Shown: in pieces, positions 1 to 64,000 of the stretch | How the letters are laid out: every line of letters starts with the position of its first letter | How positions within the stretch are numbered: the first letter of the stretch is position 1 | Assembly: GCF_014699035.1 (NCBI RefSeq) | Contig: NZ_JACXAA010000001.1 | Location: 682,001 to 746,000, forward strand | From: Spirosoma validum | GTDB lineage: Bacteria > Bacteroidota > Bacteroidia > Cytophagales > Spirosomataceae | Direction of reading: 5' to 3' | DNA: 64,000 bases | The notes under the pieces: generated by a model | Told to the model about the DNA's origin: nothing | Seen by the model: the letters and a program-made list of their open reading frames with translations, nothing else | The model's database searches: none | Position numbers and translations under genes: made by a program

Positions 1-33
1 GGTCACGCTCTTCTAAGCGTGACCCATTTTTTA
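1..33 (+). terminator. Rho-independent terminator of a gene upstream of the window
   Basis: A perfect 9-bp stem (1-9 with 16-24, six-base loop) is followed by a run of six T at 26-32. The orientation fits a plus-strand gene that ends just before the window. Confidence 0.8.
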
Positions 34-758
34 TTGGTACAACATAGGCACAAAAAAATAATTATCTGGATCCTTGATACGGTTTATAGATCGTTGTTAG
101 TTTCTGTTGGTAACTGATTTCGCCCGTAAATCGGCTCATAAATCGATAGTCGTTATCAGCTACCTAACTGACATCAATTTTTTAGTAATTGCTCATTATT
201 TGTTGTGTTGGTACTAATGGGCAAGAACTCAGTTTGTGTCCTTAAAATATAGCCCATTTGTAAGCCGGGGTACCCATAGAATGGGTAGTTTCTCAATTTG
301 TATCGTAGGCCAATTGGCTGAATCAGATAATCAAACTTAGTTCCGACTTTGTCCAACAAACTTGTATTGGCTATTATGTATAACTAGGTTATAAACGTAG
401 TCAGAGCCTACTTGTAAAGTTAATGGATGGGGGTTATCGTCATTAGGTATTGAGCCGATAGCACACCAACAGTTGCAGTCGTTTCGGCATATATTACCCC
501 ATTTGATGCCTTTTCTTAACCAATTACGACCGTTTATTGATTTTGTGTAATTCTTCCTTGTACATTTTGTTTTGGTTCGTATATTTGAAATCTTTGACAA
601 ATCCGACCTGGCGTTAAATCACTCATAATGAGCAACTTTTGAACGCTATTTTCGTCTTTGTTAAGCGGTTATCCACCCGATTCGAAAGAAACAACGTTCA
701 CCTTTTTCTGCTGTTCTGTTCATGACCGGACAGGTCAGTTCCGAATTGCACATTTCAC
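34..758. other. AT-rich gap without a convincing gene
   Basis: About 725 bases lie between the left-edge terminator and the SNF2 gene. No tRNA, rRNA or repeat is visible. On the minus strand two short open frames (337-600, 87 codons; 174-359, 61 codons) overlap in different frames, and the end of the first would run naturally into the second after a one-base shift near 340-380. This could be a decayed gene, but neither part resembles a family I know. Confidence 0.45.
723..737. promoter_or_regulatory. Short inverted repeat upstream of the SNF2 gene
   Basis: TGACC-GGACA-GGTCA is a perfect 5-bp inverted repeat with a 5-base centre, 21 bases before the SNF2 start codon. It could be an operator half-site pair or the base of a leader hairpin; nothing further supports either reading. 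Confidence 0.25.
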
Positions 759-3746
759 ATGAAAGTTTCGCCTTTGCAGCCATTTCAAATCGTGTATTCT
801 TTATTGGATCACGAGTTTCTAGGGTATCTCATTGAAGCCTTTGTCGTGCAACGTAACAGCCGGGGTGAGCTAACTTTACAGAATCAAACGCTCTCTACAC
901 AGAACGTTGGTGAATTTGCCAAAGGTCTAAATGAACGGGATTTCGAACTGGTTAAACTCATCGACAGTATTCAGCAAGACACGATTGTCAAAAAATTCAA
1001 TACCCGTAAATTACCCGCAGTCAATTTCTTTCTGAAAATCTATGATCCACATAAGGGTGACAAACTAGTTCAGGAAGCAATTTGTAGTTACCTGGAGGCT
1101 ATAAAAGCGCAGATTATGGCGCTGCTGCCTGGTAAACCTTTTTATATTATGGGCAACGATGGAAACCCGGCGTGGGAATCTATCACCTGGATGCCCGAAC
1201 CAGCACGAGTTCATTTTCACTTCGTCCGTAATGTCGACTCGACGCACTATTTCCCAATTATTCGCTATCCAACAGGGCGAGAGGGCGAAACGGAGCGAAT
1301 CGATTTCCAATTTAAAGATGCGCTGATGATCTGTGATGAACCAGCCTATATGATGGTTGGTAACCGGCTTTATCATTTTAGCAAAAATGTCGATGGGAAA
1401 AAACTACGTCCTTTTTTCACAAAAAACCACATTGTCATTCCGCGAAATATCGAACAGCAGTATTACGAACGGTTTGTCACTCAACTCATTGCTTCGTATG
1501 ACGTATATGCTAAAGGGTTCGAAATCCGGTCCGAAGTTTTAACCCCAATACCTGTTCTGACAGTTTCCGAAATGGTTTCGTCTAGTCAGGCTACCGTAGC
1601 GCCGGTCTTGCAAACTGCATTATCAATGATCGATACAGTTGACCCTGAAGAGGAATCCAGTCAGCGTATTGCATTTGATTTATCCTTTCAATACGGTGAC
1701 TTTATGTTTAGGTACGATAATTTTGGTACATCGGCCAACGTGAGCTTGGAAAAGAAAAACGACGAATACATTTTTCATAAAATTCGTCGGGATCAGCGAC
1801 TGGAGCGACAAAAATTAGGGGTTCTGCGTGATACTGGCCTTGACTTACGGAACGGTCGCCTGACCCTATCAAAAGCGGATGCATTCGCCTGGTTATCTCA
1901 CCATGGCCAGCAAGTTCAGGAAACAGGCTTTCTTCTTCGGCAAAGTGAACAGGATTCGAAACGGTATTTTCTGGGCTATTCAAGCATTGACGTATCGATT
2001 CAGGAGGGTCGCGACTGGTTCGATATTTACGCCAACGTACGTTTTGGTGAGTTTGAAATTCCCTTTCTGAAACTACGGACGCTTATTCTGAATAAAAAAC
2101 GTGAGTTCAAGCTACCCAACGGAGAGATAGCTGTCATCCCCGAAATCTGGTTTACGAAGTATTCTGAGCTTTTTGGTTTTCTGGAGCATATTGATGGGCT
2201 TGATAATACCGATAGTCGTTTGGTCTTACAAAAACACCATCTTGCCTTAGTGCAGGAGTTGGAACGCGATAACCTGGCTACTACGATTATCAGCCGCAAA
2301 CTGGAACGGCTACGCAATTTTGAGGAGATTGAACGCTTTCCTTTGCCGCATCAGTTTACGGGTACGTTACGTCCCTACCAGCAGGCGGGTTATGATTGGA
2401 TGAATTTTCTGCGCCAGTACCGTTTTGGTGGCTGTTTAGCCGACGATATGGGATTAGGCAAAACGGTGATGACACTGGCTATGCTGCAAGGTCAGAAAGA
2501 AGCCGGTGCCACGGCTCCGAGTCTGCTGGTCATGCCAACCTCATTGCTTTATAACTGGGAACTCGAAGCGCGTAAATTCACGCCCAATCTGCGGGTGATG
2601 GTCTACACAGGAACGTATCGGGATAAAAATACCGCCCAGTTTGACGAATATGATTTAATTCTGACCTCATACGGTATTGTGCGGATCGACATTGATAGTC
2701 TGAGCGATTACCGGTTCAATTATGTGATTTTAGATGAATCACAGGCTATTAAGAATCCTTCGTCACATATTACGAAAGCCGTCGTTCAATTAAATACAGC
2801 CTACCGACTCATTCTGACCGGCACCCCACTCGAAAACAGTACGATGGATCTTTGGTCGCAGATGTCGTTTATTAATCCGGGGTTGCTGGGCAGCCAATCA
2901 TTCTTTCGGAATGAATTTCAGATTCCGATCGAAAAGCGGCATGATGACGCTAAAATTGGCCGGCTTTATAGCCTGATTAAGCCGTTCATGCTTCGGCGCA
3001 ACAAGGCACAGGTAGCAACTGATTTGCCCGAAAAAGTAGAGAGCGTACTGTATTCGGAAATGACGCCCGATCAGGAAAAGCAATACGAAGAAGCGAAGTC
3101 TTTTTACCGTAATCTGATTTTAGAACATATTGAGGAAGAAGGCATGGCCAAGTCGCAGATGATTGTTTTGCAGGGCTTGACCAAACTCCGACAAATTGCC
3201 AATCACCCACGTATGGTTGATGCTGAATACGAGGGCGATTCGGGCAAGCTGGATGACGTCTTGATACGCCTGGAAAGCGCCATGATCGAAAACCATAAAG
3301 TATTGATATTTAGTCAGTTTATTAAGCATCTGAACGTTATCCAGCATTATCTGAAAGAGAAAAATATCAAGTATGCTTACCTGGATGGCTCAACAACCAA
3401 CCGACAGAGCCAGGTTGAGTTGTTCCAGACGGACAATTCGGTGAAGCTGTTTCTTATATCCCTAAAGGCGGGCGGGTTAGGTCATAATCTAACAGCCGCT
3501 GATTACGTATTCATTCTGGACCCTTGGTGGAATCCAGCAATCGAAGCCCAGGCCGTTGACCGGGCACATCGCATCGGTCAGCAGAAAACGGTATTTACTT
3601 ACAAGTTCATCGCGAAGAATACGGTTGAGGAAAAAATCCTGTCGCTGCAACGAGCGAAGCAGCAGCTTGCCGGTAGCCTGATCACAACTGAAGAAAACTT
3701 CATGAAATCGCTGACCAAGGAGGATGTGTTAGCTTTGCTGGAGTAA
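759..3746 (+). CDS. SNF2-family DNA-dependent ATPase/helicase
   Basis: A 995-residue SNF2 protein, an ATP-driven translocase that remodels protein-DNA or RNA polymerase-DNA complexes (RapA and SWI2/SNF2 superfamily). The Walker A motif DMGLGKT is at 563-569, the motif II variant DESQ at 659-662, motif III LILTGTPLENS near 685, and the helicase-C domain ends with DRAHRIGQ at 934-941, a SNF2 signature. The first 540 residues do not look like the motor. In related Bacteroidota SNF2 proteins this part is a poorly characterised N-terminal region, and I see no SWIM zinc motif here. The gene stands alone, with an AT-rich gap before it and a small membrane-protein gene after it. The client complex cannot be inferred. 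Confidence 0.95.
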   Translation: MKVSPLQPFQIVYSLLDHEFLGYLIEAFVVQRNSRGELTLQNQTLSTQNVGEFAKGLNERDFELVKLIDSIQQDTIVKKFNTRKLPAVNFFLKIYDPHKGDKLVQEAICSYLEAIKAQIMALLPGKPFYIMGNDGNPAWESITWMPEPARVHFHFVRNVDSTHYFPIIRYPTGREGETERIDFQFKDALMICDEPAYMMVGNRLYHFSKNVDGKKLRPFFTKNHIVIPRNIEQQYYERFVTQLIASYDVYAKGFEIRSEVLTPIPVLTVSEMVSSSQATVAPVLQTALSMIDTVDPEEESSQRIAFDLSFQYGDFMFRYDNFGTSANVSLEKKNDEYIFHKIRRDQRLERQKLGVLRDTGLDLRNGRLTLSKADAFAWLSHHGQQVQETGFLLRQSEQDSKRYFLGYSSIDVSIQEGRDWFDIYANVRFGEFEIPFLKLRTLILNKKREFKLPNGEIAVIPEIWFTKYSELFGFLEHIDGLDNTDSRLVLQKHHLALVQELERDNLATTIISRKLERLRNFEEIERFPLPHQFTGTLRPYQQAGYDWMNFLRQYRFGGCLADDMGLGKTVMTLAMLQGQKEAGATAPSLLVMPTSLLYNWELEARKFTPNLRVMVYTGTYRDKNTAQFDEYDLILTSYGIVRIDIDSLSDYRFNYVILDESQAIKNPSSHITKAVVQLNTAYRLILTGTPLENSTMDLWSQMSFINPGLLGSQSFFRNEFQIPIEKRHDDAKIGRLYSLIKPFMLRRNKAQVATDLPEKVESVLYSEMTPDQEKQYEEAKSFYRNLILEHIEEEGMAKSQMIVLQGLTKLRQIANHPRMVDAEYEGDSGKLDDVLIRLESAMIENHKVLIFSQFIKHLNVIQHYLKEKNIKYAYLDGSTTNRQSQVELFQTDNSVKLFLISLKAGGLGHNLTAADYVFILDPWWNPAIEAQAVDRAHRIGQQKTVFTYKFIAKNTVEEKILSLQRAKQQLAGSLITTEENFMKSLTKEDVLALLE

Positions 3747-3843
3747 TATGTAAAGAAAATCGTCCGTTTTTGAGGAAGATGTAGGTTCACGTTAGTTATC
3801 TATCCAATAGTCTATCATTCACGATAATTAACTTAACGAACTA

Positions 3844-4020
3844 ATGAATGTCAAAAGCTTATTCGGCATTATTCTCACACTGGTCGGGTTAGTCGGCTTA
3901 ATCTACGGCGGAATTGATTTTACCAAAGGTGGCGTTGCTCAGGCGTCCTTTGTGTATCTGATTCTCGGTGGTATTTTCTTCTTTACCGGTATTAGTCTGA
4001 TACGTAGTACGAAAGCATAA
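3844..4020 (+). CDS. Small two-helix membrane protein (58 aa)
   Basis: ATG at 3844 opens a 58-codon frame ending in TAA at 4020. It encodes two hydrophobic helices (about residues 6-23 and 36-52) separated by a short polar loop with DFTKGG, and ends in a basic tail. Size and layout resemble the small DUF3185-like membrane proteins, but the match is only by character. It lies about 100 bases after the SNF2 stop on the same strand. The clean hydrophobic pattern argues that it is a real gene; function is unknown. Confidence 0.6.
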   Translation: MNVKSLFGIILTLVGLVGLIYGGIDFTKGGVAQASFVYLILGGIFFFTGISLIRSTKA

Positions 4021-4074
4021 ATGCCGTTAGTTATTAGGCTCAAGCACTAGTTTTAGTAGCCATTGACTGACGGC

Positions 4075-4587
4075 TTACCTTAGATAAACGCCTGTCTGCT
4101 TCTCATCACTGAGGATTACATCTACGTGTTCTGTCAACGTAGTACTCAGTTCATATCCTTTGTAATCGGCTGCTACGGGATATCGGGGATGATTTCGATC
4201 AATCAGTACCGCGACCTGTAATTTACGAACGGATAGATTTAGAAAGGGTTGCAGACTAAAAGCCAGTGTCCGACCTGTATACAGCACGTCGTCTACAACA
4301 ATAACTACGGTATTGCTATAATCCGTTGTCGGAAGATCCGATTGGATGGTCGGTTGCGTGGTCTGGGCTTTGTCGAAATTAAGTTGAAGCAAATTGATCG
4401 AAAAAGGCGCAATAGTTTTCAATTCACGGGCCAGCGCCTGTGCCAGCACGTAGCCCTCACCCGAGATGCCTGCCAGTAATAAGGAATTTTCCTCAAAATT
4501 ATTTTCGTAGATCTGAAAAGCGATTCGTCTGATTTTCTGGTGAATCTGTTCAGCGTTCAGGATAAGCGTCGACGGAGCCGTGTTCAT
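4075..4587 (-). CDS. PyrR-like phosphoribosyltransferase
   Basis: A 170-residue type I phosphoribosyltransferase. The PRPP-binding loop VVDDVLYTGRT is at 97-107, followed by AVLIDRNHPRYPVAADYKG, a sequence style typical of PyrR (uracil phosphoribosyltransferase and, in Firmicutes, pyr operon attenuator). No pyrimidine gene is adjacent, so a regulatory role like that of Bacillus PyrR cannot be assumed. It could use another base. The gene is divergent from the YcxB-like gene at 4734. Confidence 0.8.
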   Translation of the reverse strand: MNTAPSTLILNAEQIHQKIRRIAFQIYENNFEENSLLLAGISGEGYVLAQALARELKTIAPFSINLLQLNFDKAQTTQPTIQSDLPTTDYSNTVVIVVDDVLYTGRTLAFSLQPFLNLSVRKLQVAVLIDRNHPRYPVAADYKGYELSTTLTEHVDVILSDEKQTGVYLR

Positions 4588-4705
4588 GCAACGATAAAAA
4601 CTAATTAGGCTGTAAAGATGAGAAAAAGCCGTTCGTCAACGAAATATATCCTATCTCCAGGGACGCTCTGATTCAATATCCTATAACAGAGATTCTAAAT
4701 CGCCG

Positions 4706-4713
4706 TATCTTTG
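4706..4713 (+). promoter_or_regulatory. Bacteroidota -7 box upstream of the YcxB-like gene
   Basis: TATCTTTG fits the Bacteroidota -7 consensus TAnnTTTG and lies 20 bases before the start codon at 4734. I see no clear TTG -33 element at the usual distance, so this rests on one box. Confidence 0.4.
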
Positions 4714-4733
4714 TCTGTTCATTAGAGGTAACT

Positions 4734-5318
4734 ATGATTGTCAAGACCAAAAAATACGCGTTAGACCAAAAAACGTACATTAATATCGCCTTGAGGCAGT
4801 GGGTGAAAGATAACTGGCAATGGGCGTTTGTGCCGTTAGCACTTATTATTCTGAACGTAGTGCTGAACCTGACGAAAGTTTATCCGAATTACTGGATTTA
4901 TATCGTCATCGTCTTATTAACCATCTTATACGTACTGTTTTGGGCCGTCCAGATTACCGGCATTGCACAGATGGAGCAGAGCAAGGCGTTATTTCAAAAA
5001 TATGTCTATGAGATTGATAGCCGCCAGATCCTGATGCGGGTTAGCGCCAAAGAAGGTGGTATCTTGAAATGGAGCCAGATTAACAACGTTGTCAAAGATA
5101 AGGAGGCTTATATCCTGTTTCTGGATAATGCTGAAGCTATGGCCAACGTAAAGGCCAGCTGGATCGCCAAAACCGTAACCAAGGGGTTGTCAAAAGCACA
5201 GTTTCTTTATCTGCCTTTCAACATTTTTACCAGCGAAAATGATCTGCGCTTCACGGATGCTCTTCTGAAGCGGAAAGGGCTATTACCCGGTAGCGTTCCG
5301 GCTGAGACAGTGAAATAG
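4734..5318 (+). CDS. YcxB-like membrane protein
   Basis: A 194-residue protein with a short cytoplasmic start, two transmembrane helices (about 30-47 and 53-73) and a soluble C-terminal domain of about 110 residues. The C-terminal stretch, with ILKWSQINNVVKDKEAYILFL followed by a LPFNIF-type segment, looks like the YcxB-like domain, a PH-like fold found after two helices in many bacteria. Its biochemical role is not established. It is a single gene closed by a bidirectional terminator shared with the convergent Dabb gene. Confidence 0.75.
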   Translation: MIVKTKKYALDQKTYINIALRQWVKDNWQWAFVPLALIILNVVLNLTKVYPNYWIYIVIVLLTILYVLFWAVQITGIAQMEQSKALFQKYVYEIDSRQILMRVSAKEGGILKWSQINNVVKDKEAYILFLDNAEAMANVKASWIAKTVTKGLSKAQFLYLPFNIFTSENDLRFTDALLKRKGLLPGSVPAETVK

Positions 5319-5325
5319 TTAGTAT

Positions 5326-5366
5326 AAAAATAAAGGCTACATCATCAGGATATAGCCTTTATTTTT
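5326..5366. terminator. Bidirectional terminator
   Basis: Perfect 14-bp arms (5326-5339 and 5353-5366) with A-rich and T-rich ends lie between two convergent genes, so the hairpin can stop transcription from both sides. Confidence 0.85.
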
Positions 5367-5387
5367 ACAGGAATGCATCATTTGCTT

Positions 5388-5795
5388 TCACTTTCCTTGA
5401 TTCGTGAAATCAACGACCGTTACGTCAGCCAGCCAGGGGCCAACAATTCCGCCAAATTCTTTGTGCGCTGGATGCGGCAGATACGCATCGCGATCTTTCT
5501 CGGAATCAAATGTCAGAATAAAAGCATGCGTTAAACCATGCGCGTGGTTTTCGGGACTATTGTTCGTACCCCACTGAAAGCCTTTTATTTCTTTGATTTT
5601 CGAAGGTAAGGCCTCAAAAGCTGCCAGAATTTCCTTTAGTTTCTCTGGTGTCGTTTCAGGTTTGAATTTGAAAAGCACAATGTGCTGTACTACGTTCGCT
5701 TTCATTTTTTTTACTGGGGGTTCGTTGGTAGGCTGATACGCATAGGACGTGACTGACAAAAGTGCCAGCGCCACGATCGTAAGAATATGTTTCAT
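5388..5795 (-). CDS. Secreted Dabb (stress-response A/B barrel) domain protein
   Basis: A 135-residue protein with an N-terminal signal peptide (about residues 1-20, cut near SYA) and one Dabb domain from about 37 to 125. The domain begins with VVQHIVLFKFKPET and carries the usual H-A-F-I-L-T-F strand and the DPAHKEF-like ending, here HPAHKEF. Dabb domains form dimeric alpha/beta barrels; the secreted versions in Bacteroidota have no assigned substrate. It lies downstream of icd, separated by an icd terminator, so it is probably transcribed on its own. Confidence 0.85.
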   Translation of the reverse strand: MKHILTIVALALLSVTSYAYQPTNEPPVKKMKANVVQHIVLFKFKPETTPEKLKEILAAFEALPSKIKEIKGFQWGTNNSPENHAHGLTHAFILTFDSEKDRDAYLPHPAHKEFGGIVGPWLADVTVVDFTNQGK

Positions 5796-5821
5796 AAATC
5801 AGGAGACGTTTATCTGGTAAA

Positions 5822-5858
5822 GAAAATAAAAGTGCCACCCTACTATAGAATGGCACTT
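5822..5858 (-). terminator. Terminator of icd
   Basis: An 8-bp perfect stem (5830-5837 with 5851-5858) follows the icd stop on the minus strand and is followed by a T-rich run in that direction. Confidence 0.7.
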
Positions 5859-5879
5859 GAAAACTAGGATTAAGTCTCG

Positions 5880-7106
5880 TTAGGCAGCCTGAAGCTTCGT
5901 TTTCAGGTTCGTGTCCAGCGCTTCGAGGAAATCCTCTGTATTCAGATAATGTTCGCCTGCTACTAGATTTGTATCATTCGGATACGCCGACAGAGCCAGA
6001 TCTTTGGTCATCTTACCACTTTCTACAGTTTCAACGCATACTTGTTCCAGTGCGTTGCAGAAGTCGATCAGTTCATTGTTACCATCCAGTTTACCCCGGA
6101 ATGCCAGACCGCGCGTCCAGGCGTAGATAGAGGCAATTGGGTTGGTAGATGTTTTATTTCCCTTCTGGTACTCGCGATAGTGACGCGTTACGGTACCATG
6201 GGCAGCTTCAGCTTCCATCGTACTACCGTCGGGCGTAACCAGTACCGACGTCATCAGTCCAAGCGAACCAAAGCCTTGGGCTACCGTATCCGACTGTACG
6301 TCGCCATCGTAGTTTTTGCAGGCCCACACGAAGTTGCCGTTCCATTTCAAAGCCGATGCAACCATGTCATCGATAAGCCGGTGCTCATAGTGTACACCTT
6401 TTGCTTTGAACTGCCCTTCGTAAATCTCCTGGAAAATATCTTTAAACCGACCGTCGTATTTTTTCAGGATCGTGTTTTTAGTCGATAGATACAATGGCCA
6501 GCCTTTTTGCAGCGCCATGTTGAAGCACGCCATCGCAAAACCACGGATAGACTCATCGACATTATACATGCCCATGGCTACGCCCGAGCTTTTGAAGTTG
6601 AACACTTCGTATTCCTGTACCGTACCGTCTTCGCCTTCGAACTTCATGGTCAGTTTACCAGCACCCGGTACCAGAAAATCGGTAGCCCGGTATTGATCAC
6701 CAAACGCGTGACGACCAACAATGATTGGCGCTGTCCAGTTGGTAACCAAACGCGGTACGTTGCTCATCACAATCGGCTCACGGAATACCGTACCATCCAA
6801 AATATTGCGGATCGTGCCGTTGGGCGACTTCCACATTTGCTTTAGATTAAACTCCTTAACGCGATCTTCGTCGGGCGTAATGGTGGCGCATTTGATACCG
6901 ACACCGTATTCTTTGATGGCATTGGCCGCGTCAATCGTTACCTGGTCGTTGGTTTCATCGCGGTATTCGATGCCGAGGTCGTAATATTTAATATCAACGT
7001 CAACGTAGGGCAGAATCAGCTTGTCTTTAATGAACTTCCAGATGATACGGGTCATTTCGTCGCCATCCAGTTCGACAACCGGATTCGCTACCTTAATTTT
7101 TTCCAT
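5880..7106 (-). CDS. icd: NADP-dependent isocitrate dehydrogenase
   Basis: A 408-residue enzyme of the homodimeric class that includes eukaryotic cytosolic IDH1. It oxidises isocitrate to 2-oxoglutarate and makes NADPH in the TCA cycle. The substrate-binding residues fall at the same numbers as in human IDH1: S94 and N96 in [10 protein letters not shown]100, R109 and R132. The metal-binding and NADP segments ([20 protein letters not shown] and [16 protein letters not shown]) are intact. Length is normal. It is a single gene with its own terminator. Confidence 0.97.
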
Positions 7107-7166
7107 TGGACTTGGTTATAAACGATTGAGAACGATACAAAAACTTGGCCACCGGGCGGCCCGGCG

Positions 7167-7174
7167 CAAAAGTA
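7167..7174 (-). promoter_or_regulatory. Candidate -7 box for icd
   Basis: On the minus strand the sequence reads TACTTTTG, an exact TAnnTTTG box, 60 bases upstream of the icd start codon. A TTTG lies only 12 bases further upstream, closer than the usual -33 spacing. Confidence 0.4.
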
Positions 7175-7375
7175 GTGAATATCGCCCAAACATGGGTGTA
7201 GCGTCTTCAATCTGCTACGTTTGTCAGGCTTGCCTGATACGTTAAAAGGTACGTAGTTAGGTGGTTTACCCCTTACTCGCAGAAGCACACTTTTGCCTAC
7301 GGCAAATTGAAGAAAATACATGCCCTAAGACTACCGGTCCAGGTCGCGTTAACTATGATCGATCTACAGGATAAT

Positions 7376-9091
7376 TCAATTCGTTGAATATGGATTCGTG
7401 AGCTGCGTTACGTCTCCTGACTGGCTCTTCTTGTTGATAATGATCTGCTGAATTCCCCATGGCAACCACGTATCGACATCGTGTTTTTGATAAAGTGCAT
7501 ATCCAGGCATTAGACTAGCCCCTACTACATACGTATCGTCATGTACCCACCACCAGCTTTTTGTGGGCGAAGATTTATATGAACTGCTGTATAGATACCA
7601 CCCGTTAAACTCGTGACCACCATCTATTTTGGCCGGTTTAACGCCCTGCTTCATTAGATTATTCAGTGATTCCCAGCGAACACGGTTCCAAGCCAGATAA
7701 TCGTGGGTGGCGCAGACGCTAAAGATTAAATAGCCTATCCCTAAACCCACTGATAAATAAAGCGGCAGTGGTAAGGTATGCTCCAGCGGTTTCTGCTCAG
7801 GAACCGGCTGAAGCCAGTGAATCAGGATTAACAACAAAACAGGAATCGGTAATAAATAGCGATCAAACAACACCTGCATGCCTATTGGAAAGAAATAAAT
7901 GACCAGGAATGAAGACAACAGTATGACTATTGCCCGTTGGGATAAGCTTATCGACCTACCTAATAAAAAAGGAACTAGCCTGACCAGATGATACAGAATA
8001 TAAGCACTACCCAGTAAGCTCATACCCGTCATGAGCATCGTGATTATGTGGAGAAGAGTGGGAAAAGGCAAACTGTATATCCGATAATAAAGATCCTTCA
8101 ATAAGATAGGGCCAATACCAAATGCATTCAGGACATTAAACCAGATTGGCATATTCATCCCATGAAATGAAACCTGCCACAGTGCGATTACGATACCCAC
8201 AATTAGTAACCAAAGCCAGCGATCCTGTATGAAGGTAGCTTTACTTTGCCTGGTCAGTAGTAGCAAGAAATAGGGAAACATAAACAACCCCACGTACATC
8301 AGACAAACAAACATATTGTTAATAAAGCTACTAAGTAGCTGCATCCTGTAATAGCTTAAGTGGAACAAATTGCCTGCCTGTGCATTGTACATGACCATAT
8401 CGGTCATCATGTATTTCATCCACTTCTGATAAGCGATTTGAACACACAATCCGCTCCCCACACTAATGCCTGCGACAAGAATACTCCGCCTATGAATGCC
8501 TTTACGGACCAGATAAGCAAGGCCAAATCCCATAAAAATAGCTATACCCAACTGGCGAATTAGAAGAGCAATAACAGCCAGCCCAAGGCCAATCAGTATA
8601 AACCGAGTCACATCCTGCTTAAGCCCAGCTACCAGATAAGACAACGACCAGACCATCAATGCGTAAAAAGGCACATCAGTCATAAACGAAGCAGATAAAC
8701 CCAAGTAAATCGGATTCACCATTGTTAGAAGTGTTCCAATAAAGGCGGTTTGTTGGTTATTTGTCGAGGTATTAATTAACCGATACGTACCCCATAGACC
8801 AAATGCTCCAGCTACTAATGTCGATACGCGCAAGGCAGTGAATGAAAAACCACATGGCAAACAGAAGAGCGCTCCCCAACCTATCTGAACAAATAGGTTA
8901 ACAGATGTTAAGGGAGCCATGTAGAATTTTCCTGTTTCCACTAAGGCTTTCACTGACTGCGCATAAAGCCAGTCGTCATTAAATGGAAATTCGCCGTAAG
9001 GATTGATTACTAGTATCATTAGTACCCATAGCAGCGAAATAAACAGCAAATGATTCTGTTTAATTAGCGAATAGGAAAAAGCTTTTAACAT
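7376..9091 (-). CDS. Multi-pass membrane glycosyltransferase (GT-C fold, family 39-like)
   Basis: A 571-residue, very hydrophobic protein with a dozen or so predicted membrane helices and a soluble C-terminal region after about residue 490. The first extracytoplasmic loop after helix 1 holds FPFNDDWLYAQSVKAL. A pair of acidic residues there is the hallmark of GT-C enzymes such as ArnT, PMT and PglB, which take sugars from a lipid carrier. Acceptor and sugar cannot be told from the sequence, and no polysaccharide genes are adjacent. It is AT-richer than its neighbours and followed upstream by an AT-rich spacer, which may indicate acquisition. Confidence 0.7.
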   Translation of the reverse strand: MLKAFSYSLIKQNHLLFISLLWVLMILVINPYGEFPFNDDWLYAQSVKALVETGKFYMAPLTSVNLFVQIGWGALFCLPCGFSFTALRVSTLVAGAFGLWGTYRLINTSTNNQQTAFIGTLLTMVNPIYLGLSASFMTDVPFYALMVWSLSYLVAGLKQDVTRFILIGLGLAVIALLIRQLGIAIFMGFGLAYLVRKGIHRRSILVAGISVGSGLCVQIAYQKWMKYMMTDMVMYNAQAGNLFHLSYYRMQLLSSFINNMFVCLMYVGLFMFPYFLLLLTRQSKATFIQDRWLWLLIVGIVIALWQVSFHGMNMPIWFNVLNAFGIGPILLKDLYYRIYSLPFPTLLHIITMLMTGMSLLGSAYILYHLVRLVPFLLGRSISLSQRAIVILLSSFLVIYFFPIGMQVLFDRYLLPIPVLLLILIHWLQPVPEQKPLEHTLPLPLYLSVGLGIGYLIFSVCATHDYLAWNRVRWESLNNLMKQGVKPAKIDGGHEFNGWYLYSSSYKSSPTKSWWWVHDDTYVVGASLMPGYALYQKHDVDTWLPWGIQQIIINKKSQSGDVTQLTNPYSTN

Positions 9092-9385
9092 AATATTTGT
9101 TTAAGTCAGGCGGGAAAGCAAATATTACAAATTCCTGATTATAATGTTTACAAATTCATTTTTTGGTATATAAATATAAATAATTGAATTTATACTAATT
9201 GGCCACATAGTTAAATATAATTTATTGGTTAGTGGAAAATTATTTATCACAAGCGGGAGAGAAGTTCTTTTAAAAGTTCATTTAACTGTTATGAATGCTT
9301 GATTGAACAATTCTATCAATAAGAATAAATTACGTATTTTTATGAAGTCATACCCAATCATACCCTATAAAATTTGGCATTACGT
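9092..9385. other. AT-rich divergent spacer
   Basis: About 290 bases between the divergent glycosyltransferase and amidohydrolase genes, strongly AT-rich. It must hold promoters for both, but I cannot place a full -33/-7 pair. A TAAAATTTG stretch at 9368-9376 is one base off the -7 consensus and very close to the downstream start. Confidence 0.4.
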
Positions 9386-11092
9386 ATGAAAAACTATATT
9401 AATCTATTATTCAGTCTACTTTTTTTGCCTGCCATACTATTTGGGCAGGCAAAAAAAGCAGTCAAGCCCGATTCTCGTCTGGAAAAATTAAAGCAGGAGG
9501 CCGTTGCCGCCGTGGAAGCCAATACGGTTATGGCCCAACAGATCAACGACATGCTGTTCAGTTTTTCGGAATTGGGTTTTCAGGAAGAAGAATCATTTAA
9601 ATACCTAACGACCCTTTTGGAGAAAGAAGGGTTCAACGTGCAAAAGGGCGTAGCGGGTATTCCGACGGCCTGGATCGCTACCTGGGGATCAGGTAAGCCT
9701 TTGATTGCCATTGGCTCCGATATCGACTGTATTCCGAAAGCCAGCCAGAAACCGGGTGTAGCTTATAAAGATCCCATTGTAGAAGGTGCTCCCGGCCACG
9801 GGGAGGGTCACAACTCCGGTCAGGCACTTAACATCGTAGCTGTATTAGCGGTAAAGAAATTGATGGAGCGCGAGAAAATCCCGGGTACGCTAATGCTCTG
9901 GCCAGGCGTGGCCGAAGAACTCGTTGGTACGAAAGCATTCTACGTTCGTGACGGTTATTTCAAAAATGTCGACGCCTGTATCTTTACCCACGTCGGCAAC
10001 AACCTGGCTGTCTCCTGGGGCGATAACGGTAACAATGGGCTTGTTTCCGTAAAATTCAACTTTGAAGGACAGGCCGCGCACGCAGCGGGTGCTCCCTGGC
10101 GGGGACGTAGTGCGCTCGATGCTGTCGAATTGATGAACATTGGCTGGAACTTCCGTCGTGAGCATCTTGAACTTACGCAACGTTCGCATTACGTCATATC
10201 GGACGGGGGTGATCAACCGAACGTAGTCCCTTCGAAAGCAGCCGTCTGGTATTACTTCCGAGAGAGGACGTATCCGAAAATCAAAAAGCTTTTTGAGACG
10301 GGCGTGAAAATTGCGGAGGGAGCGGCATTGATGACCGATACAAAATTCACCTATGAAATTCTGGGATCGGCCTGGCCAGTCCATACGAACAAGGTGATGG
10401 CGGCTGCTGCGTATGACAATATCAAAAAGGTTGGCTTACCAACCTGGTCGGAAGAAGATCAGTTGCTGGCCAGAGCCTCGCAGATTGAATTGCAAGCGCC
10501 TAAAGTTGAAGGCTTAGCGGTGAAGCTGGATTCGATGGGAATGCCTACCTCATCGGCGCCGGTCGTGATGATGGGAGGCCAGGCTATGACGCCCATGGGC
10601 GGTGGTTCCGACGACATTGCGGATATTTCGTGGTCGTTGCCAACCATTGTGCTACGTTACCCCAGCAACATTCCTGGTTTGCCGGGTCACCATTGGGCCA
10701 ATGCCATTTCAATGGCCACACCTATTGCGCACAAAGGCGTTGTATATGGGGCTAAAGCTGAAGCGATGACGTTACTGGACTTACTGCTGAAACCAGAACT
10801 CATCAAAGATGCCTGGGCATATTACAAGGACGAACAAACGAAAGACATCAAGTACGAACCGCTGATTTCGCCAAAAGAGCAGCCTGCCATTTATCTAAAC
10901 AAGAAGATCATGGCCGAGTTTAAGCCGAAGCTAGAGAAATTCTACTACGATCCGGCGAAATACAAAAACTACTTAGAGCAGTTAGGTATCAAATACCCAA
11001 CCGTGCGTGATGATCAACGGGAGGCAGTGAAGAAGCAACTTGACAAAGAGAAATCTACAGCTGCGAAGGTTTCTTCTTCTCGGTCAGAATAG
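9386..11092 (+). CDS. Secreted M20-family amidohydrolase (AbgB-like)
   Basis: A 568-residue metallopeptidase-fold hydrolase. The ATG at 9386 gives a clean signal peptide (MKNYINLLFSLLF...LFG); an in-frame TTG at 9374 adds four residues and is less likely. The M20 zinc site is visible: GSDIDC near residue 111, GHGEGHNSG near 137, the catalytic pair EE in GVAEELVGT near 175, and a late histidine in GLPGHHWAN. The dimerisation-domain segment GQAAHAAGAPWRGRSALDAV resembles AbgB, which splits p-aminobenzoyl-glutamate. Family members remove N-acyl groups from amino acids or peptides. The periplasmic location suggests salvage of an external substrate. It is a single gene, closed by a long hairpin. 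Confidence 0.9.
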   Translation: MKNYINLLFSLLFLPAILFGQAKKAVKPDSRLEKLKQEAVAAVEANTVMAQQINDMLFSFSELGFQEEESFKYLTTLLEKEGFNVQKGVAGIPTAWIATWGSGKPLIAIGSDIDCIPKASQKPGVAYKDPIVEGAPGHGEGHNSGQALNIVAVLAVKKLMEREKIPGTLMLWPGVAEELVGTKAFYVRDGYFKNVDACIFTHVGNNLAVSWGDNGNNGLVSVKFNFEGQAAHAAGAPWRGRSALDAVELMNIGWNFRREHLELTQRSHYVISDGGDQPNVVPSKAAVWYYFRERTYPKIKKLFETGVKIAEGAALMTDTKFTYEILGSAWPVHTNKVMAAAAYDNIKKVGLPTWSEEDQLLARASQIELQAPKVEGLAVKLDSMGMPTSSAPVVMMGGQAMTPMGGGSDDIADISWSLPTIVLRYPSNIPGLPGHHWANAISMATPIAHKGVVYGAKAEAMTLLDLLLKPELIKDAWAYYKDEQTKDIKYEPLISPKEQPAIYLNKKIMAEFKPKLEKFYYDPAKYKNYLEQLGIKYPTVRDDQREAVKKQLDKEKSTAAKVSSSRSE

Positions 11093-11100
11093 TGTGTAGA

Positions 11101-11176
11101 GAAATGCATTAGGGGTAGCAGAGGTGGTGTCAGGTTTTCGAACCTGACACCACCTCTGCTACCCCTAATGCATTTC
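11101..11176. repeat. Long perfect hairpin (36-bp arms, TTCG loop)
   Basis: Positions 11101-11136 are the exact reverse complement of 11141-11176, with a four-base TTCG loop. The element fills nearly the whole gap between the convergent amidohydrolase and EEP genes and will act as a terminator in both directions. It is far longer than an ordinary intrinsic terminator and looks like a dispersed palindromic element. Confidence 0.9.
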
Positions 11177-11186
11177 CTTATATCGA

Positions 11187-12029
11187 TTATTTCATGATTA
11201 CCTTCACCATCACCGGCTGATGATCAGAAGGGTATTTCTGTTCTTTAGCATCCGTCAGAACGCCGTATTTCAACACATCGAACTGCTTGCTGACGAAGAT
11301 GTAGTCGATACGTTTGTCCATCGGCGCGTCAAATTTAAAACTGTTGAAGGTACCTTCAGGGCCGTAGGGTGGTGTCGCCGTTACGTTATGCGCGTCGCTT
11401 AGCAGGGTTTGAATAGCCTGAATCTGTTCGGTTTCTGGAGTTGAGTTGAAATCGCCGACGAGGATAACCGGATCGTTCTTCGCAATTTCTTTGATTTTCG
11501 CCACCATTAATTTACCCGATTGCCGACGAGCTTCTACACCCTGGTGGTCGAAGTGAACGCTGAAAAAGTAAAAGTCTTTTTTCGTTTTCAGATCGTTAAA
11601 TTTCCCCCACGAACAGATGCGGTTACAGCAGGTCGCGTCCCAACCTTTACCAGGTTTATCAGGCGTTTCGCTTAACCAGAAATTACCTGATTGAAGTACT
11701 TTAAACCGATCTTTTTTGTAAAAAATTGCTGAGTGTTCGCCCGCTTCTTTCCCGTCGTCGCGGCCGACACCGATGAAGGTAAAATCCTTTAATTCAGCTA
11801 CGTCATTTAATTGTTCGCGCAGGGCTTCCTGGGTTCCGAAGATATCGAATTCGTGAAACCGAACCAGCGCTTTTACATTCTCTTTCCGATTCTCCCAGGC
11901 GTTAGGGCCGTCGTTTTTGTTTTTATAGCGAAGGTTATACGTAGCGACCGTAATAGGTTCGTTTTTTTGAGCAAATACATACTGAGTCAACAACATACTG
12001 CCCAGTAAAAGAAGAATGGATACGCGCAT
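11187..12029 (-). CDS. Secreted endonuclease/exonuclease/phosphatase-family hydrolase
   Basis: A 280-residue protein with a signal peptide (MRVSILLLLGSMLLTQYVFA) followed by one EEP domain. Motifs in order are the ATYNLRY strand, FGTQEAL with the metal-binding Glu, HFDHQGVEARRQS, LVGDFNSTPET and the final SDHQPV (catalytic D269-H270). These residues match Mg-dependent phosphodiesterases and phosphatases such as DNase I and inositol phosphatases. It follows susD on the same strand across an 88-base spacer that holds an imperfect hairpin. Its place at the end of a SusCD locus suggests that it cuts a phosphate ester or diester of the imported substrate; this is inference. Confidence 0.88.
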   Translation of the reverse strand: MRVSILLLLGSMLLTQYVFAQKNEPITVATYNLRYKNKNDGPNAWENRKENVKALVRFHEFDIFGTQEALREQLNDVAELKDFTFIGVGRDDGKEAGEHSAIFYKKDRFKVLQSGNFWLSETPDKPGKGWDATCCNRICSWGKFNDLKTKKDFYFFSVHFDHQGVEARRQSGKLMVAKIKEIAKNDPVILVGDFNSTPETEQIQAIQTLLSDAHNVTATPPYGPEGTFNSFKFDAPMDKRIDYIFVSKQFDVLKYGVLTDAKEQKYPSDHQPVMVKVIMK

Positions 12030-12047
12030 GTCAATGGAGTTAAAAAG

Positions 12048-12110
12048 TTAGTGTTTGCGGTTTAGTAGCCGAGATTTGGCAGTAGCCTCGACTAGTAAAC
12101 CACAAACTAA
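12048..12110. repeat. Imperfect hairpin in the susD-EEP spacer
   Basis: 12048-12073 pairs with 12087-12110 with a few mismatches and one two-base bulge; the loop is 13 bases. It fills most of the spacer between two minus-strand genes and stops 18 bases before the EEP start. It may attenuate read-through from susD. Confidence 0.6.
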
Positions 12111-12117
12111 TTCATTT

Positions 12118-13905
12118 CTACCAACCCGGATTCTGGCCAATTTTTGGATTCAGAAGCCGATCATTCTCCGGAATTGGGTAGAGATAGAATTTTTCATCCC
12201 ACTTCCTCGGAATGTTACTTAGCCAGGTCAATTCGCCGGACGTATCATTTTTCAATCGCTGGGGATTAGCAACACCGTTTACCGTTTCCGCTACGTTGAT
12301 ATACGTAACACCTGCCAGTTGCGTAGCTGGTTTCACTTTGTAGAAAACGACATCGTTCTTCCCATCTTCATTCAGATCAAGTGGCTTGTCTAAAGCCGGT
12401 ACGTAAAAACCATTCCATACCTGCTCCATCAGCGGTCCGCGATTCCAGCGAATAATATCGGGGAAACGAAAACCTTCCAGCGCTAGCTCGATACCCCGCT
12501 CCCGACGAACTTCCAGCAGAACCGGGTCTGAAATATCGGGGAAGTAATTCGCTTTCAGATACGCGTCCGCTACGGCTGGCTTAACCGATAATCCCCCCGT
12601 AATCCCAGCCCGTTTCCGCAACGCACCCACGGTTTTAGCCCAATCGTCATTCGTGAGCGTACCGAGTTCCGTCTTCGCTTCGGCGTAGTTCAGTAGGATT
12701 TCAGCGTATCGCATGGTCGAAATCGAGTTGATGTTACGTGTACCACCGTCATAATACGTATCGTCCAGCGACCATTTGATGGGCATATAGCCCGTATAGG
12801 TATAGGAAAAAACCGGCGGTGCAGGTTCGGTCGCGCCCGCATTTGTACGGGTATAGTTACCCAGACGAATGGTCTGTTGCAGGCGTTTGTCTCGGTTCTT
12901 CACCTCATCCATAAACGTCATGGTCTGGTAACCGGCTTTATCCGTGAAGGGCGTTCCGTCGATGTTCAGGTACGTATTGACGAAGGTTCTGATCAGACTT
13001 ACCCGCGCGCCATAAGTAGCACTGGTCCACCACCAGTTGGCATCATTATAAACACTCAACGTAGCGTCCGAGACCGCCGACAGCATGATTTCATTCGTTA
13101 CGGGAGTTGTGTTGATGAATAACTGCCGATACGATTTGTCGGTGCCACCCGTTTCGTTCAGGCTAAACCCGCCTTCTTTCATGACCTTATCCGCTGCATT
13201 GACCGCTTCGGTCAGCCACTTATCGGCGGTGCTGCCCAGGTTATAACTTTTCCGGTATTTGCGAAACGTGCCTTCAAACAGGCAAACTCTCGATTTAAAC
13301 CCGTAGGCTACGTATTTCGTGATCAAACTACGCGTATTATCACTGGTGGTTCGGATGTTCTGGGTAGCATAATCCAGATCGGCCAATACCGAATCCATCA
13401 CCATCGCCCGTGGATCGCGACCATTATACAACGTCGGATCATCAATAGCCTGGGGCGTATTAATCCAGGGAACATCGCCGAACCGCTTCACTTTGTCGAA
13501 ATAGAACCACGCTCTGAAAAAACGGGCCAGCCCGGTATAGTGCCGACGAGTTTCTGCTGGAATAGCAGGGTTCGTATTGTTGGCAATGAAATAGTTGATA
13601 TTCCGGAGCGGTCGCCAGTCCCATCCAGTACTTTGACGAGGTCCGTAAGCGCCGTCCCGCAAAAAGTCAGGCACTTGGGTCCGGGCCGCAAAATCGGCCA
13701 TTTCATCGCTTCGGATAATGTCGTTACCACTCGGCAAAACGCCCGTGTTCGTTCCTTCGTAGAACGAGTTGACGTATAATTCCAAACCACCGGTACTGCC
13801 AAATACGGCATCCTTCGAGGCTGTCGATTGGGGAACCTGCTCTAATTCATTACACCCAACGGCCAATAGGGTGATCAGGAGAAGCCAGCTATATCGTATA
13901 TTCAT
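12118..13905 (-). CDS. SusD/RagB family nutrient-binding outer-membrane lipoprotein
   Basis: A 595-residue lipoprotein with lipobox LLAVGC (C18), followed by the SusD fold: N-terminal TPR-like helices (GLARFFRAWFYFDKVKRFGDVPW) and the C-terminal RagB/SusD domain with LRKRAGITGG and ERGIELALEGFRFPDIIRW. SusD proteins sit as a lid on the SusC barrel and bind the substrate at the cell surface. The start codon lies 12 bases after the susC stop, so both are translated from one message. The substrate is unknown: no glycoside hydrolase is in the locus. Confidence 0.95.
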   Translation of the reverse strand: MNIRYSWLLLITLLAVGCNELEQVPQSTASKDAVFGSTGGLELYVNSFYEGTNTGVLPSGNDIIRSDEMADFAARTQVPDFLRDGAYGPRQSTGWDWRPLRNINYFIANNTNPAIPAETRRHYTGLARFFRAWFYFDKVKRFGDVPWINTPQAIDDPTLYNGRDPRAMVMDSVLADLDYATQNIRTTSDNTRSLITKYVAYGFKSRVCLFEGTFRKYRKSYNLGSTADKWLTEAVNAADKVMKEGGFSLNETGGTDKSYRQLFINTTPVTNEIMLSAVSDATLSVYNDANWWWTSATYGARVSLIRTFVNTYLNIDGTPFTDKAGYQTMTFMDEVKNRDKRLQQTIRLGNYTRTNAGATEPAPPVFSYTYTGYMPIKWSLDDTYYDGGTRNINSISTMRYAEILLNYAEAKTELGTLTNDDWAKTVGALRKRAGITGGLSVKPAVADAYLKANYFPDISDPVLLEVRRERGIELALEGFRFPDIIRWNRGPLMEQVWNGFYVPALDKPLDLNEDGKNDVVFYKVKPATQLAGVTYINVAETVNGVANPQRLKNDTSGELTWLSNIPRKWDEKFYLYPIPENDRLLNPKIGQNPGW

Positions 13906-13917
13906 GATTGTCTTAGA

Positions 13918-16900
13918 TTAAAACGTAGCGGATATTCCCATCGTGAAGCTCTTCAGAATCGGATAGTTATTCCCGTTTCCACTGTTATTATTGTTTGGAT
14001 CACTGCCGCTCGGTGGATTCAGAACAACGTCGGACCGACCGATATTTTCGATGTCCAGATCACGAGTGATTTTGTAGAGCGGTGACCAGGACAAGAGGTT
14101 TTCGCCCGATATGAACACGCGGGCGCTGTTCATGCCTACTTTCTGAATCAATGTCTGGGGTAAATTGTAGCCCAGTTGAATGTTTTTCATGCGCAGGTAG
14201 GCCGCATTCTGAAGGTATTTTGTCTGTGCCTGCGCTAACTCACCCGCACTGTTCTGCGCTACGTAGCCACGATAACGGGGTAGATAAGCGTCCGGATTCG
14301 TAGGCGACCAGATGTTGTCTAATTGCCAGGTAGGCAGTTTGTTGTAAGGACGATTGTACTGCCCCCAGAAAATACCCGCTTCCGTACCCGGCCACCAATC
14401 CTGTTGGCCCACGCCCTGGAAGAAAGCCGAGAAGAAGAAATTATTCCAGTCAGCGCCCAGCATGATTCCGTAGGTATAACGTGGCGTAGAGTTGCCAATA
14501 ACCCGCCGGTCGCCGGGGCTACTCACTGTGTTATCGCCGTTGTTAATGACGCCATCGCCATTAAGATCCCGGAACTTAATATCACCTGGTAGCCACTGAC
14601 CTGTGTTAGAGGCTTTAAACAAACTTTGTTTGGGTGACGTCTTCACGTCTTCATCCGACGTAAAATAACCCGCCGTTTCATACCCCCAGATTTCACCCAT
14701 TTTCTGACCAGCGTAATAGTCCGTCAAGCGCTGATTCGGGTTATTGAACTTGTCGATAGTAGCCTGATAATCAGCCATCGTTAGCCGAACTTCGTAATTA
14801 AACGGCTTGCTGGCAACGGAGAATTTATCCCGCCAGGTCAGCACGGCTTCCCAGCCTTTCGTGGTCAAATCAGCGTAGTTGCCTTTCGGTACGTCGGTTC
14901 CGAAAACGGCGGGCAACGTCATCCCGACGGTGAACATACCCGTTGTTTTCCGAATGTAGGCATCACCCGTGAACGTCAGGCGGTTATTCAGCATACCCAG
15001 GTCAACACCCAGATCAGACGTAGTGGAGGTTTCCCAGGTCAACCCATCCGGAATAACGGTAGGTTGGCCGGTCCGTTGTGGCTTCACACCATTCAGCACC
15101 CGACCCGATTGTGAAATACTGAACTGTTCCTGGAAAGCATACGAACCAATGCTACCGTTCCCCAATGATCCATACGACGCTCTGATTTTCAAGTCCGTAA
15201 TGGCCTTTGGCGATACTTTCCAGAACGGCTCATTCGATACGCGCCAGCCGCCCGATACGGACGGAAAGAATGCGTAGCGTTGATCCGTTGGGAATTTCGA
15301 TGAGCCATCGTAACGCCCATTCAGTTCAAGCAGATAACGGTCTTTAAAGGAATAGTTCAGTCGATAAAACCCGCCCAGAATGGCCCAGGTTTCCATCCCG
15401 CCACTGGTGTTGATCGATTGGCCTAACGCCAGACTAAGATCCTGCGCGTTTTCATAAATCAGCCCGTTTCTGACGACTTCAAGCCGCCGAAAATTCGACT
15501 GTTCGTAGTTATACCCAGCCAGCACTTTAACGTAGTGATTCGGACTGAACCGGGGTTCGTATTCAGCATACAAGTTTGTAGCGGTGTAGAGCGTTTCCCG
15601 GTAGATGTTCTGAAGGTCGTTGTAGTTCGTACCAACGTACTCAATAACCCCCGGTTTGCGGCTATAAGGAACCGGTACGCGCGTCCGGTACTCGTTGTTA
15701 TCGGTATTCTGAAACGTGAAGTTCCCGTTTATCCGAAATTTGTCGTCAAAGAACTTCGTCGCAAAATCAACGGTATTCCGGAATACCCGCCGATCCATGT
15801 TGATGCCATTCTTACCGTACCAGAAATCACCAACCGTATAAGCCGCCGAATAACTCAACGTACCATCGGGGTTAAACATCGGCGCCACCGTATGCCCTTC
15901 ATCCGAAATATTCCGCCAGATGCTGCCACCTTCACCCACGTTGAGCGGATTGTGGTATTTCATCGACGAGAAATCGGCGTTGTTCGTAATCTTCAGCCAT
16001 GAATACAGTTGGATCGAACCTTTAGCCCGTAAGCTCAAAAGTTTGTAATCGTCTGAGTTGTATTTAAAAATGCCGTCCTGCGTATAGTAGCGCCCCGTTA
16101 CGTAGAAATCGGCTTTTCCGCTGCTGCCCGAAAACGATAGGTTGTGCTCCGTAGCACTCGTGTTCTTTTTGTAGAGTTCACCATACCAGTCTGTGTTTTC
16201 GTAATATACATACTCGCCTGTAGTCGGGTCCACAACCGTTTTGGGCAGGCTGGGGTCGTTGTTACGTCGTTCAAGCTCCGTTAAATAAGCGGGGGAGAAA
16301 CGTACCGTCTTGTTAATATTCTGGGGCGTTTGCGCGTAATCGTTCCAAGCACTCCAGCCTTCGTTAAAATTTTTGGCAAATACATACCCATTCGTTACGT
16401 AGTCGGGAACCGTAGTCGGTGTTTTGATGGACCGGTTCACCGAATACGTAATGCTGGTACGGTCTTTCGTTGGGCTTTTTGTGGTAATCAGCACCACGCC
16501 AAAAGCACCGCGAGCCCCATAAATAGCTGCCGAAGCCGCATCTTTCAGCACAGACACCGTGGCCACGTCGTTCGGATTCAGACGGCTCGGGTCGCCCTCT
16601 ACGCCATCAATCAGCACCAGCGCGCTCCCACCCTGTCCGATGGACGTAGTGCCCCGAATGTTATACGAAGGTGACTGAGTGGGTTTACCATCCCCCATCG
16701 TTAAATTAAGGTTAGGGATTGTGCCCTGAAGGCCCTGCGTCAGGTTGGGTAATGAACGGTTTTCGATCACTTCGCTGGTTACCTGATCAACGGCTCCGGT
16801 CAGGTTCACTTTCTTCTGCGTACCATACCCTACAACAACGACTTCTTCCAGCGATTTGGAATCCGTTTTGAGTGTTACGCTAATAATACTCTGATTACCC

Positions 16901-17520
16901 ACCTGAATTTCCTGCGACAGATAGCCAACAAACGAGAAAATCAACGTAGCGGACCCGTTCGGAACGGCAATTCGATATTGGCCTTTGGCATCCGTAGTGG
17001 CACCGCGTTGCGTCCCCTTGATCACCACGCTTACGCCGGGTAGCGCTTCGCCTTTTTCGTCGCTTATCGTACCCGTTACCGTCTGATCTGCGCTGGCTAC
17101 GGTTTGCTGAACCGCCAGTGGCTTAATCGACGGTAAGGAAAACGATGTGGCTTCCACTATTTTTTTACGGAGTAAAATGCGAGAGCCAACTACCTCATAC
17201 GAAATCCGAAGCGGTGTCAGCAAATCATCCAGCACTTTCGAGAGTTTTCCGTTCGATACGTTCACAGACATTTTCTGCTCCGCCCGGATGCTATTGGCGC
17301 TGTAGACGAACTTGACATCTGTCTGTTTTTCAAGCCGGTTCAGGATTTTCCATACTTCGGTGGATTCCATTTTCAGGGACACTTCCTTGTTCAGAATCTC
17401 CTGCGTATGGGCGTCGTGAGCTAATGTTAAGCCACAGAAAAACACGGAAAGCAGCAGTTGCAAAACCGGTAATTTCATAGCCGTGAACAGAAGCTTTTTC
17501 GAGAGTATACTTTCTGTCAT
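13918..17520 (-). CDS. SusC/RagA TonB-dependent outer-membrane transporter with STN domain
   Basis: A 1200-residue TonB-dependent importer. In order: signal peptide (a second start, M15, is possible), an STN domain at about 45-115 (KILNRLEKQTDVKFVYS), a carboxypeptidase-like regulatory domain at about 148-225 (GTISDEKGEALPGVSV), the SusC signature EEVVVVGYGTQKK, a plug domain with NIRGTTSIGQGGSALVLIDG, and a 22-strand barrel that ends in phenylalanine. The STN domain is what lets such receptors signal to a FecR anti-sigma, and the FecR and sigma genes lie directly upstream. It therefore probably imports a substrate and switches on its own locus. Confidence 0.96.
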   Translation of the reverse strand: MTESILSKKLLFTAMKLPVLQLLLSVFFCGLTLAHDAHTQEILNKEVSLKMESTEVWKILNRLEKQTDVKFVYSANSIRAEQKMSVNVSNGKLSKVLDDLLTPLRISYEVVGSRILLRKKIVEATSFSLPSIKPLAVQQTVASADQTVTGTISDEKGEALPGVSVVIKGTQRGATTDAKGQYRIAVPNGSATLIFSFVGYLSQEIQVGNQSIISVTLKTDSKSLEEVVVVGYGTQKKVNLTGAVDQVTSEVIENRSLPNLTQGLQGTIPNLNLTMGDGKPTQSPSYNIRGTTSIGQGGSALVLIDGVEGDPSRLNPNDVATVSVLKDAASAAIYGARGAFGVVLITTKSPTKDRTSITYSVNRSIKTPTTVPDYVTNGYVFAKNFNEGWSAWNDYAQTPQNINKTVRFSPAYLTELERRNNDPSLPKTVVDPTTGEYVYYENTDWYGELYKKNTSATEHNLSFSGSSGKADFYVTGRYYTQDGIFKYNSDDYKLLSLRAKGSIQLYSWLKITNNADFSSMKYHNPLNVGEGGSIWRNISDEGHTVAPMFNPDGTLSYSAAYTVGDFWYGKNGINMDRRVFRNTVDFATKFFDDKFRINGNFTFQNTDNNEYRTRVPVPYSRKPGVIEYVGTNYNDLQNIYRETLYTATNLYAEYEPRFSPNHYVKVLAGYNYEQSNFRRLEVVRNGLIYENAQDLSLALGQSINTSGGMETWAILGGFYRLNYSFKDRYLLELNGRYDGSSKFPTDQRYAFFPSVSGGWRVSNEPFWKVSPKAITDLKIRASYGSLGNGSIGSYAFQEQFSISQSGRVLNGVKPQRTGQPTVIPDGLTWETSTTSDLGVDLGMLNNRLTFTGDAYIRKTTGMFTVGMTLPAVFGTDVPKGNYADLTTKGWEAVLTWRDKFSVASKPFNYEVRLTMADYQATIDKFNNPNQRLTDYYAGQKMGEIWGYETAGYFTSDEDVKTSPKQSLFKASNTGQWLPGDIKFRDLNGDGVINNGDNTVSSPGDRRVIGNSTPRYTYGIMLGADWNNFFFSAFFQGVGQQDWWPGTEAGIFWGQYNRPYNKLPTWQLDNIWSPTNPDAYLPRYRGYVAQNSAGELAQAQTKYLQNAAYLRMKNIQLGYNLPQTLIQKVGMNSARVFISGENLLSWSPLYKITRDLDIENIGRSDVVLNPPSGSDPNNNNSGNGNNYPILKSFTMGISATF

Positions 17521-17603
17521 ATTTGTAAAAGATTAGGTAAAAATTTGAATAAAATAGGCCTTGTGGCTCTGTTGATCATGTTTTTGTCTTTAGTATGTCA
17601 TCG

Positions 17604-17611
17604 CAAAAGTA
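17604..17611 (-). promoter_or_regulatory. Candidate -7 box for susC
   Basis: The minus strand reads TACTTTTG, an exact TAnnTTTG box, in the 150-base gap between fecR and susC, 83 bases before the susC start. No TTG -33 element is at the usual distance. It suggests that susCD has a promoter of its own in addition to read-through from the sigma/FecR genes. Confidence 0.4.
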
Positions 17612-17670
17612 GGCTTGTCCACATTACCGCTACGTTAACTCTGAGGGCGGTATGTTAAGGTTTTACCTCG

Positions 17671-18690
17671 TTAATCCGGGCAGCCTTCTCCATGGATAAA
17701 GAGCGTAGTGCCCCGTCGTTCATACGTAGCATTTACCGATTTACAGACTAGATCCAGCTGAACGTAAAGGGGTAAATCTGTCAAATCCCCGGTGAAAACG
17801 CAGTGGCTCAGTACCTGATTCTCGATCAGAAAGTCAATTCCGTAGGCCTTATTGAGTACGTTAAATACGTTAGTAAGAGGAGTTTTATCGAAGACAAAAG
17901 CCGACCGGGCTTCTGGCGGCTGAATCATTCGAGGAGCTTCAACAAGAGCCGGCGTTAACTTCTGGGAAGCTTTATCGAACGTAATCTTTTGATTAGGAAT
18001 CAGAATGACGCCGTTTCGACTGTTGGCCGACTTCTCCGAGTTTTCATAGACCGATACCCGACCCCGCGTTACCAACACTTCAATCGCCTTATCCTCTTCG
18101 TAAGATTTTACGGTAAAGCTGGTTCCCAGCACTTGCGTCACTAAATTACCCGTATGGACAATGAAAGGCCGGGTGGCATCTTTCTTTACGTCGAAAAGAG
18201 CTTCTCCCTGTAAATAAACCTGGCGGGTCTTAGCGCCAAAGTGCGCCGGATAGCTAATACTACTTCTTGCGTTGAGCATCACCAGGCTCCCGTCCTTAAG
18301 CCTGATTTCCTGTGGTTTATTTGTGGTGTTTCTTATGTTGATTGTGTTGTCTACATCCGATTTTTCAGTAGCAGAAACCTGTGTTATTTGGTTAGGTTCT
18401 GGTTGCTTCCAGAAGAAGCCAGCCACCGTTATACAAACGACAATCGATGCCGCTACTACGCTTATGCTACTCCATCTATACCGTACAAAAAAAGGCTGTT
18501 GACGTAGTGTATCGTTATGAATGCGTTTCCAGATTCGTTTTTCAACGACCTGCTTATCGTCGGTATTAAGCTGCAACTTACTTTCTTCCAGTCTGGCTTC
18601 TGCCCACCTGTGCATTAGTTTTTCTTCTTCCGGACTGGCTTCTCCCGCAAGGTATTTCTGCACCAATTTGTCGAAATCATACTGGTTCAT
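17671..18690 (-). CDS. FecR-family anti-sigma/sigma-regulator protein
   Basis: A 339-residue single-pass inner-membrane protein. The cytoplasmic N-terminus (1-73) has the helical FecR_N style with YLAGEASPEEEKLMHRW; the membrane helix spans about 74-94. The periplasmic part holds the FecR domain (IRLKDGSLVMLNARSSISYP, QVYLQGEALFDVKKD) and a C-terminal DUF4974/STN-like domain (LTNVFNVLNKAYGIDFLIE). It passes the signal from the STN domain of SusC to the sigma factor. It begins 22 bases after the sigma stop. Confidence 0.95.
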   Translation of the reverse strand: MNQYDFDKLVQKYLAGEASPEEEKLMHRWAEARLEESKLQLNTDDKQVVEKRIWKRIHNDTLRQQPFFVRYRWSSISVVAASIVVCITVAGFFWKQPEPNQITQVSATEKSDVDNTINIRNTTNKPQEIRLKDGSLVMLNARSSISYPAHFGAKTRQVYLQGEALFDVKKDATRPFIVHTGNLVTQVLGTSFTVKSYEEDKAIEVLVTRGRVSVYENSEKSANSRNGVILIPNQKITFDKASQKLTPALVEAPRMIQPPEARSAFVFDKTPLTNVFNVLNKAYGIDFLIENQVLSHCVFTGDLTDLPLYVQLDLVCKSVNATYERRGTTLFIHGEGCPD

Positions 18691-18712
18691 GTAGACGTGC
18701 GTTTACTCTGGA

Positions 18713-19279
18713 TCAATTATCCGAATGATAGACCCTGAGTTGGCCCTGTAAAGCTTTGAGCGACTTAGTAATGTGGTATTCCACTGCTTTTTCCGACAGA
18801 CTGAGCTGACGAGCAATGTCTTTCACGGGTTTATTCTCAAATCGGCTTAGTTTGAAAATTTCGCAGGTTTTCTCCGGCAGTTTTTTCATTACTTCGTCAA
18901 CTGCTTTTGATAGATCCGAAAAATTCACGGTTTCGTCCGTCGATTCGGTTTGGTGCAGTTCGTGTAGAATCAAGTATTCCTGATAGCGTCGATGCGTGAT
19001 CTTCGATTTTATATAATTCGTGGTCAGATGCTTGATCGACACGACCAGATAGGAGCTTAAGTGCCGAATAATAGCCTGATCGCGCTTATTCCAGAGGCTT
19101 TCAAATAAATCGTGCACTAACTCTTCGGCATCCTCCCGACTGCCGGTTTCCTGATAGGCGACGCCGAATAGTTTATACCAATAGCGCTTGTAGATCGCTT
19201 CAAAGGCTTTTTGATTCCCTTCTTTGAGAAAACAGACCAATTCCGAATCGGTATATTCTGCATTCATTGAGCTAAGCAC
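18713..19279 (-). CDS. ECF RNA polymerase sigma factor (FecI-like)
   Basis: A 188-residue extracytoplasmic-function sigma factor of the Bacteroidota family that pairs with FecR. Region 2 is at about 25-70 (AIYKRYWYKLFGVAYQ, EDAEELVHDLFESLW) and region 4 at about 130-180 (LPEKTCEIFKLSRFENKPVKDIARQLSLSEKAVEYHI). M1 and M5 are both possible starts. It heads the sigma-FecR-SusC-SusD-hydrolase run and probably drives transcription of susCD. Confidence 0.95.
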   Translation of the reverse strand: MLSSMNAEYTDSELVCFLKEGNQKAFEAIYKRYWYKLFGVAYQETGSREDAEELVHDLFESLWNKRDQAIIRHLSSYLVVSIKHLTTNYIKSKITHRRYQEYLILHELHQTESTDETVNFSDLSKAVDEVMKKLPEKTCEIFKLSRFENKPVKDIARQLSLSEKAVEYHITKSLKALQGQLRVYHSDN

Positions 19280-19424
19280 CGTAATTTATGTATAGTCAAT
19301 CTAGTCTATGAAATCCCTAAATAATTTTTAAAATTATATGATAAATACAATTCCAGCCAAATAAATACAGTTGTTCCTAATTGAGAAGTCAATTAAGTGG
19401 ATGACTATGCCAGCCTTACAAAAG

Positions 19425-19461
19425 CAAATGCCTGACAATCGGGACGACTGTCAGGCATTTG
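19425..19461 (-). terminator. Terminator of the DUF167 gene run
   Basis: Perfect 13-bp arms (19425-19437 with 19449-19461, 11-base loop) lie 20 bases after the DUF167 stop and are followed on the minus strand by a CTTTTG run. Confidence 0.8.
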
Positions 19462-19480
19462 TTTAGAACGTACTAGGCTC

Positions 19481-19759
19481 TTAGTTTACTTTTGATAGGG
19501 GGCTTATTTGATCCAGCGTAGCTTGGATGGATTTTTCATCCCCGTCAACGTTAATTCGCTTGTGCGGATTTGTCAATCCTGCAATAATCGTTACGTTCGA
19601 TTTGGCTATTTTAAACTGCTTGGCCAAAAACTCGACGAGATATGCATTAGCCTTTCCGTCTTGCGCAGGGGCTTTAATCTTAACGTTCAATTGTCCGGTG
19701 CTGTCGTAAAATAACTGATCAACTTTACTACCGGGTTTCACTTTTACGTGCAGCGTCAC
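19481..19759 (-). CDS. DUF167 family protein (YggU-like)
   Basis: A 92-residue protein of the DUF167/YggU family. The diagnostic segment is KIKAPAQDGKANAYLVEFLAKQF at about 28-50, followed by GLTNPHKRINVDGD. Structures of the family show a small alpha/beta fold; the function is unknown. It is the last gene of a run with the tautomerase-fold gene (3 bases away) and the SDR gene. Confidence 0.88.
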   Translation of the reverse strand: MTLHVKVKPGSKVDQLFYDSTGQLNVKIKAPAQDGKANAYLVEFLAKQFKIAKSNVTIIAGLTNPHKRINVDGDEKSIQATLDQISPLSKVN

Positions 19760-19762
19760 GAT

Positions 19763-20152
19763 TCAGACATTGATTTTGTAATTCAGTTGAATCTCATCAC
19801 CCGTCATTCCACGAAATCCCCAGTTATGTGCCGGACTTTCCAGAATACAAATTTCAATATCCGCTACTGCCAGGCCCACTTGTGCGTTGATCCGTTCGTA
19901 AAGCAAATGAATCAGCTTCTTTTTCGTCTCAACGGTACGTCCTTCCATCATCAGAAACTCCAGAATAACGTAGCGTTCCGACGCGGTAGCCGGTCTGAAA
20001 AAATCGTCCTTTTCCAGATAGAAAAAGCGGTGTGCTCGCTTGCTTTCCGGAAATTGAAGCGCTTCAACCACGCAGGCGTGAATTACGTCCGAAAGCTGAT
20101 TCCGAATGGGCAGCAGATGTTCGCGAACGCCATATATTTTTACCTGACTCAC
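19763..20152 (-). CDS. Tautomerase-superfamily protein without the N-terminal proline
   Basis: A 129-residue protein with the fold and wording of the 4-oxalocrotonate tautomerase superfamily, including EGRTVETKKKLIHLLYERI and ESPAHNWGFRGMTGDEI. The start is GTG at 20152, which overlaps the SDR stop by four bases (GTGA). Superfamily enzymes use Pro1, exposed after Met removal, as catalytic base. Here residue 2 is Ser and no upstream start supplies a Pro. It may therefore be non-catalytic or use another residue. Confidence 0.8.
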   Translation of the reverse strand: MSQVKIYGVREHLLPIRNQLSDVIHACVVEALQFPESKRAHRFFYLEKDDFFRPATASERYVILEFLMMEGRTVETKKKLIHLLYERINAQVGLAVADIEICILESPAHNWGFRGMTGDEIQLNYKINV

Positions 20153-21063
20153 ACAACCTCGCGCTTCAGTTGACTCGCTAAAACGGCTATCCCTTCCTCG
20201 AACGAATGCGGATCGTAGCCCAGCACCATACGGGATTTGTCCAGCGTGAAGCCCGTACGGGGAGGCCGACGCGCTACCTGCGTGAAGGTTGATGCGTCAG
20301 CTTGCGCAATTAGCGATTTATCTAACCCAAAGTAATCAGCCGTTTTAATGGCCATGTCGTAAGGGGTCAGAACCTCTTTGCCGGAGATATTAAAAATTCC
20401 TTCGGCTTCTTTATCCGCGATTAGATAGCAGCCCATCGCCAGATCTTCGGCCAGCGTTGGGCTACGCCACTGATCCGTTACGACTTTAATATTTTTGCCA
20501 TCCTCCAGTGATTTTTTAACCCACAGGATAATGTTACTACGGCTCATGTCATGGGCAATGCCATACACCAGTACCGTGCGGGCAATCGCCCAGCGTAAGC
20601 CTGAGTGCTTGACAACCGATTCACCGGCCTGCTTGCTCCAGCCATAGAAACTAATCGGATTGGCTTCGGCAGTTTCGTCGTAGGGTCCGGCAGAGCCATC
20701 AAAAATAAAATCGGTCGAGACGTGTGCTAAGAAAGCGTCGGTTGACCGACAAGCTTCGACGATGTATTCAACAGCATGCACGTTCTGATCCCAGCAGGCG
20801 TCTTTCTGGGTTTCGCACTTATCCACATCCGTCATAGCGGCACCGTGGATAACTACGTCCGGGCGCGCTTCGCCGATTACGTCGAGAACTTGCTGCCGGT
20901 CGGTGATATCCATCGAACGATACGTATACCCATCCGAATAAGGCAGCCGATTATCGCCCCGCGCTGTAGCGATCAGTTCAACCTCCGATTTCTGCGCCAG
21001 CAGATCTACTAATTTCTGTCCCAGCAACCCGTTCGCGCCGGTAATGAGAATCCGTTTTTTCAT
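20149..21063 (-). CDS. RmlD-like SDR family oxidoreductase
   Basis: A 304-residue NAD(P)-dependent short-chain dehydrogenase of the extended type. MKKRILITGANGLLGQ gives the Rossmann glycine motif GxxGxxG right at the start, which is why the ATG at 21063 is preferred over one eight codons upstream. HVSTDFIFDG, the catalytic YGWSKQAGE (Y-x3-K) and the C-terminal DKSRMVLGYDPHSFEEGI are like dTDP-4-dehydrorhamnose reductase (RmlD). No rhamnose genes are nearby, so the sugar-nucleotide substrate is open. It overlaps the next gene by four bases. Confidence 0.88.
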   Translation of the reverse strand: MKKRILITGANGLLGQKLVDLLAQKSEVELIATARGDNRLPYSDGYTYRSMDITDRQQVLDVIGEARPDVVIHGAAMTDVDKCETQKDACWDQNVHAVEYIVEACRSTDAFLAHVSTDFIFDGSAGPYDETAEANPISFYGWSKQAGESVVKHSGLRWAIARTVLVYGIAHDMSRSNIILWVKKSLEDGKNIKVVTDQWRSPTLAEDLAMGCYLIADKEAEGIFNISGKEVLTPYDMAIKTADYFGLDKSLIAQADASTFTQVARRPPRTGFTLDKSRMVLGYDPHSFEEGIAVLASQLKREVV

Positions 21064-21099
21064 ATCATCAGCTCTGTAGAAACGCAATACGTTACATCT

Positions 21100-21804
21100 C
21101 TACAGGTATTTATATCCGTACTGTTTTGTAATTTTCTTTTTCTTCAGCCATTCGCCGGTCATGGTCATCCGAATATCTTTCAGCGGACGATCCTGCGGGT
21201 CATGGGGTTGTTTGGCAACGCTATCAACAACGGCTATGCCATCGATTATTTCCCCGAAAACGGTATAGTTTCCATCCAGATGAGGGGTCCCACCGAGCGT
21301 TTTATAAACCTGCTTTTGCTCATCGGTGGGCATACGTCCTTTCAGGCTTTCAATACGTTCCATCTGCTTTTGTAAGCCCGCATCATCCCATACGCGCCCC
21401 TGCACTACGTAGAACTGACAACCGCTGGATGCTTTTTCCGGATTGTTATCGCGAGCCGCTGCCAGTGACCCCTTCTTATGAAAAAGCGTTGGCACAAACT
21501 CCGCCGGAATCTTGTAACCGACATCGCCATTGCCCGACGGTTGTTCAGCTTCAGCCTTACGCGAGTTAGGATCGCCCCCCTGAATCATAAAGTTCTGAAT
21601 GATCCGGTGAAACAGCAGACTATCGTAAAATTTCTGATTGACAAGCTTAATGAAGTTTTCCTTGTGCTTCGGTGTCTGGTCATACAACACGAGCTTCATG
21701 GGCCCATAGGCGGTTGTGAGCGTAACCAGATAATCTTTTTTCTTCCGATTCTGCGCCAGCAAAACGGTTGGAGTCAGCAAAATCAACAGTAAAAATTTAT
21801 TCAT
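21100..21804 (-). CDS. Secreted cyclophilin-type peptidyl-prolyl isomerase
   Basis: A 234-residue periplasmic PPIase. The ATG at 21804 gives a clear signal peptide (MNKFLLLILLTPTVLLAQ). The frame extends 28 codons further upstream, but that part is encoded by a hairpin element and is not credible protein. Cyclophilin motifs are FHRIIQNFMIQGGDP with the catalytic Arg, GSLAAARDNNPEKASSGCQF and GGTPHLDGNYTVFGEI. An insertion of about 40 residues before the HLDG motif is common in the Bacteroidota versions. It assists folding of exported proteins. Confidence 0.92.
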   Translation of the reverse strand: MNKFLLLILLTPTVLLAQNRKKKDYLVTLTTAYGPMKLVLYDQTPKHKENFIKLVNQKFYDSLLFHRIIQNFMIQGGDPNSRKAEAEQPSGNGDVGYKIPAEFVPTLFHKKGSLAAARDNNPEKASSGCQFYVVQGRVWDDAGLQKQMERIESLKGRMPTDEQKQVYKTLGGTPHLDGNYTVFGEIIDGIAVVDSVAKQPHDPQDRPLKDIRMTMTGEWLKKKKITKQYGYKYL

Positions 21805-21809
21805 CTTGT

Positions 21810-21895
21810 TTTTGTCATGCTGACGAAGGAAGCATCTTCGATAATTGACCAATCTTGCTATTATCGAAGATGCTTCCTTCGTCAGCATGACAAAA
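21810..21895. repeat. Long perfect hairpin (36-bp arms) filling a gene spacer
   Basis: 21810-21845 is the exact reverse complement of 21860-21895, with a 14-base loop. It fills the spacer between the ABC ATPase stop (21897) and the cyclophilin start (21804) almost completely, leaving five bases before the start codon. The TGTCATGCTGACGAAG text resembles palindromic intergenic repeats that I recall from other Bacteroidota genomes. Confidence 0.9.
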
Positions 21896-21896
21896 C

Positions 21897-22523
21897 CTAC
21901 AAGGCTACTCGATTTTGAAACGCATCTTTCAACCGCTGATCGTGCGTAACAACGATCAGGCTGGCGCCGATTTGCTCCGACTGATTTCGGAGAAGCTCCA
22001 CAACCAGACCCGTATTTTCATCATCCAGGCTAGAGGTAGGTTCATCGGCCAGAATAATGTCAGGCTGATTCATGACGGCCCGGGCAATGCTAACCCGCTG
22101 TTGCTCACCCTGACTGAGTTGGTGGGTTTTCTTTTCCAAATGATCGCCAAAGCCCAATTGGTCAGCTAATTCACGAGCGCGGTTTTTATCCTGCGGTTTG
22201 TTGGCCAAATAATTCGCCATCAATAGGTTATCCAGTACCGACAGCGAACTGACGAAATGAGGCTTTTGGTACACGATGCCAACATGTTTGGCACGAAAAG
22301 CCGCTGTTTCTGCCACGCTAAGTTTCGTCAGTTCAGTCTGATCAATAACAACAGAACCGCTTTTAGGATTGAGTAGTAGGGCCAGTAGATGCAGAAATGT
22401 CGTTTTTCCCGTACCGGATCGTCCTAAAATCAGGAGCGCTTCGCGATTAGCGCAGTATACATCGGGAAACGAGAATCGCTTCGAGGGACCGTATTCGAAT
22501 GTGAGTTGCTTGGTTGCCAGCAT
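21897..22523 (-). CDS. ABC transporter ATP-binding protein (LolD/MacB-like)
   Basis: A 208-residue ATPase, counted from the ATG at 22523 (MLATKQLTFEYG), where family homology starts; the open frame runs 36 codons further upstream but that part reads like spacer. Walker A is LGRSGTGKTT, the signature is LSQGEQQRVSIARA, Walker B is IILADEPTSSLDD, and the switch His lies in VVTHDQRL. The compact form with MANYLANKPQ before the signature is typical of LolD/MacB/FtsE-type ATPases. No permease is adjacent, so the partner is elsewhere. Confidence 0.88.
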   Translation of the reverse strand: MLATKQLTFEYGPSKRFSFPDVYCANREALLILGRSGTGKTTFLHLLALLLNPKSGSVVIDQTELTKLSVAETAAFRAKHVGIVYQKPHFVSSLSVLDNLLMANYLANKPQDKNRARELADQLGFGDHLEKKTHQLSQGEQQRVSIARAVMNQPDIILADEPTSSLDDENTGLVVELLRNQSEQIGASLIVVTHDQRLKDAFQNRVAL

Positions 22524-22659
22524 TGGATTCGGGCGAGTACTCACAAAAATAGGCAAAAGCTCGTAATTTTGACTGTTTAGTGGCCGGTGATTCGCGGTTA
22601 GTGGCTTGTCTATTATCCAATTACTGAACACTACCTATTAATCATTAGCCATTAATCTG

Positions 22660-23235
22660 TTGAAACGTATCGCCATTTTTGCTTCGGGTTCAGGCTCGAA
22701 CGCCGAGAAAATTGCCCAGTATTTTGCCGATAAGGCTACCGTAGACATTACACTGATTGTATCGAATAATCCGAAAGCGGGGGTCATCGAACGTGGTCGC
22801 CGGTTGCACATTCCGGTTCTGCTTTTCGATCGGACAACGTTCTACGACACAAACCGGATTACACAAATTCTGCTCAGCCAGCCTATCGATCTGATTGTTC
22901 TGGCCGGGTTTATGTGGCTGATGCCGAGCGATTTAGTGCGAGCTTTCCCGCATAAAATCATTAATATCCATCCGGCTTTATTACCTAAATTTGGCGGTAA
23001 GGGCATGTATGGCCATTTCGTTCACGAAGCTGTTGTAGCGGCTGGTGAGACTGAATCAGGTATTACGATTCACTACGTAAACGAGCATTACGACGAAGGG
23101 CAAATTATTTACCAGGCCCATTGTCCGGTATCACCAACGGATACGCCCGAGGACGTAGCACACAACGTACAAATCCTTGAACATCTACATTATCCAAGAG
23201 TAGTAAACGAAGTGTTGATGAATGATGAGTTATAA
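22660..23235 (+). CDS. purN: Phosphoribosylglycinamide formyltransferase
   Basis: A 191-residue PurN, which adds a formyl group from 10-formyl-tetrahydrofolate to GAR in purine synthesis. IFASGSGSNAEKI is the phosphate-binding start; LAGFMWLMP, the catalytic NIHPALLPKFGG (Asn-His) and the Asp in NEHYDEGQII are all present. The start is TTG at 22660: it gives MKRIAIF directly before the first strand, and no ATG fits. The next gene overlaps its end by 14 bases. Confidence 0.95.
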   Translation: MKRIAIFASGSGSNAEKIAQYFADKATVDITLIVSNNPKAGVIERGRRLHIPVLLFDRTTFYDTNRITQILLSQPIDLIVLAGFMWLMPSDLVRAFPHKIINIHPALLPKFGGKGMYGHFVHEAVVAAGETESGITIHYVNEHYDEGQIIYQAHCPVSPTDTPEDVAHNVQILEHLHYPRVVNEVLMNDEL

Positions 23236-23641
23236 AAAACAAATTACCAGATTTCTGTCGCTGCTGGTTGTTTTTGTGGGCGTAACGAGTTGCTTCAGAC
23301 CAGTGGCGTACCTGCAAAATAAGCCGAATTATCCGGTCGATGTTTTCTACGAAAATCAGCGCCCCGAACGCCCATTTGATCCGTTGCAGGACCTCGAAAT
23401 AAAAGGCGAAGTACCATTAATGAGACGCCAATGGGATAACGGACGGATGCTGAGCCGGGGAAACGATGCGCAGCAGAAAGAACTGATGCTAGCCCGCCTG
23501 ACAATACAGGCTAAAAAACTCGGAGCCGATGCACTGGTAGCCGTTCGTTATACATACTATACTTCCATGACCGATAATGGCTACGTAATGACGGGGCTGG
23601 CGGTTAAGTATAAGCATGAGTATGAGAATTCGGCTAAATAA
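23222..23641 (+). CDS. Small lipoprotein, YbjQ-like core
   Basis: A 139-residue lipoprotein with lipobox GVTSC (C24). The C-terminal half, LARLTIQAKKLGADALVAVRYTYY, resembles the heavy-metal-binding-named UPF0145/YbjQ fold, in which a helix ending in GADAV is followed by a strand; this is a weak match by eye. Two adjacent ATG codons (23222, 23225) can start it, both inside the 3' end of purN, so the two genes are co-transcribed. The stop codon lies inside a bidirectional terminator. Confidence 0.75.
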   Translation: MMSYKKQITRFLSLLVVFVGVTSCFRPVAYLQNKPNYPVDVFYENQRPERPFDPLQDLEIKGEVPLMRRQWDNGRMLSRGNDAQQKELMLARLTIQAKKLGADALVAVRYTYYTSMTDNGYVMTGLAVKYKHEYENSAK

Positions 23642-23685
23642 ATCGGCCTCCTAACGTAGCGTTACGTTAGGAGGCCGATTTATTT
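23636..23685. terminator. Bidirectional terminator hairpin (23-bp arms)
   Basis: 23636-23658 is the exact reverse complement of 23663-23685, with a GCGT loop and AAAT/ATTT ends. It covers the stop codon of the lipoprotein gene and closes both convergent units. Confidence 0.85.
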
Positions 23686-23695
23686 GTATATAACT

Positions 23696-23929
23696 CTATT
23701 TAACTTCTTCGTAATCAACGTATTCTCCGCCCGTATAACGCGAATCTTTTCCATTGTTTGGGCGAGCATCGACCTTTATCTCTCCTTCACGACGACTACC
23801 GCGAATATCAGCCTGCTGCTTCTGTTGTTTCACTAATTGTCGACCAACCAGCAGATAAAACACAAAACGACGTACAGGGGGTACGAACAAAATAACCAGC
23901 GTGATGATGAAAAGATATTTTAACAGCAT
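23696..23929 (-). CDS. DUF4834 family membrane protein
   Basis: A 77-residue protein with one N-terminal membrane helix (about 3-18, often read as running on to residue 27), a basic stretch with RQLVKQQKQQ, and an acidic tail ending in YVDYEEVK. This layout and the DYEE ending are typical of DUF4834, a Bacteroidota family of unknown function. It is convergent with the lipoprotein gene. Confidence 0.8.
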   Translation of the reverse strand: MLLKYLFIITLVILFVPPVRRFVFYLLVGRQLVKQQKQQADIRGSRREGEIKVDARPNNGKDSRYTGGEYVDYEEVK

Positions 23930-24055
23930 GTCAGAGTATCGTTATTAGTAAGTAAACGCCGAAGGAAGTCGTTTAGTTTTCTGTTCCGTTGAACGGATGG
24001 TATTCGGGTTAATCGGTCATTATATTGTATTAGTAAAAGTAGGTTCTTACAAACT

Positions 24056-25606
24056 CTACTCCTGCGTATACAACGCTTTTGCGGCTGGTTCATACTTATC
24101 ACCTGCGGACCACTGTGGCCGCGTAGCGCGGTTAGCGATCAGGCGGGCGGTATGCGCATACGCCTGACAGAACCTTAATACGTAGTTAAAATTAAGTGAT
24201 TCCGGATTATCGATGGCCTGGTGGTAATACTTACCGATTTCCTGGTCAAACGATTTAAATCCGGGAGAAAAATCTGGCGCAGGTACGCCTTTAGCCGCAA
24301 AGCTCACGTTATCAGACCGATCAAATAGTCCCTGTTCAGGCGCTGGTTCAGCGAATACACCCAGTCCAAACGCTTTGGCACCCGCTTCGATCTCGGCCTT
24401 AGCCCCGGTACGTTCAAGACCGATCACCGAGATTATGGTTGTGTCACTATAGCCTGCTCCATCGGTGTTCAAATCAAAAACCGTTTGCTTCAACGGGACT
24501 AATGGATGATCGGAATAGTATTTACTTCCCAATAAACCAACTTCTTCGCCGGTTAAAGCCAGTACCAATACTGACCGGCCAGGCCGTTGCAGAGATAACG
24601 CTTTGGCGGCTTCCAGAATCGCTACCGTGCCGATTGCATTGTCACGTGTCCCGTTGAAAATACTGTCGGACGGTTGATAGGCAGCCCCTCCCTGTTTCCC
24701 AACACCTACGTGATCGAAGTGCGCAGAGAGCACAACGTATTCATTTTTTAATTTCGGATCAGTCCCTTCAATAATACCGGCTACATTGGCTGACGCTACC
24801 GTTGTTTGTGGACGACCTGACGTACGTAGCGTGATGGTTTGTGCAGCTTCTTTCAGTTGTTTGTATTGATTATTTGCATTGTTCACCCATAAATGCGTCA
24901 AAGGTTTGCCAGGATTTGCATCAGTAGGCAACGTAATCTGTTCACGGCTAAAGTACTGATTGACAAATCCCCAGGGAATCGATTCGCTATAAAGCTCAAT
25001 AAGAGCGGCCGCTCCTTTATCCGTTGCCAGTTTACGTTTATCCCTTGATGCCCGGAAAATCTCCCCCGGTCCTTTCGCTTCGGGCGACCCACCCTGCGCT
25101 ACGACGATACGTCCTTTTACGTCGCGTCCTTTATAGCCATCTTCACCGTCGGTCAGGCCGTAACCTACATACATAACCTCACCTGATAGGTTCGTGGGTC
25201 CGCCTGCCATGATGACCAGATCTTTGCCAGCCTGGAGGGTATCTTTACCCAGAAGCAGGGTTGCCGACGTAGCCGCTTTTACCTTTTCAAAATTTATCCG
25301 TTGAAAATAATCATCCTGACCAGCCGCCGGTTTGAGGCCCAACAACCGAAACTGTTCAGCAATGTAGCGGGCAGCCGTCCAATTGCCTTTCTCGCCCGTC
25401 CGACGACCTTCCAGCTCATCAGAGGCTATAAATCGAATGTGAGATTCTACTTCAGCACGGGAAATTGAAAATTCAGGAAGTTTAGCTGTCGTAACGGTTG
25501 TTGCTGTGCGGGTTGAGGTACTCTTGACGGTTCGAGACTGCGCCTGCAACGAGGTAGTTATCAGGAACGAACCCGCCAGAAAGGCAAGTATAGAAGACGT
25601 TTGCAT
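24056..25606 (-). CDS. Secreted M28-family zinc peptidase
   Basis: A 516-residue aminopeptidase-like enzyme. The start at 25606 gives the signal peptide MQTSSILAFLAGSFLITT and lies 18 bases after a -7 promoter box, which rules out a start 15 codons upstream. The zinc ligands are visible: the His-Asp of SAHFDHVG, D in GTRDNAIGT, the EE of LTGEEVGLLGSKYY, D in NTDGAG, and a C-terminal His in KYYHQAIDN. A protease-associated domain appears to be inserted between about 150 and 270. Members release N-terminal amino acids or act as glutamate carboxypeptidases; substrate unknown. Confidence 0.92.
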   Translation of the reverse strand: MQTSSILAFLAGSFLITTSLQAQSRTVKSTSTRTATTVTTAKLPEFSISRAEVESHIRFIASDELEGRRTGEKGNWTAARYIAEQFRLLGLKPAAGQDDYFQRINFEKVKAATSATLLLGKDTLQAGKDLVIMAGGPTNLSGEVMYVGYGLTDGEDGYKGRDVKGRIVVAQGGSPEAKGPGEIFRASRDKRKLATDKGAAALIELYSESIPWGFVNQYFSREQITLPTDANPGKPLTHLWVNNANNQYKQLKEAAQTITLRTSGRPQTTVASANVAGIIEGTDPKLKNEYVVLSAHFDHVGVGKQGGAAYQPSDSIFNGTRDNAIGTVAILEAAKALSLQRPGRSVLVLALTGEEVGLLGSKYYSDHPLVPLKQTVFDLNTDGAGYSDTTIISVIGLERTGAKAEIEAGAKAFGLGVFAEPAPEQGLFDRSDNVSFAAKGVPAPDFSPGFKSFDQEIGKYYHQAIDNPESLNFNYVLRFCQAYAHTARLIANRATRPQWSAGDKYEPAAKALYTQE

Positions 25607-25624
25607 GATGATTGGGTTAATAAG

Positions 25625-25632
25625 CAAAAGTA
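25625..25632 (-). promoter_or_regulatory. Promoter of the M28 peptidase gene
   Basis: The minus strand reads TACTTTTG, an exact -7 box, 18 bases before the start codon at 25606. A TTTG (25649-25652) lies 16 bases upstream, near the Bacteroidota -33 spacing. Confidence 0.55.
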
Positions 25633-25674
25633 CGAAAAAGCTTAACCCCAAACCCTATGCCTCTAGCCCTCAAA

Positions 25675-26571
25675 TCAACCCCGCTTATAGTGCTGCCGGG
25701 CAAAGCGCATGAACGTATCGGCTAAACCCTCACTAACCCCCTGTAATTGAATCGAATAAAAGTCTCGATGAATAGCCAGTTCCTGAACGTCCAGGATTTT
25801 TAGTGTCCCTGCCTTTAGCTCATGCTGTAGCGCAAATACCGATACAAACGCCATACAACGTGAGCTACTCAGGTATGATTTTATAGCTTCTGTACTACCT
25901 AGATGCATCTCGATGGTCAGGTCAGTCAGCCGAAGCCCAAAACCACGTAGCGCATGCTCAATGACCTCCAGTGAGCCGGAACCCCGTTCGCGTAATACAA
26001 TAGGTACGGCCCGTAATTCGTCCAGTGTAATTTCATCGCGATCGGCCATCGGATGATCAGTTCGACAAACCAACACCAATTCATCTTTTAAAAAAGGCGT
26101 GTAGCGAATATCGCTGTGGTGCGTTCGGCCTTCCACTAAACCTAGATCGACGTCATTATTAAGCAGTTGTTGTTCAATCTGTTCAGTATTGCCACTTAGC
26201 AGCGAAATCGACACATCAGCCGACTGTTCATGAAAACGGGCCAGCACTGGCGGAATAACGTATTGAGCTATCGTCGTACTCGCCCCTACCCGTAACGTAC
26301 CGCCCGATTCGCCTTTAAGCGCGTTCATGTCGAACTCCAGCTGGCGATACGTTCCCATAATGGTTTCGGCATGTCGAAGCAATACGTTCCCCGCTGTTGT
26401 GAGACTAATCTGATTACCTCGTCGGTCAAAAAGTGCCGTACCAAATTGGTGTTCGAGTTCCTGAATGTGTTTCGTTACAGCCGGTTGCGTTACGTATAAC
26501 TCAGCGGCCGCTTTCGTGAAGCTAAGTCGTTTGGCAACCGTGTAGAATACGTTCAGGCGAAAGTCGAGCAT
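25675..26571 (-). CDS. LysR-family transcriptional regulator
   Basis: A 298-residue LysR regulator. The winged helix-turn-helix is at about 1-60 (FYTVAKRLSFTKAAAELYVTQPAVTKHIQELEHQFG), followed by the linker helix and a periplasmic-binding-like effector domain at about 90-295 (LRVGASTTIAQYVIPPVLARF). The wording is closest to the CysL/CbbR side of the family, but no target gene is divergent from it. It lies upstream of the M28 peptidase gene, which has its own promoter. Confidence 0.95.
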   Translation of the reverse strand: MLDFRLNVFYTVAKRLSFTKAAAELYVTQPAVTKHIQELEHQFGTALFDRRGNQISLTTAGNVLLRHAETIMGTYRQLEFDMNALKGESGGTLRVGASTTIAQYVIPPVLARFHEQSADVSISLLSGNTEQIEQQLLNNDVDLGLVEGRTHHSDIRYTPFLKDELVLVCRTDHPMADRDEITLDELRAVPIVLRERGSGSLEVIEHALRGFGLRLTDLTIEMHLGSTEAIKSYLSSSRCMAFVSVFALQHELKAGTLKILDVQELAIHRDFYSIQLQGVSEGLADTFMRFARQHYKRG

Positions 26572-26616
26572 GAATTTTTAATCGTCTTTGGTGCAAGTAA
26601 GAACATTTAGCGTAAA

Positions 26617-26645
26617 AAGCCCACTGCCGGGTAAGCAATGGGCTT
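26617..26645 (-). terminator. Terminator of the DUF2480 gene
   Basis: 26617-26627 pairs with 26635-26645 with one G-T mismatch and a seven-base loop, 18 bases after the DUF2480 stop. A TTTTTA run follows on the minus strand. Confidence 0.75.
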
Positions 26646-26662
26646 AAAGATAGATTAAACGC

Positions 26663-27175
26663 TTACGCTTTGGGTCGTTTGTATAGAGGAACGGTACTAC
26701 AAGGTTCACCAAACAACAGACTTTGCACGACAGGACGTAGCAAGCGCGTAACGTCAACGTAAGCCGCTGTTGGAACGGGGACTTTGGAACAGCCTTTTAC
26801 GACAACCCGGGCATCACGATAATCCTCGGGATTAATTTGCGCGATGGCATCGAAGTAAAGTTTTTCTTCCAGATCGGTGAGATTGCCGAAGACAATTGTG
26901 TTGGCGTACGGCTGTAACTGAAGCGTAAGTAGCATATAGGCCCAGGTGGGTACAATAGCATCTTCGGTACACGTAATCGCTACGTTCTTACCTATGTATT
27001 GACTCCAATCGTGTTCTTTTAGAAAAGCGCGAAAATCCTTCTCTTTCAGGATCAATCCCATATAGAGATTGTCTTTCAGATCATAGACTATACGCTCGCC
27101 AGAATGATAATAGTCTTCCAGATCCAGGGTAATCAGACCACTATTGGCGACCCGGTTGATGATTTCAGTTTCCAT
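26663..27175 (-). CDS. DUF2480 family protein
   Basis: A 170-residue soluble protein of DUF2480, a family confined to Bacteroidota. Recognised by METEIINRVANSGLITLDLE at the start, KEKDFRAFLKEHDWSQY and the C-terminal RLLRPVVQSLLFGEPCSTVPLYKR. It has no signal peptide and no known function. It stands alone, divergent from dnaN. Confidence 0.88.
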   Translation of the reverse strand: METEIINRVANSGLITLDLEDYYHSGERIVYDLKDNLYMGLILKEKDFRAFLKEHDWSQYIGKNVAITCTEDAIVPTWAYMLLTLQLQPYANTIVFGNLTDLEEKLYFDAIAQINPEDYRDARVVVKGCSKVPVPTAAYVDVTRLLRPVVQSLLFGEPCSTVPLYKRPKA

Positions 27176-27299
27176 TCGTTACTTGTCAATAAACAGCTAC
27201 TAGTTATCACTAAACAGCAGTCTACTCTCAGCCGTTCAATCCGTTCTGATTACTGACAACTCTTTCCTGAAAAGTAAATAAGGGCTCCGCTTTTTTTGC

Positions 27300-27307
27300 T
27301 ACTTTTG
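27300..27307 (+). promoter_or_regulatory. -7 box upstream of dnaN
   Basis: TACTTTTG is an exact Bacteroidota -7 box, 40 bases before the dnaN start. No TTG is found at the usual -33 distance. Confidence 0.5.
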
Positions 27308-27347
27308 TTCTTATATTTCATAATGAACCGTCTAAATACTTGACCCG

Positions 27348-28469
27348 ATGAAATTCATTGTTTCCTCGTCTGTTCTGCTAAAGAACCTTCAACATATTAA
27401 CGGCGTGGTAGCGACCAATCCGATTGTACCAATCCTCGAAAACTTCCTGTTTCGCATTGAGGATGGGACACTTACGGTAACGGCATCGGATCTGCAAACG
27501 ACCATGACGACTCAGATTCCGGTCGAGTCCAGCGATAACGGTTCGATTGCCATTCCGGCTAAACTGCTGCTGGATACGCTACGTAGCCTGCCTGAACAAC
27601 CTGTTACAGTCAATATTGACACCGATACGTTCGGCACCGAAATTCTGACCGATAATGGCCGTTATAAACTGTCTGGCGAGAACCCGATTGACTTTCCTAA
27701 GTTGCCAACAGTAAATAAAAATATGTCGGTTGAAATGACATCGGACGTATTGCTGAGCGCTATCAATAACACCGTTTTCGCCACCAGTACTGACGACCTG
27801 CGCCCGGCCATGACGGGGGTACTCCTGCAACTGACAGGTGACAACGCTACGTTTGTTGCTACAGATGGACATCGGCTTATCCGGTACCGCCGGACCGACC
27901 TTGGCGCATCAGCGAGTACGTCCATTATTATTCCCCGGAAAGCGCTTCAACTGTTAAAAGCGTCGCTGCCAGAGAACGTACCCGTTACGTCAGAATTTAG
28001 TCAGGCAAATGCTTCGTTTACATTCGGTCCAACACAATTGATCTGCCGGTTGATTGATGAGCGTTTCCCGGATTACGAAAACGCCATTCCAACTAACAAT
28101 CCAAACGTAATGACGATTGGCCGCACAGATCTGCTCAACTCGTTGAAGCGGATCATGATTTACGCTAACCGCACGACGCACCAGATTCGGTTGTCGCTTA
28201 AAGCGAATTCACTAACCATCTCGGCCGAAGATTTGGATTATTCCAACGAAGCCAACGAAAAGCTTTTATGTGATTACGATGGCGAGCCGATGGAAATTGG
28301 TTTTAATGCTAAGCTTATGGCGGAGGTGTTGAGCAACTTAAGTGCTAAAATGATTTCGCTCGAAATGTCAGCTCCAAACCGCGCGGGCCTGCTCATTCCG
28401 GCGGATAAAGAAGAAAACGAAGACATCCTGATGCTCGTTATGCCTGTGATGTTGAATACCTACGCTTAA
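27348..28469 (+). CDS. dnaN: DNA polymerase III beta subunit (sliding clamp)
   Basis: A 373-residue sliding clamp of normal length with three repeated clamp domains (about 1-118, 127-245, 248-373). The start [21 protein letters not shown] and the third-domain end [14 protein letters not shown] are typical. It encircles DNA and tethers polymerase III and other factors. It is not next to dnaA here. A polypurine/polypyrimidine hairpin fills the gap to the next gene. Confidence 0.97.
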
Positions 28470-28476
28470 TTTTTTT

Positions 28477-28566
28477 AGGAGGAGAGGGAAGAAGGGGAAG
28501 AAAAGGAGGAAGGGGAAGATTACCAATCCCACTTTTTCCTTTCTTCCCCTTCTTCCCTCTCCTCCT
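28477..28566. repeat. Purine/pyrimidine-rich hairpin (27-bp perfect arms)
   Basis: 28477-28503 is the exact reverse complement of 28540-28566, with a 36-base loop that extends the pairing imperfectly. The left arm is almost pure purine, the right pure pyrimidine. It fills the dnaN-MFS spacer, ends 12 bases before the MFS start, and shares its right-end text with the element at 38251-38343. Confidence 0.88.
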
Positions 28567-28578
28567 TTTCTCCTTTTT

Positions 28579-29817
28579 ATGGCCTCCAAACGCACGGCGC
28601 CTGCCCTTGTTTTCATTTTCATTACGTTACTCATCGACGTTACGGGGCTGGGGATCATTATTCCGGTTTTTCCGAAGTTAATCGAACAACTTATTCATGG
28701 AAACATTAGTCAGGCCGCTAGTTGGGGCGGTTGGCTAACGTTCTCCTATGCGTTAATGCAGTTCGTTTTCTCACCCGTGCTGGGTGGGTTAAGCGACCGC
28801 TATGGCCGTCGGCCGGTATTGTTGTTTTCGTTGTTCGGTTTCGGGCTGGATTATATTCTTCAGGGCTTTGCGCCGACGATCGAATGGCTTTTTATTGGGC
28901 GGATATTGGCGGGAATCACAGGAGCCAGTTTCACTACGGCTACAGCTTATATTGCCGACATCAGTACACCTGAAAAACGAGCGCAGAATTTTGGCCTGGT
29001 TGGGGCGGCTTTTGGCGTAGGCTTTATATTAGGTCCAGCCGTGGGTGGTTTTCTGGGGCAATACGGGCCGCGTGTTCCTTTTTTTGTAGCTGCTGGCCTC
29101 ACGATGATTAATTTCCTGTACGGCTTCTTTGTCGTGCCGGAATCGCTCGCTCCCGAAAACAGGCGGCCGTTTAACTGGAAACGTGCCAATCCGGTTGGTT
29201 CTTTGATGCGATTAGGTAAATACCCCGTTATTCTGGGCTTGGTGGCATCGCTGGTTCTGGTTTACATTGCCGGGTTTGCCATTCAGGGTACCTGGACGTT
29301 CTACACAATGGAGAAATTCAAATGGGACGAAAAAACGGTCGGTTTATCGCTGGCCGCGATCGGCCTATCATTTGCTATTGTGCAGGGCGGATTGAGCCGG
29401 GTTATTATTCCCAAACTAGGGCAGCAACGGTCAGTTTACGTAGGACTGGTTTTCAGCGCGATTGGCTGTGTATTACTGGGCTCTGCAACCCAAAGCTGGA
29501 TGATGTTTGCTTTTATGGCCGTTTATGCTCTGGGCGGTATTGCTGGCCCATCTATTCAGGGCATTATCTCAAACCAGGTTCCGTCAAACGAGCAGGGTGA
29601 ACTGCAAGGTGCGTTGACAAGTCTGACGAGCACTACGTCTATTTTCGGGCCGCTCATCATGACGAATCTATTTTCGTTTTTCACCTCTCCCGCAGCTCCA
29701 GCGTACCTGCCTGGGGCGCCCTTTTATTTGGGGTCATTGCTGTTTTTGATTAGTGCCGTCCTGGCCCGGCGCGGGCTAAAGAGACGGATGGTCATTAGTG
29801 AGTCTCCTGCTTCTTAA
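28579..29817 (+). CDS. MFS transporter, TetA-like drug:H+ antiporter family
   Basis: A 412-residue 12-helix major facilitator. [17 protein letters not shown] and the loop-2/3 motif [16 protein letters not shown] are those of the TCR/TetA (DHA1) group; motif C-like GPAVGGFLG is in helix 5. It probably exports a toxic compound; the substrate is open. No TetR-type regulator is adjacent. Its last 23 bases overlap the end of the convergent serine hydrolase gene. Confidence 0.9.
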
Positions 29818-31297
29818 ATTGCATTCCGTCAAAGACCAGCGTATCAACTTTGCCCGAAACGCCTACATTAAACTGGGCTAATGCCTTCCCATACCAGGCT
29901 TTCTTGTAAGGTCCATAGAACGTATCATACTGCCAGTGTGATAAAGTCGCGTTTAAGGTATTGTCGTTCACGTTAAAAAGCAGTTGATTTCCAACTAAGC
30001 TAACTTCGGCCTGACCGTATAATGGACTCGTGTATTTGCCAACGTACTGGTTTAACGGCAGGGTATGCGACGTATTCAATACTCGTTTAGCTATAAAATT
30101 TTGCCGTGCCTTTTTGCCTTCTTCTTTCAGGCCTGAATACAGCGTTTTAAACTCCGTACTCCAATCACGGTTACCGCCCAACGCAAACCAGTCGAAGGTT
30201 TTGTACATGAGTGCATGGCGTACTTCGGCATGATCGTAATTCCCAAACACATACACGCCCAGTTTCTCATCGGGTAATTGTCCGATGATTGCCGTCAAAC
30301 CGGATAAGCTACCCGTATGGAAGTTCACTTTGTGCCCTTTGTAATCATGCTGATACCAGCCTAGTCCATACGTTCGCCAATTGGGTTTCAAGATGCGCAT
30401 GGTCGGATATTCATCCTCCGGGAAGAACGTTTGCGGCTTAAATATTTCCGCCCAGGTCTCTGGCTTTAGCAAACGGCCTCCGTTGTATTTGCTGCTATCG
30501 AGCATACAAATTACCCACTTACTGATGTCGTCGGCTGACGACCAGACCGCCCCCGCTGAACCAATTTCACTATCCGCGCCATAGTCGATGACGCGAATCG
30601 TGTCATTAATGCTATAGTGAGGTTTTGTCAGGTTATCATCTTTGATGTAGCCGCGTTTCGGTGCGGTACGTAGCATTCCCAACGGCGTAAAAATTCGCTC
30701 TTTTAGGTATTCAGCCCAGGTCTTACCGACAATTCGTTCAATAATTCGACCAGCGGCTGAGTAGAACGTATTTTGGTATTCGAAGCCTGCCCGAAATGGG
30801 TAACTGGGTTTCACCAGAACCATACGCTTGAACATCTCATTCGCCGGAATGGTCATGGCACCCGTCATAAAATCAGTACCCCCAATACCCGTATCATGAA
30901 TGAGTAAGTCGCGAATCTTTAGCTCCCGCGTTACGTAGGGATCGGACAATTGCAGCTCCGGCAGGTATTTACTGACTGGATCATTCCAGGAAAGTTTGCC
31001 TTCATCGACCAGCATGCCCATTAACGTAACGGTCATGGCTTTTGTCGTTGAGGCACAGGCAAATAAAGTCTGAGTATTGACAGGATCAGGTTTGCCCAAC
31101 TCACGAACACCGTAGCCTTTCTTGAAGAGTATTTTGTTGTCTTTGACGACCGTAATGGCCATACCCGGTACGTCCCACTGTTTGCGAGCGGCCTCTACGT
31201 AGGCGTCAAATTCCTGAATTTGTTTGGGTGAGATTGGCTTTTGGGCAAAACCGAAAAAAGGAGTCAGAACGAGAAAGGAAACGGCAAATGCTCTCAT
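29795..31297 (-). CDS. Secreted serine hydrolase, class C beta-lactamase-like
   Basis: A 500-residue protein with a signal peptide ([19 protein letters not shown]), a beta-lactamase/transpeptidase-like domain to about residue 380, and a C-terminal DUF3471-like beta domain ([17 protein letters not shown]). The catalytic S83-x-x-K86 is in CASTTKAM, a YSA triad lies in NTFYSAAGR, and HTG is in NFHTGSLSG. Members include peptidases and esterases; true beta-lactamase activity should not be assumed. It follows the YceI gene on the same strand across a hairpin-filled spacer. Confidence 0.9.
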
Positions 31298-31306
31298 CTA
31301 TAGTCA

Positions 31307-31378
31307 GAATATATTGCGAATAGCTCGTCGCCCCAAATCGTTCACGCATCCACCCACCGAGCTATTCGCAATATATTC
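31307..31378. repeat. Long perfect hairpin (21-bp arms)
   Basis: 31307-31327 is the exact reverse complement of 31358-31378, with a 30-base loop. It overlaps the last bases of the YceI gene and ends nine bases before the serine hydrolase start. No T-run follows, so it is not a standard terminator. Confidence 0.85.
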
Positions 31379-31937
31379 ACAAACTGAATACAACGTTAAA
31401 CTTAAGCAGCATCCCGTCTTCTGTTTTCATCCCCATCAGCGATGGGCGTTCAATCTTGTAGTCAGTCATATTGACTGGAAATTCGCCTACCAGCGTCATT
31501 TTACCATCAGCTTCCTTACGTGTCGCCTGCAACGTAACAGGTTTAGTAACGCCATGAAACGTCAGGTTTCCTTTAGCTGTCAGAGCCCCATTGTCGCCCG
31601 CTTTAACGTCCGAGCTTGAGAACGTTACGTTGGGGTATTTTATGCCTTCCATGGCTTCTACGGCGTGTGAATCGCGGTTGTTATTATCACTGTCGAATGA
31701 CGCTACTTTTATGGAAACGGCTATACTTTCGGGCTGTTTGGTTTCGTCATTGTAAATCATGGCACAGTTCACATCACGACTAACACCTTCCCAACTATGA
31801 AGCGGATGTTTGGCGGCATAAGAAACCGTCGATAACGCTTTGTCAGCCATCACTTTGCGTTTAGCCATTGGCGCTACAAAAGCACAAAGAACCACGATGG
31901 CTAACCAGTAGCCATTCAGAATCAGATAGTTTTTCAT
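31377..31937 (-). CDS. YceI family periplasmic lipocalin-like protein
   Basis: A 186-residue protein with an N-terminal hydrophobic segment (signal peptide or anchor, about 8-24) and one YceI domain. The domain starts with ALSTVSYAAKHPLHSWEG, continues with FDSDNNNRDSHAVEAMEG, and holds VTFSSSDVKAGDNG and LTFHGVTKPV. YceI folds bind polyisoprenoid or quinone-like lipids. It starts four bases after the stop of the His-rich membrane-protein gene, so the two are surely co-transcribed. The quinone-binding fold next to a b-type candidate and a Rieske protein suggests a redox role. Confidence 0.93.
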   Translation of the reverse strand: MKNYLILNGYWLAIVVLCAFVAPMAKRKVMADKALSTVSYAAKHPLHSWEGVSRDVNCAMIYNDETKQPESIAVSIKVASFDSDNNNRDSHAVEAMEGIKYPNVTFSSSDVKAGDNGALTAKGNLTFHGVTKPVTLQATRKEADGKMTLVGEFPVNMTDYKIERPSLMGMKTEDGMLLKFNVVFSL

Positions 31938-31941
31938 GAGC

Positions 31942-32649
31942 TTAGAATTTTAAGGCAATTATCGAAGCTGCGTACGCGCCAAACGTAGCATAAGCTGCTG
32001 CCCGGTGATAGGGCTTTAACGAGAAGTCTTTCTCAATCATATGAGCCAGAATATTCGTTGCTACCATTCCGGTGAGGTGAACAATGGCCAGGTATTTATG
32101 CAGCTTGATGGTTGTAAATCCTCGTTTGGGTCCTACGATTGGCGGTGGTGTTGTCAGTGCTAAAGCCAGCGTAGTACCATACGTAATGTTGATCAACGTA
32201 GCTGATCGCTCATGCCATTTTTTCGTGTCAACATAATCCTGTCCCTGAGCATTGTATAATTTTGCTCCTAATAGTCCTTGAGCAACAAATCCGGCCAGGG
32301 TTACAAAGCCACCAATCTGGTGGGCAACGAGCATTGTCCGTCTGACTTTCAACTCTTTGATACGTCCTTCTGAGGTAAGAGGGGCTACCTTCATAGACCG
32401 TAATAACCCTTTTGGCCCCCAGAATGCCCGTTGCGTAAACAGCATTTTGTGCGGTAGCAGCTCTTGCGTTTCAGTGGAGTCGCTCAACCCAGCCAGTAGA
32501 TCATCAGCCGAATTCGTCGGGGCTAGGGTATCCTTAGGCGTAGCAGGCGAGGCAGGCAACGTATCGCGTGGGGTTCCTGTAGTGATTTGGCCATACGTAG
32601 TGACACTGACCATCAAAAAGACCCATATCCAGTTTAGTGCTTTTTTCAT
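31942..32649 (-). CDS. His-rich four-helix membrane protein, possible b-type cytochrome
   Basis: A 235-residue protein with a signal peptide (1-20), a Thr/Pro-rich stretch to about 65, and four hydrophobic helices at about 105-127, 148-168, 184-203 and 215-232. Histidines sit at or near the helix ends: H110, H146, H184, H191, H203 and H215, the pattern expected of a cytochrome b561-like haem-binding bundle. I cannot name the family. Its place between YceI and a Rieske lipoprotein supports a role in electron transfer with a quinol. Haem binding is inference. Confidence 0.6.
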   Translation of the reverse strand: MKKALNWIWVFLMVSVTTYGQITTGTPRDTLPASPATPKDTLAPTNSADDLLAGLSDSTETQELLPHKMLFTQRAFWGPKGLLRSMKVAPLTSEGRIKELKVRRTMLVAHQIGGFVTLAGFVAQGLLGAKLYNAQGQDYVDTKKWHERSATLINITYGTTLALALTTPPPIVGPKRGFTTIKLHKYLAIVHLTGMVATNILAHMIEKDFSLKPYHRAAAYATFGAYAASIIALKF

Positions 32650-32769
32650 AACTTAATAGGAAGGCAAAGCATTTCTACCTTGCGGACAAAGATGGATAAT
32701 CAGTCAGTGCTGAGGCAATTAGCATACCTCAACACTGCTCCAATTCAGACTGGCATATTGATTGGGTGA

Positions 32770-33282
32770 CTACGCTTTTACGGTTAACGTATTTCCGTCG
32801 GCACTTATCGTGGTCGTGTATAATTTCGTAGCTACTGTAGTTGGACCATTTTTGACTGTTCCATCGACATTAAAAGCCGAACCATGCCCACTACAGTTGA
32901 ATGTGTTGGTAGAAAGGGTATAAGATACTTGGTCAAAATTAAAACCTGGATGCGTGCATAAACGTTGAATCGTAACATATTTATTCCCTGTAGTATTGGC
33001 GATCAGTACGCTGCCAACTTTCAAAAAACTACCCACTGTCTTAAGTGAGTTATAGTTACTATTCGTCAGGTCAACGGTGAAATTAATGGCCCCGGCAGAG
33101 GTATCGGCATTACCCGATAATCCACTCGCAGGTGTCGTGGGCGCGGGATCGGTAGTACTTTTCGAACAGGCGGTTAAGCTTGTACCCATGCAATAGAAGG
33201 CCATCAATGCTGCACTATTCAGGCCGAGACTTCGGAGAAATTCTCCGCGTTTCATTTGGTCGTTAGTTGGATTCTGAGTCAT
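32770..33282 (-). CDS. Rieske [2Fe-2S] lipoprotein
   Basis: A 170-residue protein. The N-terminus has RGEFLRSLG followed by a hydrophobic segment and a lipobox LTAC (C39), so it is probably a lipoprotein; the FLR context is like a degenerate Tat signal, lacking the second Arg. The cluster ligands are C109-T-H111 and C130-S-G-H133. The spacing is compact, as in small Rieske proteins of Bacteroidota and not as in a bc1 subunit. It is the first of three genes (Rieske, membrane protein, YceI) on the minus strand. Confidence 0.92.
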   Translation of the reverse strand: MTQNPTNDQMKRGEFLRSLGLNSAALMAFYCMGTSLTACSKSTTDPAPTTPASGLSGNADTSAGAINFTVDLTNSNYNSLKTVGSFLKVGSVLIANTTGNKYVTIQRLCTHPGFNFDQVSYTLSTNTFNCSGHGSAFNVDGTVKNGPTTVATKLYTTTISADGNTLTVKA

Positions 33283-33297
33283 AAGATTAGGTGATTG

Positions 33298-33309
33298 ATG
33301 TAATTACAT
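33298..33309. promoter_or_regulatory. Palindrome upstream of the Rieske gene
   Basis: ATGTAATTACAT is a perfect 12-bp palindrome 16 bases upstream of the Rieske start codon, in an AT-rich spacer. The position is right for a dimeric repressor or activator. The text is too simple to assign a regulator family. Confidence 0.3.
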
Positions 33310-33362
33310 TTATTTAGTTAAAATTAGGCTGTATTCTTGCTTTATCATAGGTTGGTAGTTTC

Positions 33363-34955
33363 TTAAAAAAGTTTGTATCGGATCGAGAAAAAAGCGCCTG
33401 TGCTTATCAGGTTTGTTTTAAAATAACCAACACTCTTCAGTGGTACTTTAATAAACGGCTCGATTTGCCATGATAGTCGCCGACTGAAAGCTCGCTCGTA
33501 GCCTACGGATAGATTTATAGTACTGAAGCTATAGCCACCAGTGGTAGTATCTCTGCTTTCCCTTTGTGGATAGCCAAGCGTTGGGTAGTTATAAACGTAA
33601 TGCTCCTGGTTCATTATGTAACTTGTCACGCCCCCACTAACAAAAAACCGATCTGGAAATCGCTCAATGCGGCTAGAATGCAAAACAATATCATACCGCA
33701 GGTTAATTGGTATATCCAGCATATTGCAACGGCCATCAACACTCAACGGCTTTACATGTCCATTCCACTCACCAGCAGGTGCAGTATATTCCTCGGGTAA
33801 GGCTCGATATACTTTTGTACTTTGAATTACGCCAGCCTGTACGCTCCAGCGCGGAGCCAGTCTATACTCAAGCAATGCCCCTATATTCGTACCAGGCCGC
33901 GAGAAGTTTTTTAACCCGATCGAACTCAAATCAGGTGCCACTACAAGCCGAACGCTCAGTCCACGCTCTGAAGGAAGTTTAGGAACGATACTACGTGACG
34001 TAGTATCCGGATGTGCTAGTACAGCCCGATCTGTAAAAGACAGCTTAGGCCATTTAGCGGGTCGAATTGTCAGTTCAGACAAAGTCGGTAAGACAATGTT
34101 TCCAGTTTCGTTAGCAATAAGCGGGTTTGTATTAGTAGGACTATCTAAACGATCAGCCTGGATAGAGTTCTTCTTATCCAACGCACGCCGTTGGCTGAAT
34201 GAACGATTAGACGTTAATCCATAAGTTGCTGTGGCAAGAGATACACCGTAACGACCATTAGTTGTCTTTTGCTGTTTCCGCGATACACTACGTATATGAC
34301 GATTCGCTTTACCTGGCCGATACCCAGCCACTTTCGCTACGCTGATACTAGTCGCAGTTACTGGTTTATTAGAGCGAATTTTACTTGGTCGGTTACGTTT
34401 TGCCTTTAAACTACCGTACGCTGAAACTGATCGTTCCGTTGCAGTTACCGGAGTAGAAACTTTGTTTATCTCAGAGTCGGTTGCCGATTTAGTAAAGCGA
34501 TTCGCTGACGTAGTAGTGGGGTTAGCAACCGATCCTGCTAAATCGGCCGGTTGCCTCCCCTCTGTAACATCAGACCCTTTCGAGCCGACTGTGGTCGTTC
34601 GTACTGGCTCATTATCAATCGTTGGTCTTGCTCTAGTCCGTAGCAATTTTTGTCCATTCCGGTTCTCAATTCGTCCCGCGGGAGCACTCATCCGCACAGT
34701 AGACTCAGGAATTCCAGGATAAACTCTACGATAAACATACCAGGTGCCTCCTGTCATCAGTAGTAGCAGAACAGGTAACCCCCAACGGAGCAGATTTTTC
34801 CAGATTAGCGCTCCTCCCGTTGCCGTTCGATCATTCGCATCCAGCCGGGTTTTCATGTCCTGCCAGGCTACGGGATCGAACGGGGGATCGAACTCTTCAG
34901 CCGACTTTCTGAAGAGCCCGTCCAATTGGTCATCGGTTAGCTCTGACATACTCAT
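33363..34955 (-). CDS. Anti-sigma-like/outer-membrane beta-barrel fusion
   Basis: A 530-residue protein of unusual layout. Residues 1-40 (ELTDDQLDGLFRKSAEEF, PPFDPVAWQDM) match the short cytoplasmic start of Bacteroidota proteins that are paired with ECF sigma factors. One membrane helix follows (about 59-76), then about 255 residues of basic, Ser/Thr-rich, low-complexity sequence, then a barrel-like domain (about 335-530) with alternating strands and a terminal RYKLF, the usual outer-membrane insertion signal. Its start overlaps the sigma gene by 26 bases. It is read as a signal protein that spans both membranes; the topology is inferred. Confidence 0.75.
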   Translation of the reverse strand: MSMSELTDDQLDGLFRKSAEEFDPPFDPVAWQDMKTRLDANDRTATGGALIWKNLLRWGLPVLLLLMTGGTWYVYRRVYPGIPESTVRMSAPAGRIENRNGQKLLRTRARPTIDNEPVRTTTVGSKGSDVTEGRQPADLAGSVANPTTTSANRFTKSATDSEINKVSTPVTATERSVSAYGSLKAKRNRPSKIRSNKPVTATSISVAKVAGYRPGKANRHIRSVSRKQQKTTNGRYGVSLATATYGLTSNRSFSQRRALDKKNSIQADRLDSPTNTNPLIANETGNIVLPTLSELTIRPAKWPKLSFTDRAVLAHPDTTSRSIVPKLPSERGLSVRLVVAPDLSSIGLKNFSRPGTNIGALLEYRLAPRWSVQAGVIQSTKVYRALPEEYTAPAGEWNGHVKPLSVDGRCNMLDIPINLRYDIVLHSSRIERFPDRFFVSGGVTSYIMNQEHYVYNYPTLGYPQRESRDTTTGGYSFSTINLSVGYERAFSRRLSWQIEPFIKVPLKSVGYFKTNLISTGAFFSIRYKLF

Positions 34956-35508
34956 CGTAGTTTATTTGCTTCAGCAACACACGCAAATTCTCCCTTGCCC
35001 GGGCTAAGTTCGATTTCGACGCACCCACCGAAATGCCCAGTTGACTGGCAATTTCTTCATGCGTAAACCCATCTATCACGTACAGATTAAACACCAGTCG
35101 GTAAGCAGGCGATAACCGCTGAATTAAAGCCATCAGGTCTTCGTGAGCCAGCTGACTAAACGCATCCGCTGATTCCGAAATAACTTTTTGCTCTACCTGC
35201 TCGACATCGTCGTGGTAATAATGGCGTACTTCCTGTCGATAATGATCCACTGCCGTATTAATCAGGATACGCCGAAGCCAGCCTTTGAATGGCTGAGCGG
35301 GATCATACTGGTCCAACCGTGTAAAAACTTTCAGAAAGCCGTCGTTCAATACCTCTAACGCGCTTTCACGTGTTGGTACGTAGCGTAGGCAAACACTCAT
35401 GCCATACCCATAGAATTGCCGGTAAAGCAATTCCTGGCTTTGCCGTTGGTTGCGGAGGCAACCGGCCAGCAAATCATTCAGGGCAGGTATGTTCGGTGCG
35501 TTGGCCAT
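34930..35508 (-). CDS. ECF RNA polymerase sigma factor
   Basis: A 192-residue ECF sigma factor. Region 2 is at about 28-95 (LLYRQFYGYGMSVCLRY, PFKGWLRRILINTAVDHYRQ) and region 4 at about 125-180 (LSPAYRLVFNLYVIDGFTHEEIASQLGISVGASKSNLARAREN). This wording is the common Bacteroidota sigma-70 type that is not paired with FecR. It overlaps the fusion protein gene by 26 bases, which means translational coupling and fits a sigma/anti-sigma pair. Confidence 0.94.
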   Translation of the reverse strand: MANAPNIPALNDLLAGCLRNQRQSQELLYRQFYGYGMSVCLRYVPTRESALEVLNDGFLKVFTRLDQYDPAQPFKGWLRRILINTAVDHYRQEVRHYYHDDVEQVEQKVISESADAFSQLAHEDLMALIQRLSPAYRLVFNLYVIDGFTHEEIASQLGISVGASKSNLARARENLRVLLKQINYDEYVRANR

Positions 35509-35580
35509 TACTTGTAATAAGGTACCGAATTGACTGGAATTCTCCTGACTTTAGAATTAAAATTATTGACTCTTCTTTAT

Positions 35581-36420
35581 TTAATTCGGTGCGACGGGCG
35601 ACGTATTGTTTACCACAGGCCACACACCCGGTCTGGGCACACTCACACCCTTGGTAGCCCCCCGTTGTTTACTGTCCTGACCGAAGTAATACATAGGCCA
35701 TCCTTTGTAGGTCAGTTGTGTTTTTCCAACCGCCGTAATTGTCCTAAAATCACTTGTGCTAAGTACGGAAGGTATATCGCCAATCGTAGCTGATGTCACA
35801 AATATTGGCCAGACCGGATCATTACTTAAATCAGGCCGCGTATACGTATTGACGTTGAATTTATCTGGTGCAAATGCGTAGAGGGTAAGGCCGACGCTAT
35901 CTACCAGGAAAGTTGAATTGCCTACACCTTCTTTGGTGTCAAACGTATAATTTTTTCCGTCATTGCCCACTAGTTGCCGGGAAGCGATCATCACGGTATA
36001 ATGAGCTTTGGACGCCATCCAGATTCCACCGACTTTATCACCAAGAACATCGCCCGCTTTCGTATCATTCTTGTAATAATAAAGCGGCCAGCCTTTGTAA
36101 GTTGTCTGCTTGTCGCCATCCGGACGTGTAATCGTTGCAAAATCTGACGTTTTAAGGCCGGTACCGACCGAAGGCGCTTCTTTATAATAAATTGGCCATA
36201 AATCCCGGCAGGTACCAGCGCAGTTAGCATCTCCGGCTACATCGCGCCCAAAGACATATAGCGTTTTACCGTTTTCGTCGGCCAGTACGTTGCCAATCGA
36301 GGTCGATGCCAGAATTACATTAGAAGCAGGCACGGTATGATCCTGCACACAGCCCAGCAGTGATACAGCCATAAGGCTTGTTATAAGCACTGCATACCTG
36401 ATGTTAGTAGACGATTTCAT
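35581..36420 (-). CDS. COG4315 lipoprotein with two repeats
   Basis: A 279-residue lipoprotein, counted from the ATG at 36420 (MKSSTNIRYAVLIT..., lipobox LLGC). It has two copies of the secreted repeat of unknown function (COG4315), each built from a GKTLYVFGRD or GLTLYAFAPD start, a WPI tryptophan, a DF..IT strand and a YKGWPLYYY or YKGWPMYYF end. Family proteins are often found with redox or metal genes, but no activity has been shown that I know of. It lies 72 bases upstream of the sigma gene on the same strand and may share its regulation. Confidence 0.88.
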   Translation of the reverse strand: MKSSTNIRYAVLITSLMAVSLLGCVQDHTVPASNVILASTSIGNVLADENGKTLYVFGRDVAGDANCAGTCRDLWPIYYKEAPSVGTGLKTSDFATITRPDGDKQTTYKGWPLYYYKNDTKAGDVLGDKVGGIWMASKAHYTVMIASRQLVGNDGKNYTFDTKEGVGNSTFLVDSVGLTLYAFAPDKFNVNTYTRPDLSNDPVWPIFVTSATIGDIPSVLSTSDFRTITAVGKTQLTYKGWPMYYFGQDSKQRGATKGVSVPRPGVWPVVNNTSPVAPN

Positions 36421-36555
36421 TTTATCAACTGTGTTTTTAGAATGAGAGAAAAAGAACAGTTGAACCGGTTCGTTCGTCAATACGGAGGGTTTTACAAAAG
36501 GGTTGCGTTACGTTTAAAAAAAATCATCAACTTCTATTTACCAGTCAGAATTCAC

Positions 36556-37701
36556 TTATTCGTTATCGGCCCGTCGGTCTGCCCGAATTTCAGGAATTGT
36601 GTCTGAGTCGATCAATCCTAACGAAGCGGCATGTTCAGCGGCTGCTACCGTATCAGTTACCAGCATCATCGGTACGTTGTAGATCTCGGTAGTACGTATC
36701 AGTTCGCGAACAGCCTCATCTCGCCGGTCTTCCGATACGTCGCGAATGTAAACAGCCTTAATCCGGCCCGGATTTTCCTTGACAACCTGACTATAAATTT
36801 CGGGGTCCTGCTGGCCGCTATCGCCGATCAATACGAAGGGTAATTGAGGATTTACGTCCAGTACTTTCCGAATCATCGTCAACTTGTGCGAATGATGCCC
36901 TTCAGAAGCTAGCAGTTTTGTGCTTAGGCTGAAATCACGTAACAGAAGCGGGCCTTTGGGAATACCCTGAATCCGAAAGAAATCGACCAGCAAATCGTAA
37001 AGATTCCATGGGCTGCTCGACACAAAATAAATGGGGTTGAACAACGTAGTGACGGGGCCACTCTGCAACGCCCGATAAAAAGCCGCAATGCCAGCGAAAG
37101 GCAAGCGTGTATAAGCATTACCCAGAAAGGTTAGTTTAGCCGTTTGCAGCAGATTCGTTGCATCGGTCACCAGCACCGTATCATCGATATCCGAAATAAC
37201 GCCAAACTGGCTGAACGGCGGGGAGATCATCAGATAACCGTCTTTAACAACAGGCTGATGATCGGTTGTTTCCTCCGTGTCGGGCTGCGTTATGCCATCC
37301 AGCGAATAACGAACAGGAAACCAGGCACGGCCAGGCGGCAAATCATTAGGCGGATTAATGGTCTGTTCAAAGAAACCGTCTTCATCGGTTACGGTCGTAT
37401 AGGTTTGCCCGAACGCTTCGATCTGAACCGACACCCCCTCAACTTCATTGCTCCCAAAACGCTGATACGTTGCTAGTAAATTCTGCCAGACTGTATCATT
37501 ATCGCTGGGCGTACTTAAATCCTTCTGCCGTAAAACACGCCCTTTCAACCAAACAGCGGTCGAACTGCCAAAACCTCGATAGTAAATAATTCGATACGGT
37601 TTTTTGGTGTCAAGCCGGTTAAAAAGACGGCTTTTTAGTCGATCAAATTGTGTTTCAGCATCGGCCGATGCATTCAGCAAAAAATCTTTCCAGGTACTCA
37701 T
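36556..37701 (-). CDS. App1-family phosphatidate phosphatase-like protein (DUF2183)
   Basis: A 381-residue protein of the App1 family. Residues about 45-150 form a beta-rich N-terminal domain (WLKGRVLRQKD, SVQIEAFGQTYTTVTDEDGFF). The catalytic HAD-like domain begins at FGVISDIDDTVLVTD, with the DIDDT motif at 171-175, and continues with YFVSSSPWNLYDLL and the LIGDSGQQDPEIY metal site. Yeast App1 dephosphorylates phosphatidic acid; bacterial members are untested. No signal peptide is seen. It is a single gene, divergent from ridA. Confidence 0.92.
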   Translation of the reverse strand: MSTWKDFLLNASADAETQFDRLKSRLFNRLDTKKPYRIIYYRGFGSSTAVWLKGRVLRQKDLSTPSDNDTVWQNLLATYQRFGSNEVEGVSVQIEAFGQTYTTVTDEDGFFEQTINPPNDLPPGRAWFPVRYSLDGITQPDTEETTDHQPVVKDGYLMISPPFSQFGVISDIDDTVLVTDATNLLQTAKLTFLGNAYTRLPFAGIAAFYRALQSGPVTTLFNPIYFVSSSPWNLYDLLVDFFRIQGIPKGPLLLRDFSLSTKLLASEGHHSHKLTMIRKVLDVNPQLPFVLIGDSGQQDPEIYSQVVKENPGRIKAVYIRDVSEDRRDEAVRELIRTTEIYNVPMMLVTDTVAAAEHAASLGLIDSDTIPEIRADRRADNE

Positions 37702-37796
37702 ACAGTTATAATCTTAAGTCTGCGAACTTCACCAGGCGGCACAATACGTTTTGAGGAAGATCCACGGTTTAGTATCGGCCTTAGCGGGCTTTGTGG

Positions 37797-37804
37797 TAAC
37801 TTTG
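37797..37804 (+). promoter_or_regulatory. Candidate -7 box for ridA
   Basis: TAACTTTG fits TAnnTTTG and lies 62 bases upstream of the ridA start. No matching -33 element is obvious. Confidence 0.35.
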
Positions 37805-37866
37805 GAACGAAATTCATTCGCCGTGAGTCGATCAACGAATGACTTACTTCTATCGACTAATAAACC

Positions 37867-38250
37867 ATGAGCAAACAAATTGTTTATACCGAAGAGGCCC
37901 CAGCAGCCCTTGGACCCTATAGTCAGGCAGTAAAAATTAACGTAGCATCGACTACGAACATGCTATTTGTTTCCGGCCAGATCGCCCTCGAGTTGGCTTC
38001 GAAAGGCGATATTCAGGCCGAAACGCAGCAGGTAATGGAAAACATCGGCGCTATTCTGAAAGAAGCGCGTATGGACTATACCAATATTGTCAAAAGCAGC
38101 ATTTTCGTGAAAGACATGAACAATTTTGCCGCTATCAATGAAGTGTATGGACGTTTCTTTCCGTCGGAACCACCCGCTCGCGAAACTGTTGAGGTTGCCC
38201 GTCTGCCCAAAGATGTCAATGTTGAAATTTCAGTTATAGCTATTCAATAA
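37867..38250 (+). CDS. ridA: RidA-family reactive intermediate deaminase
   Basis: A 127-residue trimeric enzyme that hydrolyses reactive enamines and imines formed by PLP enzymes such as threonine dehydratase. The typical features are EEAPAALGPYSQAV, LFVSGQIAL, the catalytic Arg in EPPARETVEVARLP, and the final PKDVNVEISVIAIQ. Length is normal. It precedes gltX on the same strand, separated by a hairpin element. Confidence 0.95.
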   Translation: MSKQIVYTEEAPAALGPYSQAVKINVASTTNMLFVSGQIALELASKGDIQAETQQVMENIGAILKEARMDYTNIVKSSIFVKDMNNFAAINEVYGRFFPSEPPARETVEVARLPKDVNVEISVIAIQ

Positions 38251-38343
38251 AGGAGAAAAGGGAAGAGAGGAAGGAAAGGGACGAAAGGGAACACGAACTG
38301 TAGTCCTTTCGTCCCTTTGCCCCCTTTCTTCCCTCTCCTCCCT
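38251..38343. repeat. Purine/pyrimidine-rich hairpin, second copy
   Basis: A perfect 14-bp core (38275-38288 with 38305-38318) is flanked by imperfectly paired purine-rich and pyrimidine-rich arms. It starts directly after the ridA stop and ends eight bases before the gltX start. Its outer text (AGGAG...GGGAAG and CTTCCCTCTCCTCC) is shared with the element at 28477-28566. Confidence 0.75.
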
Positions 38344-38351
38344 CAATCTAT

Positions 38352-39893
38352 ATGTCAACTCCCGTTCGCGTTCGTTTCGCTCCCAGCCCGACTGGTCCGC
38401 TCCATATCGGTGGGGTACGTACTGCGCTTTATAATTATTTATTCGCCCGAAAAATGGGCGGCAAGATGCTCCTTCGTATTGAGGACACCGATCAGAACCG
38501 CTTCGTACCTGGTGCGGAAGAGTATATTCTGGAATCATTACGTTGGGTGGGTATCGAGATCGACGAAGGCCAGGGAGTTGGTGGTCCGGACGCACCATAC
38601 CGCCAGTCGGAACGTAGAGACATCTATCAAAAAGAAGCGCAACGTCTGGTTAACGAAGGCAAGGCTTATTACGCATTCGATACGGCCGAAGAGTTAGACG
38701 CCATGCGACAAAGGCTCGAAGAAGCCAACGCACCAGCCGCTCAGTATAATTCCATCACGCGGATGCAGATGCGGAATTCGCTGACGATGAAGCCGGATGA
38801 AGTACATGCCTGTATCGACGCAGGTGATCCCTTTGTGATTCGGCTGAAAACTCCTCGAAAGGAAGAAGTTCGATTAAATGACCTGATTCGGGGTTGGGTC
38901 AACGTGCATTCATCGGCTATTGACGACAAAGTCCTGCTTAAATCGGACGGCCTGCCAACGTATCACCTCGCCAACATTGTTGATGATCACCTCATGGGTA
39001 TTACCCATGTGATCCGGGGTGAAGAATGGCTCCCATCGGCTCCGCTGCACGTACTGCTTTATCGGTATCTGGGCTGGGAAGACACCATGCCCCAATTTGC
39101 TCACCTGCCCTTGCTGTTGAAACCGGAAGGCAACGGTAAATTAAGTAAGCGCGATGCAGACCTGGGCGGCTTCCCGATTTTCCCACTCCAATGGACCGAT
39201 CCAACTACGGGTCAGGTAGCGCGTGGATTCCGCGAAGACGGGTATCTGCCCGAAGCAACGATTAATTTTCTAGCTCTGCTGGGCTGGAATCCGGGCACGG
39301 AGCAGGAGTTGTTTACGATGGACGAGTTAATTGCCAGTTTCGATATTGCACAGGTGCACAAAGCCGGTGCCCGGTTCGATATTCAGAAAGCGCAGTGGTT
39401 CAATCATCAGTATATCCGTCAGCAGTCCGATGCGGATTTAGCACCAACCGTTCAGCAACAAGCCGAAGCCGCCGGATTTGCGTGTTCGCTGGAGAAAGCC
39501 GAGAAAATTGCCGCTCTGCTAAAAGGCCGGGTGAATTTCGCGCATGAGATTTTTACCGAAGCGGGTACGATCTTCAACGCGCCAACAACGTATGATGAGA
39601 ATATTGCTGCCGCCAAATGGAACGATGATGCTATAAAGGCGGTGACGGTTTTCCGCGATGCATTGCAAGCATTCGAAGGTGATTTTGTGGCAGATTCGAT
39701 TAAACATGCTTTATCTGATTCGATGCAACAGGCCGGTATTAAGCAGGGTAAAATCATGCAGGCCATGCGGTTAGCCCTTACAGGTTTAGGCGCCGGTCCT
39801 GACTTAATGCTGACGATGGAAATAATCGGTAAAGAAGAAACCGTTAAACGACTGGAAAAAGCGCTTACAACATTAAAGACGCCAGTCAGTTAA
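38352..39893 (+). CDS. gltX: Glutamyl-tRNA synthetase
   Basis: A 513-residue class I synthetase that charges tRNA-Glu. The HIGH-type motif is PLHIGG with H18-I-G-G, the KMSKS-type motif is KLSKR at 263-267, and RVRFAPSPTGP at the start is diagnostic. The C-terminal anticodon-binding domain is present and the length is normal. The adenylate-binding WLPSAPLHVLLYRYLGW is intact. Confidence 0.97.
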   Translation: MSTPVRVRFAPSPTGPLHIGGVRTALYNYLFARKMGGKMLLRIEDTDQNRFVPGAEEYILESLRWVGIEIDEGQGVGGPDAPYRQSERRDIYQKEAQRLVNEGKAYYAFDTAEELDAMRQRLEEANAPAAQYNSITRMQMRNSLTMKPDEVHACIDAGDPFVIRLKTPRKEEVRLNDLIRGWVNVHSSAIDDKVLLKSDGLPTYHLANIVDDHLMGITHVIRGEEWLPSAPLHVLLYRYLGWEDTMPQFAHLPLLLKPEGNGKLSKRDADLGGFPIFPLQWTDPTTGQVARGFREDGYLPEATINFLALLGWNPGTEQELFTMDELIASFDIAQVHKAGARFDIQKAQWFNHQYIRQQSDADLAPTVQQQAEAAGFACSLEKAEKIAALLKGRVNFAHEIFTEAGTIFNAPTTYDENIAAAKWNDDAIKAVTVFRDALQAFEGDFVADSIKHALSDSMQQAGIKQGKIMQAMRLALTGLGAGPDLMLTMEIIGKEETVKRLEKALTTLKTPVS

Positions 39894-39900
39894 CTAGTTA

Positions 39901-39944
39901 AAACCGATAAGCTAGGCCGAAACGTCGACCCACTTTATCGGTTT
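39901..39944 (+). terminator. Probable terminator after gltX
   Basis: A perfect 10-bp stem (39901-39910 with 39935-39944) with a 24-base loop lies eight bases after the gltX stop, followed by AGGTTTGTATTT. The loop is long and the T-run broken, so strength is uncertain. Confidence 0.45.
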
Positions 39945-39961
39945 AGGTTTGTATTTAACCC

Positions 39962-40264
39962 ATGGCAACGATGGCTAAGAAAAAAATAAACCCTGATGAA
40001 AATGACAAGCCCCGTGTTCATAAAGAGCTCGAAGGTTTCGATATTCAAATCAACTCGTTTGGCGAAATCACTACGAGCTTTGATATCGACAAAATCAATC
40101 AGTTTCTGAACAAAACGGTTGATGACAAGAAACTACGTCACCGTACGGATCTGAACCTGAAAGGCGAATCCACCCCTGACGAAGCATCTGACGAGACGGA
40201 GGATGAGCATCTGTTTGACGAGACGGATAACGATTTGCCCGACGATATTAATTCACGTCAATAG
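39962..40264 (+). CDS. Small acidic hypothetical protein (100 aa)
   Basis: A 100-residue protein without signal or membrane helix. It starts basic (MAKKKINPDEND from a possible second start at residue 4), has a short ordered part with LEGFDIQINSFGEITTSFDIDKINQFLNK, and ends in a strongly acidic, disordered tail (about 65-100). The central segment has the regular look of a conserved bacterial protein, but I cannot name the family. It has its own terminator. Confidence 0.7.
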   Translation: MATMAKKKINPDENDKPRVHKELEGFDIQINSFGEITTSFDIDKINQFLNKTVDDKKLRHRTDLNLKGESTPDEASDETEDEHLFDETDNDLPDDINSRQ

Positions 40265-40299
40265 CCCGACCAGTCAAAATGCCCGGTCGGGCTTTTTTT
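40263..40299 (+). terminator. Intrinsic terminator
   Basis: A perfect 9-bp GC-rich stem (40263-40271 with 40285-40293) overlaps the stop region of the 100-aa gene and is followed by seven T. Confidence 0.9.
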
Positions 40300-40387
40300 A
40301 TGCCGTTTATCAGAAAATTTGACAGTGAAATTCGCATGATTTCGTAGTTTTCACTCACTAATCACTGACCATTAATCACTCCTTAGC

Positions 40388-41167
40388 ATGTACTCGCACG
40401 AAATCGACTACAAAATCATTGGCGAAGATATCCAGATCGTAGAAATCGAACTGGATCCAAATGAAACCGTTATTGCCGAAGCAGGCTCGATGCTCTTTAT
40501 GGAGGAAGGCATTACGTTCGAAACCAAAATGGGCGATGGCTCCCAGCCTGACCAAGGTTTTCTTGGAAAATTGCTGCAAGCTGGTTCGCGCATGATTATG
40601 GGCGAATCGCTCTTTATGACGCATTTTACTAACCGGGGTGTTGGGAAACGCAAGGTCGCCTTCTCGGCCCCATATCCTGGTACAATCATGCCCGTCAATC
40701 TGGCCAATGTATATGGAAACACGCTCATCGTTCAAAAAGATGCTTTTCTGTGCGCAGCGCTGGGCACGAAACTGAGTATTCAATTTAATCAGCGCTTAGG
40801 ATCTGGCTTCTTTGGTGGCGAGGGATTTATTCTGGAAAAAGTGCAGGGCGACGGCATGGTATTTATTCATGCCGGTGGCGTAGTCATTGAGCGAATTCTT
40901 AATAACGAAACGATTCGGGTAGACACGGGTTGTGTTGTTGGGTTCGAACCGAGTATCAATTTTGATGTTCAACGGGCGGGTGGATTACGTAGTATGGTAT
41001 TCGGTGGCGAAGGCTTATTCCTGGCTACCTTAAGTGGTTCCGGTAAAGTATGGATTCAATCGATGCCGATTTCAAAATTAGTGCAACGGCTATCGCCCGG
41101 TGGCGCTCAAAGTCATAAAGAAAGCGGTTCCGTTATAGGAAAGCTAGGGAATCTGTTTGAAGATTAA
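40388..41167 (+). CDS. AIM24/TIGR00266 family protein
   Basis: A 259-residue protein of the AIM24 family, a beta-barrel-like fold with pseudo-threefold symmetry. It is recognised by the start [21 protein letters not shown], the [12 protein letters not shown] motif, and [22 protein letters not shown] near the end. The yeast member is a mitochondrial inner-membrane organiser; bacterial members have no known role. It has no signal peptide. The end lies 64 bases before the next start. Confidence 0.9.
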
Positions 41168-41195
41168 TCGGGAATCACTTCTAACAATTCAATGT

Positions 41196-41203
41196 TACCT
41201 TTG
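41196..41203 (+). promoter_or_regulatory. -7 box upstream of the 96-aa gene
   Basis: TACCTTTG matches TAnnTTTG and is 28 bases upstream of the ATG at 41232. It supports that start over an in-frame ATG at 41157 inside the AIM24 gene. Confidence 0.45.
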
Positions 41204-41231
41204 TACGACTTTAGCGAGCAAGAGACAACAG

Positions 41232-41522
41232 ATGGAAGTTATTTGCACAAACGACAATTTTCCAGCACCTGTACTGGCGTTTTACGCCGAGTTTGGTGTG
41301 AAGACGCCCCAGCGCGATCAACTATATAATATCCGTCAAGTGAAGCGGCATACGACTGGCGAAACAGGCGTGTTATTAAACGAGATTCAGAATCCAGAGG
41401 TGCCGGTCAAGCATCCGGTTATGGGTGAAGTTTGGTTTGAGCCTACGTTCAACATCAACCGGTTCGCTACGCTGATGGGGCAACCTGTACGGCAAGAGGA
41501 ATTAGAGAATGTGAATGTTTAA
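41232..41522 (+). CDS. Conserved hypothetical protein (96 aa)
   Basis: A 96-residue soluble protein starting MEVICTNDNFPAPVLAFY. It has a compact, ordered composition with TPQRDQLYNIRQVKRHT and EVWFEPTFNINRF, and no signal peptide or membrane helix. I do not recognise the family with confidence. It has a promoter box and a terminator of its own, so it is a single-gene unit. Confidence 0.75.
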   Translation: MEVICTNDNFPAPVLAFYAEFGVKTPQRDQLYNIRQVKRHTTGETGVLLNEIQNPEVPVKHPVMGEVWFEPTFNINRFATLMGQPVRQEELENVNV

Positions 41523-41543
41523 ATAATACTGTTACGTCTTTTT

Positions 41544-41575
41544 GAAAAGCCTGGCACCAAATCGCCGGGCTTTTT
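41544..41575 (+). terminator. Intrinsic terminator of the 96-aa gene
   Basis: AAAAGCCTGGC pairs with GCCGGGCTTTT with one wobble and a short loop, followed by a T-run, 22 bases after the stop. Confidence 0.8.
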
Positions 41576-41584
41576 CGTTTACCT

Positions 41585-41654
41585 GTAGCCTGGACGTCCA
41601 CGTCCGGATGAGAATATCATTACTAATAAACCCGGACGTGGACGTCCAGGCTAC
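41585..41654. repeat. Long perfect hairpin (23-bp arms) before gldD
   Basis: 41585-41607 is the exact reverse complement of 41632-41654, with a 24-base AT-rich loop. The arms contain TGGACGTCCACGTCCGG, a text I recall as a dispersed palindromic repeat in several genomes. It ends eight bases before the gldD start codon. Confidence 0.88.
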
Positions 41655-41662
41655 GTTATCTT

Positions 41663-42250
41663 GTGATAAACTATTCGCTCCTTGTTCTTACTGGCCTGTG
41701 GCTCGCATCCTGCAGTGATAATTCATCGGATAATTACGTGCCAAAGCCGAAAGGTTTCCCACGTTTGGATCTACCAACGCCCAGCTACACACTTCTTGAA
41801 CCAACCCATCCGTATCAGTTCGAGTACAATAAAATTGCCCGAATTTTACCCGACACGTTTGCCCGATCAGAGCCAGACTGGATTTTTATCAATTATCCGG
41901 CTTATCAGGCCAGCGTTCAACTTACTTACAAACCGGTTCGGAATGATATCAATCGCCTACGCGCCATGCTCGATGATTCGTATAAATTGGCGACTCGTCA
42001 TAATATTAAAGCGTATGCGATTGAGGAAAAAAAGATTCGGCTAAAATCAGGTCTGGAAGCGAGTCTGATCGACCTTTCGGGTGAGGTGCCAAGTCAGGTA
42101 CAGTTCATCACAACGGATTCGACAACCCATTTTCTGCGTGGCGCCTTATATTTCAACACAGCAACAGAAAACGATTCATTACAGCCTGTTATTCAATACA
42201 TTCGCAAAGATATTCTGCATTTACTCAACACCTTAAGATGGCGCAAATAA
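41663..42250 (+). CDS. gldD: Gliding motility lipoprotein GldD
   Basis: A 195-residue lipoprotein with lipobox LASC (C17). Family features are the early PKPKGFPRLDLPTPSY, a middle INYPAYQASVQLTYKPV, and DDSYKLATRHNIKAYAIEE. GldD is needed for gliding and type IX secretion in Flavobacterium johnsoniae. The start is GTG at 41663: it gives a short signal peptide, and no ATG precedes the lipobox. The cytochrome c frame opens inside its 3' end. Confidence 0.92.
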   Translation: MINYSLLVLTGLWLASCSDNSSDNYVPKPKGFPRLDLPTPSYTLLEPTHPYQFEYNKIARILPDTFARSEPDWIFINYPAYQASVQLTYKPVRNDINRLRAMLDDSYKLATRHNIKAYAIEEKKIRLKSGLEASLIDLSGEVPSQVQFITTDSTTHFLRGALYFNTATENDSLQPVIQYIRKDILHLLNTLRWRK

Positions 42251-42261
42251 GCCCAACTTTT

Positions 42262-42690
42262 ATGAAAACCTTATTGACACTATTCGCTTGTTTATCGCTA
42301 TCCGTCACTTTTGCTCAAACGAAAAAACCAGCCACGAAAGCACCGCCCAAACCGGCCGCTACGGCTAATAAATCACCAGGTCAGCTCGTCTACGAGCAAA
42401 ATTGCCTGACCTGTCATCAGTCTAACGGTTCAGGTGTACCAAACTTAAATCCGCCTTTACGAGAAACTGACTGGGTTTTGGGCGATAAAACCAGACTTAT
42501 CAACGTAGTACTAAAGGGTCTGCAAGGCCAGGAAATTGAAGGGGATATGTACGACAATGCCATGCCCGCTCACGATTTCCTGACAGACGGTCAAATTGCC
42601 GACGTATTGACCTACATCCGTAGCAGTTTCGGTAATAAAGCCAGTGAAATAACGACTGATGAGGTGAAAGCAGCACGAAGTCAGAAGTGA
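42262..42690 (+). CDS. Periplasmic mono-haem cytochrome c
   Basis: A 142-residue c-type cytochrome. The ATG at 42262 gives the signal peptide MKTLLTLFACLSLSVTFAQ; an ATG eight codons upstream, inside gldD, is less likely. A Lys/Pro/Ala-rich linker of about 25 residues leads to the haem domain with CLTCH near residue 50 and the axial Met in NAMPAHDFLTDGQI. It is a class I cytochrome like those that accept electrons from quinol oxidoreductases. It starts 11 bases after the gldD stop. Confidence 0.92.
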   Translation: MKTLLTLFACLSLSVTFAQTKKPATKAPPKPAATANKSPGQLVYEQNCLTCHQSNGSGVPNLNPPLRETDWVLGDKTRLINVVLKGLQGQEIEGDMYDNAMPAHDFLTDGQIADVLTYIRSSFGNKASEITTDEVKAARSQK

Positions 42691-42757
42691 CTTGTTTAGA
42701 CACTGAGGCACAGAGATTGATAAATAACGTTTGTCTTCCCTGTGTTTATAAGAAAAC

Positions 42758-44368
42758 TTAGGTCTGAATCACTCCGACAGAAAATGGCTTCGTGATCGGA
42801 GAGTGGTTAGCGGCAGCAATACCTTCTGAAAGAATTTGCCGGGTCTGGAGCGGATCAATAATGGCGTCGACCCAAAGACGGGCAGCTGCATAATACGGTG
42901 ATAACTGCGCATTATATTGATCTGTAATCTTTTTCAATTGCGCTTGTTCTTCTTCCGGCGTCATGGGCTGGCCCTTTGCTTTCTGAGCTGCTACCTGAAT
43001 CTGGAGAAGTGTTTTTGCCGCCGATGCACCACTCATGACGGCCATTTGCGCCGTTGGCCATGCCAGCATCAGGCGCGGATCATAAGCTTTTCCACACATA
43101 GCGTAGTTGCCCGCTCCATAGGAATTTCCTATCACGACCGTAAACTTTGGCACGACTGAATTGGCCATCGCACTAACCATTTTAGCACCATCTTTAATGA
43201 TACCACCCTGTTCGGCCCGGCTGCCGACCATAAAGCCTGATACGTCTTGCAAAAAAACCAGCGGAATCCGTTTCTGATTGCAATTCATGATGAAGCGAGC
43301 TGCTTTATCGGCTGCGTCGCCATAAATGACACCACCCATCTGCATTTCGGTTGGTTGACCGGTTCGGCCTTTAGCTTTCACGACTTTGCGCTGGTTGGCA
43401 ACGATGCCCACAGCCCAACCGTCGATACGTGCGTAACCGCAGAGTAATGACTGTCCATAACCCGGTTTATACGCGTCAAACTCCGAGTTATCCACAAGTC
43501 TATCCACAATATCCTGCATATCGTAGGGTTTGACCCGATCAATAGGTAGAATTTGATAGATCTCTTCTGGGTTTTTCGTAGGAAGCACTGATTCGATTCG
43601 ATCAAAACCAGCGGTTTCCTGGTGACCTACTTTATCAAAAATTCGCTTAATAGCATCTAAACAGCTTTTATCGTCGGGATATTTGTTATCCACAACCCCC
43701 GAGATGTCGGTATGTGTAGTTGCTCCCCCAAGCGTTTCAGCATCAACATCTTCACCGATGGAGGCCTTCACCAAATAAGGGCCAGCCAGGAAAATCGAAC
43801 CTGTTCCTTCCACAATCAGCGCTTCATCGGACATAATGGGCAGATAAGCGCCACCCGCTACGCAACTCCCCATAATAGCCGCCACCTGCAAAATACCCAT
43901 GGCCGACAGATGGGCGTTGTTTCGGAACGTTCGCCCGAAGTGTTCTTTATCCGCGAAAACTTCGTCCTGTAGGGGTAGATAAACCCCCGCGCTATCGACC
44001 AGATAAATAATCGGCAGATGGTTCTCCATCGCGATTTCCTGCGCCCGAAGATTCTTCTTCGCTGTGATGGGAAACCAGGCACCTGCTTTTACGGTAGCAT
44101 CATTCGCCACAATGACGCATTGCCGACCCGATACATAACCAATACCCGCAACGACTCCCCCCGATGGGCAACCGCCGTGCTCAGCGTACATATGCTCACC
44201 TACAAACAAACCGATTTCGACAAACGAGCGGCCTTCATCCGTAAGGTACGCAATACGTTCCCGGGCAGTCAGTTTGCCTTTCCGGTGCTGATCGTCAATT
44301 TTTTTCTGACCGCCCCCAAGTTGAGTCTGGACAGTACGTTGATTTAATTCGTCAAGGTAGGGTTGCAT
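42758..44368 (-). CDS. Acyl-CoA carboxylase carboxyltransferase beta subunit, MCC-like
   Basis: A 536-residue biotin-dependent carboxyltransferase. It moves the carboxyl group from biotin to an acyl-CoA. The crotonase-fold halves hold GGCPSGGVVAGIGYVSGRQ, DSAGVYLPLQDEVFADKEHFGR, GSCVAGGAYLPIMSDE and the C-terminal GNSYGAGNYAMCGKAYDPR. The DEVF-x2-KEHFGR segment is closer to 3-methylcrotonyl-CoA carboxylase (leucine breakdown) than to propionyl-CoA carboxylase. The biotin-carrying alpha subunit is not in the window. It lies downstream of the MlaD gene across 22 bases. Confidence 0.9.
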   Translation of the reverse strand: MQPYLDELNQRTVQTQLGGGQKKIDDQHRKGKLTARERIAYLTDEGRSFVEIGLFVGEHMYAEHGGCPSGGVVAGIGYVSGRQCVIVANDATVKAGAWFPITAKKNLRAQEIAMENHLPIIYLVDSAGVYLPLQDEVFADKEHFGRTFRNNAHLSAMGILQVAAIMGSCVAGGAYLPIMSDEALIVEGTGSIFLAGPYLVKASIGEDVDAETLGGATTHTDISGVVDNKYPDDKSCLDAIKRIFDKVGHQETAGFDRIESVLPTKNPEEIYQILPIDRVKPYDMQDIVDRLVDNSEFDAYKPGYGQSLLCGYARIDGWAVGIVANQRKVVKAKGRTGQPTEMQMGGVIYGDAADKAARFIMNCNQKRIPLVFLQDVSGFMVGSRAEQGGIIKDGAKMVSAMANSVVPKFTVVIGNSYGAGNYAMCGKAYDPRLMLAWPTAQMAVMSGASAAKTLLQIQVAAQKAKGQPMTPEEEQAQLKKITDQYNAQLSPYYAAARLWVDAIIDPLQTRQILSEGIAAANHSPITKPFSVGVIQT

Positions 44369-44390
44369 AGAACGTAACGACCTATTCGTC

Positions 44391-45398
44391 CTATTTTCGA
44401 GTCGAATCAGCCGGTATAACAGTCGAAGTTGTGAGGGTAGTGCTGGTAGCCGCCGAAGCCGGTGCTACGTACGCTTTATCTTTCCGGCCAAACAGCGAAA
44501 AATGAACGTAGCGCTTTGGATTTTCGCGTAGATCGGTGAGTAGTTTCTCCAGACTGGCAGTAGTCCCGTTGACATTTCGGTAGAACGTATCATCAGAGGC
44601 AAGTTTCCCCAAAGACCCCTGCCCTTTATTAATGTTTCCCAGAATGGTCTGCAGGCCATCAACCGTTTTATTGACACTGGCCAGCGTCTGTTTCAGTTGA
44701 AGGCTCTGAAGTGAATCAGCGAAGCTATCAGCTTTCGTCAAAATCGGCTTGAGTTGTTTCTCCGTTTCAATCAGCGATGACGATAACCGGTTAACATTGG
44801 CAAGTGTCGTTTGCAAAGCGGCCCGATTTTCGGAAACCGTTAGACCCAACGTCCCGACAGCCGCGTTAGCATTACTGAGTGTTTTGTTTAAGATGACGCC
44901 CGTCTGATCGAACTGGCTAACAACGCGGTTAAGCTGGTACGTAAGGGAATCAACATTATTCAATACGGGCAGCGTCTTTTCCCGAATTAAGGCGGATAGA
45001 CCTGTTTCTTTAGCGGAAATCAACATACCGCCGTCGTTAAGAAGTGGTTTGCTAGGGTCCACAGCTAATTGAATCATTTTGCCGCCCAATAGTCCATCAT
45101 CGGCCAGAAAGGCCTTCGTTCCCTGCGTAATCCGAATATCCTTATTAATCTCCACAGTGACCAGCAGTTTATTACGTTGATCCTGCAGCATTTCGATACC
45201 TTTTACCCGACCAACTACCAGTCCATTAATTCGGATGGGATTGGAAGCTGTCAAGCCGTCGATATTATCATAAACGACCTGGTATTTATTCGTTTTGGAG
45301 AAGAAATCAGAACCTTTTAGAAATCGAAATCCAAAGTAGAACATCGCCAGCGAGACAACCGCTAGTAAGCCTACTTTTACTTCCTGCGAAATTTTCAT
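44391..45398 (-). CDS. MlaD/MCE-domain lipid transport protein
   Basis: A 335-residue protein with one N-terminal membrane helix (about 8-24), an MCE domain at about 37-115 (YDNIDGLTASNPIRINGLVVGRVKGIE), and a long helical region to about 290 that can form a coiled coil. A Ser/Thr/Ala-rich tail ends it. The ATG at 45398 (MKISQEVKVGLL) is the family start; the frame upstream is noise. MCE proteins shuttle lipids between membranes as MlaD hexamers with an MlaEF ABC transporter, which is not here. The amidase gene is upstream on the same strand. Confidence 0.93.
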   Translation of the reverse strand: MKISQEVKVGLLAVVSLAMFYFGFRFLKGSDFFSKTNKYQVVYDNIDGLTASNPIRINGLVVGRVKGIEMLQDQRNKLLVTVEINKDIRITQGTKAFLADDGLLGGKMIQLAVDPSKPLLNDGGMLISAKETGLSALIREKTLPVLNNVDSLTYQLNRVVSQFDQTGVILNKTLSNANAAVGTLGLTVSENRAALQTTLANVNRLSSSLIETEKQLKPILTKADSFADSLQSLQLKQTLASVNKTVDGLQTILGNINKGQGSLGKLASDDTFYRNVNGTTASLEKLLTDLRENPKRYVHFSLFGRKDKAYVAPASAATSTTLTTSTVIPADSTRK

Positions 45399-45561
45399 GC
45401 GTGTGTACGAAGGTGAACAGCCCAGTCGGGCGCGCCAACCAATTGGTTGTACGTATAACCAACTTTCTGGAACGTTTGTCCCGAAAATTGAAATTTTCGT
45501 AAGAGTCGTTAACCAGTTACCAATTGCCGTTAATGGCAAACAAGCTGGCGACTTGTGACTA

Positions 45562-46473
45562 CTAATCGGTTTCGATCTCTTGTTTATATCGTTCGAATGC
45601 CTTGAAGATCGCTTCAGAAATGGCTTCCTGCCCATCGTCCGACCTTAAATAATCTTCTTCGGCGGGGTTCGTCAGGTACCCACTTTCGATCAGAACACTG
45701 GGCATCGTCGTTTTCCAGAGGACGATAAAACCCGCCTGTTTCACACCATTGCTTTTCCGTTCGGCATTTTGCCGAAAACTGCGCTCGACTTTTTCGGCAA
45801 AATTAATGCTGCTGGCCATGAACGCATTCTGATAATTTGCCAACATGATCGTCGCTAAAGGCGAGTTCGGATTGAACCCTTTGTACGTCTGCTGATAGTT
45901 CTTTTCCTGCAAAATTACGGCGTTTTCGCGTCGGGCTACGTCCAGATTGCTCTGGGTTCTGTGTAGCCCCAGCGTATAGGTTTCAGTGCCATAAACCCGG
46001 TTGCTGGATGGACTGGCGTTGCAGTGAATCGAGATGAATAAATCAGCCCGACTACGGTTGGCAATAGCGCCCCGCTCGTATAAATCAACAAAGTGATCGG
46101 TAGACCGAGTATAAATTACCCGAACATCTGGATGTTTATTCTTAATTTTCCTACCCAATTGCAGGATTAAGGCCAGATTGATCGTTTTTTCCTTCGCATA
46201 TCGACCGTGGGTTCCCGGATCTTTTCCGCCATGACCTGCGTCGAGCACAATGGTACGTACCTGATTAGGAACAGCATTGCCTGCCGAATTTGGTTCATTG
46301 GACCCAGCTGTACGAACCGTATCCTGGGTTAATTCAGGGGTCAGCGCATCCGGCGTTGTTAAGGCCAGTAGTGGCAGCACGACCATGGCCAAGGTTGTCA
46401 TTATTCCGGGAGCAAAGACGCTTGTCTGTGCTCTGCCTGATTTAGTAATTTTTAACAGCTGAAAACGTTTCAA
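45562..46473 (-). CDS. N-acetylmuramoyl-L-alanine amidase (AmiC-like)
   Basis: A periplasmic zinc amidase that cuts the bond between MurNAc and the stem peptide. The Amidase_3 domain runs from about residue 85 to the end: TIVLDAGHGGKDPGT (zinc His), KEKTINLALILQLG (Glu), LFISIHCNASPS (His) and SVLIESGYLTNPAEE (catalytic Glu). The start is uncertain. TTG at 46473 gives a basic start before the hydrophobic segment; the first ATG inside is at 46401 and would leave no basic region. It is divergent from lptD. Confidence 0.92.
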   Translation of the reverse strand: MKRFQLLKITKSGRAQTSVFAPGIMTTLAMVVLPLLALTTPDALTPELTQDTVRTAGSNEPNSAGNAVPNQVRTIVLDAGHGGKDPGTHGRYAKEKTINLALILQLGRKIKNKHPDVRVIYTRSTDHFVDLYERGAIANRSRADLFISIHCNASPSSNRVYGTETYTLGLHRTQSNLDVARRENAVILQEKNYQQTYKGFNPNSPLATIMLANYQNAFMASSINFAEKVERSFRQNAERKSNGVKQAGFIVLWKTTMPSVLIESGYLTNPAEEDYLRSDDGQEAISEAIFKAFERYKQEIETD

Positions 46474-46535
46474 AGCAATAGCGAGATGACCGTTCGTGAA
46501 TATCTTTGTAAGCTTTAGACTTAACGGTCTTTTGG

Positions 46536-46543
46536 CAAATATA
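46536..46543 (-). promoter_or_regulatory. Promoter candidate for the amidase gene
   Basis: The minus strand reads TATATTTG, an exact -7 box, with a TTG (46560-46562) 16 bases upstream. It lies about 60 bases before the proposed TTG start at 46473 and excludes starts further upstream. Confidence 0.5.
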
Positions 46544-46603
46544 ATTTTTTTGATAGTCCCAACGAAACGATACTTTATTTTGCGGCCCTCGCGAACACAA
46601 TCA

Positions 46604-49600
46604 ATGTGGATAAAGACAGTGCTATGTCTTATCTGGTTCTTCTGGACGCTCAACGCGTTAGGGCAAAGCAAACCTTTACCCCAGCAACCCGCTAAAGGTG
46701 GTTTACCAGACGCTACGGTTCCGGCGCAACGCGTACCGGATTCGCCCGCGAAAACAACTCTTGCCGATACAACTAAGCCCGCAAAGCCGACCAGTACTAC
46801 AACTATAACTACCACTCCCCGCTCGCAGACAAGCCCGGCTGCCGCTACGCAGGAGAGTGAGCTTGAACGGGAGCTTAATCAAAAATATTTGCCCCCGAAC
46901 CGAGTCGGTCCTGAACCATCAAGGGCCGTTACAACTCCCCCGGCTCAAAAAAGTCCGCGTGTTGCATCGCCAAAACCGACCCAGCCTGCTCGCACAGACA
47001 CCGTGCGCACCCGTCCTGCCCAACGCGTAGCCGCTAAACCAAAGGCGGATTCGATACGTATTGATTCGGTTAAAAAGCAGTCTATTGCGCCCTTACAGCC
47101 CAAGCGTACGCAACCGGCTCAATCGAAGCCTATACAATCTCAGCCGGGACTTGTAACCCCAAACATTGTTCGTCCGGAGTCGAGAACGGCAATCAGCGAT
47201 TCGGTACGTGTAGCGGTTAGAGACTCTGCCCAATCCGATTCGACCCAGCAGGCTGATTCTTTTAAGACGACGGTTAAGTACGAAGCTAAAGACTCTACGA
47301 TTTACGCAGCGGATGGCCGCACAGTGGAGCTATTCGGGGATGCCAGCGTTATTTACGGCGATATTTCGCTTAAGGCTGACTATATCCGTCTGAATTATTT
47401 AACGAACGAGGTTTACGCGAAAGGACGATATGATTCAACCTCAAGCAGATGGATAGGCCGACCTATTTTCCAGGATGGTGAAGGCAAGTACGACACCAAG
47501 GAAATCCGCTATAATTTTAAATCCAGAAAAGGACGTATTCAGGGGGTTGTTACCCAACAGGGCGAGGGCAATATCCGCGGGACGACGGTAAAGAAAGACG
47601 CCGAAGACAACATGTATATTGGCAAGGCAATTTACACGACCTGTAATCTGGCTACTCCGCACTTCCACATTAATGCCAGTAAGCTAAAAGTCATTCACAA
47701 CACACAAGTGGTGGCCGGGCCATTCAACCTAGTTATCAATCAGATTCCTTTGCCTATCGGTCTGCCGTTTGGCTTTTTCCCGTTTCCGAAGCGGAAAGAA
47801 ATTGGCGTCTCGGGGATTATCGTGCCTCAATATGGTGAAGAACCCAACGGTCGTGGTTTTTATCTGCGAGATGGCGGATACTATTGGGCTGTTAACGAGA
47901 ATCTTGGTCTTCAGTTTAAAGGTCAGATTTATTCCCGTGGCAGTTGGGGCTTAGGCGTGTCATCGGCTTACAACAAACGGTATCGGTATAGCGGCAGCGT
48001 GAATCTGCAATTTAACCGCAACCGCTCGGGCGATCGTGTCGATCAGACGCAGACTCCGCGCAACGATTTTGCCATTAGCTGGGCGCACTCCCCCGTTCCG
48101 CGTGGGCGTGGAAGTTTTTCGGCCAACGTTAACATCACCAGCAACAGTTATAACCAGTTTAACTCCTACACCACGCAGTCGTACATTTCCAACGTAGCGG
48201 GATCGTCTGTGCAATACAGCCGCACCTTCGGACAGTACGTCCGGGCGGGGGCTAATATTCGGGTGAATCAGCAGTTCGGACAGATAAACCAGATAACCGG
48301 CGTTCGCGAAAATGGCAAAACCGATATATCGTCTGATTTCAATATCGGTGTCAATCAGATTTCACCGTTCGCGCTAAAAGGTGGTACAGGCCGCTGGTAC
48401 GAAAGTTTTCGGGTCGGGTTAGATGTCAGCGGGTCGTTCGCCATCAGCAATACCGTTCGGCGGCAGGTCGATACGACCGGCTTGGGCTTTCCCGTGATTA
48501 CGAATTTAACAACCATCAGCAGTGTTCAGCGCGCTTTGGATAGTGCCGCCCGTGCGCTCGCTCTTCAAAGGGGCCAGGTAGTAGCCGATCCAAATCTGAT
48601 TGCTTTTAGCCTTGACAATCTGCCACAAATTTTAAAAAATCGTGTCGTACAGGCTCGTTACAGCATTCCTATTTCCCTGCCAAATATTAAGTTACTACGT
48701 TACATTAACGTAACGCCCGGCTTCTCGTTGCAGGGAAACATCTTCACGAAAAAGCTGAACTATACTTATGTACGTGAAAGCGATGCCGTTCGTATTGACA
48801 CCATTCCAGGCGTTTTTGCGTCGTATAATTTTTCGGTCAATGCCAGTATGAATACGCGCTTCTATGGTACGTATTTCATTCGCGGCAAACGTATCGAAGC
48901 AATTCGGCATACTGTAGCGCCATCGATCTCCTTTAGCTACGTACCTGATTTCACGAACCCATCGTTTGGTCAGTTTCAGATACTGGAAGCAACAGGTAGT
49001 TTGACAAATCTGCCATTGTATCGCAGAACCTTATCTGTATTCCGGGGTATTGACGGGAACAGTGGTAGTGCGTCGAGTACGCAGGCGGCATTCGTTTCGT
49101 TCGGCATAGTGAATCAGTTGGAAATGAAAGTTCGGACCCGAAGCGATTCGACCGGACAGGATTTCAAGAAAATTCCAATTTTCGACAACTTAAGCCTGAC
49201 GGGTAATTATAATTTCCTGGCCCCTGATTATAAGTTATCGCCGATTGCGCTTAGTGCGAATACTCAGATTTTCAAGAACATTAGTTTTAACTTTTCGTCG
49301 ACGTTTGATCCGTACGCTTTCCGGGCTTATGGTGGAACACCGCAGTATTATTTCTCTACGTCAACTACCACAACGCCCCTTGCTTTTTCACCCTCGCTTC
49401 AGGGGTTACGTGCCAATGATCCTTACATTGATCAGCAATTTATTCGAGTGCCTAATTTATATGCGTTTCAGGCTGGACAAGGTTTGCTACGTATGACGAA
49501 TCTACAGGCTTACGTTAGTGCGCGCTTTGCCCCAAAACAGGCTGATAAGAAGAAAACAAGTCCCAATGCCTCAGAGGCAACGATGAAGTCTATTAACAAT

Positions 49601-49975
49601 AATCCCGAGTTGTATGTGGACTTCAACATCCCCTGGTCTATGAACGTCAGCTACACGTTTGGTCTTACAAATCTGACGCCCCAGCTCTCGCAGGTCGTTC
49701 AGGCACTGACCTTAACGGGCGATTTGAGTCTGACTCCCAAGTGGAAAGTTACGGTCAGCACGGGCTATGATTTCCAGTTTAATAGTCCAACCCTGACAAC
49801 TATCGGTATCAACCGGGATCTGCACTGCTGGGAAATGGCTTTTAACTGGACACCGTATTCGGGTAATAATTTCCGCTCTGGTAACTATTCATTCGATCTG
49901 CGGGCGCGGTCGTCTATTTTGCAGGAGCTTAAACTCAGCCGTCGCCGTAGCTTTTACGACCGTGGAGGTTTTTAA
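46604..49975 (+). CDS. lptD: LPS-assembly protein LptD (OstA-like)
   Basis: A 1123-residue outer-membrane protein that inserts lipopolysaccharide into the outer leaflet. The ATG at 46604 gives the signal peptide MWIKTVLCLIWFFWTLNALG. Residues about 22-225 are Pro/Thr/Ser/Lys/Arg-rich linker. The OstA-like periplasmic domain follows from about 230 (SVIYGDISLKADYIRLNYLTNEVYAKG; DGEGKYDTKEIRYNFKSRKG), then the barrel (SRGSWGLGVSSAYNKRY...) to the end. This large, linker-rich form is the Bacteroidota LptD. It is divergent from the amidase/MlaD pair, a recurrent arrangement in the phylum. Confidence 0.92.
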   Translation: MWIKTVLCLIWFFWTLNALGQSKPLPQQPAKGGLPDATVPAQRVPDSPAKTTLADTTKPAKPTSTTTITTTPRSQTSPAAATQESELERELNQKYLPPNRVGPEPSRAVTTPPAQKSPRVASPKPTQPARTDTVRTRPAQRVAAKPKADSIRIDSVKKQSIAPLQPKRTQPAQSKPIQSQPGLVTPNIVRPESRTAISDSVRVAVRDSAQSDSTQQADSFKTTVKYEAKDSTIYAADGRTVELFGDASVIYGDISLKADYIRLNYLTNEVYAKGRYDSTSSRWIGRPIFQDGEGKYDTKEIRYNFKSRKGRIQGVVTQQGEGNIRGTTVKKDAEDNMYIGKAIYTTCNLATPHFHINASKLKVIHNTQVVAGPFNLVINQIPLPIGLPFGFFPFPKRKEIGVSGIIVPQYGEEPNGRGFYLRDGGYYWAVNENLGLQFKGQIYSRGSWGLGVSSAYNKRYRYSGSVNLQFNRNRSGDRVDQTQTPRNDFAISWAHSPVPRGRGSFSANVNITSNSYNQFNSYTTQSYISNVAGSSVQYSRTFGQYVRAGANIRVNQQFGQINQITGVRENGKTDISSDFNIGVNQISPFALKGGTGRWYESFRVGLDVSGSFAISNTVRRQVDTTGLGFPVITNLTTISSVQRALDSAARALALQRGQVVADPNLIAFSLDNLPQILKNRVVQARYSIPISLPNIKLLRYINVTPGFSLQGNIFTKKLNYTYVRESDAVRIDTIPGVFASYNFSVNASMNTRFYGTYFIRGKRIEAIRHTVAPSISFSYVPDFTNPSFGQFQILEATGSLTNLPLYRRTLSVFRGIDGNSGSASSTQAAFVSFGIVNQLEMKVRTRSDSTGQDFKKIPIFDNLSLTGNYNFLAPDYKLSPIALSANTQIFKNISFNFSSTFDPYAFRAYGGTPQYYFSTSTTTTPLAFSPSLQGLRANDPYIDQQFIRVPNLYAFQAGQGLLRMTNLQAYVSARFAPKQADKKKTSPNASEATMKSINNNPELYVDFNIPWSMNVSYTFGLTNLTPQLSQVVQALTLTGDLSLTPKWKVTVSTGYDFQFNSPTLTTIGINRDLHCWEMAFNWTPYSGNNFRSGNYSFDLRARSSILQELKLSRRRSFYDRGGF

Positions 49976-50048
49976 ATCTGACAGACTCTTTTGCTGCTCA
50001 TCAAAGACAAAAACTGTAACTTGCCCTTGCGATTTAATTCAACTTTCT

Positions 50049-50297
50049 ATGACTGAGCGCGATAAACAACGACTTGACGAACTGGAACTCAAAACGGCTT
50101 ATCTTCTGGCTCGTCAGGATGAACAGGACACTAGAATGAATCAGATTATGGCTCGTTTGGCATATGTTGAATCTCGTCAATATCGAATTCTGAAAGAACT
50201 GGGTATTGAGCCGGATAAGCTGGATACCCCCCAGACAGCTCAGGCAGATGCTAAAGCCATTAATCTGACGGTAATTCCTGAACAGCGGTTGAATTAA
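50049..50297 (+). CDS. Small coiled-coil protein (82 aa)
   Basis: An 82-residue soluble protein, counted from the ATG at 50049 (MTERDKQRLDELELKTAYLL). Residues 1-52 form a charged helix with a leucine/isoleucine heptad pattern, likely a coiled coil; the last 30 residues are loose. No family recognised. It sits between lptD and gldG on the same strand. Confidence 0.65.
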   Translation: MTERDKQRLDELELKTAYLLARQDEQDTRMNQIMARLAYVESRQYRILKELGIEPDKLDTPQTAQADAKAINLTVIPEQRLN

Positions 50298-50367
50298 ACA
50301 CAATATATTAAGCCAACGTAACGACACTGTAGACCATATCGGCCTGGTTGTTCGTTAAGGTTCAAGT

Positions 50368-52035
50368 ATGAAATTCGCTTCCCTACGCACCCTACTCGTT
50401 ATTGCTGCGTTACTGGCGGTCAACGTGTTGTCGGCATTTGTTTTTTTTCGGCTCGATTTGACGCAGGAGAAACGCTACACGCTCTCTAGCGCCACACAAA
50501 CCTTACTGGCTGACTTACCAGACGATATTCACGTTGATGTTTATCTAACGGGCGATCTGCCTCCGGCCTTTAAACGACTTGAAAATGCCGTTCGCGAAAC
50601 CCTGGATGAGTTTCAGGCCAGAGCGGGAAAGACCGTTACGTACCGATTCATTGACCCTACGGTGATTGCCAATGCCGATGAGAAGAATAAATTCATCGAT
50701 CAGTTACAGCAGCGCGGTTTAGCTCCTACTAATTTGTTTGCGACTGAAGGCGGCAAACGTACCGAAAAGCTGATTTTCCCGGGGGCTGTTGTTTCGTATA
50801 AGGGCAAAGAAATAGCTGTTCTTCTGCTGAAAGGCAATAAGACCGCGTCGAAAGAAGAACAGCTGAATCAATCCTACGAAGGGGTCGAATTTCAACTGGC
50901 GTCGGCGATTCAGCAGCTAACCCAGACTGAGGGGAATCGTCGACGTGTCGGATTGCTTTATGGTCATACACAAGTCCCCCCCTCCCGGTTTGCCGATTTA
51001 CTGGCGTCGGTACAGGCAAGCTACGATCTGTTTTTTGTTGACATGACCAAGCCCGGCCCAATTGCGGGGGTGGATGCTGTGTTAGTACCAAAACCAGATC
51101 GTCCTTTTTCGGAAGATGAATTGTTTAAGCTCGATCAGTTTGTGGTTAACGGAGGCCGGGCCTTATTTTTTGTTGATGGTCAGCGGGTTGATAGCGTGAA
51201 CAACGAAGGCACCTACGCTCAACCGATTAGCCTGAATCTGGACGATTTATTTTTTCGCTGGGGCGTCCGCATCAATCGGGACGTAGTAAAGGACTTCTAC
51301 TGCGCACCAATTCCGATTACCGTGGGTAACCTTGGCGATAAGCCGAACGTTCAATTGCTTCCCTGGCGGTTTTATCCACTGCTGAATAACTTTGGAACAT
51401 CAGGTAATCCCATTGTGCGAAATCTCGACGCTGTGTTGGGGCGATTTGTCAGTACGCTCGATACGGTACGATCGGCTAATATTCGTAAAACACCGTTGCT
51501 GATGACTTCCCCTTATACGAAGGTCTTGAAGGCACCGGCTTTAATATCGTACAACGAAGCCCGGCAGCAACCCGATCCACAAACGTACAATGGTGGTGTT
51601 CATATCGTCGGTTGCCTGTTGGAAGGCAAATTTCAGTCTATGTTTGCCAATCGCATTCTACCGGGCGATCCACGGGCGGCTGGTTTTAAAACGGAAGGTG
51701 TTGATTCCCGAGTGCTCGTTTGCTCAGACGGCGACCTGATCGTAAACGACGTCGACTATAAACGTAACACGCCATATCCACTTGGCTTCGATCGATTTAC
51801 CCGTAATACGTATGCCAATAAAGATTTTGCGTTAAATGCTATCAACTATCTGGTCGATCCGAACGGCGTTATTGCTGCCCGCACCCGAACTGTCACGCTA
51901 CGTCCTTTGGATAAAATTCGGGTAGATGCGAACCGGACTGGCTGGCAATTACTTAATCTGCTCGGTCCACTGGCGCTGGTGGGTTTAGTAGGTGGCGTGT
52001 GGCAGTTTATGCGACGGCAGAAATACGGGCGTTGA
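50368..52035 (+). CDS. gldG: Gliding motility ABC-associated protein GldG
   Basis: A 555-residue protein with an N-terminal membrane helix (about 9-28), a large periplasmic region of the ABC-transporter auxiliary type, and a C-terminal membrane helix (about 533-551). FFRLDLTQEKRYTLS after the first helix and NQSYEGVEFQLASAIQQL in the middle are characteristic of GldG. In Flavobacterium johnsoniae GldG works with GldF (permease) and GldA (ATPase) in gliding. Neither gldF nor gldA is in the window. Confidence 0.92.
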   Translation: MKFASLRTLLVIAALLAVNVLSAFVFFRLDLTQEKRYTLSSATQTLLADLPDDIHVDVYLTGDLPPAFKRLENAVRETLDEFQARAGKTVTYRFIDPTVIANADEKNKFIDQLQQRGLAPTNLFATEGGKRTEKLIFPGAVVSYKGKEIAVLLLKGNKTASKEEQLNQSYEGVEFQLASAIQQLTQTEGNRRRVGLLYGHTQVPPSRFADLLASVQASYDLFFVDMTKPGPIAGVDAVLVPKPDRPFSEDELFKLDQFVVNGGRALFFVDGQRVDSVNNEGTYAQPISLNLDDLFFRWGVRINRDVVKDFYCAPIPITVGNLGDKPNVQLLPWRFYPLLNNFGTSGNPIVRNLDAVLGRFVSTLDTVRSANIRKTPLLMTSPYTKVLKAPALISYNEARQQPDPQTYNGGVHIVGCLLEGKFQSMFANRILPGDPRAAGFKTEGVDSRVLVCSDGDLIVNDVDYKRNTPYPLGFDRFTRNTYANKDFALNAINYLVDPNGVIAARTRTVTLRPLDKIRVDANRTGWQLLNLLGPLALVGLVGGVWQFMRRQKYGR

Positions 52036-52097
52036 ACGAAGCTGAGTCTGTAATCGTTTTTACGTTGATTTAGTTATCTTTACTTGTCAACAATACA

Positions 52098-52325
52098 ATG
52101 ATGGAACCAAAGCAACCGACCGTATCAGCAAAACCTCTTTCAGAAATGACACCACAGGAGCGTCATGAACGGGCTATAGGGGTTCTAAAACGCTTAGTCG
52201 CTGATAAGCACCAGGCCGAAGAAGAAATGGTTGAAAATTTTCACAAAGATCCAGCGATTCAGGCAGCCGTTGCCAAACTTAAAGAAGAAAATGAACGAAG
52301 AGGAACCCCCGTTGTCCAGTTATAA
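52098..52325 (+). CDS. Small helical protein upstream of DUF6169 gene (75 aa)
   Basis: A 75-residue charged protein with two ATG codons in a row at the start. After a polar lead it forms helices rich in Glu, Lys and Gln (ERHERAIGVLKRLVADKHQAEEEMVENF, PAIQAAVAKLKEENERR). I know no family for it. It overlaps the DUF6169 gene by 35 bases, so the two are translated from the same message. The size and overlap recall a small antidote or partner gene, but nothing in the sequence proves that. Confidence 0.65.
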   Translation: MMEPKQPTVSAKPLSEMTPQERHERAIGVLKRLVADKHQAEEEMVENFHKDPAIQAAVAKLKEENERRGTPVVQL

Positions 52326-52812
52326 TTTCAATTTCGTCGGAGGGCCACGCAACAGCTATTTCTTCATTACGTTACAACAAATTACTTACGAGATTCAATT
52401 TAAGCCAACGCCTTACCTGTTTGGCGATGATTTTGTGCTGGCGGATGAAATTGTCGAACTGGTGATCAAAGTGACCAATAATCCGACTGGCCGAACCCCT
52501 TCGCTCGATGTACTCATTGCTCCGACTGTTGCAGCGATTATCAACGATTTCTACCAGAAAAGCAGCTTAACAATCACTATCTTCATCTGCGACACGGCAG
52601 ATCGCAAACACGAAGCACGCTGGCGAAAATTCAATCGCTGGTATGATCATTTTGCCGCATCTGATTACATACGGATAGACGATACGTATCGGGACACTAG
52701 AGAGGATTTACTTTACCACTTTGCTGTAATTGCTAAAAATGGCAACCCTTATCTGCGCGAGGTTGGGCTGGCTTTTTTAGATTTTATGGCTGACGTTAAG
52801 ATGAATAAATAG
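52291..52812 (+). CDS. DUF6169 family protein
   Basis: A 173-residue soluble protein from the ATG at 52291 (MNEEEPPLSSYNFNFVGG). The wording FKPTPYLFGDDF, a central APTVAAIINDFYQKS, and IFICDTADRKHEARWRKFNRWYDHF are those of DUF6169, a Bacteroidota family of unknown function. The conserved C-D-T/S-x-D-x-R-x-x-A-R-x-R-K-F-x-x-W core suggests an active or binding site. It overlaps the preceding 75-aa gene and meets nuoM tail to tail, with six bases between the stops. Confidence 0.8.
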   Translation: MNEEEPPLSSYNFNFVGGPRNSYFFITLQQITYEIQFKPTPYLFGDDFVLADEIVELVIKVTNNPTGRTPSLDVLIAPTVAAIINDFYQKSSLTITIFICDTADRKHEARWRKFNRWYDHFAASDYIRIDDTYRDTREDLLYHFAVIAKNGNPYLREVGLAFLDFMADVKMNK

Positions 52813-52818
52813 GCTGGA

Positions 52819-54501
52819 TTATTCTACCGCGAACTTCATTAACCACTGCGCTACGGTTGCATTGGTCAGATTGAAAATAAGATTGGGAAATAATCCCAAT
52901 ACCAACGCCATTACGCCCAAAGGAATCAGCATAAGTTTCTCACGTGCTGTTAAGTCAGCAAGTACCGCCGTAACGTCTTGTGGCGAGTCGAATGGACGAA
53001 TCCAGGCTGGACCAAAGAACATACGCTGAAACGTCCAGAGAAAATAAGCTGCAGCCAGCAAAATCCCGGTTGTAGCAACGGCGGTTAGCCAGCCAGGAAG
53101 CCATTGCGACTGAAAGCTACCCATCAGCGTAAACAATTCACCCACAAATCCGGAAAAACCGGGCAATCCTAACGAGGCAAAGAAAGCGATTGCCGTCAGC
53201 GTAGTATATTGGGGCATCGGTTGCATCAGCCCCCGGTATGAGTCGATCCGTCGATCATACGTGCGGTCATACAGTACACCCGCAATCAGGAACAGCATGG
53301 CCGACAGAATACCGTGGCTCACCATCTGATAAATGGCTCCGTTGATGCCTTCGGCGGTAAGCGACGCAACACCCAGCAGGACAAACCCCATGTGCGACAC
53401 GGATGAATAGGCGATCATTTTCTTGAGATCCATCTGCGCCAGCGCATTCAGTCCTCCATACACAATGGACAACGTACCCAGAACGCCCAACGCCTGAGCA
53501 TACTCAGCAGCGCCATCGGGGAAGAAATCCCAAACAATACGTAGGAAACCATAGCCACCTATTTTCAGTAACACACCCGCCAATATGACAGATACGGGTG
53601 TAGGAGCCTCTACGTGTGCATCAGGGAGCCATGTATGTACGGGCACAATCGGCAATTTGATTGCGAATCCGATGAACACAGCCCAGAAAGCCAGCATCCG
53701 TGCAGGCAGACCCAGTACGATTGGCTCGGCAGCAGGATTTAGAAAAGCATTTGGCAGGTAATTACCACCATCGGCCAGATGACGCATATCGAATGTATGA
53801 ACGATTTGCGACGGATTAAGCTGGCCGTTCTGAAGATACGCCTGTATAGTCCGAATAAGTTCGTCCGATACGGCTGATGGGGACGCCACTACGCCAGTCG
53901 CTACTGCCGTGCTGACGGGGTCCATAACGGATAGATAGAGCCCAATCATGACTAACAGAATCAGCAACGAGCCCAGTAATGTGTACAGGAAAAATTTGAT
54001 GGATGCATATTCCCGGCGGGGTCCTCCCCAAAGCCCGATCAGGAAATACATCGGGAGGAGCATAAACTCGAAGAACAGAAAAAACAAAAAGAAATCGAGA
54101 GCGACGAAGCACCCCATGATCGTGCCGGTCAGCAAAAGGTACAGCGAAAAGTACGCTCTGGTACGTGTCGTTATGGTTGTCCAGGACGAAATAACGCCAA
54201 TCAGCATCACAACAGCCGACAATATCACCAGAGGCAGGCTCATTCCATCAATGCCAACCAGGTAACGAATGGAGGCAATTCCCATATTACCGAGCGGTAA
54301 CGTAATCCAGTCAGCCTGTTCAAGAAGTTGATAACCTGCCAGCGTCTTATCAAAACTGGCATAGGCTACTGCTGACAGCAAAACCTCAATCAACGTAATG
54401 ACCAAAGCAATCCGCCGGAACTGGGACGCCTGATTTTCCGGCATTAGTACCACCAGCAGCGACCCAAATAACGGTAGAAAAATAAGTAGCGAAAGAATCA
54501 T
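52819..54501 (-). CDS. nuoM: NADH-quinone oxidoreductase subunit M
   Basis: A 560-residue antiporter-like subunit of complex I with about 14 membrane helices. It has LPDAHVEAPTPVSVILAGVLLKIGGYG (the proton-channel Lys region), the key Glu in the FFLFFEFMLLPMYFLIG helix, and the FFASLGLPGFSGFVGE segment. It is the last nuo gene here. The usual next gene, nuoN, is absent: the neighbour is the convergent DUF6169 gene. Confidence 0.96.
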   Translation of the reverse strand: MILSLLIFLPLFGSLLVVLMPENQASQFRRIALVITLIEVLLSAVAYASFDKTLAGYQLLEQADWITLPLGNMGIASIRYLVGIDGMSLPLVILSAVVMLIGVISSWTTITTRTRAYFSLYLLLTGTIMGCFVALDFFLFFLFFEFMLLPMYFLIGLWGGPRREYASIKFFLYTLLGSLLILLVMIGLYLSVMDPVSTAVATGVVASPSAVSDELIRTIQAYLQNGQLNPSQIVHTFDMRHLADGGNYLPNAFLNPAAEPIVLGLPARMLAFWAVFIGFAIKLPIVPVHTWLPDAHVEAPTPVSVILAGVLLKIGGYGFLRIVWDFFPDGAAEYAQALGVLGTLSIVYGGLNALAQMDLKKMIAYSSVSHMGFVLLGVASLTAEGINGAIYQMVSHGILSAMLFLIAGVLYDRTYDRRIDSYRGLMQPMPQYTTLTAIAFFASLGLPGFSGFVGELFTLMGSFQSQWLPGWLTAVATTGILLAAAYFLWTFQRMFFGPAWIRPFDSPQDVTAVLADLTAREKLMLIPLGVMALVLGLFPNLIFNLTNATVAQWLMKFAVE

Positions 54502-54535
54502 AAAGAGTACCGGCAGCGTCCTGATGCCGGAAAGG

Positions 54536-56443
54536 TTACAGCAACCACCAAAGTATGAGTAACAAGCCGACTACAGCCGCCGTAATATACGACTGCACCA
54601 GGCCATTCTGCACTGAACGAGTTATCCGACCTAACCGGCTAATGCACCAGGCCAGGCCATTAACAAAGCCATCTATCACAAACCGATCGAGCCCACTCGC
54701 AAGATAAGCCAGCGTTACGGTTGATATACCGGCACCGTTGACAGCTCTATCAATTACTCGTTGATCGGCATGGTTAAGCAACGTAGCAAGCTTACGTATC
54801 GGGTTGATAAATACGTAGTGATACATCGTGTCCAGAAAACCGTATTCTACTGAAAGGCGGACGTAGCTACGTTGTGAATGAGGTTCACGCATTCGAAAAC
54901 CCAGCCAGCCACCGATTAATACCAAGCCGATGGATACTGGTGCCAGCCACCAAAAGTTCTGTCCCTCGGTTGCTGGGAACAGTTTAAAAAACCAGCTACT
55001 ATGAGCAGATAAAGGATTTAGCGCAAACCAGAACCATACGGATAAAACGGCCAGGATAAGCACTGGCCCACGCATCAGCCAATCAGGTTCGTGCGCCTGA
55101 CTTAACGGTACCACATCGTTACGATAATCGCCAAAGAAGACTAGCCGCCACTGCCGGACCATGTAAAAAGCCGTTACCCCTGACGACAGTAGGAGTAGTA
55201 CGGGCACAAGGTACGACAACCCATCGTTTTGTGCTGAAGACCAATGAAACGCTTCACCAAGAATGGCTTCTTTCGACAGAAAACCAGAGAAAAAGGGCAG
55301 GCCTGACAGGGCTGCAGCACAAACGGTATAGGCTATAAACGTTGTCGGTAGCGCTTTACGTAAGCCACCCATGTGCCGCATATCCTGTGTATGGACCGCG
55401 TGGATCACAGCGCCTGCACTCAGAAATAATCCGGCTTTGAAAAAGGCATGCGTCAGTAAATGAAACATCGCTCCGCTGACATTGCCCGTTCCCATCGCAG
55501 CGACCATCAGGCCCAGTTGCGAAACGGTCGAAAAGGCAAGTACTTTCTTGATATCAGTCTGAAAGACTGCCGAATAGCCGCCCCAGAGCGTTGTAATGGT
55601 ACCAACTACCGTAATGACGACTAATGCGTCCGGCGAAAGCAATGGATGAATTCGAGCAAGAAGAAAGATTCCAGCCGCAACCATCGTGGCCGCATGAAGC
55701 AAAGCCGATACAGGTGTAGGGCCTTCCATCGCGTCGGGAAGCCAGGTTAGTAATGGAAATTGCGCCGACTTACCCACGCAGCCCATAAACAAACACAAAC
55801 CAAGAGCTGTCGATGGTATTTCACCTGAATTGGGAGCAGTTAATGAAATTAATTCAAGGGTATTGAAATAGTAATACGTCAGGAAAATACCGATCAGGAA
55901 ACCAATATCCCCAACGCGATTCATCAGGAAGGCTTTTTTAGCGGCCTGACCAGCGGCAGGACGATCCGTATAGAAGCCAATCAACAGGTAAGAAGCCAAG
56001 CCTACCAATTCCCAAAAGGCATACAATACCAGCAGGTTGCCAGCCAGAACAATACCCAGCATCGCACCAACGAATAATTGAAGATAGGCAAAGTAACGAC
56101 CTAGTTTAGGTTCATCGTGGAGATACGACAGCGAATAGAGCTGTACAAGGAGCGCGACAAAATGAACCAGGATCAGCATCAACGCGGTGAGCGCATCGAC
56201 TTGAAAACTAATGCCAAATGAACTACCTGATAGCGTTGCCCAATTAGTCTGGATAAGCATCGGCTGTTCTGCTACGTTCATAGCCACCACTATCGATACG
56301 GCTAAGCCTATACTTGTCAATAGGATGGCTAAAGCACCCGCTATTCGTCGATGAGTTAGCAGCAATACCAGGAACCCCGCAAAAGGCAAGGTTAGTAAAG
56401 CGGCAACCGATGCAGACAATAACGGGGAAGCGTCGAGGGGCAT
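54536..56443 (-). CDS. nuoL: NADH-quinone oxidoreductase subunit L
   Basis: A 635-residue antiporter-like subunit of complex I, including the long C-terminal lateral helix (about 530-600) and a final membrane helix. Diagnostic segments are the YAFWELVGLASYLLIGF helix with the functional Glu, GCVGKSAQFPLLTWLPDAMEGPTPVSALLHAATMVAAG, and HAFFKAGLFLSAGAVIHAVH with the channel Lys. It is 34 bases upstream of nuoM, with a small CCGGCA hairpin between them. Confidence 0.96.
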   Translation of the reverse strand: MPLDASPLLSASVAALLTLPFAGFLVLLLTHRRIAGALAILLTSIGLAVSIVVAMNVAEQPMLIQTNWATLSGSSFGISFQVDALTALMLILVHFVALLVQLYSLSYLHDEPKLGRYFAYLQLFVGAMLGIVLAGNLLVLYAFWELVGLASYLLIGFYTDRPAAGQAAKKAFLMNRVGDIGFLIGIFLTYYYFNTLELISLTAPNSGEIPSTALGLCLFMGCVGKSAQFPLLTWLPDAMEGPTPVSALLHAATMVAAGIFLLARIHPLLSPDALVVITVVGTITTLWGGYSAVFQTDIKKVLAFSTVSQLGLMVAAMGTGNVSGAMFHLLTHAFFKAGLFLSAGAVIHAVHTQDMRHMGGLRKALPTTFIAYTVCAAALSGLPFFSGFLSKEAILGEAFHWSSAQNDGLSYLVPVLLLLSSGVTAFYMVRQWRLVFFGDYRNDVVPLSQAHEPDWLMRGPVLILAVLSVWFWFALNPLSAHSSWFFKLFPATEGQNFWWLAPVSIGLVLIGGWLGFRMREPHSQRSYVRLSVEYGFLDTMYHYVFINPIRKLATLLNHADQRVIDRAVNGAGISTVTLAYLASGLDRFVIDGFVNGLAWCISRLGRITRSVQNGLVQSYITAAVVGLLLILWWLL

Positions 56444-56504
56444 TTAGAATCAGTCTGAATTGGCCGCAAATATCCCGATTCTTACCTAGGGAAACAAACT
56501 ACTT

Positions 56505-57140
56505 TTAACCCGTTTTTAGCCAGCCCGTCACACTGAGTCGCTCTCGAGTAGCCGGTAAAACCTCGTGTTCCAGGCGACCACTCTCGAAACAGACCAGTCG
56601 GCCACCTACTGGCGAAACCGTAATTTGCTGTTCTGACGTCTCGTCGGAATCAGGCAAATAGATGGCTAATTGACCACCGTCGCTTTCCTGCCAATCCGTA
56701 TTCAAGTAACAGATAACCGAAAGTTTTCGGCGTGAATCGCTCCGAAATTGATCGAGATGACGCTTGTAGAACGTACCGGGCGGATAGAGCGCGTAATGAA
56801 ATTCATAATCCCGCAAACCGAGATAACACGTCCGATTAACGTACTGAACGAATTCGCCGATACGTAGCAGAAAAGCGGTTTCTTCGGGTGTAGCCGTAGC
56901 TTCCTCTAACCATAAAATTTCATCGCCACGAATTGTATTTTCAACGGTTACCTGTTGATTTCCAATGCCAGCCGCCCGAAACTGACCAGCCGCCCGACGT
57001 TCACGTAGTCGACCAGCCAAAGCTGTTACGTCGCCGGGTGCTAGAAAATTATCGGTCATCCCATAACCATTGGTCAGAATTCCGTCGATAATCGGCTCAA
57101 AAAGCATCTCGGTTTGAGACCCGTGGTCTGCATTATTCAT
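56505..57140 (-). CDS. 2-oxoglutarate/Fe(II)-dependent oxygenase inside the nuo run
   Basis: A 211-residue dioxygenase-fold protein. The iron ligands are H and D in KRHLDQFRSD and the distal H in GRLEHEVLPA, with the 2-oxoglutarate Arg in RERLSVTGWL. The order and the GGQLAIYLPD strand are those of the prolyl-4-hydroxylase-like 2OG-Fe(II) family. The start used is 57140 (MNNADHGSQTE). It lies between nuoK and nuoL on the same strand, with 45- and 61-base gaps, so it is probably part of the nuo transcript. A protein-modifying role on complex I or a respiratory partner is a guess. Confidence 0.88.
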   Translation of the reverse strand: MNNADHGSQTEMLFEPIIDGILTNGYGMTDNFLAPGDVTALAGRLRERRAAGQFRAAGIGNQQVTVENTIRGDEILWLEEATATPEETAFLLRIGEFVQYVNRTCYLGLRDYEFHYALYPPGTFYKRHLDQFRSDSRRKLSVICYLNTDWQESDGGQLAIYLPDSDETSEQQITVSPVGGRLVCFESGRLEHEVLPATRERLSVTGWLKTG

Positions 57141-57185
57141 AATAGCTGTGGTTTTCCACGACAACAACGAGCGGTCGACATTACG

Positions 57186-57497
57186 TTACTGTTTCAACTC
57201 ATTCAATTCATCTAATTGCGCTGTTCTGAAATGCCGATACACCTGCAACACAATGGCCAGTGCAACCGCCGACTCCGCAGCGGCCACAACCATCACGAAT
57301 AAAGCCAGCATTTGCCCCTGCAATCGATCAGGATCGTACTGACTAAACGCAACAAGATTGATATTTACGGCGTTGAGCATCAATTCTATGCCCATCAACA
57401 CAACAATGGCGTGCCGTTTGACAACAACCACCGCTAAACCAATGCTGAAGAGTGCAGCTCCGACAAATAAAAACAGATGGCTATCAACGGGTTGCAT
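57186..57497 (-). CDS. nuoK: NADH-quinone oxidoreductase subunit K
   Basis: A 103-residue subunit with three membrane helices, the usual length. GIELMLNAVNINLVAF carries the conserved Glu in helix 2, and AAAESAVALAIVL the conserved Glu in helix 3, both on the proton path. It overlaps nuoJ by 14 bases. Confidence 0.96.
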   Translation of the reverse strand: MQPVDSHLFLFVGAALFSIGLAVVVVKRHAIVVLMGIELMLNAVNINLVAFSQYDPDRLQGQMLALFVMVVAAAESAVALAIVLQVYRHFRTAQLDELNELKQ

Positions 57498-58041
57498 GAC
57501 GGAACGGTTTACGGTGTGAAGCGGCCAGATACGTAGCGCCGACCAAAGAAGCTAACAGGAGAATCCCCGCAATTTCAAACGGAACTACGTACTCCGTCAT
57601 GAGTTGTTTCCCAATCGTATTGATGGTACTTTGCCAGCCAACAGGTTGGTTCAATAAAGCGAAATTCGCGCGGATCAATAGCGAGAACAGAGCCGTACAT
57701 AAACTGCCAGCCAGCAATATGCCCCAAAATAAACCTGAACGCGCCCCTGAACGATTCAGGGAAGCAACACGATTGGGTTGCTGGCTATTCGTATTGGCTG
57801 GTACTTCGGCTTTGTGCGTGAGCATAATACCAAAAATCACCAATACCAGCACCCCACCCACATAAATCATAATTTGAGCAATAGCCAGAAAGTCAGCGCT
57901 CGCCAGGACAAAAAGGCCGGCTACACCCAGCAGCGTTAGTAAAAGAAAAAAAGCGGCATACAGTACGTTACGCGTGAGTAAAACCGCCAGTGCGCCTGCG
58001 AGAGCAAGAGCCGAAAAAATATAAAAAGCTAGTTGAATCAC
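57484..58041 (-). CDS. nuoJ: NADH-quinone oxidoreductase subunit J
   Basis: A 185-residue subunit with five membrane helices. The family segment LLTLLGVAGLFVLASADFLAIAQIMIYVGGVLVLVIFGIML holds helix 3 with its pi-bulge region. It overlaps nuoK by 14 bases and follows nuoI by 20 bases, so translation is coupled. Confidence 0.95.
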   Translation of the reverse strand: MIQLAFYIFSALALAGALAVLLTRNVLYAAFFLLLTLLGVAGLFVLASADFLAIAQIMIYVGGVLVLVIFGIMLTHKAEVPANTNSQQPNRVASLNRSGARSGLFWGILLAGSLCTALFSLLIRANFALLNQPVGWQSTINTIGKQLMTEYVVPFEIAGILLLASLVGATYLAASHRKPFRHATR

Positions 58042-58061
58042 TGATTTCTCTGGTTTTATGA

Positions 58062-59573
58062 TTACTCAGCCTGTCCGTCTTCTGGTTTTGCCTTGGGTTT
58101 CATCGTGGGTCGGAAAGCTGGTTTGGACTTCGGCGGATCAATCCTAGGGGCTTCGTCTTTTTCATCAGCTTCAAGAGCTGCCTGAATAGCTGGTTCAGCT
58201 TTGCTTTCGTCAATGTTAGGCGTCGTCGGAGCGGGTTTCATCGTCGGTCTGAAACCGGCGGGTTTGGGCTTTGTAACTTCTGGCTTAACGGCTTCCGGTT
58301 CCTGAGTTGGCTGCGTTTCGACGGGTTTTGCTGGCTTCATCGTTGGCCGAAAACCGCTTGGCTTTGGCGCCGATGGTTCCTGGGTTTCCGTCGTATCCGA
58401 TTTTGGTTCTTCTGACTTCGCTACCGGCGGCTTCATCGTTGGCCTAAAAGCTGGTTTCGCTTTCGGTGGTTCAGACGTCAATGGTGTTTCTGTCTCGTTT
58501 ACCGGCGGCTTCATCGTTGGCCGGAAACCAGTTGGCTTTGCACTTGGCGCCGTAGGCTTTGGTGTTACAGTCGTTTCGGGGGCCGCATTTACATCTGATT
58601 CGGAAGTTGCCGGTTTGGATGTTCCGGCTGCTGGCTTCATACTGGGGCGGAAGCCAGGCGGTTTTGCGCTTGGCTTAGATGCGATTGGTTGTTCAGTCGG
58701 TAAAGCTTGTTCGTCCTGTTTTGCTTCAATCGGAACGTCAGTTGGTGGCGTAGCGGGTTTCTGAGTTGGCTTGAAAACCGGATGTTTTTTGGTTTCCAAA
58801 CCACACTGGGCAATCTGCTGCATTTCCTCCGGCGTCGCATCCGTAAGTGGATGTTCAATGGAAGAGCCTTCGGAGTTAGCAGGTTCGGCAGGTGGCGTTT
58901 TAGAGACTGGCTTTGCCGTTGGCTTAAATATAGGTCGGGCGGGGCTGGCCGTTGGTTTCGCGGCTGGCTCTGTCGACTGATTACCGCTGGCTGCCTTAGC
59001 AGCTAGTTGAGCGGCTTTGGCAGCTTCTTTCTCCTGAAGGAATTGTTCGTATAAAGACCGTTTCTCATCGGCCTGTTCAGGCGTCAAATTCGAGAAATGA
59101 TACGTTAGTTCACCTAGCTCAAACTCGCTGTAGTCGAACTTCTTGTCCATGGTCAGGCACTCGGTGGGGCAAACCACCGTGCAAAGGCCGCAGTAGCAGC
59201 ACTTGGCCATGTCAATGTCAAATTTGCCCGCATACAGCCGAATTGGCGATCCATCCGACGCACGACCTACTTCTTCCGTGGCTTTGATGGCGTCAATGGT
59301 AATGCAGTCTACCGGGCAAACTTTCGCGCACTTGTCGCAAACAATACAGTCATCAATTTCATTACGTAACCGATAACGACCATTGTCAGGAATGGGCAGT
59401 TGTTCGTGCGGGTATTGCAGCGTAACCAGGCCATTCTGTAAATCGAAGTAATTCGCACTCGCAATGCCTTCGGGTGTCCGGCGCTTTGTGGCGTTACGTA
59501 GGTGCCTGAATGTCAGACTCAAGCCTTTCAGCGTTGTCCGAATACCCAACTGTATATCCTTGAAATAAGACAT
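58062..59573 (-). CDS. nuoI: NuoI (complex I 8Fe ferredoxin subunit) with a long repeat tail
   Basis: A 503-residue protein; usual NuoI is about 160-220. Residues 1-165 are normal NuoI: two [4Fe-4S] sites, C76-x2-C79-x2-C82-x3-C86-P and C125-x2-C128-x2-C131-x3-C135-P, which carry electrons toward quinone in the peripheral arm. From about 190 to the end the chain is Pro/Lys/Thr/Ala/Glu-rich with eight spaced motifs of the form xFRPTMKP, at F216, 267, 308, 350, 376, 408, 441 and 487; the first two are degenerate (FKPTAKP, FKPTQKP). The frame is open throughout and runs 20 bases before nuoJ, so it is not a frameshift or misjoined gene. The tail is probably disordered and faces the cytoplasm. Confidence 0.94.
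   Translation of the reverse strand: MSYFKDIQLGIRTTLKGLSLTFRHLRNATKRRTPEGIASANYFDLQNGLVTLQYPHEQLPIPDNGRYRLRNEIDDCIVCDKCAKVCPVDCITIDAIKATEEVGRASDGSPIRLYAGKFDIDMAKCCYCGLCTVVCPTECLTMDKKFDYSEFELGELTYHFSNLTPEQADEKRSLYEQFLQEKEAAKAAQLAAKAASGNQSTEPAAKPTASPARPIFKPTAKPVSKTPPAEPANSEGSSIEHPLTDATPEEMQQIAQCGLETKKHPVFKPTQKPATPPTDVPIEAKQDEQALPTEQPIASKPSAKPPGFRPSMKPAAGTSKPATSESDVNAAPETTVTPKPTAPSAKPTGFRPTMKPPVNETETPLTSEPPKAKPAFRPTMKPPVAKSEEPKSDTTETQEPSAPKPSGFRPTMKPAKPVETQPTQEPEAVKPEVTKPKPAGFRPTMKPAPTTPNIDESKAEPAIQAALEADEKDEAPRIDPPKSKPAFRPTMKPKAKPEDGQAE
58090..59010 (-). repeat. Spaced coding repeats for FRPTMKP in nuoI
   Basis: Eight copies of a 21-base unit coding for FRPTMKP-like motifs lie 26 to 51 codons apart. 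The six later copies are near-identical in protein and similar in DNA, while the sequence between copies differs. This pattern suggests growth of the tail by unequal exchange followed by selection on the motif. Confidence 0.8.
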
Positions 59574-59628
59574 TTCTACAAGAGTGAACGAGTGATTTTT
59601 GGTATGTACTGGTTCGCTTGTTCACTCA

Positions 59629-62034
59629 TTAAATTTTGGGATAGCGATTCGGTTCAGCTTCACTCATAAGCGCATAAACCGTTTCGATAATATCGTCAAC
59701 GTTGGGTTTTGAGAAATAATCTCCGTCGGACCCATAAGGAGGCCGATGCGCTTTTGCCGAGATGGTACGGGGTGCTGAATCTAAATAGCGATAAGCGTTC
59801 TGTCCTTCCACAACTTGCTGCATCATATAAGCCGACGCGCCACCCGGTACGTCCTCGTCCGCAAAAACTACCCGGTTTGTTCTTTTAATGGACTCAACAA
59901 TGGTGTGATGAACATCAAATGGAATCAGGGTCTGTACATCGATCACTTCGGTATTTATTCCCATCTGCGCTAGCTGATTAGCGGCTTCCATTACAATCCG
60001 GCACATGGAGCCATAGGTTACAACTGTTACGTCGGAACCGAAACGTATCGTTTCCGGTACGCCCAAGGGCACGCAAAACTCCGCCAGATTATCGGGTACT
60101 AATTCTTTCAGGCGATAGCCGTTCAGCGACTCAATCAACAAAGCCGGATCGTCTCCTTTGATCAGCGTATTGTAAAAACCAGCAGCCTGGGTCATGTTCC
60201 GGGGCACCAGTACATGCAGGCCTCGTAAACTCCCAAGCATGGCGCCTAACGGCGAGCCCGAATGCCAGATGCCTTCCAGCCGATGTCCACGGGTTCGAAT
60301 AATCAGGGGGGCTTTCTGGCCACCTTTCGTCCGATAAAGCAACGTAGCCAAATCGTCCGTTAAAGTAGCCAGGGTATAATAAACGTAGTCGAAGTATTGA
60401 ATTTCGACAATGGGCCGCAGACCGCGCATGGCCAGACCGATTCCCTGGCCAATAATGGTGGTTTCACGAATGCCTGTGTCGGTGATACGTATCTCACCGT
60501 ATTTCTCCTGTAAGCCCGCAAATCCCTGATTGACATCCCCAATTTGCCCAACATCCTCACCCAGAGCGACTACGCGTGGGTCGCGAGCGAACAGACTGTC
60601 AAAATAATGCTGGAGAAGTTGATAACCATCAAGAAGAGAACTATCGTCGGTAAACTGCGCTGGAACGCTTTCGACCAGCATTGGCGAATCAGGCGATTCG
60701 CTGTACAGGTGCGAGTTAAACCGATCATCATTTTCAGCGTTTGTGCGCTCCAGCCAAACTTTTAATTGCTGACGACCAGCACTCGTATCGGCTCGTAAAA
60801 TACGTAACGCTTTTCGCACAGCCGCAACGGCATCCCGACGTAGCGGAGTAAACGTTTTCCGTAGCTCTTCCCGAATCGCCATGAGCTCCGCTGATTTGGC
60901 GTGATGACGAGCCGCCTTTTGCAGCAAATCAAGCGCTTCTTCGAAATCGCCTTTCATTGACTCCTGAAAAGAACTCCAGGCCGCCAGCCGCGCTTCTTTT
61001 GCGGTTTGTTTCGCTTTGGCTTCAATGGTTTCCAACTCTTCGTTGGTAGCATAACCATTTTCCAGAATCCACAGCCGGAAAATCCGGTTGCAATCCTGTT
61101 CGGCTTCCCAGGCCAATCGATCCTTCGACTTATACCGTTCGTGGGAGCCAGACGTTGAATGTCCCTGCGGTTGAGTAAGTTCCTGTACATGCACCAACAC
61201 CGGTACGTGTTCGGTACGACAGATATGAGCCGCCTGCTGGTACGTTTCCAGCAACGCTACGTAATCCCAGCCTTTTACCGTAAAAATTTCCAGCCCCTTG
61301 TCTTCTGAGTCGCGCTGAAAACCAGCAAGCGCCTTCGAAATACTACCCTTAATTGTCTGATATTCAATAGGAACCGATATACCGTAACCATCATCCCAGA
61401 CCGACATAAGTAAAGGCACCTGCAACACGCCAGCCGCGTTCATCGTCTCCCAGAACATGCCTTGCGAAGTCGATGCATCGCCAATGGTAGCAAAGACGAT
61501 TTCATTGCCGTGGTGCGAGAAATTCGTCAGATCATTCAGGTCAGGATTTTCCCGAAACAGCTTGGAGGCATAGGCTAGACCGAGCGAACGCGGAATTTGC
61601 CCGGCAGTAGGGGAAATATCACAAACAGAGTTATAGAGTTCCGTTTGATTTCGCCACAATCCCTGCTCATCAAGCCAGCGAGTGGCGTAATGACCATTCA
61701 TCGACCGACCACCCGTGTTGGGTTCAGCTTCGAGATCGGTGTGGGCGTATAGTTGTGCAAAAAATTCTTGCCAGCTCAATTCGCCTAACGCGGCTACAAA
61801 CGTCTGGTCACGATAATATCCCGAGCGAAAATCACCCCGATCAAAGGCACGAGCGGCTGCGATTTGTGCTAATTCTTTACCATCGCCGAAAATTCCGAAT
61901 TTAGCCCGTCCTCCCATCACATCACGCCGACCTAACAAACTCACCTGCCGGCTTTCGCAGGCTAACCGGTAATCTGATAGGATTTTTTCACGACTGAGAA
62001 TATCAGTCGAGCGGAGTTGTTCGTTTGCTATCAC
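59629..62034 (-). CDS. Fused E1 alpha/beta 2-oxoacid dehydrogenase
   Basis: An 801-residue thiamine-diphosphate enzyme in which the alpha (about 1-390) and beta (about 465-801) E1 subunits are one chain. The alpha part has GDASTSQGMFWETMNAAGV near 190, the ThDP/Mg segment with GDA in place of GDG, and HSTSGSHERYKSKDRL. The beta part has ALGEDVGQIGDVNQGF, ITDTGIRETTIIGQGIGLAMRG and FADEDVPGGASAYM. It is the decarboxylating subunit of a pyruvate or branched-chain 2-oxoacid complex; wording is nearer the branched-chain type. E2 and E3 are not here. It lies 55 bases upstream of nuoI on the same strand. Confidence 0.93.
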   Translation of the reverse strand: MIANEQLRSTDILSREKILSDYRLACESRQVSLLGRRDVMGGRAKFGIFGDGKELAQIAAARAFDRGDFRSGYYRDQTFVAALGELSWQEFFAQLYAHTDLEAEPNTGGRSMNGHYATRWLDEQGLWRNQTELYNSVCDISPTAGQIPRSLGLAYASKLFRENPDLNDLTNFSHHGNEIVFATIGDASTSQGMFWETMNAAGVLQVPLLMSVWDDGYGISVPIEYQTIKGSISKALAGFQRDSEDKGLEIFTVKGWDYVALLETYQQAAHICRTEHVPVLVHVQELTQPQGHSTSGSHERYKSKDRLAWEAEQDCNRIFRLWILENGYATNEELETIEAKAKQTAKEARLAAWSSFQESMKGDFEEALDLLQKAARHHAKSAELMAIREELRKTFTPLRRDAVAAVRKALRILRADTSAGRQQLKVWLERTNAENDDRFNSHLYSESPDSPMLVESVPAQFTDDSSLLDGYQLLQHYFDSLFARDPRVVALGEDVGQIGDVNQGFAGLQEKYGEIRITDTGIRETTIIGQGIGLAMRGLRPIVEIQYFDYVYYTLATLTDDLATLLYRTKGGQKAPLIIRTRGHRLEGIWHSGSPLGAMLGSLRGLHVLVPRNMTQAAGFYNTLIKGDDPALLIESLNGYRLKELVPDNLAEFCVPLGVPETIRFGSDVTVVTYGSMCRIVMEAANQLAQMGINTEVIDVQTLIPFDVHHTIVESIKRTNRVVFADEDVPGGASAYMMQQVVEGQNAYRYLDSAPRTISAKAHRPPYGSDGDYFSKPNVDDIIETVYALMSEAEPNRYPKI

Positions 62035-62113
62035 AACAGAGCTACGGATTGAAATCGTCTAGTTAATTTAGTTGCTGATGACGTAGCAGACACCATTTGT
62101 ACCCACTACGAAA

Positions 62114-62121
62114 CAAAAGTA
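62114..62121 (-). promoter_or_regulatory. Candidate -7 box for the E1/nuo run
   Basis: The minus strand reads TACTTTTG, an exact -7 box, 79 bases upstream of the E1 start. A TTG 14 bases upstream is a little close for the -33 element. It may drive E1 and, by read-through, the nuo genes. Confidence 0.45.
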
Positions 62122-62276
62122 AAAGTAAGATAAAACAAGTCAGCTTTCAAAAAAACGATTTTCTGTGTTTCTTTGTTGAGCAAATACAAATCAATACGTA
62201 TTTACAAATTAGTTGCGCTGAATATCTTTTCTTAGTTTAGTATTTTAACAATCAAATTATAATTCCGTTTAGTCCG

Positions 62277-62720
62277 ATGAAAAAGATTTTTTCACTTTTC
62301 GTAGCTTTATTTGTGCTGGTTGCAGTTAGCTACGCCCAAAAGGGAGTCATGAAATTTGCCAAAGAGACGCATGATTTTGGCAAAGTAGAACAAGGGAAGC
62401 CGGTGACCCACGTATTTGAATTCAAAAATACGGGTACTGACCCAGTTGTTATCAATGACGCTCAAGCTTCCTGCGGCTGTACAAAGCCTACTTTCTCACG
62501 GGAACCAGTACTTCCTGGGAAAAGTGGTAGTATCTCGGCCACGTATAACGCAGCTTCAGCTGGTCAGTTTACGAAAACGGTTACGGTAACCAGCAACGCC
62601 GAAAGTGGAAGTGTAGTTCTCTATCTGAAGGGCGAAGTAGTTCCTCAGAAGGAAGCTGCAACGGCGGCTGCCCCGGCTACGGCTCCTACTGCTAAAGACA
62701 AGAAAAAAACGTCACGCTAA
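62277..62720 (+). CDS. Secreted DUF1573 protein
   Basis: A 147-residue protein with a signal peptide (MKKIFSLFVALFVLVAVSYAQ) and one DUF1573 domain, an immunoglobulin-like fold (KETHDFGKVEQGKPVTHVFEFKNTG, ASCGCTKPTF, PGKSGSISATYN). The CGC pair in the domain is conserved in the family and may bind metal or form a disulfide. A short Ala/Pro/Thr tail and KDKKKT end follow. The role is unknown; many copies occur in Bacteroidota. It is divergent from the E1 gene. Confidence 0.92.
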   Translation: MKKIFSLFVALFVLVAVSYAQKGVMKFAKETHDFGKVEQGKPVTHVFEFKNTGTDPVVINDAQASCGCTKPTFSREPVLPGKSGSISATYNAASAGQFTKTVTVTSNAESGSVVLYLKGEVVPQKEAATAAAPATAPTAKDKKKTSR

Positions 62721-62747
62721 TTTACTGAAGGGTTACTAGTGTGGTTG

Positions 62748-62786
62748 AAAAAGGCATCCGGTTGTTTACCGGATGCCTTTTTTTTG
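62748..62786 (+). terminator. Intrinsic terminator after the DUF1573 gene
   Basis: A perfect 15-bp stem (62748-62762 with 62768-62782, five-base loop) is followed by a run of T, 27 bases after the stop. A-rich flank on the left means it could also work on the minus strand. Confidence 0.9.
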
Positions 62787-63039
62787 TGCTTATAGTATTT
62801 CCATCCTGCTTCCTAACCGACTGACAAAGCCTGTACCCGTCCTTCCCATATTGCTTCTCTATACGCTGATTATTCAGTAAGTTTATAGTGTCTACTACTG
62901 ACATTCGTCTATGGCTCCGCCCCAGCTTTTATAGAATAGCCTTACAATCGTCCTTTCGACAAGCTACTTTCTTAGCGATCAATTTCACTCAGCTATCGTT
63001 GTGCTTTTTGGGCATATAGATGGCTTTTTCTACCTAAAC
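62787..63039. other. Spacer upstream of the prohibitin gene
   Basis: About 250 bases with no gene that I can support. A minus-strand open frame here has no recognisable features. A GTG at 63001 would extend the prohibitin frame by 13 residues. Confidence 0.4.
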
Positions 63040-63945
63040 ATGTTTTTCATCATTCTCGGCTTTCTGGCTTTGATTGCCGGATTTGCCATTAATACCCCTG
63101 CGCTAACATTTTCGCGCTTTTCCCGACCAGCTAAAGTGATTGGAATTATTCTGATTCTGTTAGGTGGCCTTACAGCCAGTGTTCGACAGATTGACGCTGG
63201 ACAAGTCGGCGTTATTTCATTATTTGGCAACGTGAGTGATCGAGCTTTAAACTCTGGTCTCAACCTGGTCAATCCATTAGCCAACGTAACGGAGTTTGAC
63301 GTAAAAACGCAGAACTACACCATGTCAGCTTCGCATAATGAAGGGCAGAAGGAAGGCGATGATGCTATTCGAGTCTTAACCGCCGACGGTCTGGAAGTCG
63401 TAATTGACCTGACTGTTCTATATCGTGTGGTTCCGGCTGATGCACCAAGAATTTACCGCGAAATTGGTCCGGATTACATGGACAAAATCGTTCGGCCGAT
63501 TACACGCACGCGTATTCGGGACAATGCCGTTTATTACGATGCCATTGCCTTGTACTCGACCCGGCGAGATGAATTTCAAGGCCGTATTTATAAAACGATC
63601 GAGTCTGACTTCAAAAAGAGAGGACTGCTGCTGGAGCAGTTGTTGATCCGCAATATTGACTTACCCGCATCAGTCAAGAAAACGATCGAATCGAAAATTA
63701 ATGCTGAGCAGGACGCCCAGAAAATGCAATTTGTATTGCAGAAAGAACGACAGGAAGCGGAACGGAAACGGGTTGAAGCGCAGGGTATCGCTGATTATCA
63801 AAAGATTTTATCTACAGGCCTCTCAGATAAGCAGTTGCAATATGAGCAGATCAAAGCCCAGCGCGAACTGGCCGCATCGCCCAATGCTAAAATCGTCATC
63901 ATGGGCAGCCGTGGTAACGTACCGTTAATTTTGAATGATCGATAG
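63040..63945 (+). CDS. Prohibitin/SPFH-family membrane protein
   Basis: A 301-residue protein from the ATG at 63040. Two hydrophobic segments (about 1-18 and 31-47) precede an SPFH domain (about 50-220: DAGQVGVISLFGNVSDRALNSGLNLVNPLANV; LTVLYRVVPADAPRIYREIGPDY) and a charged helical region (EQDAQKMQFVLQKERQEAERKRVEAQGIADYQK) that forms coiled coils. Prohibitins assemble into large membrane rings and in bacteria are linked to membrane domains and FtsH-type protease control. The first segment could be an anchor or an artefact of start choice. It is a single gene. Confidence 0.93.
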   Translation: MFFIILGFLALIAGFAINTPALTFSRFSRPAKVIGIILILLGGLTASVRQIDAGQVGVISLFGNVSDRALNSGLNLVNPLANVTEFDVKTQNYTMSASHNEGQKEGDDAIRVLTADGLEVVIDLTVLYRVVPADAPRIYREIGPDYMDKIVRPITRTRIRDNAVYYDAIALYSTRRDEFQGRIYKTIESDFKKRGLLLEQLLIRNIDLPASVKKTIESKINAEQDAQKMQFVLQKERQEAERKRVEAQGIADYQKILSTGLSDKQLQYEQIKAQRELAASPNAKIVIMGSRGNVPLILNDR

Positions 63946-63953
63946 TAGGTTAG

Positions 63954-63981
63954 TCGAAAAGGCTTCTGAAAGCCTTTTCGA
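63954..63981 (+). terminator. Terminator after the prohibitin gene
   Basis: A perfect 12-bp stem (63954-63965 with 63970-63981, four-base loop CTGA) eight bases after the stop; the T-run is inside the stem and the tail is only moderately T-rich. Confidence 0.7.
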
Positions 63982-64000
63982 TTCAATTGAGACATAAATC

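Follow-up and report, generated by a model that had tools for sequence, protein, structure and literature searches.

The window, by which we mean the whole stretch of 64,000 nucleotides analysed here, comes from the genome of Spirosoma validum and carries a run of complex I genes on its reverse strand. These lie in the order nuoI, nuoJ, nuoK, nuoL and nuoM, with a 2OG-Fe(II) oxygenase gene between nuoK and nuoL and a fused 2-oxoacid dehydrogenase E1 gene that ends 55 bp before nuoI in the same orientation (Table 1). The NuoI frame opens with two CxxCxxxCP-type cluster motifs in a NuoI-like fold region, as is found in NuoI/NdhI (TYKY) subunits. With the curated NuoI model TIGR01971 it scored 86 bits, which is below the curated cut-off of 113 and above the 60 bits obtained with the ndhI model. 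Among solved structures the best match to the core was chloroplast NdhI (7wfg_I, 4e-17, 65.8 bits), followed by bacterial NuoI (8qby_I, 61.4 bits) and mitochondrial chains (about 55 bits); by this slight margin of about 4 bits, the core appears closer to NdhI than to other solved NuoI. The first-pass annotation, made from the letters of the window, had placed a two-cluster NuoI in the first 165 residues. Fer4 and NuoI models agree with it, with the addition that a predicted helix follows at residues 165–196, and the low-complexity tail therefore covers approximately residues 197–503.

Table 1. Features of the nuoI region of S. validum, given as positions in the window.
Feature	Position	Strand	Basis or remark
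nuoM	52819..54501	-	domain search
nuoL	54536..56443	-	domain search
2OG-Fe(II) prolyl-hydroxylase-like gene (PHD/PPHD type), between nuoK and nuoL	56505..57167	-	PF13640; 4iw3_A
nuoK	57186..57497	-	Oxidored_q2
nuoJ	57484..58041	-	Oxidored_q3
nuoI of second (NuoEFG-less type) complex I, 503 aa	58062..59573	-	Fer4 domains; NuoI/NdhI models
Two-[4Fe-4S] ferredoxin-like core, residues 1-165	59079..59573	-	Fer4; solved relative 7wfg_I
Predicted linker helix, residues 165-196	58986..59081	-	AlphaFold2 pLDDT block means 65-87
Low-complexity tail, residues 197-503	58065..58985	-	P 21%, A 12%, K 11%, T 11%, E 10%; no W/Y
Motif 1, FKPTAKP (F216)	58908..58928	-	sequence pattern
Single-copy conserved element NSEGSSIEHPLTDATPEEMQQIAQCGLE / HPLTDATPEEMQQIAQ, residues 233-260	58794..58877	-	profile HMM
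Motif 2, FKPTQKP (F267)	58755..58775	-	sequence pattern
Motif 3, FRPSMKP (F308)	58632..58652	-	sequence pattern
Motif 4, FRPTMKP (F350)	58506..58526	-	sequence pattern
Motif 5, FRPTMKP (F376)	58428..58448	-	sequence pattern
Motif 6, FRPTMKP (F408)	58332..58352	-	sequence pattern
Motif 7, FRPTMKP (F441)	58233..58253	-	sequence pattern
Motif 8, FRPTMKP (F487), C-terminal copy, most widely kept between genera	58095..58115	-	sequence pattern
Fused 2-oxoacid dehydrogenase E1, directly upstream of nuoI	59629..62034	-	domain search

The tail contains eight copies of a motif with the general form F-x-P-x-x-K-P, at successive spacings of 51, 41, 42, 26, 32, 33 and 46 residues. In 20,000 shuffles of the tail the mean count was 0.046 and the maximum was 3. 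These positions are exactly those of the first-pass annotation, which had described a Pro/Lys/Thr/Glu-rich tail of about 300 residues with motifs from F216 to F487 and spacers of 26–51 residues. The motif had also been called basic, and in the genus proteins the motif with its flanks (13 aa) indeed carries a mean net charge of +3.5, against −3.6 for spacers. Across 34 genus proteins the motif occurs 3–11 times per gene with a median spacing of 38, and 250 of the 260 tail phenylalanines lie inside motifs, in tails with no tryptophan and three tyrosines. Composition and charge–hydropathy of the tail suit disorder, and the tail is probably disordered. The AlphaFold2 model (mean pLDDT 45, from an alignment of 13 sequences) is poor throughout, the Fe-S core included, with the helix as its sole well-predicted stretch, and hence provides no test of this disorder.

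Selection was analysed in 34 of the 36 genus proteins, leaving out G025 and G029. Over 17 disjoint species pairs, with motifs picked by pattern in either sequence and an aligner that may anchor on them, dN/dS was 0.029 in the core, 0.083 in the helix, 0.050 in motifs and 0.27 in spacers. Because of this possible bias, the comparison was rerun on six close pairs with motifs defined in one member only, in both directions so that each pair was counted twice. In this rerun, pN was 0.0093 in motifs and 0.12 in the rest of the tail, with pS of 0.37 and 0.35, so that motifs change about 13 times less than the remaining tail at equal synonymous divergence. Moreover, 86% of 88 motif comparisons were unchanged, against 23% of spacer 7-mers, and none of 20,000 random spacer draws was as conserved as the motifs. 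By position, the 88 comparisons held no change at F1 or K6, two at M5 and four at T4. The motif is under purifying selection within fast-drifting spacers, a contrast that had first been read from the copies of the single S. validum gene. Exact FRPTMKP copies within a gene share codons at a frequency of 0.447, compared with a random expectation of 0.380 (313 pairs), and a single pair is identical at all six codons. Copies so near to random at synonymous codons are therefore old and held by selection, and recent duplication or gene conversion was rejected within the genus. In the g5 genomes whole repeats are very alike by eye, and their repeats may have been duplicated recently.

Tailed NuoI was matched in all 36 genomes of the genus, with open frames of 310–609 aa; no close relative without a tail was met. 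Possible stops or frameshifts in the tail had also been raised in advance, and here the outcome was divided, as the tail reads through in 34 of the 36 genomes and is broken in two drafts. In G025 (84% complete, in about 380 contigs) the NuoI match is interrupted by two stop codons, TGA and TAA. In G033 (94% complete, 5% contamination) the tail continues in another frame, and the NuoI frame therefore ends early, at 350 aa. Either sequencing error or true mutation may account for these breaks. In G029 the match runs to the contig end. A DNA pattern for FRP[T/S]MKP, with serine as TCN only, was present in 36 of 36 genomes on a single strand each, and the reversed pattern used as control was present in none; in G001–G030, where positions were located, all matches fell within nuoI. 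In the family sample the pattern occurred in 23 of 61 genomes as one cluster per genome, with two single matches for the reversed control, and the clusters compared with the nuoI position (11 of the 23 genomes, S. validum among them) agreed with it. Thus, each genome with FRP[TS]MKP-coding DNA has it concentrated at a single locus, nuoI in all cases checked.

Beyond the genus, the closest named loci belong to Fibrella, Fibrivirga, Arsenicibacter, Rudanella, Fibrisoma, Larkinella, Runella, Dyadobacter and Emticicia, among others. The query matched in 231 of 291 genomes of the order sample, many of them solely through other ferredoxin-like proteins. From the better matches of the genus and order searches, 152 loci were fetched and their NuoI read (149 distinct); most of the 149 terminate in a motif akin to that of Spirosoma, Phi-B-P-x-Phi-B-P, with Phi for a hydrophobic and B for a basic residue. 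A permissive pattern, descriptive only, was found near the C-terminus in 135 of the 149. The 14 misses comprise seven f12 loci and G224, which are almost tailless, the broken G033 (locus L011) and five longer tails (L094, L099, L119, L155 and L156). Motif forms vary: FRPTMKP is found in Spirosoma and many Dyadobacter, FKPSFKP in g5, and FKPVIKP, FKPKMKP and further forms in other lineages. Of all copies, the C-terminal one is retained most widely, also where the tail is short and has just one copy, and five of eight named Runella loci with internal FxPKKP-type repeats terminate in FKPTM[KR]P. The longest case (L042) has 763 aa and 17 motif copies. In the phylum sample (198 genomes, 30 loci read), five loci of families f33 and f46 (L163–L167) carry a different basic repeat at the tail position, such as KLSPMMAAKLAAKK, which is helical-looking and unlike FRPTMKP. 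As judged from these protein sequences, related NuoI tails occur widely across the order, and their repeats are specific to lineages.

The tailed NuoI is not the usual NuoI of a nuoEF cluster, a point that the first-pass annotation missed. The S. validum genome holds two copies each of NuoD and NuoH and two sets of NuoL, NuoM and NuoN. One cluster has nuoA, B, C, D, E, F, an apparent nuoG, H, an untailed NuoI and J, and its L, M and N lie on contig C2. The untailed NuoI has 188 aa, 58 of them beyond the second cluster, and its closest solved structure is Thermus Nqo9 (5e-35). The frame between nuoF and nuoH of this cluster (L188:7135-8220), presumably nuoG, has only 361 aa. The other set consists of the window genes, a nuoN-like gene on contig C6, a lone nuoD on C36 and a lone nuoH on C34; in the 16-kb loci of these lone genes, no matches to NuoA–F were found (queries without NuoG). 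The window locus has NuoI, J, K, L and M together with no NuoE, F or G, as expected for a NuoEFG-less 11-subunit complex I and not for the 14-subunit NADH-oxidising type. In G280 and G136, nuoA, B, C and D stand together without nuoE and nuoF. A second, shorter NuoI-like match was present in 35 of the 36 genus genomes (open frames 189–227 aa), G027 (80% complete) being the one without it, and in S. validum this match is the NuoI of the nuoEF cluster. By gene content, the genome encodes a second complex I, apparently devoid of the NADH-oxidising module, and the tailed NuoI is part of it. Genomes with both complexes might share NuoEFG.

Among 80 non-family genomes from which a tailed-type NuoI was fetched, NuoF was not found at E<1e-150 in 44, of which three hold more distant NuoF relatives (1e-107 to 1e-117) and some hold weaker ones. 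In each of the 44, no fewer than 81 aa follow the second cluster, and in 31 of them this stretch reaches at least 120; at least 80 aa were found in 27 of the 36 genomes with NuoF. Fewer than 70 aa were found in eight of the 80, namely the seven f12 loci and G224, all with NuoF. Hence, the tail goes with the NuoEFG-less type. These eight NuoI are of the tailed type and have no real tail, and the tail is therefore not indispensable to such NuoI. The f12 loci without a motif tail, each in a genome with NuoF, are L105, L117, L122, L123, L125, L129 and L138.

Two neighbouring genes were considered in connection with the tail. The E1 gene adjoins nuoI in all 34 genus loci read, in six g5 loci, in one g8 locus and in Larkinella loci. 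In the loci of Dyadobacter and Runella, where NuoI has a long tail as well, no E1 gene was seen next to nuoI; E1 was accordingly rejected as tail partner and is kept as a lead only. The gene between nuoK and nuoL encodes a 2OG-Fe(II) oxygenase domain and is homologous to PPHD over almost its whole length (4iw3_A, 8e-50 over residues 13–218 of 220; human Egl nine homolog 1, about 1e-12), and is a predicted PHD/PPHD. All 11 genus genomes in the order sample have a PHD gene, which adjoins nuoI-J-K in seven of them; it also stands beside nuoI-J-K in g3, g6 and g7, as well as in Fibrella, Fibrivirga, Arsenicibacter, Rudanella, Fibrisoma and Larkinella soli, and its position between nuoK and nuoL is shared by several genera. 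No PHD match was obtained in S. luteum or S. spitsbergense, and none in the six g5 genomes, G160, G293 or G307, though tail repeats are present in these last.

The single-copy element of the tail was followed with a profile HMM whose 31 distinct source copies necessarily match it. With a threshold of E<1e-10 the element was found in Spirosoma, Fibrella, Fibrivirga, Fibrisoma and Larkinella, sitting elsewhere in the tail in Fibrella, Fibrisoma and Larkinella. It looks like a putative second kind of docking site. Part of it, TDATPDE, may resemble the EF-Tu site of PPHD. A regular expression had suggested that the element was absent from PHD-less Larkinella, and the profile HMM found it there, so that an association of element and PHD was dropped. 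The element is kept without a PHD match in five named genomes (S. luteum, S. spitsbergense and three Larkinella) and was not found in four genomes with operonic PHD (L216–L219). All five Larkinella without close PHD read HPLTDVTP where L. soli, with PHD, reads HPLTDATP; the A/V difference may stem from a single event.

Our tentative proposal, held with somewhat less than even confidence, is that the tail is disordered and acts as a multivalent docking arm where electrons enter the complex, probably for the missing donor. According to this proposal, the 32-residue helix would lead the chain away from the Fe-S core, and past it acidic proline-rich spacers would alternate with basic-hydrophobic Phi-B-P-x-Phi-B-P motifs, FRPTMKP in this case. 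Each motif would be one weak binding site, and several of them on a flexible chain would provide avidity and reach. The arm might then hold or capture one or more electron donors replacing NuoEFG, either a donor enzyme or an acidic carrier (ferredoxin or flavodoxin, for example). A donor is the most likely partner because NuoI sits at the electron-input end and the C-terminus of E. coli NuoI helps to clamp NuoEFG. Multivalent binding had been suggested in the first-pass annotation and is the natural reading. What the data show is the anatomy of the tail, its conservation, its pattern of charges, the age of its copies and a second complex with no nuoEFG next to its genes; disorder, binding and the partner are inferred. 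The second complex shifts the likely partner from the NADH-feeding dehydrogenase, named in the first-pass annotation among other possibilities, to the donor of an 11-subunit complex I. Variants such as FKPVIKP, FKPSFKP and FAPKKP do not indicate one rigid binding pocket throughout the order.

The same alternation of +3.5 motifs and −3.6 spacers, with one phenylalanine per motif, could also serve self- or membrane association. The basic-hydrophobic motifs would then attach to anionic lipid or to acidic spacers in tails nearby, and complex I would gather into patches or arrays as stickers and spacers, with no soluble partner needed. Motif number and spacing vary freely, and the different repeat KLSPMMAAKLAAKK in f33 and f46 occupies the same place, as if chemistry mattered over fixed sequence; against this, exact residues including T4 and M5 are kept between close species of the genus, beyond what charge and hydrophobicity alone should need. 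We consider such association unlikely, though less so than the other alternatives. A structural clamp, in which motifs lie on the hydrophilic arm of their own complex and stabilise assembly while extra copies are spare, has a precedent in the tails of E. coli NuoI, NuoB and NuoF (according to the sections of PMC8357420 available), and would suit the wide retention of the C-terminal copy even in short single-copy tails. However, one arm has few equivalent sites for as many as 17 copies, and the genus keeps all copies, not just the last, which makes a clamp distinctly unlikely.

Oxygen-sensitive modification is less probable still. According to this explanation, the PHD would hydroxylate tail prolines, in the repeats or in the LTDATP element, and thereby tune the complex to oxygen. 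The gene neighbourhood in the genus, in g3, g6, g7 and in the six named taxa agrees with this idea, as does the valine in the element of Larkinella without close PHD, and the closest solved relative of the enzyme is PPHD, which hydroxylates EF-Tu (from part of PMC7864055). Since repeats persist without PHD, a causal link between PHD and tail is unproven; with the element also persisting without PHD, and not found in some PHD genomes, the enzyme was rejected as the reason for the motif, and we give modification a very small chance. A neutral low-complexity tail growing by slippage, with the motif as by-product, would agree with the wide variation in length and copy number, with the g5 repeats that look recently duplicated by eye and with the two broken drafts. 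The dN/dS of 0.05 in motifs against 0.27 in spacers and the near-random synonymous codons between copies, both measured in the genus, make this explanation highly improbable.

The docking-arm proposal can be extended to the whole order, at a level that we regard as rather doubtful. The NuoI tail may be the electron-input device of the order's NuoEFG-less complex I, that is, a multivalent flexible arm in place of a fixed NADH module, recruiting interchangeable donors. A widespread C-terminal motif would have been amplified up to 17-fold, and a chemically similar, unrelated repeat would have evolved separately in other families of the phylum sample. In the passages available of PMC11238625, which cite a 2011 paper by Moparthi and Hagerhall, the 11-subunit complex I is put forward as a possible docking platform for several donors and its direct donor is described as unknown, and the corresponding part of PMC7002350 draws the B. 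fragilis NUO with an unknown donor; the donor feeding NuoEFG-less complex I is thus an open question in these excerpts. The motif is short, tightly conserved and repeated at the electron-entry subunit, and is therefore a ready bait for finding the donor. If the arm instead clusters complexes or binds membrane, this would be an unusual respiratory enzyme with a selected sticker-and-spacer tail. In open-licence papers we found no description of a repeat-bearing NuoI tail or of FRPTMKP, and the word NuoI does not occur in a genome-mining paper on complex I (PMC12361115). NuoEFG-less complex I and linear-motif tails are known separately, and no description of their combination was found in this open-licence literature.

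Compared with known systems, the second complex of Spirosoma resembles the NuoEFG-less 11-subunit complex I, such as the B. fragilis NUO and the complex I-like enzyme of Desulfitobacterium, in having a Q-module and membrane arm without an NADH module (parts of PMC7002350 and PMC11238625). It differs in its scattered genes, in coexisting with a nuoEF-bearing complex I, and in its tail, as the same portions of these two sources mention no repeat-bearing NuoI tail. Pseudomonas putida PPHD (4iw3/4j25) is a homologue of the operonic hydroxylase, and its substrate, as given in the accessible part of PMC7864055, is EF-Tu. In E. coli, NuoI has an extended C-terminus that lies in contact with NuoG, B, F, D and E and helps to hold NuoEFG to the connecting module, and C-terminal extensions together with an insertion loop keep NuoEFG attached (excerpts of PMC8357420). 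This extension covers residues 139–180 and is ordered (same excerpts), whereas that of Spirosoma has about 300 aa and eight repeats with no adjacent nuoEFG. In cyanobacterial and chloroplast NDH-1, electrons enter at NdhI, the closest solved relative of the tailed core by a small margin, and extra subunits such as NdhS and NdhV are used. NdhI chains have 163–196 aa and no long tail, unlike the tailed NuoI of Spirosoma. In the cyanobacterial enzyme, as described in part of PMC6992706, NdhI forms a basic patch, and its basic hairpin and part of NdhH bind the acidic ferredoxin.
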